In this document: piece by piece, positions 1 through 64,000 of the stretch
How positions within the stretch are numbered: position 1 is the stretch's first letter
Layout: every line of letters begins with the position of its first letter
Assembly (NCBI GenBank): GCA_030077755.1
Contig: JAQJZZ010000015.1
Span: 2,232,001 to 2,296,000 of the forward strand
DNA: 64,000 bases
Reading direction: 5' to 3'
DNA from: Filosporella fistucella
Taxonomy: Eukaryota > Ascomycota > Leotiomycetes > Helotiales
Program-made: the position numbers and the translations under genes
Notes under the pieces: model-generated
What the model saw: only the letters and a program-made list of their open reading frames with translations
The model's database searches: none
What the model was told of the DNA's origin: nothing

Positions 1-326
1 TTTTATACAGCTGTGAAGTATCACGAGAAGGCAACTGTTTAATTTATAGACTCAGCCACATCTCTCCACACTTCGTATCAGACAATGTGTTTCTTGGCCT
101 TCTCCTCATCTTATTGCTCAGAATCCTTCTGCAGCCTTGTGTTGGCAAATGATCAGCTTCGTGAGAATCACCATGTTCAGCTGTTGGCAGATACGGCTGT
201 GGTGAGTGTTAGATCTCTCTTCCATATCTATAAGAACTCCCCTTCCCGTCCCCGAGATGTATTCAATCCATACGCATCAATAACATCATCTCAAATTCAA
301 ATTCAAGCTATCTCACATCTTTCATC
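1..326. other. upstream region of the first gene
   Basis: No gene is recognised here. The last 60 bases before the first start codon are rich in C, T and A (runs such as catcatctcaaattcaaatt), as is common for fungal 5' leaders. An open frame on the + strand (85-441) overlaps the following gene in another frame and shows no recognisable protein. Confidence 0.4.
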
Positions 327-996
327 ATGCTCTTCTCAAATATCCTCAGCCTTGCTGCTTTCACGGCTCTTGCAAATGCGGCCCCAACTCCAGTATACTG
401 CCGTGATCCAGGCTGTGTCCTTCCACCAAACGGCGTTGTGATATTCCGCGGCGCCGCAGGAGCAGAATACTCACTGACTGTTCCTCTCGACGGCACTCAA
501 ACATATACCAGTACGTTCTTTACCTTAACTATCCCCCCATTACTAACAGCATCCAGACAATGCCCTCTCAATCTCCACCATCTTCTCCTCAAGCATCAAC
601 ATCGCTAAGCAATGCACTCTGAAGACCGTCGACTACACCCCCGCCCTCGTCGAAGGACCCGCTCAAACCTGGGCTGTCGGGCCCCCACAAACCGTAACAT
701 GGATTTCCTGCCACTACCCAGACAACAACAACAACCCAACCACAATCAGCATTGAATTCCAAGGAGCTGATCCAGACAAAGGAGCAAAATATACTGTCAA
801 TGTACCACTTGATGGATCCGTCGTGCCGACTGGAAATGTCCTCAGTATCTCCACCCTCGTGAGTGGGTACGCCAAATTGGCGGATAATTGCAAGTTTGAT
901 TATATAGATGGACATGCGGCGCTGGCTCCCATTGGGGCTAATAAGTGGGCTGTTGGACCACCACAGACTATCAGGAGTGTGAGCTGTCATGCTTAA
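327..996 (+). CDS. small secreted protein with two tandem repeat modules
   Basis: Two exons, 327-510 and 557-996, joined across a 46-bp intron (gtacgt donor, tactaac branch site, ccag acceptor), give 207 aa. Residues 1-18 form a signal peptide ending in ANA, so the product is probably exported. The mature part is two copies of one module of about 75 residues. Both copies carry YxLTVPLDG or YTVNVPLDG, then LSIST, then a Cys-containing stretch, then WAVGPPQT followed by a Cys-His pair (SCHY and SCHA). Four to five cysteines could form disulphides within each module. No catalytic motif or known family is recognised. Size, signal peptide and paired cysteines fit a cell-surface protein or candidate effector; that role is inference. 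The exon structure is well supported because the repeat runs through the splice junction in frame. Confidence 0.75.
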
Positions 997-1912
997 GGCG
1001 CGAGCGAGTGAGTGTAGGAGGAGGGCGTAAGGAATTGGATAAATTATTTGGAGGCAGGCGTACGGTTGAGATTGGGACATTGGACTGGTGCATGGTATTT
1101 TTGGCGTCATCAATTTCACGAGTTTCCTTATGAGATATTGGAGAGTTGCGCCTTTGGATAATGAATATCATGAATTGTAATCAACTAGGTAGAATCAAAA
1201 TGGAGTCCGGTTTGGGCTGATCATTCGCTGTCTTCTGATTCTGGACGTAGGGTGTGGAATTGAGAGATGTCGAGACACTCCATGTTGGGAGTGGCGAAGC
1301 TATATTTTGAACATTGCCTTGTCTGGCCCCTTCAAAATAGTCATCTTCGGATTTGCAGCAGGAGGCGCGGAAAGCATGACGTAGATGGGCTTTTTCCCCA
1401 GGAGCATGAATTAAAATGTGCGTTCGTAGGATATACCATATGTCTTATCTACCTAGCCACTGAGAAATAGCTCGGCCAGCTGGGCGACCCCTCCTACCAT
1501 GAGAGTAGGTCATCCCCCATTCCAACAACCATTCGACGAAGCTAGCTAGTATAGACATGCCAATAACCTTCTTTTTGATTCGCGAAGGCCCTCTGCTTGA
1601 CAAAAATCCGATGAGAAACATCTTGATCTGCATCTCAGGGAGCAGAAGTTTTGTTTCAACTACTCTTTCGGCGCTCTTGTTCTTTGAGATAATTTCCCAG
1701 CGGGTTGTAACTAATATTGGGAGGGAAAATTTCGGTTGTTGGCGTGAAAATTTTGATCCTTTATCCTTGTGTCGTCACTCCCGACGTCGACTTTGTCCTG
1801 TTGCCACAACCCTCTGGGGTGATGTATTCGTTCGAGTAATGTAGAGCATTCCAAGTATGCTTAATATCGCCCTTCTACTTGGAGAGTAATCTTTCTAGCT
1901 TGATAGAAGATG
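997..1912. other. intergenic, no gene recognised
   Basis: A stretch of 916 bp between the secreted-protein stop codon and the 3' end of the convergent regulator gene. Short open frames exist on both strands, but none has a recognisable domain or plausible splice structure. Confidence 0.4.
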
Positions 1913-3804
1913 TCACTCTGGATTTCTCACAGACAGGCATCCGTGCCATCCTGTTTCAACAGCTTGTCTCCATGTATCGAATAGCTGCGATGGATCGACT
2001 TTGGAGCCAGGAGATAGAGCAACGCCACCTGGTATGGTCTGATCATAAATATTCAGCTGTAAACCATGCATCGCGCCAGTTTGATCTTCTTTCCAGGTGG
2101 CCTTCGCGACTACTTGGATAGCTTCTTCGTCACCAATAGCTCCCTCGTATCCGTATCGAAGGTAGTATGAGACTATCGTTTCGTCGTCCCCACGAGGCAT
2201 CAGAATAGGCATGAGTCGATCTCGTAATGGGCCAAGGGCAGAATATGTTCCGGTATTGAGAAGCTTATCGATATCATTTTGCGTCATTTTAGCCTCCAAC
2301 TGGCACATGATAGCGATGGTATTTGCTGCCGTGAAGCCATTTGAAAGTCCCTCACGTCTCAAGGCTCTTAGAGCTGTAATCGTCCATTCTTCCCACGAAA
2401 GCGAGAAACAGCGGCGAGCACCATGGTATAACATTAAAGAGATACCCATGCTTATGGAGTCGCAGGGTTTGTATTTCTTTTTGCCATAGTCATCAATGAG
2501 GCCGGCCGCAATGCAAAGATTTTGGTAGACAAGCGAGAAGGCTTCTCGTTCTCGAATTGTTGGGTCAGGGTCGGTGGTGCTTATCATTGCGACAGCGCAG
2601 CCCAAGTATCCGTTGAACATTGCAATATTAAGCGCTGCCTCGCTAGAGGAGAATTGACATAGTGGAGGGGGCATTGGAAATAATTCCAACTCAAGTCTAT
2701 CCAGTGCCTCCAAGGCTTCCAGGGACTTGTAACTTGCAAACGTAGCCGGCGAATTCGCTTTCCATAACATCATTTCGGAATAAAACCCCAATAATTCGTC
2801 ACGAGAAGGCCTCTGATCCAAAGGACACCAACATCCCCAGACAATTCGACTGAAACTGTTGTGGGAACATATCAGCTGAATCAGGCGATGACCCTCGTCA
2901 GCGACAAGATCTGACTGATGTGCGCCAGAGAAATCCGGCGATGGTCTGTTCCAAGACGGTCGCTCCATCATTGCAACACCTTTGCCTCGTAAGAAAGAAG
3001 TAGAAGCGTAAGGCACAAGCTTCTGTGCGAGGAAGTCCAAGCGAAGAAGTGTATCGTAGATTGGTACAAGGGATGAACTTTCTATCTCAGGGAGACTATT
3101 CTCGGATTTGCGTAAAAGTTGGATCGCTGCCCACAAATGACGAAATGCCCCTTGAGGATTATCTAAGATGCACTAATTCAACTCTGTCAATACGCGCATA
3201 CATAGAAAATTGGCTTCTCTCTTACCTCGAAATAAGTTAGAAGTATTAAAACTGCAAGAACTGCAAAGGAATCTGCTGACGGGTTTCCATTCAAATGGTT
3301 TGGCAGCAGTTGTAGGGTTTTCCCATATGCTCGTAAGCCAAGAACTTTCAGCTTTGCTGCTTCTTGTGTGTTACCGTGTTGACAGATTAAGAGTGTCGAC
3401 CGATGTATAGCTCCAATAGCTAGAAGAGCTTCATAAACAATATCGAGTCCATAAGACATTTGCGCAACTTGATCTCTCCAGAAATTGATATGGTCATTTC
3501 TGAATAGCTTAACCGCCGTCGTGGTCACGAAGTGATGATAAAGAGGTAGTTGTTCCGGCCTCCATGTCGTGTGCCGTGGTGACAGCTCAGTGATTGTGGT
3601 CTCTTCAGGTGAAGATACCGATCTTGGAGAGGTGGATTGCTGTGGGGAAGAACTTGAAGCCGTCGGTGCTCGTTTTGTGGGTCTGTATCCTTCACAATGG
3701 TAATTTGCTGATTTGCAGCGATTGCATATAGGCTTCTGTTCGTCACACTTCACTCTCCTCCTTCGACAAGTTGTGCATCCTGTACGAACACGCTTGCTGT
3801 CCAT
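1913..3804 (-). CDS. Zn2Cys6 fungal transcription factor
   Basis: Exons 3804-3226 and 3172-1913 with a 53-bp intron (gtaaga donor, ttag acceptor) give 612 aa. The DNA-binding domain is at the N terminus: Cys 10, 13, 20, 27, 30 and 37 in the C-x2-C-x6-C-x6-C-x2-C-x6-C pattern of binuclear zinc clusters, with the basic run RRRRVKC. A Ser/Thr/Pro-rich linker follows, then a long helical region of the fungal-specific regulatory type; its signature NPQGAFRHLWAA lies just after the splice. The protein is expected to act in the nucleus on CGG-type sites. The target pathway cannot be told from its neighbours, which are a secreted protein and a BRCT protein. The in-frame TAG just upstream of the acceptor confirms that the intron is needed. 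Confidence 0.85.
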
Positions 3805-4380
3805 CGCTAAATGGATCGTAGCTGATGGCGTTTTTGATGGTACCTTGATGGCTCAAGTAGTTGTCGGCGATCTCAGAGTCTGACTCGAGCACTAGACTCT
3901 GGATGACTAATGCAAGATGACAAATTCAATGAAATCCTGGCAACACTGGCAGAGATTCGCATTGCTTTACGAACCACTAGAATAAGCATTAACAAGTATC
4001 GAGTCTTCAGTGGCAATCAAAAGTACACTCTCTATCGTTGGTGGCTAAGCTTCATGGTCTGACATTACTCCTTGGCACAACAATACTGAAAATGTTAGAG
4101 GCAGAATCACTGGGGAGATAGGGACAATGCTATGGTAGCACGCAACGTGCAAATGTATTCTCGATATCCGCCATTGACCAATTTTGCCAGCGGGCTTTTG
4201 AAAAAACATCACAGCCTCCATTGTCTCTGTCCAACATCCCAATTATGCCAGCTGTCCATCTGATCCGGCCGAGAACACTCTTTTGTACATGAAAGAAAGT
4301 TGTAATGGCGAGGAGAAGTATTCAGATATGTAGAACTATGCCGAAGCATCAATCGACACGAGACTAGCTCTTCGAAACAC
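3805..4380. other. intergenic, promoter side of the Zn2Cys6 gene
   Basis: A 576-bp stretch holding the upstream region of the Zn2Cys6 gene and the 3' flank of the BRCT gene. A 65-codon open frame on the minus strand (4242-4045) has no recognisable features and is not called. Confidence 0.4.
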
Positions 4381-5606
4381 TTAGACCTTGACTTTCTTGG
4401 ATTTTGGTGCTACCTCTTCCTCCTCGGACGAAGTATCATCATCCTCAGCTCTACGCTTGACACCATTGCTGCCCTTTTCCAACATCTCGATCAATTCATT
4501 CTCGTCCAATGTCTTGATATTATGCTTCTCAATTTCCTCGAGCCTAAACAAAATGTGAGCTCGATGCAATGTCCGGTATGGTTTTTGACAGCCGAGGTTT
4601 AGCCGCGGCGCTAGAGTCAACTTACTTCTTTGGTCCAGCTTCATTGCCCAAGACAACAAAATCGGTCTTTCCACTAATAGCCTTCGTCAACTTTCCCCCA
4701 TATCCCTTCACCAACTTCTCAGCATTCTGACGACCGATTGTAGGTGGCACACCAGTGACGACGATTGTCAGACCAGCAAGAGTGGTACCAGAACCTGCCA
4801 GCAAGGTCTTGACATTGTTGGGGATATTTGCGCTGACACCAGGATTTTTGGCCTTCTCAGAGTTCGCAGCAAGTTGTTCCGCAGCAGACTTGGTCTTCGG
4901 AGCCTCGACTTTGGAAGCATCACCAATATTCTCGATCTTCTTGGTGGCTCTCGGTGCAGCGCCCTTGCCGGATTTCTCTGCCCTTGTTGCCTTCGGCTTG
5001 ACAGACTCCTTAAGCTCATCCGACTCATCAATCTCATCATCACCTATGACTTCAGCGACCTTCTTATCCTTGGTAACCTTCTTTGCTTTCGGCTTTATGT
5101 CCTTGTCGGTGCCATCCTCGTGATCAACCTTTCCCCCATCGACTACATCTTCTGCCATGACCTTCTTGACTGCCTTCCTGCCCTTGGCCTTACTATTTTC
5201 GGCATTGTCAATGGCGTCATTCTCCTCTTTGCCCTCACTCTTCTTGAGCTTGGGTCTGCCTCGTGGCTTCTTCTCGACAGGTGGGGTTGGGAGACTGATG
5301 ATACCTCCAACCTAAATTCAGAAATGCTTAATAAGTGGATTCTTATTGAATACTCAATCGCCAATGGATATATAAGAGAAGCAGCAAAATGGAACATGTA
5401 AATGCCGCTCGGAGGAAGCATGAGGAAATGAGAAAGAGTGAGCTTACCAGCATATGCGACTCGACTTTGGCAGCGTCTTTCTCCAATTTGCTCAATAGTG
5501 CAATGCGCTCATTGGCAGACTCAGATGTGGAATGAGCCGAGTCAATTGCATTGCCACTGACCACAATGAATACGGTAGTTGACGTAAGTGGAATCTTGGG
5601 AGGCAT
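4381..5606 (-). CDS. BRCT-domain nuclear protein with an AT-hook
   Basis: Three exons (5606-5448, 5311-4626, 4543-4381) give 335 aa; both introns have gtaag donors. The start chosen is the ATG of MPPKIPLT; an in-frame ATG 36 bases upstream is possible. After a short N-terminal region comes an AT-hook (KKPRGRPKLKK, about residues 65-75), then a long Lys/Glu/Asp/Ala-rich disordered segment. A single BRCT domain (about residues 215-300) follows, with LAGLTIVVTGVPPTIGR and GKTDFVVLGNEAGPKK. The tail is acidic and then basic, ending in KSKKVKV, which resembles a nuclear localisation signal. The BRCT resembles that of replication factor C large subunit, but the AAA+ ATPase region is absent, so this is not RFC1. 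A chromatin or DNA-repair adaptor role is plausible. Confidence 0.8.
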
Positions 5607-7098
5607 GTTGTTGTGGTGGTCGTGGCTTCGCTGCAATGGCAAAACTTCGGATGATTAAAGTTGACGATAAGCGTCAGGTTTGTAACAACAGTATTGCAGA
5701 AGCAAGAGTCTGATTGTAGGGGCGATGAAATTTGGCAAGTATGGGACGATGATCAAAATCAACGAAAAATGAATTGTTTTGTTTTGGTTGCAGATGGAAA
5801 TTTAGCCAACGGTTGCGAGGCTGACAGCCTTGTCCAACAAATCAGGCTAGCTGCATTCAGTCAAAATTATGCTATAACCACGGGGCAGCATCAAGAGTTC
5901 TTCTTTATCTAAGATGCCAAATTCTTATACTTGGAAGATTCAGGGAGCTGAGCGCACTTCAACTGAATTTTGAGTTTTGATGGCTTTGTGCCCGAACAAT
6001 TGACATCATGACATTTATCAGTTGAAGGAGTTTCGACTATCCGGTTTTACTGCACTCTACCGATTGGTGCTGAATATCTTGTTCCATAATGTATCTACTT
6101 CACTCGATCTGTCTTCGGTGCTCGGTTCACACAAAACACAACATGTGTTTATTAGACCCAGAGCTTTGGTTCAAAGAGTACCAAGTGTTGTAGCAGGAAG
6201 CTTTAAATCAAGCACATATTTCACCTTCAGAATGTCAGAAACTGTATGCAGAAAATTTGACTTGACTTATTTGAGACGCCAAAAATGCCATGGCTTCCAT
6301 ATGCAACTTAATTTAGGCAGGAGGAGGGTTCGTGGTCGAGGAGTCGATACTAGTTTATTGATATCCATGTACCCCCACCCCCCCCCCCCCCCACATTGCA
6401 AGGTGCTTTCAAAGTATACCAAGAACTCGACACTACTTGCGAAAAGTTGTGCAGTAAAAAGAAAATGCTCGCGGAAGATAATTTTACATTTCGGAGCACA
6501 GCAGAGCATAGTAGTGATCGGCTCGGTTCATCTTGCTTTTACTACAGTTGCCGTTCGTAAAGTCTATTCATTAGATACTCTACTGTGGTAAGTGGCTATC
6601 ATACCCTCAATGACATCTAGACAAAGACCGAAGAGTACTTTTCGTGCATCAGTCCCAAAATCCAGGTGCATACCACGCTTCCAAAGGCGAAGAGACTTTG
6701 ATTCATCTGTGAAGATCAGTCACTGCCTAGTGGGCCACAATCACATTATCAAAAAACTCTGTGTGAAGCTCAGAGATTACTGATTCAAATGGCAGCCGCA
6801 AGCGCACATGGATATCATCTGAATAGTATTATCAATGAGCGGGAAGATTCTTTCAAGGGAACTCAATATCAGTAGTTGAATCCCCATCCTTCAACGCAAG
6901 CTTTAACTCTGACTAAAGCTACAAACACCCAAGCAAAGAAGCTTTCAACTCCGCAGCAACAGGAATCGCGAACTCTGCCATCTTCAGAAAGAAGCTCAAT
7001 CTGAACTGAAAATCATATCATCATACGTATTTTGATTTCCACTACCAAGACGTTATCTCCACTCCTTTTTCCGTAATAACTGTTCACACCCACGAAAT
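5607..7098. other. gene-poor accessory DNA
   Basis: About 1.5 kb with no supported gene. A 189-codon open frame at 6022-6591 has no domain, atypical composition and runs through a 15-base C homopolymer (6378-6392), so it is treated as spurious. The region leads into the first broken Cys/His-rich copy. Confidence 0.4.
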
Positions 7099-7357
7099 AT
7101 GTGTATTTAAAAAATACAAACATTGCCGTTGCGGCCACTTCAGTAAAAATGTAGGTTTGGACCGATGCTCTTATGTCAAAGCGCACCCAGATATCTTGCC
7201 AGCACGATGTAGCAGTTATTTACTGGATCACGGCAAGCAAGTTGGGGAGCCTGCAGATGATTACCTGTGCCCAGATTGCGAAAGAAAAAGGGAAGAGGAA
7301 GAAGAACAAGGAAATTCAATTGAAGACGGTAGAATGTGTTACTGGCATGCGTGGTAG
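7099..7357 (+). pseudogene. broken copy 1 of a small Cys/His-rich (CGHF) family
   Basis: An ATG at 7099 is followed by TGT and then an immediate frame break (next in-frame codons ATT TAA). If two bases were missing in the short GT run here, the continuous frame from 7103 to the stop at 7357 would be restored. That frame holds YKHCRCGHFSK near its start and a CPDCERKREEEEE segment later. The motif pattern (initial Met-Cys, Tyr about 6-7 residues on, CGHF, later C-x-x-C) is shared with the copies at 7974 and 14699. Paired Cys/His residues suggest a small metal-binding protein; function is unknown. A start elsewhere or an unseen intron could rescue the frame, so the pseudogene call is not certain. 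Confidence 0.45.
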
Positions 7358-7973
7358 ATTTTGGGAATTTGTATCCTGCTTGTGGAAGTCTGAGATTTCT
7401 GGGTGTTTCTGTACTCTTGAATGCTTCGAAAGATTCCGAAAGTTTGATTTTGGTCTTTGTTGCAACCTGAATCTACTGCAGTAATGACTTTAGCTTGAGA
7501 TTTACGCAGCTTCACTCAGTTCCTCCACACCAAAAACATTTATCGCCTGGCGGTTTACCTTGCAATTACTGGAGAATGATTTAATCCTCGCTATCAGGTT
7601 AGATTTATAATTCGGTGTTTCGAGCTTGAAGCGTTTGGCATGTGCGTTTGATTATCTGGAAACACATTATTCACCAAGCTATGAGCCACGGAACATTCGG
7701 TACAGCACCTGAAAAGGAGAACATTCTACAATCTACAAAATCGTAACATTGTTTGAACTTAGTATGCTTGCCAAATCATCCCATCATTTTATAGTTCATG
7801 ATTGAAAGTGAAAGACCGAATCCGATTGACAAAAGCAGACACGTGCCAGCACCTGTCTTCTTACTTCTTTGAAGAGCACCATGCATCTATGGAAAAGACA
7901 CTCAGATATCCAGGCTAACCTTACAGTCAATCAATGCAAGTCCAGAATACAACCTGGTCGAAACGAGAATAAT
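7358..7973. other. spacer between two broken Cys/His-rich copies
   Basis: About 600 bp without a recognisable gene between copy 1 and copy 2 of the Cys/His-rich family. No long open frame with protein-like content was found on either strand. Confidence 0.35.
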
Positions 7974-8287
7974 ATGTGTTGGAGAGTCTATGAAAACTAC
8001 AAATGCGGCCACTTTAGAAAGTGGCTACATTCCATGCCTTGCGAGTACGCCAATACTTTCACATGGAACCTATGGAGACAGGTCCAGACTGGATACGGTA
8101 TCATGTGGTGATAGAGAAGACACCCCAGCATATGTTTCCTTGCTGGAGTTGTGTAATTAGTAAGGAGGGTCATTTAGAAAAGAAGAGAATGAATTCCAAG
8201 CAAAGAGAACTGCATTGGAGAGAAAAGATAGGATTTGGAAAAAGAGTCCAATCGATAGTGATGTTGAATATTCAGTCGGGAATTTGA
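7974..8287 (+). pseudogene. broken copy 2 of a small Cys/His-rich (CGHF) family
   Basis: From the ATG at 7974 the frame reads MCWRVYENYKCGHFRKW and continues to a Cys-Glu-Tyr segment. Around 8060 homology moves to another frame: the segment ETGPDWIRYHVVIEK matches ETCPDWLQYPVVVEK of copy 3 at 14699. One missing base at the Phe-His step (ttc-ac here against ttt cac in copy 3) explains the shift. The first frame would stop at 8111. Further downstream an SDVE-type match to copy 3 sits in yet another frame, so at least two lesions are likely. The upstream half is intact, so this copy best shows the family N terminus. Confidence 0.55.
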
Positions 8288-9219
8288 TTTTCGACAATAC
8301 GCATGCCCTGGAATTGAAATTGAGCTTTTCATTATTGCTGTTTCTATGGGTAAATCAGGCCGTTGGCAGAAGCTTCATGTCGTCCAGACTTTGGAGGCCA
8401 CGTCTATGAACTTGATCTGACGTGTAATAGGAGCTTTTACTCACAGTACGAGAGCAAGTGACAACACCCGACTACTGCAATCGTTAATAGCATGAATACT
8501 GCATTCTTTCTGACAAGCCAATTTTCAGGTGCTCACTCACTTCTCACAGCATTTAACCGTCTCCACTCAGTATCATCACAGTCAATTATAAAGCACAGGC
8601 ATAAATCTTGTAACAATTTCATTATGAGTCTCTAAAAGTCCAATTCATTTCTCGGCTCTTGGCTCTTGTGCTCTAGACCCTGGAATTCATGCAAGCTTAA
8701 TTCGAAGCTTAATCGATAATCGCCCCATTGGGCCAAATATGCCGTAAAAGCTTTGACTTTAAAATCCCCCAACCTGATGCGGACAATTTGTGGTTTTAAA
8801 TAGCTTTTACGTCCGAGGGACCAATAATTGATGTGTAAATAGGCCCCTCTGGCCTTCGCTTGCCAGGGGTCAGCCAGCCCCAAGCTACTCCAAACACTTG
8901 CCACCCATCCCGTCGTCCGTAAAGAATATTTTTGCCTGTTGCAATCTCTGCTTCTGGATATGAAATTACAAAATGCGAACTTGAGCCGTTCTGAACAGTG
9001 TGTTTTGTCTCTAACGTGGATTTGTAGGGGTGATCTTCGTGAATCAATCGCCTTGGCTGTGCTGTACTATGCTTTGAGCTTCAAGTGCAATATTGACATT
9101 CAGCAATGCCAAGGCAAGACGGGATCGAGATGAATATATGACTCTGCGAGTGTACTTCTCACAAGTGTATCGAGAAATTATTCTTGTTCAGATTCTTGTC
9201 ACTCATTTATTAATTCAGA
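8288..9219. other. intergenic with short direct repeats
   Basis: No supported gene in about 930 bp. Near 8690-8716 an AAGCTTAAT unit occurs twice, separated by TCG. Two overlapping open frames on the minus strand (8904-8632 and 9047-8796) have no known motif. The last 200 bases are the upstream region of the secreted-protein gene that starts at 9220. Confidence 0.35.
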
Positions 9220-10404
9220 ATGTTTTCATCTACCACACTCCTTACGAGCTTCTTCCTTCTGGGTAGCGCTCTTGCGTTCCCTCAATTCCCGGTCAAGCGT
9301 GACCCAGCAACATGCGTTCAGGATAATCTTCTCAGATGTTTCATCAACACGAAGTCTACTGCTGCTGCAAGTGCATTTTGTGCTGATCTCACACCGTTGA
9401 CTTCTACTGTTGCGACGGTGACGGCTACTGCGTACGTTCATCATCTTCCTCCTAAAGCTCACGGCTTCTCCAAACTTCAGCACTGACATATCCTCTGCAG
9501 CGCTGTAACAACAACTAAAACAGTCGTGGCCAGTACAGAGACTGATGGTATAACTGTACTCGTGACTAGTACAATTGTTGTCCCTGTAGTTGCAACTGCT
9601 ATCGTCAATGTCAAGAAGCGAGCTGTTCCACCTCCAGTCTGCTATACCAATGGAGGAACGACTTATGCTCCATCTCGGCTCACTTCTGCATGCTCATGTA
9701 TTGGTGTACCAGCTACCACTGTCTCTGATTACACCTATACAGCTAGCACCAGCACTGCAACTATTGTAAATTCTGCCATCTTACTGCCTCGACCCCCGCT
9801 AACAGATTCGTAGGTCTCCGTCGTGAAAATTACTACCACGACATCAGTATCTACTACATCTACCGTCTTGGAAACCACACTACAGTCGCTCACCACCACT
9901 CTGACAAGCACCACCACTCTCCCTGTCCCAAGTGTTTGCGGCGCACCCTCATCCACAAACATCGTCGTAAATCCCTCCTTCGAATGCGGCATGTCCTCAT
10001 GGACTAATCTTGACTCTCCGGGGATCTACGAAGCAAACATTCAACCAATATCCTCCGTCGGTCAATATTCCCTTTTCACCTATAACCTTGTGCTCTGGGA
10101 GATGGGATATCCACCCGGAAAAGTCTTCCAACTCCTCAGTACGATCCCCGGAAGGACTTACAAAGTGAGCTTTGACATGCATATGGATGGATTTGGTTGC
10201 TACTGGACGGTGAAGGCTGGTGGAAAAATCATTGGTACAAATGAGGGCACTCAGGTGATGGAACAGCCTGGATTCCAATCTTACTCTGGGACATTTGTGG
10301 CTAGTTCGGGTGCAACTTCATTGGACATCTTGTACAGGTCGGGAAGTTGGGGGTATGCGGATTGGATGTGGGATAACTTTGTCGTTGCGCCAATATCGCC
10401 GTAG
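9220..10404 (+). CDS. secreted Ser/Thr-rich protein with a C-terminal beta-sandwich (CBM-like) domain
   Basis: Three exons (9220-9431, 9501-9765, 9814-10404) give 355 aa; introns are 69 and 48 bp with gtacgt and gtaaat donors. Residues 1-19 are a signal peptide, followed by a Lys-Arg at 26-27 that fits Kex2 processing; a second KKR lies in exon 2. The middle is dominated by Thr, Ser and Val and is likely O-glycosylated. The last 150 residues begin with NIVVNPSFECGMSSW and end with WDNFVV, the pattern of carbohydrate-binding beta-sandwich domains of the CBM4/9-like type in fungal extracellular proteins. No catalytic domain is present. The likely site is the cell wall or outside the cell, possibly binding glycans. 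The family assignment is by pattern only. Confidence 0.8.
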
Positions 10405-10611
10405 GTCGAAAGAATGTTTTACGTCTGCGAAGGACTGAGACAATTTTGATGGCAATGTGGACTACCATATTGCCTATTAATATTCATTTGTCTGTTATAT
10501 CGTGGAAGCAGACGCACTATTCTTACTTGGCGTACGTATATCTCAATTGAAAAATGAGCCAGATAGAAGCAATCATAATTGTTACCGATTCCTGTTCTAT
10601 TGGATTTCCCT

Positions 10612-13365
10612 CTATTCAATCCAAATTTGTGTCGTGCTTCCATCAATTTCCATACATTCTTGCAAACCCTCAAATCCGATAGGGCATCCGATAGATTTAT
10701 GCTGCTCTTGTGGATCTGACTTGACGATGTCTATGAGCTCATCGAATTCAATCTTCAATGCATTCTTTATGCTCTTGATCTCGTCGTAAATTATGCAAAA
10801 ATCAGAATTTCCCTGAATTTTCATGTCATCAAACAAAACCCATGCTTTGACGCCCTGAAAAGAAATTCGAAGGTCCATAGTTTTCTCTTTCCAATATAGC
10901 AAAAGACTCCTCCGCTGGTGTTGTGGCCCTTCATCATGGACCGAAATCCATTTCTTCCCAAGTCGCCATTCAATCACGGTTACATGGGGCTTCGAACTGA
11001 CCTCACTGAGGTAATCGAGGTTAAAGTAAAATTTACTAAGATCCGACCACGACCAGTCATCCGTCAATGGCCTCACGGTAAAGTGAAAGTAGTCTTCAGA
11101 GTCTTCATTCGTCCTTGAATTGATTAAGTATGGAGGTAAACAGGAAATATAGGACTGCCGGAAGTCAGGAAACTCCCCGCTTTCTAGGCTGTCTCTATAT
11201 CTCAGAAGTGGCAATAAGTCCCAGTGATTGGTGACTTTAGGGAAATAACATGGCGCAAGCCCCCCGTCACGGCTTTTGCGCGGGATCCGGATTTTCAGTA
11301 GATTTTTGAGATTTGCCACCCTGGGATAGAGGCTTTGTTGCAGGCATATAAGCGCATTGTCCCATGTAGTAGTTCCAGTTTCTACATGATTAAGATGCGC
11401 TACAAACGCATACTGGCATGCCGCTACCAGCTTGCAGTGGCCTGGCAGCTCTGATTTCCGCAACACAAGAAAAGCCAGTTCACTGAGATCAAGACCCTCG
11501 CGGCCACGGCGCCACCTCTTTCCAGAACGTAAAATGAACAGAGAATCCTTGTACGGCAGAACAATATCATCTAGCGGCGCTCTGGAAATCATGAACAGGC
11601 TGCAGGCAGGGCCACCAACAAGAAATGTGTCGTTTCCCATCCCATGGCCAGATTTTAGGTCACTACGACGGACCACTTTATCCCAAATTGCGCAGACACG
11701 AGTCAACCTCAATGACATTGCACCACTCCGAGAATCAATTATTGTGTCTCCAGAAGAGTCTGTCGCGAATCTCCATGTTGGTAACAGCCCCGATCTTTTC
11801 ATATAGTTTTCAGCCATATCATATGCTGATGGGACTCTTTCTTTTGACATTATATCAGGAGCTTTAAAATGCCCGAAGTGGATAAAAGTGAACACACATC
11901 CTGGGCTTGATTTGGCATAGGAAGATTGAAACTCTGCCACCAATTGCCCCAGCGAATATCCATCAGATTTTTTCTGTGAGAATATATCCCGCCATATCGT
12001 ATCTGAACGCCAATCTGGTAGCCAGGTTGGCAACGATGATTTCATTCGGATTCCCCCCGAGAAATTCAAGAGCTGGATCTTTTGGAGATTTATTAATGAA
12101 TGTGCAAAGAAGCCAATGAAGACATGGCATCCTGATAACGAATATTCGGGTTTCCATGCCCCATTGTCGAGATTGGTATGTGTAAGATTAATAACCCCAA
12201 AGATTCTATCTCTTGGATCAGCAGCTTGCGATCTGTGAGTGCGTTGCATCAGTCTCCAAATATTATCTACCGCGAATGCACCATGGGCGATGTCTTCGAT
12301 CCACGGTGCCACAACAGAGTCCCACTGCCAATTTGCAGGTAACTTCTGCCAGGTGTGAGAATCTGCCCAGAAGTCTGTATTTCCAATCCGGAAGATTGCA
12401 TGTTCGGACAATATTAGCTCCTGAATGACCCAGATCCTGCTGAAGTATCTACGCCTCAGTAGTGCTTCCCTATCAAGTGATACCGACCCAGTATCAGAGG
12501 ACGCCGTAGTTTCATAGGATCCAGGTACTCGATGGAATTTGTCAAGAGGTTGTCGGTTTGGAAAATGGCATTTTTGAGAGCCTGCGATATCTGGCCCGAG
12601 ATATACAATGACTCTCGAACAATTTTTGTATATCTTACCCATTTTGGCAACCTGTTGATCGCGTTCAACGAAATTTAATTGATTAATGCACAAGGCATCC
12701 ACCCAGACCATTCTGATACCTCTCCACGGGCGAACAAAACGAAGCATTTCCCAGCAATTTGTCGTTTGCAATAGCACATCCCAGTAAGGACCGATGAATA
12801 CTGGGCGATTAAGTGTACTGTCCCCATTCTCACCTCCCCAGGTGTAGGATACGGCTTCGTACTCAGGACGGTTGTCATCGCTATAAACCTCTAGTTCAAC
12901 GTGAATAGGACTATCTGGAGATTTGACCGCAGACAAACAGACTAGCCTGAGCTGGTGAGGATTCAAATGTTCTCTCCCGACTCTGTAGTAGTGGTTTTGC
13001 TCCTCGGCAGATGTATCCGAGATTCGCAGGGTTTCAATAGCTGCAGAACTGTATTGATGTTCAGAATTTGTTGATGATCGACTATGGTTACTGGTTGAGG
13101 TGGCAATGGAAACAGTACTAGTTGTCGAATCCTTCGCCGGTTCTACGTTTGTATAAGGAACGCATTTCGGCCACCAAAGATTCATCTGTCCGATGGGTTC
13201 ATCAGGGGGGATCGATAACGCCGAGCCAGAGCCATTGTTGATTGAATTCGAGAGATCGAGTATATTTTGTGGTGTAAAACGACTACTGCAGCTTTTACAG
13301 ACAACAATACGATCTTCACAGTGCACTTCAGGCTCCAGACAGCTGTGTTCGTGCCATCGGTTCAT
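10612..13365 (-). CDS. HET-domain protein (heterokaryon incompatibility type), 917 aa
   Basis: A single uninterrupted exon. The HET domain spans about residues 165-310 and shows its three blocks: YEAVSYTWGG (169-178), VWVDALCINQ (220-229) and RVIVYLGPD (about 251-259). Upstream is a Ser/Thr-rich linker and, at the extreme N terminus, four closely spaced cysteines (9, 16, 23, 26) that could bind zinc. The C-terminal 550 residues hold no domain I recognise. HET proteins trigger programmed death on contact between genetically different hyphae, or act in broader innate-like responses; most members lack a known partner. The gene lies beside secreted and decayed accessory genes, in keeping with fast-evolving surroundings. 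Confidence 0.9.
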   Translation of the reverse strand: MNRWHEHSCLEPEVHCEDRIVVCKSCSSRFTPQNILDLSNSINNGSGSALSIPPDEPIGQMNLWWPKCVPYTNVEPAKDSTTSTVSIATSTSNHSRSSTNSEHQYSSAAIETLRISDTSAEEQNHYYRVGREHLNPHQLRLVCLSAVKSPDSPIHVELEVYSDDNRPEYEAVSYTWGGENGDSTLNRPVFIGPYWDVLLQTTNCWEMLRFVRPWRGIRMVWVDALCINQLNFVERDQQVAKMGKIYKNCSRVIVYLGPDIAGSQKCHFPNRQPLDKFHRVPGSYETTASSDTGSVSLDREALLRRRYFSRIWVIQELILSEHAIFRIGNTDFWADSHTWQKLPANWQWDSVVAPWIEDIAHGAFAVDNIWRLMQRTHRSQAADPRDRIFGVINLTHTNLDNGAWKPEYSLSGCHVFIGFFAHSLINLQKIQLLNFSGGIRMKSSLPTWLPDWRSDTIWRDIFSQKKSDGYSLGQLVAEFQSSYAKSSPGCVFTFIHFGHFKAPDIMSKERVPSAYDMAENYMKRSGLLPTWRFATDSSGDTIIDSRSGAMSLRLTRVCAIWDKVVRRSDLKSGHGMGNDTFLVGGPACSLFMISRAPLDDIVLPYKDSLFILRSGKRWRRGREGLDLSELAFLVLRKSELPGHCKLVAACQYAFVAHLNHVETGTTTWDNALICLQQSLYPRVANLKNLLKIRIPRKSRDGGLAPCYFPKVTNHWDLLPLLRYRDSLESGEFPDFRQSYISCLPPYLINSRTNEDSEDYFHFTVRPLTDDWSWSDLSKFYFNLDYLSEVSSKPHVTVIEWRLGKKWISVHDEGPQHQRRSLLLYWKEKTMDLRISFQGVKAWVLFDDMKIQGNSDFCIIYDEIKSIKNALKIEFDELIDIVKSDPQEQHKSIGCPIGFEGLQECMEIDGSTTQIWIE

Positions 13366-14698
13366 TGTGACCGAGATCCAGAAGGCAAGATCAAAATATT
13401 TCCTGTTGAACTGGGCTCAGGCTTCATTGTAAAGAGTAGACTTTGTACACTGACCTTGATATTCTTTGCCTACTTCGATATTGCCTCTGAAACGACAATT
13501 TCTGACCAAGATGAACATGATAAGGCTGAGAAAAATCTTGCGAGTACGAAATGGTCGATGGTCAGGTTTATACTCGGCGATTTTGGCCTGTTATTCATGC
13601 GTGATTTGGAATGCTTCACTATCCTTTGGCAAATTTGAGCCAAAAGTCAGGCACGAAGACTACTAGCTGTCGCGGATGATGAAAAAATGGGAAGTGGAGA
13701 GATGTGTGGGATTTGCTTTTGTGGCGGTGGCTGAATAGGGATACCGAGCTGAGTACCACCACAATACCAAAAGCTGTGTTCGTCCTGGACTCATCGTAAA
13801 GCAAATAGAGGGGAGCTCTATAGACGTGATGTGACTGACCAAAAAGGGTTCTAAATCATTGAGATTCACAGCTATTCCCATGGCATGTGCTTCCTTCCCA
13901 CTATATAGGTCACGTGCAGGCAAGGTCACGACATTGAGAATTGGTGAGCGATACCTAATACTGTGCTCGATCCCTTGCGAGAGAAGGATATGTGCCAACT
14001 CAACTAGGCTTTCCTTTAAAGTTTGGAGGAGTTGCCTTGTAGCTGTGGGCATACAGGGTTCTGATTTTGAAAATTTCAATCCTCACTTTGTTCCTATGGC
14101 TTATGTGAAAGGAGCCCGCTATTTAGAGATTTCCCCTTAGACCTTGCGATTTGAAGCCACCAAAATAATCTCCAATACTGAATTTGTATATTGGTGTTCA
14201 AAATCATGAAGCCGATGAAGTACAATCTATGTAATATATCCAAATTCATGTCCTCTTGTATTCCAACCCATTTCCACCCCTCAGCGCTAGTGTTTTCCAT
14301 GCCAGGCAACGTTGTAATGATTTCGGCTAGAGACGCATGTAGATTCTATAACATAAGATATGTGAATTTCAGATGAACAAGTAGATAGAGAGCAGTTGGT
14401 ATTATGCTGGTTGCTCACTTATGCAGATTCAATACAAATATCATGATTTAACCTATGATTGACATATTGACGGTCCGTCCGAAGCAAAAAAGCATCTATA
14501 GGGACGGTTCCTTGATCCCCTACCTCTGAATCACTTTTTTTGATTCATGGCCACTCCAACAATAAAATACTTCTCCTATGCTATATAAGAAACTAACGAT
14601 TCTACAACAAGATCTTTCGAAACCAAGCCAAACCTTCTACGCCATCAGTTAAACGTCAGAAGCTTTAATTACAGTCAGATCGAAAAGAAACGAAAGAA
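13366..14698. other. gene-poor region with a short transporter-tail-like remnant
   Basis: No well-supported gene in about 1.3 kb. On the minus strand near 14250-14310 about 50 bases resemble the 3' end of the transporter gene at 15306-16955 (see findings). An uncalled open frame on the minus strand (14079-13663) is listed separately. The remainder shows only short frames. Confidence 0.4.
13663..14079 (-). CDS. hypothetical open frame, 138 codons
   Basis: An ATG-started open frame with fairly natural amino-acid composition but no recognisable motif, no signal peptide and no membrane segment. It lies upstream of and on the same strand as the HET gene, from which it is separated by about 300 bp. 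It may be a small gene, an exon of one, or chance. Confidence 0.2.
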   Translation of the reverse strand: MKFSKSEPCMPTATRQLLQTLKESLVELAHILLSQGIEHSIRYRSPILNVVTLPARDLYSGKEAHAMGIAVNLNDLEPFLVSHITSIELPSICFTMSPGRTQLLVLWWYSARYPYSATATKANPTHLSTSHFFIIRDS

Positions 14699-14953
14699 AT
14701 GTGCTAGAGAATTTCTGAAAAGTTCACTCGTGGCCACTTCAGAACGTGGGTGCGTTTTTGGGACTGCGATTACTGGAAAGACTTTCACTACGGTGGTCCT
14801 GAAACGTGTCCGGATTGGTTGCAATATCCTGTGGTGGTAGAAAAGCTACCTTCACACCCAGTTTTATGTTCTAGTTGCCAATATGAAGAGTATGAGAAAG
14901 TGAGAGAACGCTCTGATGAGAATAAAAGATTATATGGGAAACGGGAGAGATGA
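14699..14953 (+). pseudogene. broken copy 3 of a small Cys/His-rich (CGHF) family
   Basis: The ATG at 14699 is followed by TGC and then a TAG at codon 3, where copy 2 has TGG (Trp), so a single G-to-A change ended the frame. Beyond it the frame stays open to 14953 and carries RGHF (against CGHF in the other copies), ETCPDWLQYPVVVEK and LCSSCQYEEYEKV. The middle section is the best-preserved version of the family in the window. The Arg replacing the Cys before Gly-His, also a one-base change, suggests relaxed selection. Translation from a later start is possible but would lose the conserved N terminus. Confidence 0.55.
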
Positions 14954-15305
14954 TTCAAGCAGCTCCGACGTGGGCATTGAGAAGACACAAGTGAAGGAAC
15001 CTCTTTTGGTCATACTTTAGACTAGGAAATTGTGGATGGTATGAAGAATTTTGGGAATGTGTTCCAGACGAGTTATCTCACGAAGCCTGACTTTTGAGAT
15101 CTTAGTTTTCAATTCTCAAGTCACAGAATTCTAGAAACTTAAGCAGCATATATCAGCCGGAGTAATGCTGATTAACAAATATGATCCTGCCATCTTTACA
15201 ACGGTCCTCGAAAGTCTGAGCAAATGGCAACATCCATAAACTTGCAACTTATAATTTCTACTCTCTAAACTGCAGTGGATGATCTCATCAAGTTCTATAA
15301 GATGT
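14954..15305. other. 3' flank of the transporter gene
   Basis: About 350 bp between broken copy 3 and the transporter stop codon, without a recognisable gene. Confidence 0.35.
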
Positions 15306-16955
15306 TTAAATAACATATCTAAACCCATGTCCTCTCCTATTTCCACCTCCTTCTGCCTCAACCACACCTTCATTCTCCGCTCTCTCCAGCTTCTTATTCT
15401 CCCTAATATGCACCAACCGCAGGGTAAACGCAAGCCCAGCAACAATGAAACAGATACCCGCCACCGCCGCACCCCCAGCCAAGTATCTCGGACCATCAGT
15501 AGCAGGATACATATACGACCCATAAATCGAAGCCGTATTTCCAATCATATTACAGATAGCAATAGCAGCAGAGCGCTTCACGTTCGGTCTGATGAAACTG
15601 TTTGCTACCCATGTAACGATAATTTGGTATGCTGAGACTGCGCCCATAGGCATGAGGAACATGGCGAAGAAACGGGGGCCGGTCTTGGTCGTGGCGACGA
15701 CGATTACGTTGCCGAGGAGAGATACCATCATCAAGGAGATGATATGGATTGATCTATCGCCTGATTTACCAGATGTCCATGTTACGAAGAGAGAGACGAG
15801 GAAAGTAGCGAACCAGACTGGAGCAGTGAGGAGAAGTGTTTCGATACGGTTGAAGCCAAGGGTTTTGACAATGGTGGGGAAGAAGTACTGGAAGGTTTGA
15901 GAGAGGAGAGAGAGATGTTGGAACAGGATAAAGATGTAGAGTCTGTAGTCTCCCAGAGCCATCTTTAGACCTGTCATGAGACCTGTGGCTTTTGTATCGT
16001 CGCCTTCTTTAGCATCGTCTACCATTCTCCACTGGGCGAAATGTCTTTCCTCGTCCGAGAGCCATTTGGCTGTTGATGGGAAGTCTGGGAGGACGAAACT
16101 GATTTCGTTAGTGGGGTTGATCAGAGGATGGGAAGTACGTACATTGAGCAGAATGCTACACCAATCGTGATGACACCTTCGATGATGAACAACCATCTCC
16201 ATCCAGTCAGACCATGAACACCATCAAGGTTACCTAGCACACCAGCTGCAAGTAATCCACCAAACATATTTGCAAGTGCGTTACCGGAATAGACTGCATG
16301 AATCAGCATTTGTTACTTCTTATCTGGTCAAACACTTACACCATGAGATACGATGAGCTAGTTCCTGTCTCGTGTACCACGATGACATGAGCATGATAGC
16401 ACCGGGGAAAAATGGTGCCTCTGTAACACCGAGCATGATCCGACAAGCAAGAAGTCCACCAAATGAGTGGGTGGCTGCTTGTGCGGTTGAGACCACACCC
16501 CAGAGACACATAACACCACCAAGATATAGCGACGGCTTGACTCGAGTGAGTAGTAAGTTGGACGGAAGTTGCATAGTGAGGTATCCCTAGTGACCATATC
16601 AGCATAGAACACTTGATCATATATCCAGGTCAACACATACCACGAACAAGATACTAGTCGCAAGATTGAAATCCGTTCCTGTCATACCCAGATCCTTCTC
16701 CAAAGACCCTAATCGAGCCTGTGCCAAATTCGAGCGATCCAAAAAGTTGAGGAGATACATCAAGATCAGAAATGGTAATAATCGAATGTCAAGTTTCCTC
16801 AAAATTTTCTTGCTTTGCATAGCCTTCCATGCTGGATCTTTGGCGGCAAACTCAAGATATATTTGAAGAGTGGGATCCGGGTTTACTTTCTTGCTCTCGA
16901 TTTCCTGGAAATCGCCATCTTGCTCGAGCTGTTTTTCTGCCATATTAGTCGCCAT
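15306..16955 (-). CDS. MFS transporter, DAL5/TNA1-like anion:cation symporter family
   Basis: Four exons (16955-16641, 16586-16340, 16293-16143, 16098-15306) give 501 aa, the usual length for this family. Introns are 54, 46 and 44 bp with gtatgt, gtaagt and gtacgt donors. Family marks include LLPFLILMYLLNFLDRSN in the first membrane segment, GYLTMQLPSNLLLTRVKPS, the segment RIMLGVTEAPFFPGA, GWRWLFIIEG and FPSTAKWLSDEER in the central loop. Twelve hydrophobic segments are expected, in the plasma membrane. Fungal relatives import nicotinate, allantoate, pantothenate or other carboxylates; the substrate here is unknown. An in-frame second Met (residue 5) is an alternative start. A strong GC dyad lies about 110 bp upstream of the start (17063-17082). 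Confidence 0.9.
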
Positions 16956-17062
16956 AATGCTGATTCTCTCAATTGAATGATAGATAAGTTTGGAGAAAGA
17001 CTAAAGAGAGGTGGAAAGAAAGCTATGGGGCGACCTCAACTATTATAGCTGTGGAATTGCCT

Positions 17063-17082
17063 CCCCGGACAAAAGTCCGGGG
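17063..17082. promoter_or_regulatory. perfect inverted repeat upstream of the transporter
   Basis: CCCCGGAC and GTCCGGGG form a perfect 8-bp inverted repeat around an AAAA spacer, about 110 bp before the transporter start codon. It contains outward-facing CCG/CGG triplets of the type bound by Zn2Cys6 regulators. Use as an operator is inference. Confidence 0.4.
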
Positions 17083-17651
17083 TTGTAAACAGCTGTATTG
17101 AGTAACCCGTTGTGGGGTCCCCGCCATGCTAGATATCTGCATTGGGGAAGGTATGGCGAGTCATGACGTCCCTGTAATATGGTTCCCCGCCGCAACATCA
17201 TTGTCGCGAGCGGCCGACTAGCCAATTGGTATGTTTATATGTCATAAAGTTGCTGTAGCCGAGCATGTAGACTGCTTACCCCGTCCTCATTTAGAGGCTT
17301 GGGTCGTAGATTTCGGTACGAAAACCGTTATGTTGGGGTAGAGTTCGGGGTAAAGACCGCTATGTGGATGGGGTTCTTGGCGGATTATGGCGGGAAAGGG
17401 GTCGGCAAATCAGGGGGCTCGCTAAGTCTGGTAGTACTGCGGGAAAACGAAATAATATTCTGACCACATATATAAAGTCGGAAACAGTGTATTACTGAGT
17501 TTGTATTTAACGAATGTACTATCCTTTATATCCTAACTATAGAAGAAGATGAGCCCATGTCAACTGAGATGCTAGATAATTCAAACTGCTAAGCGACATC
17601 CGAATTTTCTCCCAACATCCTGTCTAGCTGATATATCACGATCTGTACTGC
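17083..17651. other. intergenic, distal transporter promoter
   Basis: GC-rich for this window, with several CCCCGCC/CCGCCGC motifs and a CCAAT at about 17220. No gene seen. Confidence 0.35.
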
Positions 17652-19419
17652 TTACAGACCCAACTCCTGCCTTAAACCTTCTATTGTTCTCTCCTGCCTT
17701 TCTATTCTCACCACGTCTGACTTTATTTTCGTCACTGCACCCATGATAATCTGCAGTGTTGTGGCCAACTGAGTATAGCTTGAAAGAGCCAGTAGAATGA
17801 TACTAGTTCTTATCTGAAATGGATAAACAGTAACTGCAGCAATTGACGTGACCAGACTGCCGAGGAGGAGGGATCGAAACAATCTTTCGTTCCTTACTTT
17901 GAGATCTTGTTCCAAGAGAATGGGAATGATGGTGCAATAGAGACTTGCGATACCAACGACAGCCGAAGAAAGTGTTGAATAGAAGTTGCTGTCGATAGTG
18001 GGGAGCTTATTAGGCGTCGTGCATTGCCATGTGGCGATAGCGGTTTGACGGCGCTTATGAGCCAAAGTAAGATGACAATCGCGAGAACCGTATAAGTCTG
18101 TCCTGGCTCATACATGGTGTCCCGCCATTTAAGCTTAAAACGCCGCCATAATTTCTTCCTGTGGTCATTAATCCGCTGGCGCAGTGGAGGAATGGGTTTA
18201 GTTTGAAGGGAGTGTTCGAAATCTCTGTCATCCTTCACGCCAAATCCCAATCTTAGGAAGTTCCGACTCCTTAGTTTTCCAGGATTTCTAGGAAACTCAG
18301 CACTTGAAGTAAAAGAGCTTGTTTTAGTGATGCCGAGTTTGATATCTTCGTCGTAGGCGATTCTGATTCTAATTTCTTCCTCTCGCACCACTACAGGATC
18401 GATTTCAGCCATTTATTTTCCCTCATCACACAGCAAAGAAGTTCAAACTTACGGTGTGCATCTTTATCAAGAGCACTTTCGACCTTTGCTTCCATTTTGG
18501 CGAATTCGGCTTGCAAGAAGGCTACTAAGGAGTCTAAACGGTTCGGCATACTATCAAATTGGGGGATATGCTCCTGAATCCCATCTAATACTTGCCTCAG
18601 CAAATCCCAACTCCGAACACTGTCTGATATTAGACCTCCCACTGTGCTCTTGACTGCATTCCACGTTGTCCACTGGCCATAGCGATTTGTTGTGAAACGG
18701 TACCCTGACGAGAAATTCCACGCCCATTCGTCGATGTGGCAAGTAAACAAATCCACGTGTGTTTCATAAGACATGAGGGAGTGGTATAGAGCATTCAATG
18801 CATCATCCAACTCCAAAAAAGACACCGCTGCGGCTGGGTACGCAAGGCAAAACAATCCCCAAAAATCCTTTTTGTCGATTCCTCTCAGACTTTTAGCCAT
18901 CATAAAGGATGTCCTTGGGTCAGACCCTGGAGGTATCACTTTCCCAAAAATGTTCATCAAACACTCTTTCAAGTCTCCGTTCATCGACTGATCGTCAATT
19001 TTTAGTTGTCGGCGTATGCTGCAGGAGGATACTTTGACAGTCCGTTCTTCCTGCAATCCCTCCACATGGGAAGGGGGGAAAATTCCTGCTTTCCTGGTCT
19101 TTGTGTTTACTCCCAACGCCCACTTCTTCGTCGGGTCTGCGTCAATAGTCAGCTCAATTAATGATATCTGGTCGCCGACATCGAAATTAAAGTTGTGGTC
19201 GTCATCATCGTGATAATCGTGGATTGCGATGACTCTCCCAACCTCATTTTTGCCTTCCACGAGCTGTGTGAACAGGTTCGCTGCCTGATGTCCTTTTCGG
19301 TTCATGTGCTCATCATCCAACACAGGGCGTAAAAGAATTGGCGAGGCTGAGCCTAGAATACTTTTATCCTCTATTTTCTTCTGTTTTTGTCCCATGACTC
19401 CAAGATGAGTGTAAGACAT
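17652..19419 (-). CDS. SH3-domain protein with C-terminal membrane segments, probable frame break
   Basis: Exon 1 (19419-18453) and a 62-bp intron (gtaagt donor, ctgtag acceptor) lead into a second coding stretch from 18390. Residues 62-123 resemble an SH3 domain (RVIAIHDYHDDDD at the start, GIFPPSHVEGL at the end). A helical middle region follows, then a basic stretch and a hydrophobic segment (TYTVLAIVILLWLIS). There the frame changes: good coding sequence (TTPNKLPTIDSNFYS, then two or three membrane segments and a coiled tail) continues to 17652 in another frame. A 44-bp intron with a poor donor (gtcaaa) would restore the frame but removes conserved-looking residues; a one-base indel near 18040-18060 is the alternative. 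A membrane-anchored scaffold role is plausible. Confidence 0.6.
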
Positions 19420-20628
19420 TGACTTATGATTTGGAAAGCCGAGACTTATGAAAGCGGAGAAGATTCAAGAAGAGAATGAGAAAATCCATGATCGAGGATG
19501 AAAAATGTGCTTTGTAAAGTTGGGCATTCCGCGCCTCATGTAATATCGTGCTGTTCATTATTCTGATAGGTCAACGAGTGTGCACATTGCTCAAGATGAG
19601 GCTGTGTACACTTCAGCTGCAGGAAAAGCAAATATGTGAGCCAAAGTCTGTGGCTCATCTAACTATGAACGCTTTATCGAATAGTTTTCCAGAGCGCTGT
19701 CAATAAATCAAGACTGTCGCTGCAGCATATATATGGCATTATGACCTGAGTGCCGGGATAGAATCACACCTGCACCAGCCCGCTTAGCAGTTAAGACTGA
19801 GATATAGAGGATTTGAAAAAGAGATATGGTTGGATTCGCTTGGACTCGCAGATTCTCCATTCAAGAATTTCGGAACTTCTTCACTATTTCCATTTATATA
19901 TCTTGCCTTTTACTAAGCACAAAAATCGAAGACTAGAATTTCCTTAACTCGGCCTTTTTTAACCCATTTCAAGATTGAGTTATCTAGTTATACAATTAGA
20001 ATAGTTACGTACTAAAGAGTGAGAAGTTATATAGAGATATACTCTTATAAAGACTTATATATTACTTTTTGAAAAAAGATTTTTTTTATATAATAATTAT
20101 ATACTAATAAAAGAATCCTAAATGAAATAAAATATAATATTATAGAAGATATTAATATAAAATTACAATTTACATTAAATACTTATATACAAACCCTTTA
20201 GGGACAGGGGATGGACGAGTGATGGACAAGTATTCCCTTGCCATTTCTGGAGGGAGAATGTTCTGGTGCTAGATGGAAGGAATTGGTGACACGATATGCT
20301 TCGCAGCAGCAACTTGCGTGGTTGGCCGCAAAAGGTTTGCACATATAACAAGTGGCTAACGCAGAGCATTAGTAGAATAAGAGGTGTGGATTTGATAACG
20401 TAGAGTATACTATGTAGTATCATCCATCTTTCCCGCTCTCGTGGTGGATGACGTAGTAAAATCAATGCTCTTCCGTTCCCTGATGCTGTATGATTTGCAG
20501 TCCGTAAAGCCTTATTCAAGGCCATTCACTACCCGACATGACTTCGTAATCAATGTATTGCTTTTCTCATACTGGCATTCAATCCCTCCATTTTCACCCA
20601 AACCCTGCCCTCCTCTCACCATTCACAT
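19420..20628. other. intergenic with a very AT-rich core
   Basis: Contains the upstream region of the SH3 gene and an extremely AT-rich block (about 19975-20195, listed separately). No gene is supported in the remainder. Confidence 0.45.
19975..20195. repeat. AT-rich block, possible RIP-degraded relic
   Basis: Roughly 220 bases almost free of G and C, with runs such as ttttttttatataataatta. Isolated AT blocks in filamentous ascomycetes often mark transposons degraded by repeat-induced point mutation, but nothing here identifies an element. Confidence 0.4.
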
Positions 20629-21212
20629 TCAGATCTTCTCCCTCCCACTCTCCTTAATAGCCCTCTCCCCATCAACAAGCACACACCATCCCTCCCCTCC
20701 CCTTCCCTCATCCCCCGCAACCACAACATCCAATTCGTTTCTCGCCCATCCCAACACATCATCATCAAAAGCACCAGGCTGTAGCCAAACGCCCTTAACA
20801 CCCAATTTCTTACATTCTTCTAGGATCTTTTGAGTGATTTTGGGCGGTGTGATGATGGAGATGGATGTTTCTGTTGGATGGGGGAGAGCAGAGAGGTTGG
20901 GGAGCGTGGGGTAGGGTGTGCCGGAGACGGAGATGGAGGGCGAGGAGGGGTTGATGGGCGTTGCGGGGAGAGAGTGGTGGGTGTACCATACGAATACTGT
21001 TTGAATTGTTAGCACTATACATTTGTGAGAGTTCTAGGGTGGGTGTTTGGTTGAGCGGAAGAAGGGTTGGCGGTGGTGGAGTGGTAGAAGTAGAAGAAGG
21101 GAGGAAACGTACTTCGGTGTCCAAACTTGGCGGGGTCGTTTGAAGCTCCTACAACAGCAAAGTATGGAGCGCTGAAGAAAGCGCGTGCTGTGGCTTCGGT
21201 GGACATTTTCAT
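20629..21212 (-). CDS. CoA-binding domain protein (YccU/Rossmann type)
   Basis: Two exons (21212-21113 and 20996-20629) around a 116-bp intron (gtacgt donor, aaacag acceptor) give 155 aa, normal for the family. The Rossmann start PYFAVVGASNDPAKFGHR is followed by FVWYTHHSLPATPINP, then TSISIITPP and GVKGVWLQPGAFDDDV, which are the family's conserved blocks. Members bind CoA or a related nucleotide; the cellular role in fungi is not established. A Met two codons downstream is an alternative start. The 3' half is strongly biased in base composition but in frame. Confidence 0.85.
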
Positions 21213-22101
21213 GTATTTTTCTTGCTTCTAGAATCAGATTAAATCGGGCTGATCAAGGAAAGAGCTGAAGTTGGGTGTTGGTAGTTGAGAGTAGGAGTTG
21301 GAATGTTGATTGAGTCTGATGTTGATGTTGTGAGACAAGGCTGCGATTGCGAGTTTATGGAGGGATGTTGAGCCGAGGATGATTAGTCAGCATTGGATTG
21401 AATGTGGGAGCAATATCCCTTTCTTTCCCTTTTTTCTTTTCCTTCTATTTCCATTCTCATTGAGCTTTTTGATTTGGAAATTACATAGAAGAAGTAAAAA
21501 AGAAGAAGTACTGGCTTGTGGAAGGGCACAGCCTCTTTGAGATGAATGGTACTTTGAAAACGAGGTGGGTGAAAAGTCTCATCCTATTCAAATGGTTGTT
21601 TCTCCTCGAGCTCCTTTACCTGAGTTTTTTCTACGTGTTTCATGATGGCTGCACATTAAATTTAGCTGACTTTGCCATCTCATTGCGCAGAAAATATTAT
21701 CAATGGTCGGCCAATTGTCAGACCTTGACGGGTGATGAACATGCATCATAGGATACACGCGCCAGATCATACGGCAAAGCCATGCCGAGAGTGTCTGTGG
21801 CTTGTCCAGCCTCCACGTGAACAGAACGGGCCATTTCCTAAACCCAGAGCCTCGTCTTCATTCAGCTGCATCAGGACATTTCCGCTTCTCTCTTGCTACT
21901 CTTTTTCTTAGCTTGCAACACATGTAGCAAGCTCCGCGTTCTGTCTAGTCGATCAGACAACCACATATTTAACATTTCACTTTCCGTTGAAGATAATCCG
22001 GGCCAGTGCTGTCATCCGTGCGGGATATGTGTCATCGGGCTGGTATATAACTGAGGAAGACAGGTCAGATCCAGCCACATGCCAGCAGCAGATCAGTGGG
22101 C
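21213..22101. other. divergent promoter region
   Basis: About 890 bp between the divergent CoA-binding gene and the HET gene. It has a T/C-rich tract near 21415-21460 and no recognisable gene. Confidence 0.4.
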
Positions 22102-24090
22102 ATGCAAGCAATTTACGAAAGCTTTCCTCTTGACGAGGATAAAGAGGAGATACGAGTTATAACAGTCTTCCCGGAAGATTGGGAAAAAATAATTCGGTGC
22201 TCTTTTTCCGTTGTTAGCCTCATGCAACATCCAGAACCGGCATATGCTGCACTTTCTTATGTTTGGGGTGATTCTTCCACATCAGCTGAAGTATATATTG
22301 AGGACCAGGTCTTCGATATCTCCCAAAACCTCTATCATGCCCTACGCCGCCTGCGATGGCATGGGTTTCATGCTGGAAACCAGCCACTCACCATTTGGGC
22401 TGATGCAATCTGCATAAATCAAACCAGTTCGGAAGAAAAGATCCATCAGATCCAACTCATGCGCAAAGTCTATTCGAAATGCACACATGTTCTTGTCTGG
22501 CTTGGAGAGATCCCAGGAACATTGACTGAAGATGAATCGATGCTGCCTCCTAGTATATTAGGAAAGAGGTATTTCGGAAATAATTTTTCAACCGCTTTTC
22601 CTGCTGTGTTGAAGAAGCCATCAGGGTATCCTGATTCTCTGATGACTATGTCGGAAATTACGGTGCCTAAACAATCTATAATTGTTTCGACATGCGCCCT
22701 TCTCTTGACTCAAATTTCGGAAGGACAGCATATGACAACGATTGAGCCCTTCCATTATGATAGTCGAGACACCTTTTTCAAAGGAGTCTATCTAGCCTTC
22801 AATTATCTGTGCAATAACGCCTGGTTTACTAGGAGATGGGTTATACAGGAGGCTGTCTTAGCCCCATCTGTCGGCGTGTTATTTGGAGAAATCTCTATGG
22901 ATATTGACATTCTGTCTCAAGCTATGGATATGATCGCTATACATACCGACAATCGCTGTTGTCTGTCGTCCCAGCACGGACACTATGATCTTCGGCACGC
23001 GGTTCGTGGTTTTCTGCAAAACTTTATACCTATATACAATCTTCGAAATCTCAAAGACCAGCCTACTCACATTTTCGAGCTTTGTATTGAATTTGTTGAC
23101 AAAGAGGTTTCGGTGCAGGCGGACTGTATCTACTCTCTACTGGGTATCACTCATCCCCCATCAGCTATTATTCCAAACTATACAGTCCAACTTTGCGATC
23201 TTTTCACGGGGATCTGTACAGACTACATTAATGATAACAACTCGCTCTCATGCTTGCTGTGGGCTAGCATCGACCACCGTGTGGCTGGATTACCATCATG
23301 GGTCGTTGACTGGACTGCGCTAGATAACTTCACATGCAATACCTGGACTATAATCATGAGCCTTTTCAAGCCATCTTCAACAGCATCAATAGCCCCTCGA
23401 GTGGTGTCTCACAATACACTCCGCACGATTGCATGCGAGATCGACCAGATTGACGAAATATCCACGGGATTCGGGTCAATGAATTCACGCTCAGAAAGCA
23501 TCATTAATCTGCAAAATTTTGGAATGCAATTGATGGCTCATGTTTCTCTCGATAGCCAGTATCCATCTGGGGGGTCGTGGAGGGAGGCTTGGTGGAGAAC
23601 TTTGAGTGCGGATTGTTGCTGGGGTGCAAACTCTGCACGCCGCCTGACACCTAACGACTTACTGTTCTTCTCCTCTCGTATCTTGGGAGGAAGAGGCATA
23701 TATGATGTTGATGGCGGTGGGTGTCAGAATCTAAACAGGCCCGACACTACCTTTCAACTTGATGACGGGAGATGGGTGCCATCTGATGCACACTTTAGAG
23801 ACATCTTGTCAATGATTGATTGTGTTCTGTCTGGTATGGTGTTGTTTTGCACCAAGAATGGATACATCGGCGTAGCCAAAGAAGCGGTGAGACGTGGAGA
23901 CATTATAATGCTCATCCCAAGCATTCGAACACCAATGATTATGAGGGAGGTGATTGTGAGCGAAGAGAAGATCACAAGGGATGCTAAACAGCGAGCTTTC
24001 TTAGTTGTGAGCTTTTGCTATTTGCATGGGGCTATGGACGGAGAAATATCAGTGAATGAGAATTCATTCGAGGAGATTCGAGTTGTTTGA
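22102..24090 (+). CDS. HET-domain protein (heterokaryon incompatibility type), 662 aa
   Basis: A single exon from the ATG of MQAIYESFPLDEDK; an in-frame GTG six bases earlier is not a likely fungal start. The HET domain lies about residues 45-190 with YAALSYVWGD (48-57), IWADAICINQ (98-107) and HVLVWLGE (about 129-136). The later block NAWFTRRWVIQEAVLAP is also typical. The C-terminal part has the segment DCIYSLLGI and then a poorly conserved region ending without a known effector domain. The probable role is cell death or allorecognition signalling in the cytoplasm; no partner gene is recognisable beside it. It differs greatly from the 917-aa HET protein at 10.6-13.4 kb, so the two are not a recent duplication. 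Confidence 0.9.
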   Translation: MQAIYESFPLDEDKEEIRVITVFPEDWEKIIRCSFSVVSLMQHPEPAYAALSYVWGDSSTSAEVYIEDQVFDISQNLYHALRRLRWHGFHAGNQPLTIWADAICINQTSSEEKIHQIQLMRKVYSKCTHVLVWLGEIPGTLTEDESMLPPSILGKRYFGNNFSTAFPAVLKKPSGYPDSLMTMSEITVPKQSIIVSTCALLLTQISEGQHMTTIEPFHYDSRDTFFKGVYLAFNYLCNNAWFTRRWVIQEAVLAPSVGVLFGEISMDIDILSQAMDMIAIHTDNRCCLSSQHGHYDLRHAVRGFLQNFIPIYNLRNLKDQPTHIFELCIEFVDKEVSVQADCIYSLLGITHPPSAIIPNYTVQLCDLFTGICTDYINDNNSLSCLLWASIDHRVAGLPSWVVDWTALDNFTCNTWTIIMSLFKPSSTASIAPRVVSHNTLRTIACEIDQIDEISTGFGSMNSRSESIINLQNFGMQLMAHVSLDSQYPSGGSWREAWWRTLSADCCWGANSARRLTPNDLLFFSSRILGGRGIYDVDGGGCQNLNRPDTTFQLDDGRWVPSDAHFRDILSMIDCVLSGMVLFCTKNGYIGVAKEAVRRGDIIMLIPSIRTPMIMREVIVSEEKITRDAKQRAFLVVSFCYLHGAMDGEISVNENSFEEIRVV

Positions 24091-24536
24091 TCAGCGCGCC
24101 TGCTTAGAACGAAATACTTAGTAAGAATACTCCAGCGCAAAAACACGATGTCGGCTTCTGCATGAATATCACTTGGAGAGTGATAACAAGGCACTACAGT
24201 GATAATAATAGTAGCCATTATGGTTGAATCAAGGCCAGCTTTGAATTGTACTGCACCTGATATTTTGCGAGTCTGTTTCTGTGGCACGGGATAGCAAATC
24301 GAGATGAGAAACAGTAAAAGCGCATGCCCAGGACCTCTCTCAAAAAATGCTATCGCACACTGACATAGAAAATCTCCTCCTGCCTATCTTACAATAGACC
24401 AATTTAATCACCCTATGCTCTGTGCCCGAAGCGGGGAAACCTTTTCAAAGAGGAGAAAATAATTTAAGTCAGCATCTGGCTTTAATGCAAGACCAATACA
24501 TCATACAACTTGGTCTGAACTGCTCGATATCCAACT
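24091..24536. other. convergent intergenic region
   Basis: 3' flanks of the HET and methyltransferase genes. No gene recognised. Confidence 0.4.
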
Positions 24537-25457
24537 TCACTTCCTCCTCATCAACAAAATCACACTCCCCCACTCATTCTCAACCTCAATATCCCTCCAT
24601 TCCTCCCCCTTCTCTTTCCACCCTACTTCTTCCTCAACCATCCTCCCAAACATCTCCTCACAAACATCTCTCTTTCCCTCATTCTTACCATCAGACTTCC
24701 AATTATGATACGCACTAAACGTCCTAACATACCCCTCCATCTCTCCTAGTTTAGCCTTACTATACATCAAGCACTCTCCCTTTCCACTTCTCGGCCCTTC
24801 CAATCCAGGCTCATATTCAATCCTCTCTACCTCTTCCCACTCACCACTTGGAGGAATGATATCCCTGTACAATTTCCTTAAGATCTCACGACCAGTTTGT
24901 TCCCAGTAAGGACCCATCGTATCATCCGCATAGCAGTAATGATCCAATATCTTACTCGCGACCGGATGATCAGGAAACACATTATCTTTATACCCCCAAA
25001 ACGCCACAGTTCCACCTTTCCTAACCTTTCTAGCTAGCTCAGGCCATACTTTTGTAAAGTCAAACCAGTGTGCTGCTTGGCCTGCTACCACCATATCTAA
25101 ACTCCCATCTTCTACAAAAGATAAATCTTCAGCTGAAGCTTGTCGGAATTCGATATTAGGGTATTTTGAGGGGGAGGTGGAGGATGAAGCTTGCGTTATC
25201 ATGGAGGAAGAGGGGTCGGTGGCCAGGATTGAGGTGAATGTTGGAGAGAGGGAGCGGGATATGAGACCGTGTCCGCAACCTAGGTCTAGGAGTGTGGTTT
25301 TTGGGCCACGGTGATAGGTGAGGACTTTTGTAAAGAGAGTTTGGGGGTAAGAGGGGCGGGAGGCGGCGTAGGAGAGGGCGTTGAAGGAAGCTTTGCTGGA
25401 GGAGGTCGTTAGTAGAGGTATGTTGGGTAAGAGGGAGACTTGCGCGAAAGTTGTCAT
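24537..25457 (-). CDS. SAM-dependent methyltransferase (class I, TMT1/CRG1-like)
   Basis: A single exon of 306 aa. The SAM-binding motif I is TLLDLGCGHGLIS (about residues 55-67), followed by the acidic motif at ILATDPSSSM and by AEDLSF and DMVVAGQAAHWFDF, the pattern of the trans-aconitate methyltransferase-like family. WPELARKVRKGGTVAFWGY is the post-motif strand. The C-terminal lid is rich in Glu and Trp. The substrate cannot be read from sequence; S. cerevisiae relatives methylate small acids or cantharidin-like compounds. No biosynthetic genes adjoin it. The first 240 bases of the gene are rich in G, unlike its 3' half. Confidence 0.88.
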   Translation of the reverse strand: MTTFAQVSLLPNIPLLTTSSSKASFNALSYAASRPSYPQTLFTKVLTYHRGPKTTLLDLGCGHGLISRSLSPTFTSILATDPSSSMITQASSSTSPSKYPNIEFRQASAEDLSFVEDGSLDMVVAGQAAHWFDFTKVWPELARKVRKGGTVAFWGYKDNVFPDHPVASKILDHYCYADDTMGPYWEQTGREILRKLYRDIIPPSGEWEEVERIEYEPGLEGPRSGKGECLMYSKAKLGEMEGYVRTFSAYHNWKSDGKNEGKRDVCEEMFGRMVEEEVGWKEKGEEWRDIEVENEWGSVILLMRRK

Positions 25458-26164
25458 AGTTGCTGAGAGGTGGATGTTAGAAAGCTGTGATGAGAATTGT
25501 TGTTCGGGTATTCTGCCAGGAGGCGATGGGATTGCTGGGGCTTTCTTCGTATATTGAATTCTCTCTGAGCTTTCAGTTGAAAGTCAATGACTTGGATAGT
25601 AAATGAATAATAAGGATAGCAAAGAATTGATTAGAACCTTTCTGCTATTCCTGTTCTCTCACATTCTGGAAAGAGTGGATATATACTCAATCTCCACCCC
25701 GTTTCTACATGGATACAAACGGCTTAGGACAAAAGGATTGCAGATGAATATTTGACCGTCTTATGAAGATCTATTGTCCTTGTGAACATGTATTCCAAAC
25801 TTTGAAGTTGCGATGTCGGATTTGACGTCAGGCTAGCGGTTAGAGCTCCGAACCGCGGTTCAGCCTTGCGTGTGGCTTGCAGGGATGGCGGATGAGATGC
25901 CGGTTTAGTGGGGGTGGGGCGCGAGCATTGTCCTTCGTGCTTGAGAACTTTGATTGTGGATTTAGAAGTTACACTAGAGGAGATTCTCTATGACATGGAA
26001 AGATTGATAGATGTTCATAATTTTCAAGTATCAGATTATAAATCGAAAATCTGTCTAAGGGGAGATGTGAATCGTTGTTGTGACGAGGCTGAGCGAAGCA
26101 ACGACATTTTGTCTTCTAGAGTGCGTACCTATTTACTCATATTAACTAGCAATGCGATCACATA
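25458..26164. other. intergenic, no gene recognised
   Basis: About 700 bp upstream of the methyltransferase and downstream of the NmrA-like gene. An open frame at 25908-26255 on the + strand overlaps the NmrA 3' end and is not protein-like. Confidence 0.4.
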
Positions 26165-27184
26165 TCAAACTTTCATACCCCCTCCAATCTTCAGATCGCC
26201 TAAAACTTTCTCCCAATCCCTCCCATTCAACCACTCCTCAAAACTCTTCGTCTGAACACCCTTCTTCAACTGCCTTGGTTCAATATATCCCTCCACACCA
26301 GCCATATACCCAAACTCGGTAATATGATCAGGTGCATACAAAACCTCCATCGGGACCCCGAATTGTTTATGTGCCATCTCAGTACTGATTTCAACAAATT
26401 CTGCTGTCTGACCACTAGCTTTCTTCCAAAGTTCAACCACATCTGCCACGGTGAGGTAGCTATCATATGCGAATAACTTCGTTCCAGGTTCTTCATCCTC
26501 AATCAATGCTCTGACGAAAGGACCAGTAGAACTTTGAGGATCGATGATTGGCATCCTTATATTTTTGCCGAGGGGACTGATGAATTTATATTCCCCGGTT
26601 GATGCATCGTAGCGGGGAGAAAGGAGGGGATTGCTGGTATATGCTCCGAGGTAGATGATGGATGACTTCTTAGCCATATCGGTGGATGATTGGATATAAT
26701 CAACGATACTGGATTTTGCTTCCCAGTGGTAGCAATTTGGGTATTTCCCTTTTGATCCTTTCTTCATAGAGCCAATTGCAGAATATACGAACTTTTCTAA
26801 AGTAGGTACTTTTGCTGCTGCATCGACTGCATTTTTGCCTGCTTGCACTTCTGTTTCAAAAGCTATCAGAGAACTTGATTTCGATTCATCGGTTTCTTTT
26901 TTGACCAATGACCCTGATTCAATGCCGCGATACGTCTCCCAGAAATCAGTGTTTAGGAAAATGGCATTTGCATTTGTGAAAGCGGTGGTGAGGGAGGTGG
27001 GAGAATGAAGATCGGCTTCGATTATTTCTGCGCCGAGAGAGGAGAGAGCTTGAGAAGCTGATGATGAGGGATTGCGGGTGATGCAGCGTACGTGCCAGGA
27101 GGGGAGGGAAAGAAAGGTATGAGCTACTGAAGAGCCTTGATTTCCTGTTGCGCCGACTATGACGATTGTTTTTTGGGGTGACAT
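26165..27184 (-). CDS. NmrA-like NAD(P)-binding protein
   Basis: A single exon of 339 aa, typical of the family. The Rossmann motif is at the N terminus: TIVIVGATGNQGSSVAHTFL (residues 6-25), with HVRCITRNPSS for the second strand. Later blocks such as FVYSAIGSMKKGSKG and VRALIEDEEPGTKLFAYDS fit the atypical short-chain dehydrogenase group that senses NAD(P) rather than catalysing a clear reaction. NmrA in Aspergillus and Neurospora represses the GATA factor AreA/NIT2; other relatives bind bZIP or redox regulators. It is divergently transcribed from a bZIP gene across 435 bp, which suggests coupled regulation. The precise partner is unknown. Confidence 0.88.
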   Translation of the reverse strand: MSPQKTIVIVGATGNQGSSVAHTFLSLPSWHVRCITRNPSSSASQALSSLGAEIIEADLHSPTSLTTAFTNANAIFLNTDFWETYRGIESGSLVKKETDESKSSSLIAFETEVQAGKNAVDAAAKVPTLEKFVYSAIGSMKKGSKGKYPNCYHWEAKSSIVDYIQSSTDMAKKSSIIYLGAYTSNPLLSPRYDASTGEYKFISPLGKNIRMPIIDPQSSTGPFVRALIEDEEPGTKLFAYDSYLTVADVVELWKKASGQTAEFVEISTEMAHKQFGVPMEVLYAPDHITEFGYMAGVEGYIEPRQLKKGVQTKSFEEWLNGRDWEKVLGDLKIGGGMKV

Positions 27185-27619
27185 GATGATGATCTGGAGT
27201 GGAATTGATACTTTTGAACTAGAGTTGATGAATCCGAGGTAAGAGCTATGAACATAAAAAGATGGAATGCGTGATGAGCTGAAATGAAAAACTTTGATAC
27301 AGAGGAGGCTCGAGATTTATATGTTCGTCTGAAGAAATTCTGAAAGAACTTAAAAACGCTTGTCCAGGTTCCATCTGCACATCTCGGACATAACATCAGG
27401 TCCAAGTAATGAAGAGGAAATACTCGTATCTCATGATATTAAAACCCATACGCCTCAAATTCCGTAAGGTATGATGATCACCTGTGGCTTACTCCTGGTA
27501 ATTAGGGGTCGTTCCGTTTCCTTCGACCTCTGATTGGCTGAATGCCCGTAAGCCAACTGACCATTTCGTCGGACATAAGCACGTATTCTCCGAGATGATG
27601 GCTTACCCATTTAAATCTC
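27185..27619. promoter_or_regulatory. shared divergent promoter of the NmrA-like and bZIP genes
   Basis: A 435-bp region between two start codons that point away from each other. It contains several short GC-rich motifs; no dyad was judged strong enough to call an operator. Confidence 0.4.
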
Positions 27620-28956
27620 ATGTCCCCTCAAACCCACGATTTCATGAATACAAATGGACTTCCGATTATTTTTCAGCCCGAATTGATGATCAAAATGTCC
27701 GAAACCCAAGTGGCGAAGCGTGGAAAGCGGATCATTACACCGGCTCGCAAGGAACAGAATAGAGTAGCGCAGAAGTTGTACCGTAAGCATTTATTAATGG
27801 ATTGGAAGATGTTGAGATTGGCTTACTGAGTGATATAGGTCAGAGACAAAAAGTGCGGACTCAAAGTCACGAAAATGGGCGTGATGAGAGACGGGTACGA
27901 CAGAAGAGACCTCCGCTCAAACCCCGTCTAGCTTCTGATGCGAATGTCGAGCGTCTCGTCAACTCTACGTCTGAAATTAGAGCCTTCACAATAGATATGC
28001 CGATAACCAGCCTTCCTCATGGTCCCCAGCCTATTGACCAAAACCTGTTGCAGGATTTCGATCTCCGTCCAACCGCTTTGGGGCCTTTTGACTTTGCTGT
28101 TTCCAGCCCTACCCAAGATGCACAGACTGTCTCCAGCTCAAACATAATGATAGACGCCGAATCTTCTTATACAAGAAGCCCTAGCGATGATATGCAGGAT
28201 GGATCTCTAATGCGCGATTCGTCCACATTGGATTATCTGGTCATTCCTCTAATGACACCAGCAATGTTCAGATCCTCCTCGATCCAAAGTAAATCTGGGA
28301 GCAATCATCATCTACTACAGGAAGAGCGGTGGCAGGATACTGGCGATGATCAGTCCACATTAGCAACCTATAATCGCCACATCAATGCCTACACCGAACC
28401 TCAAAGAGCACGCAATGTACCTACTCCTACCGTACCTTTCCCCAAATCCACTCCAGACTACGAAGCCGTCGCTAGATCCGTAACAACCTGGCTATCCGGT
28501 TCCAGATACCCTCCCCTTCCCTCAGTCTACCTCAACAAACTCTCCGGTCCTCTTACCACCCTCTTGGTCGCCTATCTCCAAAACGCATCTTCAGTCTCAT
28601 TCTCAATCCCCTCTCTTCTCACACACCAATCACCCTTCCATTCTCCTTCTCCGATGAGCTCATCTACTACCTCCATATTAGCTGCAGCTAGGAAACCAAG
28701 TATTCCGTCTGATCTCCAACCGACGCTGCCACAGATACTGATAAGACATCATCCGTATTTGGATTTATTGCCTTGTCCGGGGTTAAGAGCTAGAGCTATC
28801 GTGCTGAGTACTGGGGGAATGTTTGAAGCAATGGATTTGAAGAGGGATGTTTTTAGTGGTGGGCTGAGATGGAGGGGGAGGGGTGCTCCGTGGGAGGGAA
28901 GTAATTGGATTGTTGAGGATTGGTTTTGGGGCAAGTGGAGGATGTTGTTTGAATGA
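27620..28956 (+). CDS. bZIP transcription factor with DUF3425 C-terminal domain
   Basis: Exons 27620-27782 and 27839-28956 around a 56-bp intron (gtaagc donor, atatag acceptor) give 426 aa. The intron falls inside the DNA-binding region: residues 34-60 read as KRGKRIITPARKEQNRVAQK followed by LYRQRQK, a bZIP basic region. A regular leucine heptad is not evident after it, which is usual in the fungal bZIP-DUF3425 group. The last 170 residues carry DUF3425 marks: VYLNKLSGPLTTLLVAYL, HPYLDLLPCPGLRAR and GSNWIVEDWFWGKWRMLFE. Expected to act in the nucleus. The divergent NmrA-like gene may encode a modulator, by analogy with NmrA-AreA; that link is inference. Confidence 0.9.
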
Positions 28957-30336
28957 TATTTGAGGGGTAATGTTGAGATAGACACAGAGTGATAGACATT
29001 TGTAGAATATGATCTGTCGCATTGTACCAGGAAGGATAGGTACCACGATCTAAGGCCATCGTCGCACTGCCGTCGCTGTAGATTTGACGCACATACTCAC
29101 AGCTTGTCATAAGGGAGAATAAACACACCATGAATCATCAACGCAAAGGCGGTATAAGCAAGGGGCCACAAACTCTCAGGCGATACGAAGGCACCTCATT
29201 CAACGATACGTGAATAATGACATGTGTGACATTGTATAGACCACACTATGCTCTTTCAAACGGCGCCAACTGTTGTATACGCAAATGAACTCAGTATCAA
29301 AAACATCCACAGTCAAGGTTTAATAAACACAAAAATCGGACAATAAAGTCATCTCGGAGTAGCGTATATCATAAAGATTTAGCTGTGACGTTGAGGAACT
29401 ATCGAATGGTTTCCCGTTTCAACGTCGGAAATCGACGGTTTGACCATCACAAAATATGTACAACAATAAAGAACTACTATTTAAACGATAAGACAATACT
29501 AGTGAAGCAATTAAGTAAAAGGAAGAAAGATGAGATGCACCCTTTACTTGCTATTGTCCAACTTGTATTGCTGAATCTAGGGAAAGAAGTCATTGAGATC
29601 GCCAGGGCGACAAAGGCTATGAAATATATACTTTACGAGAGCTTTCTCGTCGTAGTGAATACTGATTTGACTCACTAGAATCAAATTGATATCTCAGACG
29701 TAAAACTTGCTTCAAAGTAAAGAAAATCTTAAAAAAAAATCGAATTAATGTTGACTCTGGTATTGTTTTTGTGATCATTCGCCTCACCGCCATAAAATTA
29801 CAGTGGAATTTGCCCCCTGAATCGCGTCTGCGTTGCCATGCCACAGTCCTCACTGCAACCACATAAAGGCACGGACCGGAAACCAACATAGGAGTATCAT
29901 ACACAAACGGCTTCCAAACAAAAACACACATCAAAAGCCTCAATTACCACTCCCCCATCTCTACCACATCTTACCTCCAAAAAAACGCTATATTAATCAC
30001 AATGGTATGTTTTATTTCCGTCTGTTCACAGTGTGTTTATGTTTTGCCTTTGTGAGGGTGCCCCGACGACGAATCGGAGAGTTGGGTGCTAAATTGGCGC
30101 TGGATGGATTTGCGCTGCGTCTGCGTCGTTCCGAAGAACTGCGTGGAAAGCGCGACGGAGCTGATCTAGCTATCCTTTGTTTATTGTCGTTCCCCTTCAC
30201 CACAAATCTACACAGATCACAGTACACATCTTCCATCCGCTATACCATCCCTTTATCGCATACCGAGAATCCTTTTCCCTCGGGAATAGCATTTCACACG
30301 CTTTTAGAGTTTTGAGCAGAGATACAGACAGAGAAA
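28957..30336. other. intergenic, no gene recognised
   Basis: About 1.4 kb. The last 450 bases are probably the leader of the myosin light-chain gene: at 30002-30004 an ATG is followed directly by a gtatgt donor, and an acceptor at 30327 would join it in frame to the gene (see that entry). The remainder has only short frames. Confidence 0.4.
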
Positions 30337-30919
30337 ATGGCAACTAATAATTCTCCTTACGACGCGCAGGCATCTACAAATTACAAAGAGGCATTTGCGC
30401 TCTTTGATAAGAGGGGCAATCAGCGGGTGCAGGTCGAGTCTTTGGGCGATTTGTTGAGAGCTTGTGGTCAGAATCCGACGTTGAGTGAGATTAGGGATTT
30501 GGAGAAGAATGTGGGAAATGATTGTACGTCTTCCTTTACCAACACCTGCTACAGGCAAATTCAAGCAGAACTGATACTCCGCAGTCGATTTCGAGACCTT
30601 CTCCAAAATTCTCAACAGACCAGGTGGTTTCCGCGATCCAGGCGAGCCAGAAGAATACTGTCGCGGTTTCCAAGTCTTCGACAAGGACATGACGGGATTC
30701 ATTGGTGTCGGTCAACTGAGATATATTCTGACGAATTTGGGAGAGAAGATGAGTGATGATGAGGTGGATGAGTTGCTCAAGGCTGTGGATACGAGTTCGG
30801 GGGAGATTAATTATACTGGTTTGTTTACTCTAAATATTCTACAGACACTGTCTGCGAGAGGGGGCAAAGGGAAAGGCTAACGGGTTGTAGATCTCGTCCG
30901 TACTATCCTTGCGAATTGA
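30337..30919 (+). CDS. myosin light chain, Cdc4/Mlc1-like EF-hand protein
   Basis: Three exons (30337-30523, 30585-30818, 30891-30919) give 149 aa; the last exon is 29 bases. The protein follows S. pombe Cdc4 closely in layout: SPY near the start, ALFDKRG in the first degenerate EF-hand, LLRACGQNPTLSEI, LNRPGGF, the well-kept EF-hand VFDKDMTGFIGVGQLRYIL, LGEKMSDDEVDELL and the terminal ILAN. Cdc4-type light chains bind the IQ motifs of myosin II and V and work at the cytokinetic ring. Most calcium loops are degenerate, as usual. An ATG at 30002 split by a gtatgt intron could add four residues at the N terminus; that would move the start 335 bases upstream. Confidence 0.9.
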
Positions 30920-31361
30920 TACTTGGTACTTGGGGGTAGAGGGGATGGAGCATACTTCTTGTACGACATACACGCATTGATGGCATGATAGGGGGAATGG
31001 GAGGCGTTCAACCGATGATTTTACAGTGTGTGGCTTGTTTTCGACCAGCACGGAAACCATATCATATCTCAAAGCTTCAGTCTTGGAGTAGTAGATACGC
31101 GCTTATTAGAAGAGCATTATTGAATGCATGATTCTCTGATATCTTCCATTGTGTAGATGGGTATTTTTATGCCGTGATGCTTGGTATCGTTTTTCGGCTC
31201 TGCGCTGGTGGATACTGATTAACTGTTGCATGCTGAGCATAGCAACTCAATCAATTGAGCAGGATCTGGCCAGCGTTTCATGGTCTCGAGAAGCAAGTCC
31301 AAGCAGATCAATCATGCCAAATGCACACATGGCTGTGTGATTTATATCAGCCTCCGAAGCG
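30920..31361. other. convergent intergenic region
   Basis: 3' flanks of the light-chain and STEEP1-family genes; nothing else recognised. Confidence 0.4.
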
Positions 31362-31877
31362 TCACTCAAAAACAGCGACACCCTTTCCCTTCCCAATAAC
31401 AACATCCTGCTCCCCAATACCCCTCACATCTGCAAGTTTCTTCGTATCCACCATTCCCCCAGGCAAAATGTAAAGTATCTTCCCTCCGAACTCCTTCCCC
31501 TCCCCTTCCTTGACATCAACATCAACATTGTCAACGTCCATCTCCTCCCCTCCACTTCCAACCCCAGTCCCCAATATCTCATACCCAACCACAACACCAC
31601 ACCTCCCACACCTCCAACAAACTCTCTTCTCAAACCCATCTTCTCTCCTTACAATCGTCGTTCGTACATCTTGCACCAAGTTATGAAGCGTGGAATAGCC
31701 TACGCTGGGTAGATCATCGGATTCCACGTTCCAGGGAGAGGGAAGAGGGAGGATTATTGCGCCGTCGATGCCGGATGAGGAGGAGCTGGAGCGAGTGGGG
31801 AGAGAGGAAAGAGTGTGTGTGGTGGTGAGGAGGTGTGTTGTGCAGAGGCAGTGGTAGGTGCTGGGGGAGACGGACAT
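31362..31877 (-). CDS. STEEP1 / UPF0428 family protein
   Basis: A single exon of 171 aa, within the family's range. Conserved features are YHCLCTTHLL at residues 8-17, a second cysteine cluster CWRCGRCGVVVGYE at 87-100 preceded by IVRREDGFEKR, and a C-terminal ILYILPGGMVDT. The four or five cysteines probably hold one zinc ion. The human member helps move STING out of the ER; fungi lack that pathway, so the ancestral role is probably in membrane traffic or splicing-linked complexes and is not known. The Asp/Glu/Val-rich insert at about residues 111-125 is a low-complexity addition. Confidence 0.85.
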   Translation of the reverse strand: MSVSPSTYHCLCTTHLLTTTHTLSSLPTRSSSSSSGIDGAIILPLPSPWNVESDDLPSVGYSTLHNLVQDVRTTIVRREDGFEKRVCWRCGRCGVVVGYEILGTGVGSGGEEMDVDNVDVDVKEGEGKEFGGKILYILPGGMVDTKKLADVRGIGEQDVVIGKGKGVAVFE

Positions 31878-32776
31878 TTTTGCTTTGAGGGATGCGTTTT
31901 GTTGTAAGAGCAGAGGGCGATTGAATTGTGAGGCGGGGTGGATTGATAATTTGGTTTGAATTCGAGATATTAGGAAGGCTCGTAAGGCTGGTGTATGAGT
32001 GGAGGTCAGTTGTTGTGATTGTGAGAAGGTGAGGCTGGACTTGTGGATGAATGTATGTGGAGGGATATTTCAAGGCTGGAAAGAGGGTTGACGAGGCTGA
32101 GGTTTTTTGTCGGCTCGGTTGGGGTTGACTGGGAGCTGGAAATAATTGGTGGTGAAATCCCGGTACTCGGTGTAGTATTGTTTGATTTTGCGAGTATGAT
32201 ATCTATTGCAGTTGTGTAAATATGGCTCTGTGACAGAAAATAAGACAATCTTGTACTTCAAATTACTATGTAGTGGAACAATAATTGCATTAAATGCAGA
32301 ATCATTCTCGTGCCTTGCATCCCCAGTCCGAGCCGTGAGGCGGAGGCCAGCTGTCTTACGAGGATACCGAGCTCCAACTACGTGCATCACTCTTCCTGCA
32401 TCCTTACTCTACTGCATCTCCACGTTTCAAAGGCAGCACTTCCACTTCCATTCAGCTTCCATTCCAATCACGAAAACCAGGCTACCACTTACCTGCCTAC
32501 ATACTCCTACTACTCCTACCACTTCTACTCCTACATTCACCCCAATACCCCTCCTTCCCAATCTCACCCGGGCGATTCACCGCCCAAGACCTTTCCATCC
32601 TGGCGCTTCCATCCCGCATTCGCACTGCACTCATATCCCTCTTCCTGTTCACCTCTCTCGCCTTCATCCTGGCTTCCTCCCGCATAGGTCCAAGACTAGG
32701 AAGTCTATTTAATCAACTCCGTCCCGCCATCTACAAACCTTCATCTTCTCCATACAGACCACTCACCAATTCCACC
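31878..32776. other. divergent promoter region with pyrimidine-rich leader
   Basis: About 900 bp between the STEEP1-family and peptidase genes. The last 350 bases before the peptidase start are strongly C/T-rich (for example cctactactcctaccacttc), a common leader composition of highly expressed fungal genes. Open frames there are a product of that composition. Confidence 0.45.
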
Positions 32777-34985
32777 ATGGCTCCAAAACAATACCAGACC
32801 CCGCCTCAGGCGCCCCCTCTATTCGATGCTACAGCTGCTTCTCTTGTAGAAGATACCAAGAAGACGTTGAAGAAGACACGCAGTGTACTCGATGCCATTG
32901 CCAAAGACATCAAACCCGCCGATGCCACATTCGAAAACACCGTTCTAACCATCGCACAAGATGAAGACGAAGCTGCTCTCTCTGCACGTATCATCGGATT
33001 CTATCAAGCTGTTAGCACTAGTCCTGAACTACGAGATGCGAGTTCCAAGGCTGAGGAGATGATGGATGAGTTTAATATCGAGGCGAGTATGAGAGAGGAT
33101 ATCTTTGTGCTTGTGGATGCGGCGTGGGAGAAGGCGAAGAAGGAGAATAGGTTGGATGGAGAGAGTATGCGATTACTGGAGAAGGAGAGGAAGAGTTATA
33201 TTCGGAATGGATTGGGGATTGAGAAGGGGGAGAAGAGGGATAGGTTTAAGGCTATTAAGAAGAGATTAAGCTTGGTATGCCTTCAATATCTGGTGCTGGT
33301 TGAAGGAGATACTAATTCTGCAGATTGCGATTGAGTTTCAAAAGAATCTTAATGAAGAGAGTGGCGGTATTTGGTTCACAAAGGCTGAATTAGAAGGTGT
33401 TCCTGAGGATGTCATTTCTGGATTTGAGACTGGAACCGGAGATAATGAGGGCAAGTATCGGTTTACTTTCAAGTATCCTGACTTGTTCCCAACTCTTAAA
33501 TATGCCAAGGATGCGGAGACCCGGACAAAGGTTTTTATTGAGAACGAGAATAAAGTTAGTTATATCAATTTCCGTTATGGTAAATCGCTAACTTTCTAGT
33601 GCAATGCCAACGTCCCTCTTTTCAGAGAAGCTATCATTCTTCGTGATGAAGCTGCTCGACTTCTTGGATACCCTGACTGGGCATCTTTCCGTATCGAGGA
33701 TAAGATGGCCAAGACACCAAAGACAGTTACCGATTTCTTAGGCGATCTTAGAGAACAACTTGCTCCTGGTGGAGCCAAGGAAATTGAGCATCTCAAGGGT
33801 ATTAAGGCCGAGGATCTGAAGGCACGACATATGGAGAAGGCGAATGACGGCGAATATTATCTCTGGGATACACGATTCTATGATCGCATGATGGTTGAGA
33901 AGGAGTACTCTATTGATGAGCAGAAGATTGCCGAGTACTTCCCTCTGCAAACGACTATTGAGGGAATGCTTCACATTTTTGAGGAGCTCTTCGGTCTTGT
34001 TTTCGTTGAGCTTGGTGCAGAGGACCGTGCTCGACTTTCTCCAAGTGGAAAGGCTGAAGATATTGCTTGGCATGAGGATGTTAAGATTTTCAGTGTCTGG
34101 GATGATGAAGGCGAAGGTGCTGGTTTTGTTGGATATCTCTATCTCGATCTTCATCCTCGTCCAGGAAAGTATGGTCACGCAGCCAACTTCTCCCTACAAC
34201 CTGGCTTCTCTTATCCAAACGGTACTCGTCGATACCCTGCTACCGCATTGGTTTGCAACTTCTCAAAACCAACCGCTACAAAACCATCACTACTTAAGCA
34301 TGATGAGGTTACTACTCTGTTCCACGAACTTGGTCATGGTATTCATGATCTTGTTGGACGAACGAAATACTCCCGATTCCATGGAACATCAGTTGTTCGT
34401 GACTTCGTCGAAGCACCAAGTCAAATGTTGGAGAACTGGTGTTGGACTCCATCTCAACTCAAAGCATTGAGTAATCATTATTTGACTGGTGAGAAGATCA
34501 CGGATGATTTGATTGAGAAGCAAGTTAGCGTCAAACATGTCAATGATGCTCTCTTCAATCTCCGTCAACTTCATTTCGGTATCTTCGATATGACTGTACA
34601 CACTCCAAAGAGTCACGCCGACGCCGAGGCTCTCCAGATTTCTAAACTGTACAACGAACTCCGAACTGAAATCTCAGGTGTCAAGGGTCCTGAGAAGTTG
34701 GGCTTGAAATCAGACTGGGGTAATGGACAAGCTACTTTTGGTCATCTGATTGGTGGTTATGATGCTGGATACTACGGATACCTCAGTTCTCAAGTCTACA
34801 GCACAGATATGTTCTACAGCGTCTTCAAAGATGATCCTATGAATGGAAAGGAAGGTAGACGTTATAGACATATGGTTCTCGAGAAGGGTGGATCGCAGGA
34901 TGAGATGAAGACTTTAGAAGATTTCTTGGGTAGAAAACCTTCGACTGAGGCTTTCTATAAGGAATTGGGGTTGAAGGCTAAGTAG
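32777..34985 (+). CDS. M3-family zinc oligopeptidase (thimet/saccharolysin, PRD1-like)
   Basis: Three exons (32777-33274, 33324-33554, 33600-34985) give 704 aa, the usual size of saccharolysin. The catalytic zinc site is LFHELGHGIHDL with HExxH at residues 485-489; the downstream FVEAPSQMLENW supplies the third ligand Glu. Other family blocks are GGIWFTKAELEGVPEDV near residue 180, YLDLHPRPGKYGHAANF and GLKSDWGNGQATFGHLIGGY. No mitochondrial presequence is visible, so cytosolic degradation of short peptides (5-17 residues in relatives) is most likely. Introns are 49 and 45 bp; the gttagt donor of the second is slightly unusual. Confidence 0.93.
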
Positions 34986-35185
34986 AGATGATGTTGATAG
35001 ATGGGGTGGTAGATGATTGAATTGGAGGTGGTCATTTAGACCCCCTTCGAGGACATAAAATCAATCGATGAATTTACAAAAGCTAAACACTTTTTTGGAG
35101 AGTAATTTGATTGACATACTATTACAGTTCTATAGGTCTGCGCCGTGGAATGACATACTAATTGGAGCAGAACGACCAGATTTTA

Positions 35186-35540
35186 TTCTAAAATTAATTT
35201 TCTCTCCGGCATCTATTCAAATATAATCAATTTTCTGACTTGGGAAAAGTTTAGATCTCAGTATTCTGGATTTCAGGAGATAAGGTAGATGAAACGGTGG
35301 AGGGTTCTAAAATTATGATCCTCTGCGGTATCTATTGAGGGAGATAAAATCTTTCAACTCGAGAAACAATTTAGCTTCAGGTATTCCACATAGGAGGAAC
35401 GAATAGAGGAGTGAGCGAGTGTTGTAAACTGGTTTGCTCTTCAGCTTTTATTTAACAAGATACAATTTCTTTAACTCGAGAAATATTTCATATCACAGGA
35501 TCTCGCTTTATAGTTTAGATATAATTATATTTACGTCTTC
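35186..35540. repeat. degenerate tandem repeat, about 119-bp period
   Basis: The sequence beginning TTCTAAAATTA at 35186 recurs at 35305, 119 bases later. It is followed in both by a CTC(T)CCGGC/CTGCGG-ATCTATT block and later by an (A)CTCGAGAAA/CTTGGGAAAA block with GTATTC. A third, partial unit shows AACTCGAGAAATATTT near 35475. Confidence 0.55.
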
Positions 35541-35609
35541 CTTTATTCTTGTCACTTAAAACCCTTTCGTCGCTATATCCAACACCTTAGTCAGATAGCA
35601 TATTTGGAG

Positions 35610-36400
35610 CTTGGGAACGTGTATATTCTATGCTTAGGTAGTAATTTATAGCTACAAGTATAGCCTAATGAGTGGTAAATACGTCCTAGGGTAAGGAAGA
35701 ACTATCACCGTTCTCAAGGGTTTGAGACGGGATGGATTGGCATTATGAAAGTAAGCAAGGGAAGTTTTGGTATTCAAACAAGAGTTCTATCATGCGCTCA
35801 GAGCTTCGGAGAGATTCGCAACGAGTATACTCTATACTTAGCTTGTACCTGCAAGTATAGCCTAAATAAGAGGTATATTCTCGTCAAGGAAAGGACGATC
35901 ACGTGTTATCAGGGCTTCGAGATTCCATTGGCATTAGGTCTCCGGTACGAAAGGTAAGGAGAGGTTTGTTCTTCAAACAAGACGATCACACAAAGATATT
36001 ATCTAGAATCGAATCACCGGCTCCTCTTCAATCCCTTGGTATAGGCTTAAAAAGTAGTACGTGCTACCTTAGGTAAGTGAGGACGATCACGTGTTATCAG
36101 GGGTTCTTCGGCCTTTCGAGATTCCATTGGCATTACGAACGCAAGGAAAGTTTGGGATTCAAACAAGGCGATCGCACAGGATATTCTCCAAAATCGAATC
36201 ACCGACTCCTCTTATCTCTCCACCCCAAGACTATCACCAAGCCTATCGGTACAGTACTGCAGGTCAAAGTCCCATCACGTGCTACACTTAAAGACCAACG
36301 TATCACAGTCTCAGCTACCAAACAAGGCGATCTCACAAGCTTATCCCAGGGGAAAGATTCACATCCTCTTCTTAATCCCTTCGATAAGACTCCTTCCGTC
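35610..36400. repeat. four imperfect tandem units of about 188-194 bp
   Basis: Landmarks recur in order in each unit: AAGTATAGCCTAA (units 1 and 2), GAYSATCACGTGTTATCAGGG, GATTCCATTGGCATTA, TTCAAACAAG(R)CGATC and CTCCTCTT(C/A)ATC. The CACGTG hexamer is at 35900, 36088 and 36276, exactly 188 bases apart each time; unit 1 has CACCGT at 35706. Unit 4 is partial and most diverged. Confidence 0.7.
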
Positions 36401-37077
36401 TCTCCAAAACGCAACCGAAGCGGATTCCATTCCAGCCTTGTTTCAGTCTACGCACGGCTATTATGCATCACCCCTCGCTTCTCTGATGTGGTTTTAAGGT
36501 TAGAGCGCACGAATCAGAAGCCTAGAATAGAGGGAAGAGGGGAGGGAAAATGGAGGACGTCGCTCCCGAGGAAAGAGAATGGGGCTTTTGGATGACAGCT
36601 ATCATCTGATGCGGGTTTGGCTGGGATGTGGCGTGGAAGAGGGAATGGGAAGAGACGGGGGGATGCATAGATGGGAGTCTACTTTTTTAGGGAGGAGGGT
36701 TTGATATATGGGATGGATGTGGGGAGGCTGTGTTGGGTTTATGCGTTGGTTGTTCATTCTCTCTTCTTCGTCTTTTCTCTCTTTCACTTGCCAATACCTA
36801 CATCTCTCCTTGATATTCGATTCTGGTTCTTGGTTGATCTTTTGATTCTGATTTGTATTTTGTTTTGGTGATCTATCTCGATTTACGGGTATTGGGTGTG
36901 GTAATTTTTCGATTCGGACGATTCTATTCTGGCATAGGGTTCATCTACTTCTACTTCAACTTCGACTTCGACGATTACGATTACATTCTTTAATTGGATA
37001 CCTGTCAGGAACAGAGAGGAGTGATAAACCATCGACTGGTTGATTAAGAAAGAGAGTTATCACAGGTTGAAGACAGG

Positions 37078-38907
37078 ATGGACTCGTTACGCAATCTTGA
37101 AGCTCCGAAGAAGAGTTGGGGGAAGAATGGATCAGGGGCAGGGAAACTACAACGTGGAAGAGAGGATTTCGAGATGTTAGAAGACCATGAGATGGATAGG
37201 CCGGCTCTGAGGTTCGCGAAAGGGAGGAGTGCTGGTGCTGGTGTGGAACTGGTACCTAGGCCGAGTAATTCGAAAGCGGATCCCTTAGTATGACTTTCCC
37301 TCCTTATCCCTTCGTAAGAATAATACTAATAACAGTCATAGAACTGGTCTCGCTGGCGAAAAGAACTAGCATTCTTCTCTCTCATGCTCAGCGCTGCCGT
37401 AATCGGTATCCTAAAAACTATGCTCGTAACAGTCAATGCTGTTCTTGCTCTTGAACTTAATGTCTCGCAATCAGCCGCTGCAGGCTTGACAGGCGCACCA
37501 CTCATTCTAGGTGCTGTAGCTGGCCTGGTCGTACGGATGCAAACTCCTATGATTGGGAAGAGGGGCATCTATCTGGGAAGCTCGGTTATAATGCTTCTGG
37601 GTGCGGTGTGGAATATGCATATTTTCGAGAGTTATGCTTCGTTCTTGATCTCGAGGATATGTCAAGGGTTGGGATGGGGTGCTTTTGAAGCATTGATTGT
37701 TTCTTCGATTTCGGATTTGTTTTTCGTAAGTCGTCGCTCTTCTTCCATGGACTATATGTTAACAAAATAGGTCCATGAAAGAACATCCCGAATCAACGCA
37801 TACAACACCATCTCTATAATCTTCACTTGGGGCTCTCCTATCCTAGGCGGTTACCTCTCTCAAAGCACAGCTGGCTTCCGAAATGTTATCATGATCGTAA
37901 ACATCATCCAAGCCTTCTCCATCCTATTTCTCTTCCTCGGCACCCCAGAAACGACATTCGATCGATCTTCTTCCACCGATAACTCAGGAAGAACTCTTAC
38001 CTCCACAACCATCACCACTGTCTCCACACCCTCAAAATCAGGATTCAAACTCTACCTCTCAACACTCAAACTCACCACCCCGCACTCTACCCGCAAATTC
38101 TCTATTGAGAAATGTCTCCTCCCTCTCAAAGCCCTCTACGCCCCTTCAACACTCCTTGCTTTCCTCCTCACAGCCCCTCTATCAGCAACCTCCTTCGCCC
38201 TTGCTACGACTCTCTCTTTCACCTTCACCGCCATGCCGACCTTCCTCTTCCCCTCCCGTCTGGGTTTCCTCTTCATCCTCCCTCTAGTCTTCTCACTCCT
38301 ATCCTACTCCATCTCCTCCCTCATCATCCACCTACGCACCAAACCACCTCACCACCTCTCCGGTACCCTTGGCAAAGCCCTACCTATCTCCATTCCCGGG
38401 ATCGTAATCTCCGTCGCTGGTCTCCTAGCATTCGGTCTATACACAGACATGCAACTCATGCCTATGACCGGCGACAACGGACTCATCTTCGCGCTCGTAG
38501 TCCCAGAATTCGATATCTCGCTGCAAACCGTCTCTTTACTCTTCGGGATCCTCGTCTCTGGGTCTGTGCTTTTGACGTATACAGGCCAAGCACATCTCTC
38601 TTCCTCCGGGAACGGAGCAGGTGATACACCTATGTTAGGGGCGCATCGCGTTTTGCAAGATTGCTTGACAGGCGTGTTTGTAATCGGAATGCCGGTTTGG
38701 GTGAGGGGATTGGATAATAGTGTTGAAGGGTTGAAGGGAACGAGTATTGCGTTGGGTGTGCTTGGAACGGTGCTGGGGAGTACGGCTTGTGCTGTACTTT
38801 GGGTTAAGGGAGACGGGATTAGGGGTGTTGATGAGAGGGTACTGGGCAGGTTGGAGGAGGAGGACAGGGAGGGGTTGAAGAGTAGGGATAGTTTCTTTGA
38901 TGCGTAG
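37078..38907 (+). CDS. MFS transporter, DHA1-like
   Basis: Three exons (37078-37287, 37342-37725, 37771-38907) give 576 aa; introns are 54 and 45 bp. A hydrophilic N terminus of about 75 residues (rich in Lys, Gly, Glu) precedes the membrane part, which opens with NWSRWRKELAFFSLM, the usual DHA1 entry. Other marks are SRICQGLGWGAFEALIVSSI and VHERTSRINAYNT between segments, with TWGSPILGGYLSQ after. A long Ser/Thr-rich cytoplasmic loop (about residues 285-320) sits between the two halves. The substrate is unknown. The 2-kb repeat-rich region upstream may hold its promoter. The central part shows strong C/T bias. Confidence 0.85.
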
Positions 38908-39811
38908 GTTTGTTCGGGTGGGGTAGGGGCAGTGGGAAAGGAGTTTTGGGTTGAGAAGGATGATCGGAATGGGTTGTTCTCGGCTGGCTGAGAGAAATTA
39001 TGAAATTAATGATTATGATAGTGATAGTGATATCAATGAAATGAAATGTGTAAAGATGCATGAATGTCTCATTTCGCCCTTTGGGATGAGTGGAAGGAGT
39101 CTTTTCTTACCATGAAGTGGCCTAGTACTGTGAATATATAGTTTGAAATGCAGGAAAGAGAGGCTTGAATATAGAACTCCAGGATGTGAGCTTGTGGCTT
39201 GTTCTACTCAAATATACAGCTCACATTTACCGATTCATCATCGTGGACTCTATCACCTCTCAAGTGAATAAGCCTTTCCTTCCTTCTATCCGATCAACGT
39301 CATCTGCCTCCTCTTATATATATGCGGTGTGTATATGTATCCTCGCCACTAACACCACTAACATTATCACTAACGATATCACCTACAATACTAATAGGGA
39401 AGTGCGATTTTTGAATGTATAGGAAGGTTGTCCGCCGTCAGAAACCATGAAGAGGGTTGCAGATACATGAAGCGTTGAAAACCTAGTACAATTTTGGCGT
39501 TAATCTGAATGAGAAGGTTCCTTCAGTGAAAGAGGTACATCGATTGAATGTAAAATATTGTCATCAACTAATCGAAACTATCGTCAACTAATATTGAGAA
39601 TCGGTATCATCCGCTTGTGAAATTGTCGTCAACTAACTTTGAACTATCGTCAAATCTCATTGTCTTGTTTGAGTGCGCACAGAATATGATTGAAAAATTG
39701 AAGGAACACTGGTTGAAGGTGTCAAGATGAATCGCTATAACTTGAATCACTTAATCAGGTACGAATGTATTACTAAAAGAAGAATGAAGATTTAGCCTGA
39801 CCCGCTGTAAC
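38908..39811. other. intergenic with a short interspersed motif
   Basis: About 900 bp without a gene. A TCRTCAACTAA-like motif recurs at 39561, 39581, 39626 and (weaker) 39647. The remainder is unremarkable. Confidence 0.45.
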
Positions 39812-41179
39812 CTACCCTATTTCCCTTTTTGGTACGTCTTTGAGCTCGCCCGCCGCTAACGGCGTGGAAGACATGCTTGTGTCTGCCATAGTCTTAGGTG
39901 TGAGCTTAAAACCTGGCCCATACCGCTCCTTGAATTCTGAACTAGTCATATTGTCTACCCTATCATCAGGAACAATTATGGTCTTGCCTCGTGAGGATTC
40001 GCTCCCTTCATTTCCGCTGTGCTCAAACCGGATGCTTGACATATCCCGTGATATCTGCTGAACTGAGAGATCGCTGAGGTGGCCTCCGACCTGTCTCGTC
40101 CTCCATCCAAGTCCTCGGTTTGTACCGTGAATAATATTGCCGTCAGTAGATACCATAAACTGCACAGCATCGCCGGTCGCATAATTGTCAATAATGCTAG
40201 TATTTTCCATCAGATGCCGTTCTGCTTTGGAGAAGATTTCCCTGCTCTGACAGGTTGTCTCCCACTCTGCCTGCAGTCTCAAAAGATCTGCAAGATCCTC
40301 TTCCGACGTCATTACTCTTTTCGATTTGGTGACTAATTGATCGATTCGAGCCTTCATATAACCCTCTAACTTCGCAGTCACAAGGTTAAGGCTATCCTTA
40401 CACTCCTGCAGCCCCGCAGTAGTAAGTCGTTCGGGTAAGGTGAGGGGCTCCTCATTTCTGAGCTGAATCTGATCGATGTGGCCTGATAGCTGGGCGCAGA
40501 TTTGGAGACATTTCTGGGCGCTTATCCGTTCCTCTTGTAAGAGTCGCAATTCCGCTGCCCCAGCGGGACTTTCTGCCACAGTGCGTGAAAATATAGTCTC
40601 CAATTTCTCATCAATGTTTTGCAGATGAGCCTCGAGGTCATCGGTGGCAGACTTCAAGAGGCCGCGATAGTTTTCGAGACTTTCGGCGGTCACGGAGGAT
40701 TTGCGTCTATAAAGGTTAGAGCTACTCTGTTGAGCACAGGAACGTCAGAATACACAAGCTTACAGAGTTGCGTCCGTGAGGGCAATGTTGATAGTGGACT
40801 TATATCCAGCCAATAGTTGCCTGAAACCGTCGATGTTATCTCCCATATACCTTAGCTTCGCCCAGTCTCGAAAACTCGTCCTGTTTGCCCCTGACCGGGA
40901 CGAGCAATTCATAATTTCCTGCTCGAATTCTTTGCACGCATTTCCGCATCGTAGTAAGGGAAGATCAAGAGCAGAAAGATTTATGTCAGTAGTGGTGCTG
41001 ACTGTCTCGGTGAGCGAGGTCAGGACCCCGCTCAAGGCTTGAAGCTCCTCCTTGAGATCACGTATTTGTTTGGGATGGAATTTGAAACTCTGCACCGTTT
41101 GATACAATGTGACGCTAGCCTGGAAGGCGAAGCCAGCTAATGTCAGTAGCCCAGAAGCCAGGCTTATAGGTTCTGCCAT
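39812..41179 (-). CDS. PigL_N-type (azaphilone cluster protein L N-terminal) domain protein
   Basis: Exons 41179-40764 and 40706-39812 around a 57-bp intron (gtaagc donor, tttatag acceptor) give 436 aa. The N terminus reads MAEPISLASGLLTLAGFAFQ, the membrane-like helix common to fungal STAND/NLR leader regions; the following helices (LKEELQALSGVLTSLTETV, IALTDATLRKSSVTAE, DLEAHLQNIDEKLE) match the PigL_N group. The C-terminal 200 residues are helical then Ser/Thr-rich, ending without an NTPase domain. Such N-terminal regions usually precede NACHT or ankyrin modules; here the protein ends without them. A signalling or incompatibility role is inference. Its nearest well-formed neighbour is the interrupted dynamin gene. 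Confidence 0.82.
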
Positions 41180-41755
41180 CGCGTTAGTCGTATCGATATG
41201 ATAAAAAGGTCGATGCTCATGACAAGTCCGGGTGCCCGGGATCTTGGCGCTAGTACTACAGTAGGCGAAGGCTCGCGCTTATCAAGAGACAGTCCTATAA
41301 AACTCATAACTCATCACCCCACTAGTTCCCGTTGGGTACATCCAGTCACCACGCTTCTCGAGTCATAATACCTTGGAATCTAGAGTTTTAAGGGGCAGCT
41401 AAGATGAACTCATAGAACTTCGCAAGATTTTTTGACTTTTTAATCTAAGTGTTCAAAGATAGTAGCGGGGAAAATAGCAGCTAACTCTAAGGGATTCGCC
41501 GTCAAGGGATTTATAGTAAGACATCTGTGGTTAATGGTGTAATTGAAAATTAGCTACAAGATAATAGGTGTTTGATCAACGTGCTTAAATTAGAATAATT
41601 GGTTCATTCCAGACCTGTGTACACAAACATTTACACTCCCCGGATGGCTCGATTAATTTCAACGTGCCATTAAACCGAGGCTATCTTACCTGAAAGAGAG
41701 AGATTAGGTCTATATAAATTCTCTCTGTTAACCGCTTTACTTACTCCCATAGGCC

Positions 41756-41995
41756 GTGGATGTATTCTTCGAAGGCTTGATTATGAACAAAGTACGATTT
41801 CTCACCACTTGGACACTAACCTATCCTTTTATTCGTGATTCATTCCTGGCAGCGGTGGAAGAGGTTGCCGGCTATGGACTCTTACTAACGCCAGTCGGAG
41901 CGCCTATTGATGATCTAAAAAGCGAACTTACAGATCCTGCGCCTAAGGACGTTCTAGGTTGGACAGTAATCGTAAATTTCGATGGCAAAACCTAA
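41756..41995 (+). CDS. hypothetical open frame, possible gene remnant
   Basis: An 80-codon frame with protein-like content (for example YGLLLTPVGAPIDDL near its middle) but no recognised family and no clear start context; the first ATG follows a plausible acceptor (catag) at 41751, so it may be the last exon of a decayed gene. Confidence 0.2.
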   Translation: MDVFFEGLIMNKVRFLTTWTLTYPFIRDSFLAAVEEVAGYGLLLTPVGAPIDDLKSELTDPAPKDVLGWTVIVNFDGKT

Positions 41996-42479
41996 GAGAC
42001 CAGAATGGAGCTTGTGTTACCTTAAATAAACTCTCAAGTACCATGGGTCGGGCCCGGACCTGCAAATCCCAAAATAGGGCTGATGCAGTGAACCAGTCTC
42101 AAACACCAATGGAGGATGATCGTGATTAGTGGGGCGCAGTCTACAGAAGCTTCCCTTGCCCTCTTTCCCTGCTACTCTACACTAGATGAAGATGTATACT
42201 TGTGCAGAATGCTCTCGTATCTCAAATCGAGTTTATATCATACCAGACCACTCGAAACGACCACGTACAATACACGCCGAGGTGGACAGCTTAGCATATC
42301 TACTACCTGCTAGTAAGTTGGAGGCGCTGTCTAACATCACACTTAAGGCTTTGGGGGACTGAGCGATAAGGAATTATTAATGGAGTTCACATTCCATAAT
42401 GACACCAATAGTCAAGGAGTTGTCTTAACTATTAAATTGAGTCTCACGTCCCCTTTCGCGGTCGGCCTTGACGTCTCTT

Positions 42480-42660
42480 CCCTTTACCACCCGGCGTATT
42501 GGCTTTACGTACACCTGCTCAGCTTAAAGAGACATGCACCTGGATCGCCTCTAGAGTCCGACGGAGGAGGACTTTAGCAATCTGCTCTCACGAATAGCCA
42601 TTATCCCTTGTTTGAAGTAGTGTTATATCCTCTTCCGGTGTCCATTTAACATGCTTCCGC
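42480..42660 (-). pseudogene. Myb/SANT-like domain fossil
   Basis: Read from 42659 downward, the frame gives KHVKWTPEEDITLLQTRDNGYS, a stop, then EQIAKVLLRRTLEAIQVHVS and another stop. WTPEED...L...EQIAKVL.RRT..AIQ is the layout of short fungal Myb/SANT-like proteins. The first stop is TGA where the family has TGG (Trp), a G-to-A change, as expected from RIP-type or simple decay. No intact copy is present in the window. Confidence 0.45.
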
Positions 42661-43255
42661 TTCTTCCTAGGTTATAACGGTGCTTGAAGTATTTTAGAGT
42701 ATGCAATAACCTTGGGATAGGTTAGCACCTTTACTAGCATCTCCTTGCTGGCATAAATGTCTAATGCTTTGGGATTAGGTAGCAAGTAAAGATAATCCGA
42801 GATAATAACGTTTTAAACTTAAGATTATGCATTAAACCAAAGTCTCCTAATTCGTGTGACTAATGCTCTTTATATCGGTGCCTCCCTCTCTAAACTTGGT
42901 ATTACGGCTTAAAGCAATTGTTTTAGCATATTTCACATTAGAATTGGACCGGATGTCGTGGATTTATTTTAAAATTAGTGGGCTTTAAGGTAGCTAGGAG
43001 GGGGGGGTAAAGAAAAACAGGTCGGTTTGCCGGAAAAACGCTTGAAAAACGCTGAACATGAAAAGCACTCTAGGTGAGATTATAGGGAATGCCTCTTTGC
43101 GATTGGGCCTCACAGAAGGTAATTAGAAGCAGTCTCCCATGAATTGCCTATAAAATATTTGATAATAAATACATGATTTGAAGATCGTCGCCGAAATTTC
43201 TCGATCAAAGTTGTGCCGCTTGGCCACTTTTCCCATTAGACACTCCCTATGCAGG

Positions 43256-45590
43256 CTATATCAGAATCCTTCTCCCCTTCTCAAGGTCCTCTATCTCCTT
43301 TCGCAGTTGTGCACGCTTGCGTTTCTGTCTGGGATCCTCGCCGGCGATTTCCTCTAGCTGCTCTGGGGTCAGAGTCCCAATTAACGCTGGTGAAAAGAGT
43401 TTCAAAGGTGTCGTTGGCCCAGAGATCAGGTGGTGCTCTGCTGCTTGCATGCAGATCACATCCACCACACGCTTCCATGCGACCTGGTAATATGACTTCA
43501 GAATATCGTGAAGATCCTGAACTGTATGCTCGATATTACTCATCGGATGGTGACTTACAATGTCCTGGAGCCGGACAACTTCGCCGTGGGAACAATCATC
43601 GAAAGATTTCCTTGCCATGTCTCGCTGCATTCGTCGTTGGCGGCTAAAGGAGTTTAATAAGGATATGTCTGCATGAAGGTAAATCTTCAAAACTTGCCAT
43701 TTCTCTAATGTGTCATTGAAGTAGTGATTGTGTGTCGCGGGCTTTTCTGCACGTTCTACTTGCAAGATGAATTCTACCTGGGAGACTGCTTTCTTGTATC
43801 GATCAACTAGATCGTCCATTAGTATAGAGGTCAGCCCATCCCGAACGCGTTCATCGGGGCAGATGACATCGAGTAGCAGAGTGACAAAATTATGCACGTA
43901 TGTCACGACATCGCTGATATATCCTAGGGCTATGCTGTCCCAGTTTTTTGACTGTTCCCTCATTGTGATAGCTAGGAGTGATGGGTCAAAGGTCCCAAGC
44001 TCGAATCCACGTGCATCACGATAGACCGTTGTTAGCCATCCGAGGATACCTTGGCTTTTGGGTGCTGATAGTTGCTGATTAGCATGGAGAATGTCTCCAG
44101 TGTCGTCGTGGTCCTCCACGGATCTTATAGCGAAGACTTGGTGCTCTGCGCTCTTATCAGGCTCGTCCTCTTCCAGCTTCGCCTTGACCCGAGTTTTTTT
44201 GGCTTGTTTGGGTGTGCCTGTTGTCCCCTCAACCTCGAATTCGAAGGTATGCCCCAATTCTTCCATTATCTTTGCGAAATCCTCACCACGGTTGACCATC
44301 AACGTCGCTAATCTCAGACTGGGGTGTTGCTCGAAGATGTTGTCTCCCTAGTAATTGGCAGCCAATGCCAAGGATGCGACTTCCTGGAAACGAGATGCAA
44401 TGCTGACTAAATACTTCAACTGGTCGGCTGGCGTATCTCTGCTCTCCCCCAGATTATCAAGCAACGATCTGCAAATTTTCAACTTCTTATTGAGCTCTGA
44501 CTTGACCTGGAAGGGGTTAGCCTGTTCGAAAATCCGGGGACATTTCTTACTTTGGGAAACTCGCGGCGGGTGTGGGTGGTAAGAATCTCTTGGAGACGGA
44601 TTTTGAGCGCCGGAATGCCAACTTTGTCTTTGTCTAATGTGTTGTAAGGCGAATAACGTGAGAAGAAGTCCTTCTCGAGTGCATGTCGGTCGATCTTTGG
44701 GTCCAGAGATTCTTGTTGTCCAAGGTTCCGCACACAGTGCCACCCCAGCGCCAACTGATGTCTCCGACCTTTAACGAGATCCAGCACGGCCTTTTCAGCG
44801 CCCTTATCCACAAGATCCGGCTTGGTCAAAACCCCGAGCGTTCTCTGTCCCTCTGGATCTACCTCTTCTGCCATCTCCAAGATCTCTTGCGTTGCGATAT
44901 CAACATTTGCTGGAATGACAGCAAGTATAACAGATCTCGGATTTTCCATATAGCCTTGAACCATGGATTTAACCATCCCCATATCTGCTTTGCTCGTCAC
45001 TCCCTGCGTCGTCCTCTTGAATATTCCGGGGACATCGATGACGCTGAGGTGTTCCTCGTCTGGTCCGCAGACCTCGAGACATAAGACATCATCTGAAAAG
45101 GTTTTCGGATTTAGAGTCTCATTGGATATGCCCATAACCGTATGCACCTGTATGGTATTAGCACTACCTACGAGAAAACCTCAGAATAGAATTTAACTAC
45201 CTCATGCATGATACCTGCAAAGGCACAGTGATCTAGGATCTCAATATCTTTTGCCCATGCCCGTACACGCTCAATATGTTCCGCACTAGATCCTCTCGCA
45301 GGAACTATTGATACAGCAGTTTTGATTGTTGCTGAGCGTCGAAAGGTGATTTGTGTAGCAAACCTTGTGCATAACCCACTGTCTCGTGGAAACGGCAAGT
45401 TGGTGAGACCTTCCAGGACGGAGCTTTTCCCACTAGATTGGTCCCCAACGACAATAATCTGGGGCAAATCGATGTAGTCCCCGACATTACAGGCGAAGAG
45501 TTTGTCAATTTTGTCCAGCATGGCTGGATCGGCAAGACTCCCGGAACGCTTGTTCATACTCTCGGGTGCTTGCTGGTAGAGGTCGCCCAT
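43256..45590 (-). pseudogene. dynamin-family GTPase gene interrupted by an in-frame amber codon
   Basis: Exons 45590-45201, 45147-44551 and 44506-43256 are joined by 53- and 44-bp introns. The GTPase domain is complete: G1 GDQSSGKSS at residues 49-57, the G2 Thr in CTRFATQ, G3 DVPG at 168-171 and G4 TKPD at 238-241. At codon 382 (44350-44348) a TAG stops the frame; the same frame then continues for 364 codons with clear dynamin middle-region sequence (PSLRLATLMVNRGEDF, IMEELGHTFEFEVEG) and a C-terminal helical region. Without the stop the length would be near 745 residues, normal for fungal Mx/dynamin-like proteins. Either a nonsense allele, a sequence error, or stop-codon readthrough; the truncated form keeps the GTPase domain but loses most of the stalk and effector region. 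Confidence 0.8.
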
Positions 45591-47080
45591 ATTGCTGCTT
45601 AATGCAAGTGCTTAACAGGTATAGAGCAAAGAGGAACTTTCGTAGTAAAATTGCGTTCACATTCATGACTTCGAGTTCTCGCTGGGCACTATTATCCTAC
45701 GTACCAAATGATAGAAAGGTCTCACCGCTGTTCTTGTGCAACACAAGCTTCTTTATATGATTATCCAATAACGGCATTACTCCGACACATTACTTTTTTT
45801 TCAGAAAGGGAGAGTATCTACCAAGGCTCAAAGATTGGCTATGCTTCAGTAGAGCGCATGGAAAACACTATTGGCTGCCTACTTCCTGCAGCTGCTGTGT
45901 AACAATTTTGAGGAGTTTGAGAGGGAAGCTATGAAGAGAGACCTGGTCTGGTGCCTAACCAAAACACTTCAAGATGGTGTCTTAATGGATAGACAGACGG
46001 CCCTTCAATGTAGCAATAATTGCGTGGACACAAAGTATTTAGAAGTCAAACGATGCTAGGATGCAGTAGCCACTAATATCAGACTTGGGAGCCTAGCCTC
46101 GATACTAAATTGAACTTCCTTAATGGGCTGATTGGCAGAGATCGAAGGATGCATTCTGGTATATGAGGCTTTGGTCTGGTAAGTCGACTGACTTGCTTAT
46201 GCTTATGTATGCGTGCAATATGGTATTGCGCTTGCATCCCACTACCTAGAAACGCAGGACAGCTTTTCCAAGGACAGGGTATAGGCCCTTCACCTCGACC
46301 GTGTAGTGTAAACAGAACCACAAAATAAGAACAACAATAAAAGGAGGGTAGGCAGCTGGTGGTCTTTGGTAGTTATGGCACAATTGTCTAAGTGTCTATG
46401 TATATATAGAAGGTCGATCCCTGGAATGATCTGGTAAAACACTAGAAAATAGCTGAACACTTGCCACACGTGACTAATATAATAAACACTAATTTTAGAG
46501 CCCTTTTCCACTCGCCCCTACCTAAAGAAATGGGAAGTAAGACATTAGAATGTGAAAATCGAATCCAAACCCTCTGTCCCAGCTTTGATATCAAAATTTA
46601 GGGAGAGCAGAAATACATTGGCAAATAGAACTATTAGAGAAACTTCAGATTATTTACACACTGAAACATCTTATTACTACCCTACAATTGTCATATTTAC
46701 AGATGATTTGAAATTGCTGATCTTGGTGAGAAGGGGACCATCCAAGTTTTTCAAACGATAAAGCCAAAATAGTTAGCTCGCGGGTTTTTCTTTCTGCTAT
46801 TTTAAACTGCCACTAGACATGTTGCATCCCAAGACCAAAACCAAAACAACTCGCTCTAGCAAGCTGAATATCCGTACACCAACCTTTCTCCCTTCCTATT
46901 TATTAAACTTGTAAAAATCAAAATATACTCATCCCCACCACCCCTCCGGATAAACACCCCAATAGCCGGGTTCTACCTCCTAACCCCACTCGCTAAACCC
47001 ACAACTCTCGCACTCTCAAATCTCCCTTTGCAGATTCATTTATTACGCATTTTACGTATCCATAATTCAATGAGGTTTCA
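45591..47080. other. intergenic, no gene recognised
   Basis: About 1.5 kb of ordinary-looking sequence with only short frames on both strands. It ends just before the tRNA gene. Confidence 0.4.
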
Positions 47081-47152
47081 GGACCGCTGGCGCAACGGTA
47101 GCGCATCTGATTCCAGACCAGAAGGTTATCCGTTCAAATCGGGTGTGGTTCA
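47081..47152 (+). tRNA. tRNA-Trp (anticodon CCA)
   Basis: The 72-base sequence folds into a full cloverleaf. The acceptor stem GGACCGC pairs with GTGGTTC (two G-U pairs), with A73 as discriminator. The D stem is GCGC/GCGC around aacggta. The anticodon loop TTCCAGA gives CCA. The T stem ATCCG/CGGGT closes a TTCAAAT loop. There is no intron and CCA is not encoded. One mismatch (A31 with C39) closes the anticodon stem. Confidence 0.93.
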
Positions 47153-47172
47153 ATACCTCACATCTACCGTCC

Positions 47173-47177
47173 TTTTT
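47173..47177 (+). terminator. RNA polymerase III terminator
   Basis: A run of five T 21 bases after the tRNA end, the usual Pol III stop signal. Confidence 0.6.
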
Positions 47178-48238
47178 GCATGTTTTTTCGTTGGATGTTG
47201 ATGTCGACATGGGGTTTTCATTTGATGTATGTTTCAGGTGAGAATTGGATGTTGTGAGGGAATTCATAGAGGTGGTTTCTTTTTTGGCGGGGTATTTTCG
47301 GGAGGAGCGGAGGTGAGCAAGGGAAGCGAGAGAGCCGAAATTGCCCCTTTTTGAAGAGAAGACCGGAACGTTGAAATTGCACTTTTGTAGTTATAGACTC
47401 GTGCTTTGGAAGGTAGCTTAAATATCTTTGAATTGTTTCTTTGGCTTATCCTTTACTTTTTTACTTCATTGTTGTGTTTGGTTGACTTTTGTGTACTATT
47501 AGCCTGACGACTGTCAAAGCCAACAAGTCATGCCCAACTATACGTATTGATAGGTAGAAATGATATATGAAAATGGCAAAGTCAGACCTCTGACCTCTGC
47601 CGCCCAAGTTCTGATTTCCAAACCATATACCAGCATTCGGAAAGAGCTAATAACGAATAAGATATCAAGAAGAGCAATAATGTCAATTTTCCAAGTCAAT
47701 GACTGCGAAAACATTAAGATTAATAGAAGCGACAATGGCAAAGCATACATAAATCGACTACATTATCATTCATATTGACTCTATTCCAATTTACCTTAAT
47801 ATATTCACAGATTGCCGTAATTATATCTAGCGGAATTGCTTCTCGTTTTGCTCGAAGGCATTATTTGAGATATCCCAACAACACCTGGGGGCTTGTAATC
47901 TACCGAGTCGTGTACTCAGTCAATTCCAATGAACTTTGAGGCTTAATTATTACAAAGACCACTCAAAACATCCACTGCGAAGTCGTGGATCCTTGGGAGG
48001 AATAGGAGCCTTTCAATCCAGCGCCGAACAATCTCATCTTTTCAACTATAAAACATGAAGTCTTTAGCGACAAAACAAAATAGGCCAATATAGAGCTGCT
48101 AGCTATCTACGAAGCTTACATTGAGTGCCGACAGCAATTGAAAGTTGCCCTAAGAGTGTCATACAAAAAGTGTGCATACTGACAAACAAGATTGTCTTCG
48201 AAGATTTGCTAGCAGCTCCAGTTCCGCTTGTCAACAGC
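47178..48238. other. intergenic, no gene recognised
   Basis: About 1 kb. Open frames near 47538-47778 overlap on opposite strands and are not protein-like. Confidence 0.4.
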
Positions 48239-48451
48239 ATGAATGTATTACAAGATCCACCATTTAGTTATGTGAAGCTAGTGGATTGTGCTCCTGAACC
48301 TGAGCAGCCAACTAATCCACCTCGTCCTGGATGGATCGAGGCGGATGCAAGGCAGCTCTGGTCAATCCATAACATCATGAATCGAGAGTTCAGGGTTGGA
48401 ATGAGGTCTAAGCAGTGTGAAGATGGAGAGTGGTATTATAGTGATGCTTAA
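48239..48451 (+). CDS. hypothetical small protein or last exon
   Basis: From the ATG at 48239 the frame gives 70 residues (DPPFSYVKLVDCAPEPEQP in the first third, then DARQLWSIHNIMNREFRVG). The composition looks like a real soluble protein and the frame stays open a further 38 codons upstream, so this may be the 3' exon of a gene whose start I could not place. No family is recognised. Confidence 0.35.
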   Translation: MNVLQDPPFSYVKLVDCAPEPEQPTNPPRPGWIEADARQLWSIHNIMNREFRVGMRSKQCEDGEWYYSDA

Positions 48452-48698
48452 ATACTTTACATAGCTGAGGTCTCTCAACTTCCCTATCCGAGTCAAATCC
48501 AAAAAGGCATACGTAGCAGTCGGATTCTCCAGGGGGTGGTAGCTCGAATACAACGCTGTCTCCTCCATCCATTAACTTTAAAAAAGAAATTCCAGACTAT
48601 TCACACTCACACTCCATTCCCTTTCCTACACCGACTCACCTCTTTAACTCTCTTAGAAAGCTGGCTTCCGCAGGGACCTTCGCCTTATCAACAGTAGC

Positions 48699-48977
48699 AT
48701 GAAATTCATTGGAAAGTCACTCACCAGACTACTATCCTACTCAAACACCCAGCCAATTCTCTCTCCAAAACTCCTTATCCTCTCAACACTCGTGCTCAAA
48801 AGAACAGCGGTTAAGGGCTCTATCGTTCGGCGACAAGTGACGCAGATCCGGAAAGTTAGAAGCGATGAAGATTCACCCTTGAAAGCCCTATCTTGGAGTG
48901 AGAGGGAACATGTGGTGATAGGCTATGAGATCAGACCGGAGACTGAAGCGAATCAAGCGATCATTAGGAGTGATTGA
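48699..48977 (+). CDS. hypothetical small basic protein
   Basis: A 92-codon frame starting MKFIGKSLTRLLSYSN, basic and amphipathic at the N terminus in the manner of a mitochondrial presequence. Another frame (48925-49116) continues as coding-like sequence (RSLGVIELEEIRELWELLG), so either a very short intron (gtgaga donor near 48897) or a frame break may join the two. No family is recognised. Confidence 0.3.
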   Translation: MKFIGKSLTRLLSYSNTQPILSPKLLILSTLVLKRTAVKGSIVRRQVTQIRKVRSDEDSPLKALSWSEREHVVIGYEIRPETEANQAIIRSD

Positions 48978-49116
48978 ACTGGAGGAGATCAGGGAATTGT
49001 GGGAGCTTTTGGGAAGAGGAAGAGGAAAGAGACTGATGAAGGGAGCGGGTGGGGTCGCCGGAGGGAACAAAGATTCCGATAGAATAGTATATGGCCTTGG
49101 TTTTGAACGAATATGA

Positions 49117-49611
49117 GAATGCATTTGTAGATGGAGGAAGTGTTGAAGATTGGATGTCCTCCATCATTACAGTTGATTACAGGTAATAGTATCGAGAAAA
49201 TCCAGATTTGAAGCAGATGAAGTGAGGACAAATTTTAATATATAGTCTTTCACTCTTCTCAAGGTACGTAACTACACTGGCAGTCTTCCCCGACGAACGG
49301 ATATTATCCCGCATTTTCAAAAGAAAGAAAACGTATGGTTAAATGTGAAAACTCAGGTACTCGCAACAAAAACCGAGCCGCAGTACAAAAACACAACACA
49401 AAACAAAATCTAGCCCAGTATATAGGATATCATTAATGTATCGCGTAAGAAGAGAGTCCGCTCGCTAATGTAATCATATCCAAACACCAGAAACTCCCTC
49501 AATGCAATCATATCTTCATCCTCTCCCTGCCTTCCCGAGGCACATTACCATCTGTCGGGTATCTCATCTCATCTCCATATCGTCTCTATCAGTCGTCGAG
49601 ATGCTGATCCA
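49117..49611. other. intergenic, no gene recognised
   Basis: About 500 bp forming the 3' flank of the CHIP-like gene; nothing recognised. Confidence 0.4.
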
Positions 49612-50670
49612 TTACCAATCAACTGCCCACCCATTTTCATGCAAGTATTCCTCGCAAGCTGTTCTCAGAGCCAGATTAGGTCTGAGGTCTTCTTTCAGAA
49701 GAGGTTCTCTTGTAAGAGGGTCGGTTGGAGATCGTTTGAGGTGCTCCATTATGGATGAGCGATCGTAGGATTGACCAGTTTTTGTCTGTGGGGTGTTAGT
49801 GTTAACGTTCCAGGAAACAGCAGACGAATGGAGGGGCAATGGATAGACTTACAACAACTGGATCAATCATCACAGAAAATGTGATATCATCCAATACCCA
49901 ATCTGGTACTTTCCTCCTTGGCTCTACCCTGGCTTTTTCAAATGCCTTTCTGGTATCCTCAATCTTCACCATGTAACTCTCTTCAATCTCCTGTTTCTTC
50001 CCCGCCTCAGCCTCGGCGAGTTCCCTATCCCGCTCACTCTCCAACAACCTCACCAACTGGCTCACCAAGCCCCCTTCCCTCTGCTCTCTCTCTTGTTCCC
50101 TCCTCTCCCAATCCTCTTTCAAACACCTCAATACCACTTCCGTAATAGCCTGCAAAGAGCTTGCTCCTTTCCCTCCAATCTTTATCTCCTCTACACAAAA
50201 CTCATGTGCCTTCTTGGCATTCTGCAAAGCCTCAGCCGTGTGATGGAGAGCTATTTGAGCTTGTGCCAGTTGAAAGTAGGCTTTCATATTATTCGGCAGC
50301 AGCGAAATAGCTGTCTGTGAGTCTGCGATAACACGATCATACTCGTGGAGCTTGAGGAGGGACATGGCGCGGTTGGTATAGAGGAGAGGATTTGTAGGGT
50401 CGTGGGCAATACTGTCGTCTTCAACGTCAGTCATTTTGCCAGGTAATGTATTACAGAGGAAATGAGAAGGGACAAGAAGAAATTATAGAAGGCTGGGCAT
50501 AGGGCAGAAAGGGCAGACCGGGGCGGGGCAGGCAAACGGAATAGGCAGACGTACGCTTCACTGTAGAGTGCTTCAGCTCCTGTATAATCGTGTGCTAGAA
50601 AGCATTTATTTCCTTTCTCCTTAAATTCTAGGGCTTTCGCAGGGTCGGGGATAGGATCTTGGTTCACCAT
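49612..50670 (-). CDS. CHIP/STUB1-like TPR and U-box E3 ubiquitin ligase
   Basis: Three exons (50670-50555, 50411-49853, 49785-49612) give 282 aa, close to animal CHIP. The N-terminal half is three TPR repeats: ALEFKEKGNKCFLAHDYTGA, then IAHDPTNPLLYTNRAMSLLK, then LPNNMKAYFQLAQAQIALH. A long charged coiled-coil helix follows (rich in Glu, Arg, Gln, about residues 125-200). The C terminus is a U-box: VPDWVLDDITFSVMIDPVV, TGQSYDRSSIMEHL and DPLTREPL. In animals this architecture docks on the C-terminal EEVD of Hsp70/Hsp90 and ubiquitinates misfolded clients; the fungal protein is expected to do the same in the cytosol. The first intron is longer (143 bp) than most here. Confidence 0.92.
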
Positions 50671-51481
50671 CTTGTTGGTGGTGGTATGGCACCTCTTATC
50701 TCTGGCGTTCGGCCTATTTTATGGTTGCTTCGTGACTGCAAGATAGGGCTGTGAGGTGTGGCAGTTTGCGGGTGGTTTGAGCCTGCAGGGGAGAGCTGCC
50801 TGTCGCTGTGATGAGCTGGATGTGAGGTGCTTTGTTTGGTAGAGTGGGGCGTGTCAGCCTTGTTGTGAGTGATGATGGTAATTTTCTTTGATTTGTCGTT
50901 TGATATTTGGCTTCGCGCTTCTGTAGCTAGAAAGGAGTTTCAACTCCTTGGTTTAATCATCAAAGGATTTCTTTGATGATGATGTGAGTCAGTTGTAAAG
51001 GTGATATTGGTGAGTTGTACTGGTTCAGCCTCGTTCGATTGGTAAGGCGCAAGATATGTGGGTTGTGGCGTAGGAGGTTCGAGAACCGAGGGGTATAAAT
51101 ACTGGGGTACAATCATGATGGGGCTGGAGAGATGAAATTCACGCAAGAATAACTTTCCTTTGGGATGATAATTGATGGGTATTGGATGGAAATGTGTAAT
51201 GAAGATGAAAGTAGGTTGTCTCGAAATGTCTATTCACGCATTCTTTTGTACAATATAGGTTGGTTTGAGCGTTCTGCCAAGAATTGTCTCCTTCATCCTT
51301 CCACCCCCAGCTGTTCGAAAATATTTCAAAAGGGCTGCAAGAAAATCAGTATTTGTTCAATAATAATAGTCGTAGGTAAAATGAGAGTATCTGGGCTTCT
51401 TTGAGTTATGGTGAACCGGAACGGCAGGCATTCTTCGGGAGGTGACTCTTCCTTCAATCCGGGATGTCTTGAAGAGTCATC
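50671..51481. other. intergenic, promoter side of the CHIP-like gene
   Basis: About 800 bp without a recognisable gene. Confidence 0.4.
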
Positions 51482-52164
51482 CTAACATGGTTGGAACGCA
51501 TAGTATGTTCTGTAATGCGAAGAACCCATCTGCCCATTTCTGACCCTCAATGCCAGATATTGCTGAAAAGAATGCAAACGTACGTTGTCAGAAGCTGGGA
51601 TCTCCTTGATGAAATGTTGTCCGATAATTGGCACTTTCTGTCGCCCATCAGCACTACCCAATGATACAGTTTCCAGCCTCAGAAACTCACTTGTAGGATA
51701 TCTCTCTTGACTCTGGGAATATCGGAGAAGAAGAAGATTGCGAAAATGCCGGCAGCACCTCCGAAAGCGCCAAGAGTAACTCCACTGCCCCAAATCAGCA
51801 TTATTCTGTATACAATCCATCCGCTCCAAGCTCCAGTGTCCAGATTGTTTCAAATTGTCGTGCCAATGATATCGTGGTCTGGTCTAGGAGAACCTACACT
51901 CTAGTCGCGCTCCTCAAAGTCCATCCGGCAATATTTGGTTGCACAGTGTATCTGTGTGGCTATTAGTCGTATTCTCTACTGCCATTCGGTTACTCTGCTC
52001 CCATCTGAAAAACGTACTTTGGACCATAAGGGCTCTTGTATGTCCCGTAGCTACGGCGAGATGTTGGGCGCGTGATGCCAGTCGATGGGTGGAACTGGTT
52101 GCAGACAAGTCAGCCATTGAAACTCGGATCATAAGCTGTAGGAGGGCCATACTTTGCCGCTCAT
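51482..52164 (-). CDS. QCR10: ubiquinol-cytochrome c reductase subunit 10 (QCR10 family)
   Basis: Six small exons (52164-52153, 52094-52018, 51951-51898, 51784-51691, 51637-51584, 51529-51482) give about 112 aa. The first exon holds four codons. The protein begins MSGKFHPSTG, then carries KYTVQPNIAGWTLRSATR, a membrane segment LGAFGGAAGIFAIFFFSDIP and KVPIIGQHFIKEIPASDN. This order (short matrix part, one membrane helix, IP.v..DIL, P.IG, .PASDN) is that of fungal QCR10 in complex III of the mitochondrial inner membrane. The last splice is uncertain: reading through the 54-bp final intron also keeps the frame. The gtaggt donor of intron 3 is weak, but needed by frame. Confidence 0.78.
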
Positions 52165-53514
52165 GGTGGATTGATTGAGGTTGAGCTGGTGGTGAGAAGT
52201 CAATTGAAGATGGTGATGGTGAGGTTCGAGGTTTAGATTTCTATCGGAGCTAACCGGGATGCGGCTGGGATGGAATTTAGATCACCTGACCCATTCTACA
52301 CCAGACAACTTAATGAAACGATTTGAAGGTTGTGAAATCCTTTCCTGTACCTTTCGTAAAACGACTATCATGTATATTATTAAATAATACTAAAATATCT
52401 TCCGCTTCCATGAAGTTTGATCTCTACAAGTCTATCTACTCGAACTCCTTCTTGCAAGGTCAGAGTGCTACCATTGGCCTTTGACTTTGCTACCCAGTAT
52501 AGACTACGTCTGTCAAAACCTGCACATTATACTTTCCAACAGCCTTGCTTCCGCTCAAAGCTTTTTCCCCATCAGATCGCCTCTTACACAAGCTGCAACC
52601 CAGCAAATCATAAAGACCCACATCACATGACCTTGATCATTACCATCAACTCTGCTCTCTTTGGTCATCTTCTCCCACCCGTCCCAACTCCTCCGCAGAA
52701 GTACTTATGTCCTGCATCATGCCACAATCCTGATTTTGGATTACATGCCCCCTATTGGCTACTTTGCCTCGGGCGCAATTGCCTTTCTTTTTCTAGGTTA
52801 ATCCGACAAATACATAGATATAATAGGACAAAGTCTCTTTTACCAAGCTTTTGCATTATCAGACCACAAAAGAATAGAGGATGAACTGATTCTAAAGCAA
52901 ATTACCTATTTCATCTCATTTCCCCCTCTTCTCTTTGTCTTGTCATTATACATCTTTCTCCCCGCATTTGCACAAGCTGAGTATATACCTTAAGCTGATT
53001 CGTCAACGGGCTACCGCTATCGTCCCGCATTATCTACTCCATAGCCGAGCCTTCCCTCCATTCCGAATCTTGCCTTGCCTTGTGCGATCCGATCGAGGAC
53101 TTCCATTCAACAACATATTTTGACTGAGGTCATCCCACTTACTACCGCCCCTCTTTCAACATCAAGATCCAAGGACATAATACTTCAACTTCGAATTTGA
53201 TCCTTCATGATCTATGATCTGAGATATTTCATCAAGCGAGAATTGACTTAGAATCCTCCACATCCTGCAACTTGCTTATTACACCGAAGAAACCAGCGGG
53301 AAGCATCAACGGAGCGGGACAGTGAAAGAGGGGAACGCAACCATCAGTGACTTGTCTGCAGAGGGGAGTTTGACCAGGGAGACCAAGATAAAGCACTATC
53401 AACTTCGTTACACCACTCAAACAAAAGCCAAGTCATCACCACAAACCGAAACTCTCTCCGGCCTTCACGAAAATCCATAAATCTCTCAAACTGGCGTCCT
53501 CAACTCCCCAAACT
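52165..53514. other. long pyrimidine-rich leader region
   Basis: About 1.35 kb upstream of the small Ser/Thr-rich gene. Much of it is C/T-rich on the + strand with scattered short frames; the 155-codon frame at 52417-52884 lacks an ATG start and any motif. It may be a long 5' leader and promoter. Confidence 0.4.
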
Positions 53515-53958
53515 ATGCCTACCCAGCGCCCTTTCTTTGCCAACTTCCTCGCAGCCTTTAGAGCACACTCTGCTATCCAACAAGGCAAAGCGACGTCTAC
53601 CCCCTCCTCTACACAAGCACATACTACTTCTCCTACCCAACCGCGAACGATATCCACATCCACGAAAGGAGGAGCCACAACGACTGCATTAACGAGTTTA
53701 ACATCACCAAGAACACATTCAACGAGTCCGTTAAGTAGGAGTCCGGGGCCGGGTCAGGGAGAAGGAAGATATATGACTACATCGAGAGGAAGGAGGGAGA
53801 GCGATAGTAGTAGCGAGGGCTTTAGAGATGTATTAGGGAAGGAGAAATGGTATATTGGTGGAAGGACAGCAGCGGGAGAGGAAAGATATTTCAAGCTCGG
53901 AGTTGTGAGACGGCAAACGAGTAGAGATAGGTTAAGTTTGGATCGACTGAGTCTATGA
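53515..53958 (+). CDS. small Ser/Thr-rich conserved-looking protein of unknown function
   Basis: A single exon of 147 aa starting MPTQRPFFANFLAAFRAHSA. The middle (about residues 25-90) is Ser/Thr/Pro-rich and disordered. The C-terminal 50 residues are the ordered-looking part: RDVLGKEKWYIGGRTAAGEE followed by a Phe-Lys-Leu-Gly segment and a basic tail in which DRLSL occurs twice. I do not recognise a family by name. No signal peptide or membrane segment is visible. Base composition is like that of neighbouring real genes and the frame is fully open, which supports it as coding. Confidence 0.6.
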   Translation: MPTQRPFFANFLAAFRAHSAIQQGKATSTPSSTQAHTTSPTQPRTISTSTKGGATTTALTSLTSPRTHSTSPLSRSPGPGQGEGRYMTTSRGRRESDSSSEGFRDVLGKEKWYIGGRTAAGEERYFKLGVVRRQTSRDRLSLDRLSL

Positions 53959-56764
53959 TGTTATGAGGAATGATTTTGGATGGGTGCATGGGATTGGACT
54001 GGATTAGGTGGATATGCATTCGCTACGTGGGACATTACACGGGGTGATGCGTACAGCATCGGCGTTTTGGGGCTGGATGGACATCTGGCTTGGGTTTTTG
54101 GGACATGCACATACATTACAGATCTGGTATAAGCCGGATAGAATAAAAGCATCAAGACTTCAGTGTCTCTCTTCTGTTTCTCTCGACTTTGCTCTTGAAG
54201 AATTGTACTCCTGAATCTTACTTTCGTTCTTTCAAGGAATGCCCGGAAATAGGCAAGTGCTGCAAACGACTCGGAGTGCGGGCAACATAAATACTCTACT
54301 TCTGCACCAAACCATCCTTTCGTTTGAAACCTCATACAAAAATTTTCTGAAAGAGTCTTCTGACTTGCTTCGGGTCCCGGCACGGCTTGAGATTTTGGCA
54401 GTTGAAAATCCATTCTATACCTGCTATGCAGCCATTAAGTCGCTGCAACTATTTCCGAAAGCTTGTATGCTTTTTGATCTATCAAGTACCCAGGAAGAGC
54501 TATCGTCGTCATCTCAGTAATCGTTATTCCCATTTACCCCAAAAGTAAACAACCTCCCCAAACTGCCTACCACACCGCCCAAGCTCCCCCTCCACTCCTC
54601 TCCTTTATAACCCCAAATAACAAATTCCCCCTCAAGCAGAAGGCGCCGCTCCCCTGGTGGAGTGGTCAGGACAAACTGTGAGGAGGAAAACAGTGACTTT
54701 GGCCAACAATTCGACCCCCAGTTCACCCACCGATCGGTCGAGAAATGATTCACCATATTCGCGGCTTCAAAAAATTGCACCGGCGGTTTTTCTAAGGTAT
54801 CCTCGCTTCGGAGAGGGTACTGGAGTTTTTGCTATTTTGAATTTTTGAATTTGGTTGGGTTTTGGTAAGTTTATTTTGTTCCTCGATGATATCTTATTTG
54901 GTATATCGCACTTCTACATTTGCCCACCTTTTTCCATTCCACTATACGACCAACTCACTTTGTTTATTTACTTATTTACTTATTTCGTTATATTTTATAA
55001 TTTTGACGTCCGAAGCAGGTTGACCACAGACCCCATACTATCCTTCGCGGCCCATTCCTTCTTGTTGATTGTCAGTCTAGCAAGGTTCACAAGAGATGTA
55101 TAGACACTCCAGGTTACATTTCTGTCCTTACCTAAGTATTCCTTCTGGATTCATACGGTACTCAGTCAAAGTTCGCAACTGCAGTTCTTAACTTTCTACT
55201 TCAGTTCCACTTCCACTTAATCTTATATGTATCTACAATTCGTTTTCGTTCTTGGTTGAGAGAGTCTACGTTTCAAAGAGGCAAGTGCCAATTGCGGATA
55301 GGTTTTAAATATAGATTCGTCCTCCACTTCTTAACTTTTTCAACTACTAGGCGTTCTGGTAAAGGCTATCCCAATTTATCTGGTGCGAATGCTCCTCCTT
55401 GTACCGGTCCTCTCCTGTGCATTTGCGGCTCCCAATTTGCTCTTTTGGAATTGTGGTGATGGTTGTGTTGGACTGTCTAATTTATGTCTAGAAGATGCTT
55501 CAGACTCATACCATTCTGTAGAGGCGAGTGAAAGCTCCCATGCATGACACTGTCGTCGCCGTCGATTTTGTAGCAACCGTCGTTCCTCCGAGCTCTTGAT
55601 TAAGCTCGAGTAAGCTTGTTGGACTTATACTGTGAGTAGACGTCGATGTGGAGAACATGATTCTATGATTATAAATCCACTGGCAGACCCAGGCCATTAG
55701 ATAAAGAGTATGTGGTTGTTTGATTGTTATAGCGGTGATTCGTTGTGAGAGAGTGGAAGCTTTTGTACTCAAAGATCATCACATTGCTTCCTTCCTGTCT
55801 TGGTCTGGTAACACACTCTGCCATAGCTTCCTGTTCATAAACCCACGTCACTTTTCCTCATCACCTTATCTCCTTCACTTCCTATTCGTGCAATTCACTT
55901 TTCGTGTATTGACTCGAAAGGTTCTGTAGGAAGAGGAAGCCGCGCCTTGCGGCCTTGACCCAACTTTTGATATAAATATCACTGAGCACTGAGGGATGTC
56001 AAATATGTACACATAAAAACAATGCCATCACATAAGATGTGGGTGGTGATCCCGCCCCCGTACCTGGGTGAAGGGGGCTTGAACTAGTAGCACTCTCTTA
56101 TAAGATCATGGAATAATACATTTGGCGAGAACTGGCATTCAGTTGGGTGTCAGTTCCTGGCTGCCGTCGGCCTTAACTGTTTGGCGACCGTCTTCTATTA
56201 TCGTCGGTTTTCTACTCTCGTCACTTCTCATCACTTGTAAATATCCGTCGCCAATCATTACCACAGAACATATCCAATGTACCTCCCATCCTGGCTATAT
56301 CCACTGCCTGTGGTTCTAAATTTAAAAATGGAAATGTATAAAATTGGGAGCGTGTTGCAAATCTGCCGTAAGATGAAGACGCAAAATGCCTCTCTCTTGC
56401 AAGGGGCATGCTTATATGCGTTGTTTTGTGAAGTTTCTCATTCGAGCTTGGAAGGATATATATATGCATATGTATATACCCATGGCAACCCACTTCTCTT
56501 GGCATCTTTGATGTTGGCATGATGGTTACAACCTTGAATAAAGTAAAAGCGAAGAGATGCTATAAGGTAAGTATTATAGTAGGTAACCCGAGTCTATTTT
56601 GTTACCTTCGATTCGGTAGGAAATATTCGTGTACTTGAAATTTATCCTAGATATCTAGACCGGGTTTAAAGGGGGTAACTTAGGTAAAAGAGCTTCTCAA
56701 TTACTTCTTGCACACTTATTCGTCTGGTTACTAGATATCTTCAACTAAATATATATTTACGCAT
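53959..56764. other. intergenic, no gene recognised
   Basis: About 2.8 kb with no supported gene on either strand. Several T-rich tracts (near 54960-55000) and many frames under 90 codons occur, none with motifs or splice structure. Confidence 0.4.
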
Positions 56765-57549
56765 CTACATTGACGGAGGTAATACAGGAATAGGTGCTGG
56801 TCCATGCCTAAACCTCACCCCAAGTATATCTGCAAGGCCTAGACAGAGCTTTTGTAAGCCCACCAAGTCTTCTCTCGTCGCACCATTCCAGAGCATGCCC
56901 TTCATATGATGCTGAAGTTGGTTTTGGCAGTCCATACCATATAAACTAGCAACCATCGCCCATCCAGTCGTTAGATCATCCAAAACGCCATCAAACGAGA
57001 ATATCCTCGCGTAGAGAACGTCTACTCTCACTCAATATACATCTTGGGTCCGTGGTTTCAAGAAGCAAGGATGGGGTTTGCCTTACCTCTTACAACAAAC
57101 GCGTAGTCTGGACTAGCTCGCACAGATGCCTCCGGATCAAAATCTGGATTTCGCGCATACACATTGGCCCAGAACTTTCTCCCTCTCCCTCTTGCTTGCT
57201 CATCCGTCTCGTTTGACCGTGGTGATTCCAATTCCCGAAGCTCTGTAGGGATGCAGCTTGATAGAGTGCGCATGGCGTTGCCTGTTCTACATGCTCCTAC
57301 GGTACCGGTAGACTTGATGAGGCCCTCTCGGACGCGGTTGATAGCCTTCTTCCGGGCATCGATTGTCTCTATATTTGTGAGGATGGTGGAGTCGAGGTGT
57401 TTATAAACTTGAGGGATGACATCGGGATAATTGGTAGATGAGAGCATGATGAGGACGCACATGTACCAGCGCAGCTTGTCATTTGTTGTTGGAAGATCTA
57501 GGACGGATTGGAAGAAGGAGTCCGGTATTACAGGCGTCTCTGCAGCCAT
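56765..57549 (-). CDS. AhpD/carboxymuconolactone decarboxylase-like protein
   Basis: Exons 57549-57087 and 57030-56765 around a 56-bp intron (gtaagg donor, attgag acceptor) give 242 aa. The start chosen is the ATG of MAAETPVIPDSF. The fold type is suggested by the helical core with LRWYMCVLIMLSSTNYPD, REGLIKSTGTVGACRTGNAM, GRGRKFWANVYARNPDFDP and LQKLCLGLADILGVRFRHG, as in fungal CMD/AhpD-like proteins of about 240 residues. The family's paired catalytic cysteines (CxxC) are not clear here; a single Cys in GACRTGNAM is the closest, so the chemistry may differ. It shares a 386-bp divergent promoter with the barrel protein at 57936, placing it in the cluster. Confidence 0.75.
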
Positions 57550-57935
57550 GATTCCAGGAAAAGTGTTATTATTATATCCTAATGTTCTGGAAAGAGGTAT
57601 GGTGATATTGGTGTAGCGAAATTGGATGAGCAACTGGACAGGAGGTAAGTCTGCTAATTCGGAGTCGAAGAAACAATGGATTTGCATAAAGCACCTTTGC
57701 GTGGTATTCTTTTGATTTTCAAGAAATCGATCGGTAAAATCTCGACTTTAGCACTACCTTATACAGGAGGTGCTGCAGGAGAATTTACATGCTCATTGCC
57801 GGACTTTGAATACCGCCCCGCTAATTTAGCGGAACTTGATGATTGAGTGGATTATAAATGAGGCTTATCCTGATTTGCTAGGTGACCTAAAGCAACACCA
57901 ACCTATTCTGGGAGGCCAGAAAAAGAGGAATCGGC
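57550..57935. promoter_or_regulatory. shared divergent promoter with a CCG-N9-CGG palindrome
   Basis: A 386-bp region between two outward start codons. At 57818-57832 lies a 15-base palindrome, CCGCTAA-T-TTAGCGG, perfect but for its central base. Its CCG/CGG ends are classic Zn2Cys6 half-sites. A further CCG-N10-CCG direct arrangement lies just upstream. The cluster regulator at 61254-63801 is the natural candidate; binding is inference. Confidence 0.55.
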
Positions 57936-58744
57936 ATGTATATCGTCAGTCCACTATCGCAATGCGCTAGTCCTGACAAGAGGGATAAGGTACGGTCACA
58001 ATTCTTCCTTCCGCAACGCACAAACTCAAGTACCACAGTTTCTGGAGCATATAGCACGAATATCTCTTGTCACTCTAGCGACAGAGCCAAATTGCCATGG
58101 TTATGCGTGGTTCCGCAGCGCCAGTGACAATAACGTGGTGCCTTCCCACTGGCTCCGGGGCTTCGAGATGTAAGATCCATAACGATGAAACTTGAGAGAT
58201 AAATACCAATATACACCCAATTAGGTACGCAAGCCCGGAAGCAAATCAAGTAGAACACAGAGCAAGTGATGAGTACAAAGCTTTCCGAAAGGCTGTCGGC
58301 GAGGAAGGCCTCCTTGCCAGACCCAGCGACTTGGGTTTCTGGCGTCCGACTGGTATTGGCTTCCTCACCAAGAAGTGTCAAGATCAAGTAATCTTCGGCG
58401 GTCAGGATTACTCGTCAGGGCAGCAATATATAATTACAGATGAATTCACTCCGAAGGATGGCTCGAGGGAACAACTTTTCGACTCGCTGAGACGAATTGC
58501 GGAAAATGCGTTAAATGACGAGACAGTCCTTTCTTTCTGGGTGCAGGATAGATTCGGCATGGAGTCTGGGACTCGTGAAGAAGAGAATGAAGAGACGGTG
58601 TATATATTTTTGAGGTGTAAGGATAAGGCATCTGCTGAAGTATTCTATGGGCAGAAGGCAGCCTCGAAGTTAGCGAACGGTGGGTGTAAGGCTCGGCGAA
58701 CGACCACTTGGATTGACTCCGGTATTGGGTTCCTGGGTAGATAG
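57936..58744 (+). CDS. dimeric alpha/beta-barrel protein (ABM-like)
   Basis: Three exons (57936-57989, 58039-58169, 58225-58744) give 234 aa; introns are 49 and 55 bp. The N-terminal half reads MYIVSPLSQC, EHIARISLVTLATEPNCHGY and FEMYASPEANQVEHRASDEY, the layout of antibiotic-biosynthesis-monooxygenase-like barrels (strand, helix, strand, then the .H...HR.S..Y block). A second, similar half follows (DYSSGQQYIITDEFTPKDG, LRRIAENALNDETVLSFW), so the protein may hold two ferredoxin-like barrels in tandem. Such proteins are cofactor-free oxygenases, decarboxylases or scaffolds. It is transcribed away from the CMD-like gene and converges on the cyclase gene. Confidence 0.78.
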
Positions 58745-58949
58745 AAGCTAAAAAATCTGGAAGTAGTATAGGTAATAACACATTTATCTGATTTGTGTTG
58801 CCACAAGGCAATCAAAAAAATCATCGTGTATCACAACCAGCACATCGCTTGTGGATGTTGCAAATTTCGAGGCAATTCACCTGGATATAACGAAGTCACA
58901 TTCGCGATGGTAAGGTTTCTACGAAGAAAATTTGTGAGCGGCATATTTT

Positions 58950-60138
58950 CTACATAATAGCGATGCCATTTGGCGGCGAAGCGACTGCTCCAGTATAGCT
59001 CAGGGGCGCGGACGTAAACAAGAATGACCATCGACTATTCTTTCTGCACAGCTCTGCCAATCCCTCCAAGTTAAAGAGCTCTCCAATTGGTGTACCCCAT
59101 CCGGCAAGCAAGATGGGATGCAAGTGCCACTCTTTCTCGGCTGGGGCTTGAATAATAATTAGCAAAGGAATATAAGATAAATATACGGAACAATTCTCTT
59201 GGACTTACGTCTAACTTCAAAACCAGGGGAGTCGCTCACGACGGCAGCAAATTGATTCTTCCACAGCCATTCGGTAGTTTCTCGACTCTGGCCAAGGCCG
59301 CACCATTCCTTTTTGTTAGCAACTTCCTTGCACTCATTCTCGGTGAGCGACTTGTACGCAGCGACGTAGCCGGTGCGCAGAAAGAGGATGTCGCCGCTGC
59401 GGAGTTCGGTGTCCTGCTCTTTGGCAATTTCCAGCACTTCTGAGAGAGTTATTGCATGAGGAGCGAAATGTGAGACTGCAATTCCTTTCTTCTCGGCGTA
59501 TGATGCAAAGTCGATCAAAACGCCTCGTCCTGCAATCCCTTTCTCGGTCCAAGGTTGTAGGCTATTGATTGTAGTTCTGTGTCCTGCGTGAAACTCTTGT
59601 TGAGTGGCGCTGCATAGTTGTGAGTTAGAGCTCCCAGTCTCGGTGATTCAGATGACAAGTACCCATTGTAGAACATCTTTTCTTTTTGGTAGGCAAAATG
59701 TCTCAAGCTGTCCCACTGAGAACTTCCTTGGGTGTTGAACGAGATCTGTAGTCGTTAAATAACAACGCAAAGATGTGTAAACTTGACAGACTCACCACAT
59801 CGTCATTCACGACGAAGGGATCTTTATCTATAATTTCCTGCTGAAATGCTGCTCTGCCTAGTAGTGGAGGGCTGAAAAAATCCAGTGGGAGACTGTGAGA
59901 TACGTTGTTAGCCAATGCTCTTCTGGTTGAAGCTGTCAACCTACTCGAGACCAACCCGCTCGCCAGTCTTGACTTCTTCTTTGGTTGTCTTCAGGAGTAG
60001 ATCATCTGTCAAGTAGTTGAGAGAACCCAAAGAGGTACCTTTTGCATCGCTCCAAAGACCCCACGCTGAGTTTGGCGGGTCTCCTTCCTGAAGGGGAAGA
60101 TCTGCCAATGTAGGCAGCGGACTGATTCTTTTCGACAT
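58950..60138 (-). CDS. cyclase family protein (PF04199-type hydrolase)
   Basis: Five exons (60138-59945, 59892-59796, 59745-59663, 59609-59209, 59146-58950) give 323 aa, the standard size. Family marks include PLDFFSPPLLGRAAF, SFNTQGSSQWDSLRHFAYQ (where bacterial members have HxGTHxD), GIAGRGVLIDFASYA, LRSGDILFLRTGYV and, at the end, WGTPIGELFNLEGLAELC with SPPNGIAIM. The group holds kynurenine formamidases, isatin hydrolases and many fungal enzymes of unknown substrate; the metal-binding His/Asp set is partly altered in the fungal branch, as here. It is probably cytosolic. It shares a divergent promoter with the barrel gene at 60521. Confidence 0.88.
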
Positions 60139-60520
60139 CTTGTATCGTGAATAATCGAAGAACAGTACAATCCTTTCGCTGCACGGAGTTCTGAGGTACT
60201 CAAGATTATGCACAGATTTTCACTGCCGAACGATAACTCATTCCCATGAGCAATTTGGTTCCGGAAGCAAGTTGGAAGTGGGCCCAAGATTCACACGGAA
60301 CACGATGTCCGGGAGCATACGGATATCGGAATCCTTAGCTAACAACAGCGATAATGGGGCAATATTCCGACAAGAGAAGTGAGGACTGGAATCCTTAGAG
60401 ATACTTCTTTAACGGACATTATTGTGCCTCAAGTGTCTACATATCAGGTACTCCCGATTGCACTCACATCTCTTTGCAAATTCTCGAATAGTCGTCCCTC
60501 AGTATATGGAACGCTTCCTG
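60139..60520. promoter_or_regulatory. shared divergent promoter with CGG dyad and 60-bp spaced repeat
   Basis: A 382-bp region between outward start codons. It holds CGG-N10-CCG at 60296-60311 and an exact 11-base direct repeat, GGAATCCTTAG, at 60328 and 60388, spaced exactly 60 bases. CGGATATCGG lies next to the first copy. Confidence 0.5.
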
Positions 60521-61186
60521 ATGTCGAAATTACCAATAAGCGGCGCATTGATGCGTCTTGTTGAGCCACAAGATGGCAGTGACCTAAGCGCCCATACTAC
60601 TGCACCCAAATCGCCCTATCCCAACATCGAGAGGACATACACTGCGGTAGCCTCTGATGGCGAAAAGCCTTCCGTCATGGCCCTTTACATCGTGAGCGAC
60701 ATTACTCCCTTCGTAACTTCGCAAAATCTTTATGATAAAGATGTGAAGGCGAACCCCAATCTAGACATCTCCTGGATCGTTTGCAGCTTCGTCAATGGTC
60801 GCGACAAAGGCGCCTCCACCACCGAAAGTCCCGGTAACTCGCAGCCTCTGTCATTCTCGCCAGCTGCGGGATCGAAACTGGTGATCAACGGCTCAACTCC
60901 AAGACCTGACAAGGAGGGCGAGTACCACGATTGGTATAACATTGAGCATGGCACCGCACTTGCGACTGTGGAGGGCTGGAATGCAGGCCGCAGGTATTGC
61001 TTTCTAAAGAGTTATGGAGAGATCGAGACGGCTGCTTTCTATGGATTCAACTACTACGACGAGAAGAGCGGACTGGGTGGACCGGAATGGCAGAATGCCA
61101 CGAAGACAGAGTGGACATTTCGTATTCGGGGCAATGCGGCAAAGCCTAACATCCGGCGGGTGTGGAAAGTTCAGGAGTCCTTGTAG
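60521..61186 (+). CDS. dimeric alpha/beta-barrel protein (EthD-like)
   Basis: A single exon of 221 aa from the ATG of MSKLPISGALMRLVEPQDG. The second half carries EGEYHDWYNIEHGTALATVEG, the ..HDWYN.EH block of EthD/stress-responsive barrels, followed by GRRYCFLKSY and strand-like GFNYYDEKSG. The first half is a related but more diverged barrel (FVTSQNLYDKDVKANPNLD), so the protein probably has two ferredoxin-like units. Fungal EthD relatives include decarboxylases of aromatic polyketides. It converges on the Zn2Cys6 gene with only 67 bases between stop codons. Confidence 0.78.
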   Translation: MSKLPISGALMRLVEPQDGSDLSAHTTAPKSPYPNIERTYTAVASDGEKPSVMALYIVSDITPFVTSQNLYDKDVKANPNLDISWIVCSFVNGRDKGASTTESPGNSQPLSFSPAAGSKLVINGSTPRPDKEGEYHDWYNIEHGTALATVEGWNAGRRYCFLKSYGEIETAAFYGFNYYDEKSGLGGPEWQNATKTEWTFRIRGNAAKPNIRRVWKVQESL

Positions 61187-61253
61187 TAGATAGAAACTCT
61201 CCAATAGTCAGTCTTACAAAGTTCATCGCATATGTTTGATATCTCTTCATTGC

Positions 61254-63801
61254 TCATTGAAACACTTGAGTGGGTGCAAATAAACCATATAAGGTATTTT
61301 GTGAAATGTCCCACTCCTGATCGTTCAAGAAATTCATCAAGTCAGGTGTGACCATATCTGGGCCTGTTTCGAGTGGATCAATCATGTTCTGTTGGGCATT
61401 CATGTCGTAAAGATACTGGGCAGCCGAATACACTTCCCTATCCACACTCGGCGTTTCCAAGGGCAGCTGCTGGAACAAACTCTCGTCAAGAATGCCAAAG
61501 TCAAGCTGCTGCGTAGCCACAAGTCCGCACTCTTTTGTACTGATCTCAAATTCACGGGCCATATCCCTCAGTACTGACAGCGGCTTCTTAAGACCTGAAT
61601 TGCAACCGTGTTGAAGCTCGCCTAGACAAGTCCAAAAAAAGGAAATGAGTTCTGTAAAGTGACCTCGGTAATGACGCTCCTGGGGGAGGATTATCGCAAC
61701 GGCTGAGTAGATGGCATAGGATAATAGGAAGGGGGCTCGACGAAGTGTGAACGTCTTCCTATAAGCACGGATGTACTTTTCTATCATGAGGGCGCTAGAG
61801 ATGCACTCTTGTTCGCTCAAGCCCTTCATTTCGTCATCCGAATGCCGTCTGAGGTGACCCTCTTCCATGAAAGCACGGTATAACAGAATACGTAGCGTAT
61901 GGAAGGTCGTACTGCATCCATGTGTTAGTATCTATCGAGCAAATTATAAGGATTACTCACTACGGCGTGATTTGATGAGGTGGAGGAATGTTGAGTCCTT
62001 GAGGGTCAAAGACAAGGTGATCTGGCAGGTTGGCATTCCAATTCTCCAGCTCCGACTCGATTGTGGCCTTCTTTTCAAGAACTACTTCCGTCCGGTAGCC
62101 AACTGTGCAGATTCCGTATAGCTCACTGACTCGTGCACCGATTCGTATGAGACTGACAGAAGCGTAGAAGCTGGAGATGGCATATGTTGGCTGGGGTGGG
62201 TAGGATGGTTGCTGGCCTTCTGGGTCGCAGGAGTCACGATAAGGTTCCCACTCATCCAGCTCTTCGAAAGTATCCAGAAGTTGGAGAGGAACTCTAGCCT
62301 CCGCTGTTGCGAAGCTACACTGCCTGCCCAAGTATAAAGATTGCGTAACATCGGTCATGTACGCACCCCAGTAAAGCCGTTTGCGCATCTCATGATCGAT
62401 ATCCTTCCGCAACATCTGGGTACTCGTCTGGGTGCTGTTTTCTTGATAGTCTGGTCCGAGCATGAGATGGCAGCCCAGGTCAATAATCATGCGGTACGCA
62501 GTTCCAGAGAGCGCCCACCCAGCACTAACTTTCCCTCGCGCAACAAGCGTGGCGCTGGTTAAGAGAAGCGCTGCAGCTGATGGCACACTTGGCCGTCCCA
62601 TTGCATCAACCAGGAGCTGACAAAATCTGTCATAAAATCTGCTGCCCGCACTCTCGGGGTCATTCACTGAAGTTCTCAAGCCCAAGCGATCACTATAAAG
62701 CGAGCTGGTATAGTATATCGCGTTGAGAAGGAGTTTATTGACCCATGGTCCGCCAGTAGCGATGCTATCCAAAATAGCAGGACGATATGTGATGAGATAT
62801 GAGCAGTGATGTCGATTGAAATGCAGCGTTATCAGGTGTTTTGCAAGGTCTGGCTCGCAGCCGTCGAGGTCAATGGCTTGCTGGGGCTGTCTGAAAAGTC
62901 GTTTCTCTCTCTGCCTCTGAAGAATAGCATTGCTGATAAGGCGTGCTTTTGAACTAGCAACAGCAGTTTCACCCTTACGAGAGACTTTAGAAATGTTCTC
63001 CTTGTGAAGGGCACGGCGCGTTGGGTTCATGATACCTGCCAGCCCGTGCACTGAAGCAACACATCCATCTTCGTGGAAGACACCTGCTACCCTGGCCTCG
63101 CAAGGGGAGAGTCCAGTGCCATCATTTTCCATACTGACAGGTGCAGATTCCTGGAAATGGTTTTGCTCTTGATCTTGCAATCTATGCTGACTTTGACCTG
63201 CGGAATTTGAGCGGAAGGCTGAAGAAAGCCCGTCACTATTCTGATGGACCCAAGAGTTGGTATGTGACGAAGGTAAAGTTTCCTGCTGCACGCCTTGGTT
63301 TGATCTTGTAGGACTTGCAGCCTGGCTGAGGCCCATAGGAGAATTTCCGTACATCTGAGGTTGCTCATTGACGGTGGTGACGGTAGACATTGAAGGCGTT
63401 GGAAATGGTGGGGCAACAGGGGATTCAGGTGTCGCAGGCCGGAAGCCATCGCCATCATCTTCTGACTGATCTTCTCGTGAATACTCGGCCTCGTTGTCGT
63501 TATACTGCAGGTTGGTATTCCGTAGAGCATCCTCGAGTCCGGGCGCTGAGATGCCGGATGCCTTAATATGTTCCAGCATCGCAGCCATGGTCGCCTCTAG
63601 AGTCTGGAAGCGCGCTCGAGTTGGACGAGGCTCCTTTCTCGCATCTCGTGGATAGACACATTGAAGGGCACTCGCAACACATTCGTCGCAATGTGGACGC
63701 ACACCACTACATCTCATCTTCTTCCGCCGACATGATGAGCAAGTCTTGCATCGTGATGATTTCTGCTTGGATCTTCGCGCGGATGCTGTCTTTGTAGGCA
63801 T
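61254..63801 (-). CDS. Zn2Cys6 transcription factor, likely cluster regulator
   Basis: Exons 63801-61961 and 61911-61254 around a 49-bp intron (gtgagt donor, atgcag acceptor) give 832 aa. The start is the ATG of MPTKTASARR; upstream in-frame codons include only a GTG. The zinc cluster uses Cys 21, 24, 31, 38, 41 and 48 with the basic run RRKKMRC. A Gln/Ser/Pro-rich region follows (about residues 90-260), then the fungal-trans homology domain (LHFNRHHCSYLITYRPAIL, DRLGLRTSVNDPESAGSRF, ALSGTAYRMIIDLGCHLML, MRKRLYWGAYMTDV). The end is helical (YTTFHTLRILLYRAFMEEG). It stands at the edge of the five-gene cluster, as pathway regulators often do. Confidence 0.88.
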
Positions 63802-64000
63802 GACTGTGACAATACAAGATGCGAGAATGCGAGATTTCACACGACAGCAGCTCCTCACTACAATGCGGTACCGGTGTGAACGAAACTAGGATGCTGCGAA
63901 GACCATACGAAGAAGGTCTGTCGAACCTGTCCCCATTCGAAGACTCGTTTCTGGTCCATCTTTCGTCGTTGGGAGCCGAGATGCCGGCCTAACCCAAGCC
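63802..64000. other. promoter of the Zn2Cys6 gene, window edge
   Basis: The first 199 bases upstream of the regulator. Nothing else can be said; the neighbouring gene lies outside the window. Confidence 0.4.

Follow-up and report, generated by a model that had tools for sequence, protein, structure and literature searches.

In Aspergillus niger, the protocatechuate branch of the beta-ketoadipate pathway comprises prcA, cmcA, and chdA (PMC10406623). According to the cited sections of that report, the N-terminal half of ChdA (GenBank OR137153) is a previously uncharacterized structure with decarboxylase activity, and the 25.48-kDa AhpD-domain protein NRRL3_00837 (OR137154), whose published structure match is FapR rather than CMD, is essential on protocatechuate (PMC10406623). 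In the part of the Scedosporium study considered here, intradiol pathway genes are described as unclustered in both A. nidulans and Scedosporium (PMC8283699).

The Filosporella fistucella locus consists of eight genes (A–H, Table 1) that, judging from their sequences, probably represent a regulated catabolic cluster for a cyclic or aromatic acid under one Zn2Cys6 regulator, with an estimated probability of about 0.6. The window, i.e., the whole stretch of DNA that was analyzed (64,000 nucleotides, C14:2232001-2296000, where C14 is contig JAQJZZ010000015.1 in its own numbering), contains the five adjacent genes A (-), B (+), C (-), D (+), and E (-), which confirms the order and strands that the initial annotation gave for a CMD-like protein, a barrel, a cyclase, a second barrel, and a Zn2Cys6 protein. 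The end of the window cuts the cluster, and the extension past base 64000 that had been proposed (38 kb, with reading frames listed for its pieces L005-L007) revealed three further genes of the unit, namely F, then G, then H. The five genes are not a unit by themselves, as had been supposed, but belong to a set of eight common to a second fungus; likewise, the regulator gene E is not at the edge but inside the eight-gene block, where it faces the Baeyer-Villiger gene F, and F, G, and H continue the unit past it. The length of 386 bp reported for the divergent A/B promoter was confirmed. The 382 bp reported for the C/D promoter hold from the second ATG of D, where most aligned D homologues start, but the distance from the first ATG is 367 bp.

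Table 1. Genes of the cluster and candidate regulator sites (window positions, or C14 positions where marked).
Feature	Position	Strand	Details
Gene A, CMD/AhpD-fold protein	56765..57549	-	239 aa; exons 57087-57549, 56765-57021
Gene B, ABM barrel protein	57936..58744	+	234 aa; exons 57936-57989, 58039-58169, 58225-58744; homologue-corrected model
Gene C, PF04199 cyclase family protein	58950..60138	-	321 aa; five exons
Gene D, tandem dimeric alpha-beta barrel protein	60506..61186	+	226 aa; one exon
Gene E, Zn2Cys6 regulator	61254..63801	-	832 aa; exons 61961-63801, 61254-61911
Gene F, Baeyer-Villiger type monooxygenase	C14:2296376-2298376	+	
Gene G, MFS transporter	C14:2299329-2301350	-	
Gene H, alpha/beta hydrolase	C14:2302391-2303541	+	
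Candidate CGG-N10-CCG, A/B promoter (57550-57935)	57800..57815		15/16 bases kept in L036 at 7381
Candidate CGG-N10-CCG, C/D promoter (60139-60505)	60296..60311		16/16 bases identical in L036 at 9826
Candidate CGG-N10-CCG, E/F promoter	C14:2296128-2296143		just past the window

The second fungus is represented by contig L036, which is misfiled in a bacterial metagenome genome. All eight genes occur there in identical order and orientation, with matched segments 64-94% identical, and the flanks of the block are unlike between the two fungi. Searches were made with A, B, and D, and 14 named taxa turned up in two or more of them; in 13 of these taxa, the matching genes lie on contigs of equal length. 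Penicillium longicatenatum and Aspergillus karnatakaensis are examples of species with A, B, and D on a single contig. The closest named relative is Cadophora malorum as judged by A (86%) and Oculimacula yallundae as judged by D (76%). The A/B/D co-occurrence and the synteny of the eight genes in L036 answer the initial annotation's own test, a neighborhood kept in other Pezizomycotina, in the affirmative, and the A-E neighborhood is beyond chance because it recurs in other fungi. For F, G, and H, a location next to A-E was seen in just one further genome. In the second fungus, H is followed by a muconate-cyclase-like gene (1jof, E 2.6e-30) that has a CGG-N10-CCG sequence some 180 bp before its start codon, and this gene has no close counterpart in the Filosporella genome (best 35% identity).

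Most of the family labels given initially were upheld by profile searches. The match of B to the ABM family (PF03992, 36.1 bits against a cut-off of 23.1) covers residues 11-84 in the N-terminal part of the three-exon model, which bears out an ABM-like barrel. A two-exon model of B (180 aa), which had no Pfam match, was dropped and replaced because homologues revealed a missing exon. The assignment of C to PF04199 stands (55.3 bits, cut-off 23.1), and C also matches PDB entry 5ibz (E 2e-24). Metal-dependent hydrolases of PF04199 carry the metal-binding motif HxGTHxD, which is absent from C; the sequence at that place is NTQGSSQWDSLRH, similar to QGSTQWDALSH of 5ibz. None of the remaining cluster genes was found at other PF04199 loci (C2, C19, and C12; 10 kb each, E<=1e-3). 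The Zn2Cys6 identity of E is secured by its first exon, where both Zn_clus (31.4 bits) and Fungal_trans (78.7 bits) score above the cut-off. The product of F matches PF00743 (66.4 bits, cut-off 22), and its best PDB matches are steroid and phenylacetone monooxygenases (E 2.8e-52 and 1.6e-51, respectively). The fingerprint of Baeyer-Villiger enzymes is FxGxxxHxxxW(P/D), with which the FKGTLVHSARWD carried by F is consistent.

The CMD-like label of A (26.7 kDa) holds for the all-helical CMD/AhpD fold, although the protein falls below the curated cut-off of PF02627 (14.5 against 23 bits). At E<=1, 20 of its 26 homologues match PF02627 (best 8.5e-7); a genome-wide Pfam search for CMD did not recover A, and an HMM of A had no match at any of the genome's seven CMD loci. 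The hallmark of AhpD peroxidases is a redox-active CxxC pair. The family of A lacks this pair, as the first Cys is present in 24 of the 26 aligned homologues (within DCQNQ or DCPNQ in 21), while the second Cys occurs in none and Gln takes its place in all 26.

The EthD label initially given to D was not sustained. D has no Pfam family match, EthD (PF07110) appears in one of 46 aligned members at E 0.19, and a genome-wide search with PF07110 returned nothing at the position of D. The fold is ferredoxin-like, a dimeric alpha-beta barrel with two repeats. The sole sequence relative of D in its own genome is a ChdA-like protein on contig C1, to whose N-terminal half D is homologous (HMM E 9.2e-27; hhalign probability 98% over 209 columns), and this homology takes the place of the initial link to EthD-type decarboxylation of aromatic polyketides. 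The C-terminal part of the C1 protein is a relative of enol-lactonases (TIGR02427, 133.6 bits, below the cut-off of 255.85), and its gene adjoins a muconate-cyclase-like gene. Because of its architecture and mass, the C1 protein is considered a putative ChdA orthologue, and the membership of D in the ChdA N-terminal domain family, for which decarboxylation of 3-carboxymuconolactone would be the expected activity, is judged against the ChdA-like protein of its own genome, not against ChdA itself. The homology and the structural model suggest a tandem dimeric alpha-beta barrel for the N-terminal half of ChdA, with free-standing relatives of that half, such as D, in a conserved cluster. This bears on the gap acknowledged over this half in the cited sections (PMC10406623). 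Bacterial D-like loci were rejected as instances of the cluster: at E<=1e-4, A, B, C, E, G, and H are all without a match in the 34 loci (L037-L070), and only two of these, L057 and L070, have an F-like gene (28% identity).

Zn2Cys6 regulators bind sites of the type CGG-N10-CCG. In both fungi, each of the four divergent promoters of the cluster carries a candidate site of this type. In Filosporella, five of the 12 sites in 102,000 bp lie within the 2,368 bp of these promoters, and two others fall within the coding sequences of D and F. The pattern of all four promoters was reproduced in none of 2000 dinucleotide shuffles, and in one of 2000 when any of 42 choices of spacing and orientation was allowed. 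The contig L036 has five sites in 20,675 bp, with one in each of the four equivalent promoters; 0 of 5000 shuffles matched this pattern and 2 of 5000 did so for any choice. The E/F promoter is 574 bp long, with 63802..64000 as its part inside the window, and its site keeps 12 of 16 bases in the second fungus, a level also reached by 59 of 559 compared segments. The G/H sites of the two fungi do not align with each other, and the G/H promoter range in the second fungus (18700-19373) is approximate. An extended motif, CGGANNNNGATGTCCG, was rejected as a specific signal because it had seven genome matches against four for its reversed control. The cluster is now delimited: it has eight genes and a predicted site for its regulator. 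The idea that the GH78 alpha-L-rhamnosidase gene about 2.1 kb beyond H, which adjoins H on the same strand, also belongs to it, with a plant rhamnoside as the substrate and the aglycone degraded by A-H, is very improbable, as the gap between H and this gene has no CGG-N10-CCG and the gene after H in the second fungus is muconate-cyclase-like, with GH78 not found on that contig (a weak absence, given about 4 kb of contig after H).

If A-H form a catabolic cluster, E would bind CGG-N10-CCG and switch on all eight genes, including its own. The transporter G, which presumably resembles anion:cation symporters, may import the cyclic or aromatic acid, and B, whose barrel is of the type found in cofactor-free oxygenases, could oxidize the ring. 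F may place an oxygen beside a ketone, which would yield a lactone or ester; that bond may be hydrolyzed by H, C, or both, and a pathway intermediate would be decarboxylated. A may be a CMD/AhpD-fold helper or isomerase that has no redox CxxC pair. A more specific, speculative route is ring cleavage that needs no dioxygenase, in which B would yield a quinone or cyclic dienone, F would expand this ring to a lactone that C and H would open, and D, as a free-standing decarboxylase half of ChdA, would take off the carboxyl group. The product may then enter the beta-ketoadipate or a similar pathway, with a single autoregulated Zn2Cys6 factor acting via CGG-N10-CCG; we regard this full sequence of steps as rather doubtful. 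Pfam matched neither a ring-cleaving dioxygenase nor a CoA-transferase or thiolase among A-H, so they are not a full known catabolic pathway. Among the open-licence papers listed, as judged by titles and abstract openings, no description of this gene set was found.

Anthrone oxidase-like barrels and Baeyer-Villiger type enzymes occur in polyketide clusters, among the genes that tailor aromatic polyketides. A-H may by that token be a tailoring sub-cluster of secondary metabolism with its backbone synthase elsewhere, in which the barrel oxygenases, the Baeyer-Villiger enzyme, and the cyclase would shape an aromatic polyketide and G would export it. The Foldseek results for D are in line with this, as its closest named solved relatives are monooxygenases and not decarboxylases, and its best rows include an anthrone oxidase-like protein (E 1.1e-9) as well as PenE, a monooxygenase (best chain E 1.7e-6). 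However, no match to a ketoacyl synthase lies within 100 kb on C14 and the nearest is about 108 kb from H, so that the absence of a backbone synthase noted initially is borne out for polyketide synthases (the check covered ketoacyl synthases). The ChdA-like protein as the only sequence relative of D in its genome and the muconate-cyclase-like gene with its CGG-N10-CCG sequence in the second fungus also argue against tailoring, which we consider unlikely. It is quite unlikely, too, that the cluster serves detoxification, whereby a toxic lactone or quinone made by plants or by microbial competitors would be inactivated without feeding central metabolism. The hydrolase, the Baeyer-Villiger enzyme, and the transporter fit this role as well as catabolism, and no enzyme feeding the TCA cycle was matched among A-H, but the link between D and ChdA points to carbon use. 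The initial proposal of an inducible pathway that turns over or tailors an aromatic or lactone compound is retained in part: the cluster looks like an inducible pathway for an aromatic or lactone compound, and catabolism is favored over tailoring as the more probable role.

A-H can be compared with three known systems. The barrel fold of D, the ABM barrel B, and the Baeyer-Villiger enzyme are shared with aromatic polyketide tailoring genes, from which A-H differ in that the nearest ketoacyl synthase match is more than 100 kb away. Like the Scedosporium gentisate cluster, as portrayed in the cited part of that study (PMC8283699), A-H are compact and include a Zn2Cys6 regulator, a hydrolase, and a transporter, whereas the gentisate cluster has a ring-cleaving dioxygenase, for which no match was found in A-H. 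Unlike the protocatechuate branch, A-H have no matched intradiol dioxygenase, CoA-transferase, or thiolase, D stands alone, and the Baeyer-Villiger enzyme and the ABM barrel are extra. On the other hand, D is homologous to the ChdA-like protein encoded in its own genome over the N-terminal half of the latter, a CmcA-type muconate-cyclase-like gene adjoins the cluster in the second fungus, and A resembles NRRL3_00837, by its description in the cited sections, in fold or domain and in mass.

The five genes proposed in the initial annotation, A (CMD/AhpD-like), B (ABM barrel), C (PF04199 cyclase family), D (tandem alpha-beta barrel), and E (Zn2Cys6 regulator), are real, and in this genome (45.8 Mb, 19 contigs) they form part of a block of eight, A to H. 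A (239 aa), C (321 aa), D (226 aa), and E (832 aa) were modeled from the sequence, and the model of B (234 aa, three exons) was corrected against homologues. In the deposited B protein of Oculimacula yallundae (P0117), the first intron seems to be kept as coding sequence when compared with other B homologues. Against Pfam profiles, B scores as ABM (36.1 bits), C as Cyclase (55.3 bits), and E as both Zn_clus and Fungal_trans. The CMD score of A (14.5 bits) falls under the cut-off of 23; 20 of 26 members match CMD at E values up to 1 (best 8.5e-7). The "EthD-like" label of D was not borne out: D has no Pfam match, and EthD was matched by one of 46 aligned members (E 0.19). The folds of A and D are supported by computation. 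The A/B gap measures 386 bp, as given in the initial annotation, and the C/D gap 367 or 382 bp depending on the start codon. The genome has no close paralogues of A, B, or D, and a distant one for D only. Contig C9 has three CMD-family matches; one of them does not reach the cut-off, and two may represent exons of a single gene.

The window spans C14:2232001-2296000. Examination of 38 kb downstream of the window end, an extension the initial annotation had suggested, revealed F, G, and H. F, a Baeyer-Villiger type protein (627 aa; PF00743, 66.4 bits) containing FKGTLVHSARWD, lies opposite E across 574 bp, and its best PDB matches are steroid and phenylacetone monooxygenases. It is followed by G, an MFS transporter (526 aa, 127.1 bits), and H, an alpha/beta hydrolase (364 aa; Abhydrolase_3, 113.4 bits on the first exon).

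Protein searches found 125 relatives of A (120 of these listed), 32 of B, and 116 of D. Counted by hand, 14 named taxa are represented in two or more of these lists. For 13 of the 14, the relatives lie on contigs of equal length, our proxy for a shared contig; these counts are rough because of that proxy and because each database cluster is displayed by a single member. By this proxy, the shared neighborhood that the initial annotation had proposed to look for in other Pezizomycotina was recovered for A, B, and D. The exception, Clonostachys rosea, has a B relative of only 36% identity, and the remaining taxa, present in one list only, are uninformative for or against linkage. Locus tags are compatible with the order A-B-C-D, and the gene between B and D in these taxa is presumably C.

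Locus tags of A, B, and D relatives, and coordinates of other features
Feature	Location	Remark
Penicillium longicatenatum	A 000739, B 000740, D 000742	locus tags
P. odoratum	A 002998, D 002995	locus tags
P. lagena	A 009746, D 009749	locus tags
Cephalotrichum gorgonifer	A 09476, D 09473	locus tags
Oculimacula yallundae	B 1626, D 1628	locus tags
Paramyrothecium foliicola	B 10485, D 10487	locus tags
Cladosporium sp. NU13	A g06892, D g06894	locus tags; deviates from the others
GH78 alpha-L-rhamnosidase	L006:1673-4401 = C14:2305673-2308401	about 2.1 kb past H; shared promoter site absent
CMD-family (PF02627) matches	G000:C9:1005702-1010148	three inside 4.5 kb
ChdA-like locus	L031:1607-7622 = G000:C1:764606-770621	three adjoining genes, same strand

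A second whole cluster emerged when the D alignment was scanned over prokaryote genomes (35 loci). One locus (L036), in a record named as the MAG of a deltaproteobacterium, is clearly of fungal origin and encodes A to H with the order and strands of the window genome; matched segments are 64-94% identical (G as two exon pieces, H as first exon), and the A and B matches are interrupted at the modeled introns. Like L072-L074, it belongs to NYXK01000081.1; this fungal contig of 69 kb is filed under a deltaproteobacterial metagenome genome and contaminates that public record. On the A side, nothing in the first 16 kb of the L036 flank matches the extended window sequence, and farther out (L074) there are two weak matches (30-34% identity). 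After H comes a gene of the 7-bladed lactonase family that closely resembles carboxy-cis,cis-muconate cyclase (1jof, E 2.6e-30); the window's genome has nothing close to it (best 35%). As the flanks differ on both sides, A to H are the unit common to these two genomes.

Among six intergenic regions inspected, CGG-N10-CCG, the kind of site bound by Zn2Cys6 regulators, is present in the four divergent promoters (A/B, C/D, E/F, and G/H) and absent from the F-G and H-GH78 gaps. The 102-kb joined sequence has 12 sites, of which five fall within the four promoters (2,368 bp in total) and two inside coding regions of D and F. In shuffle tests, run after the site was first seen in these promoters, none of 2000 dinucleotide shuffles had it in all four, and one of 2000 did for any of 42 spacing/orientation choices. 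L036 has five sites in 20,675 bp, with one in each of the same promoters (0/5000 shuffles; any choice, 2/5000). The C/D site is kept at 16/16 bases (1/352 windows; promoter identity 59%) and the A/B site at 15/16 (equaled by 7/371 windows; 54%); the E/F site is kept at only 12/16 (59/559 windows), and the G/H sites of the two fungi do not align. A site also lies about 180 bp upstream of the ATG of the second fungus's muconate-cyclase-like gene. E probably binds these sites. An extended motif, CGGANNNNGATGTCCG, is not specific at the genome scale (7 matches versus 4 in the control).

Computation thus shows an eight-gene block that is kept together in one further genome (A to D in more) and has a shared promoter site. 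In the predicted pathway, G would take up a substrate, B would oxidize it, F would perform a Baeyer-Villiger oxidation, H and/or C would hydrolyze, and D would decarboxylate, under the control of E. Hydrolysis by C is less sure than its family name implies because C, although PF04199 by score, reads QWDSLRH in place of the HxGTHxD motif of metal-dependent members; its closest solved relative, 5ibz, has the same change. The PF04199 paralogues L001 (C2) and L003 (C19) have QWDGFRR or QWDGFRH and, judged from sequence, may form a separate sub-family.

The main rivals are detoxification, for which the same genes would serve to remove a harmful compound; polyketide tailoring, where the nearest ketoacyl synthase match on the contig lies about 108 kb past H (best candidates scored, 68 places); and membership of the neighboring rhamnosidase, which is close to H and has no shared site before it.

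Elsewhere in the genome, genes for a folate-dependent O-demethylase-like protein, a D-domain/enol-lactonase fusion resembling A. niger ChdA, and a muconate-cyclase-like protein adjoin, likely a lower aromatic pathway locus, with no CGG-N10-CCG in the 10 kb examined. The main text of the fungal aromatic metabolism database FAMeDB (2026) mentions neither Baeyer-Villiger nor EthD (PMC13094099). In the literature, searched by title or abstract opening, no description of such a cluster was found, and A to H are regarded as a probable fungal catabolic gene cluster whose make-up did not appear in that search.
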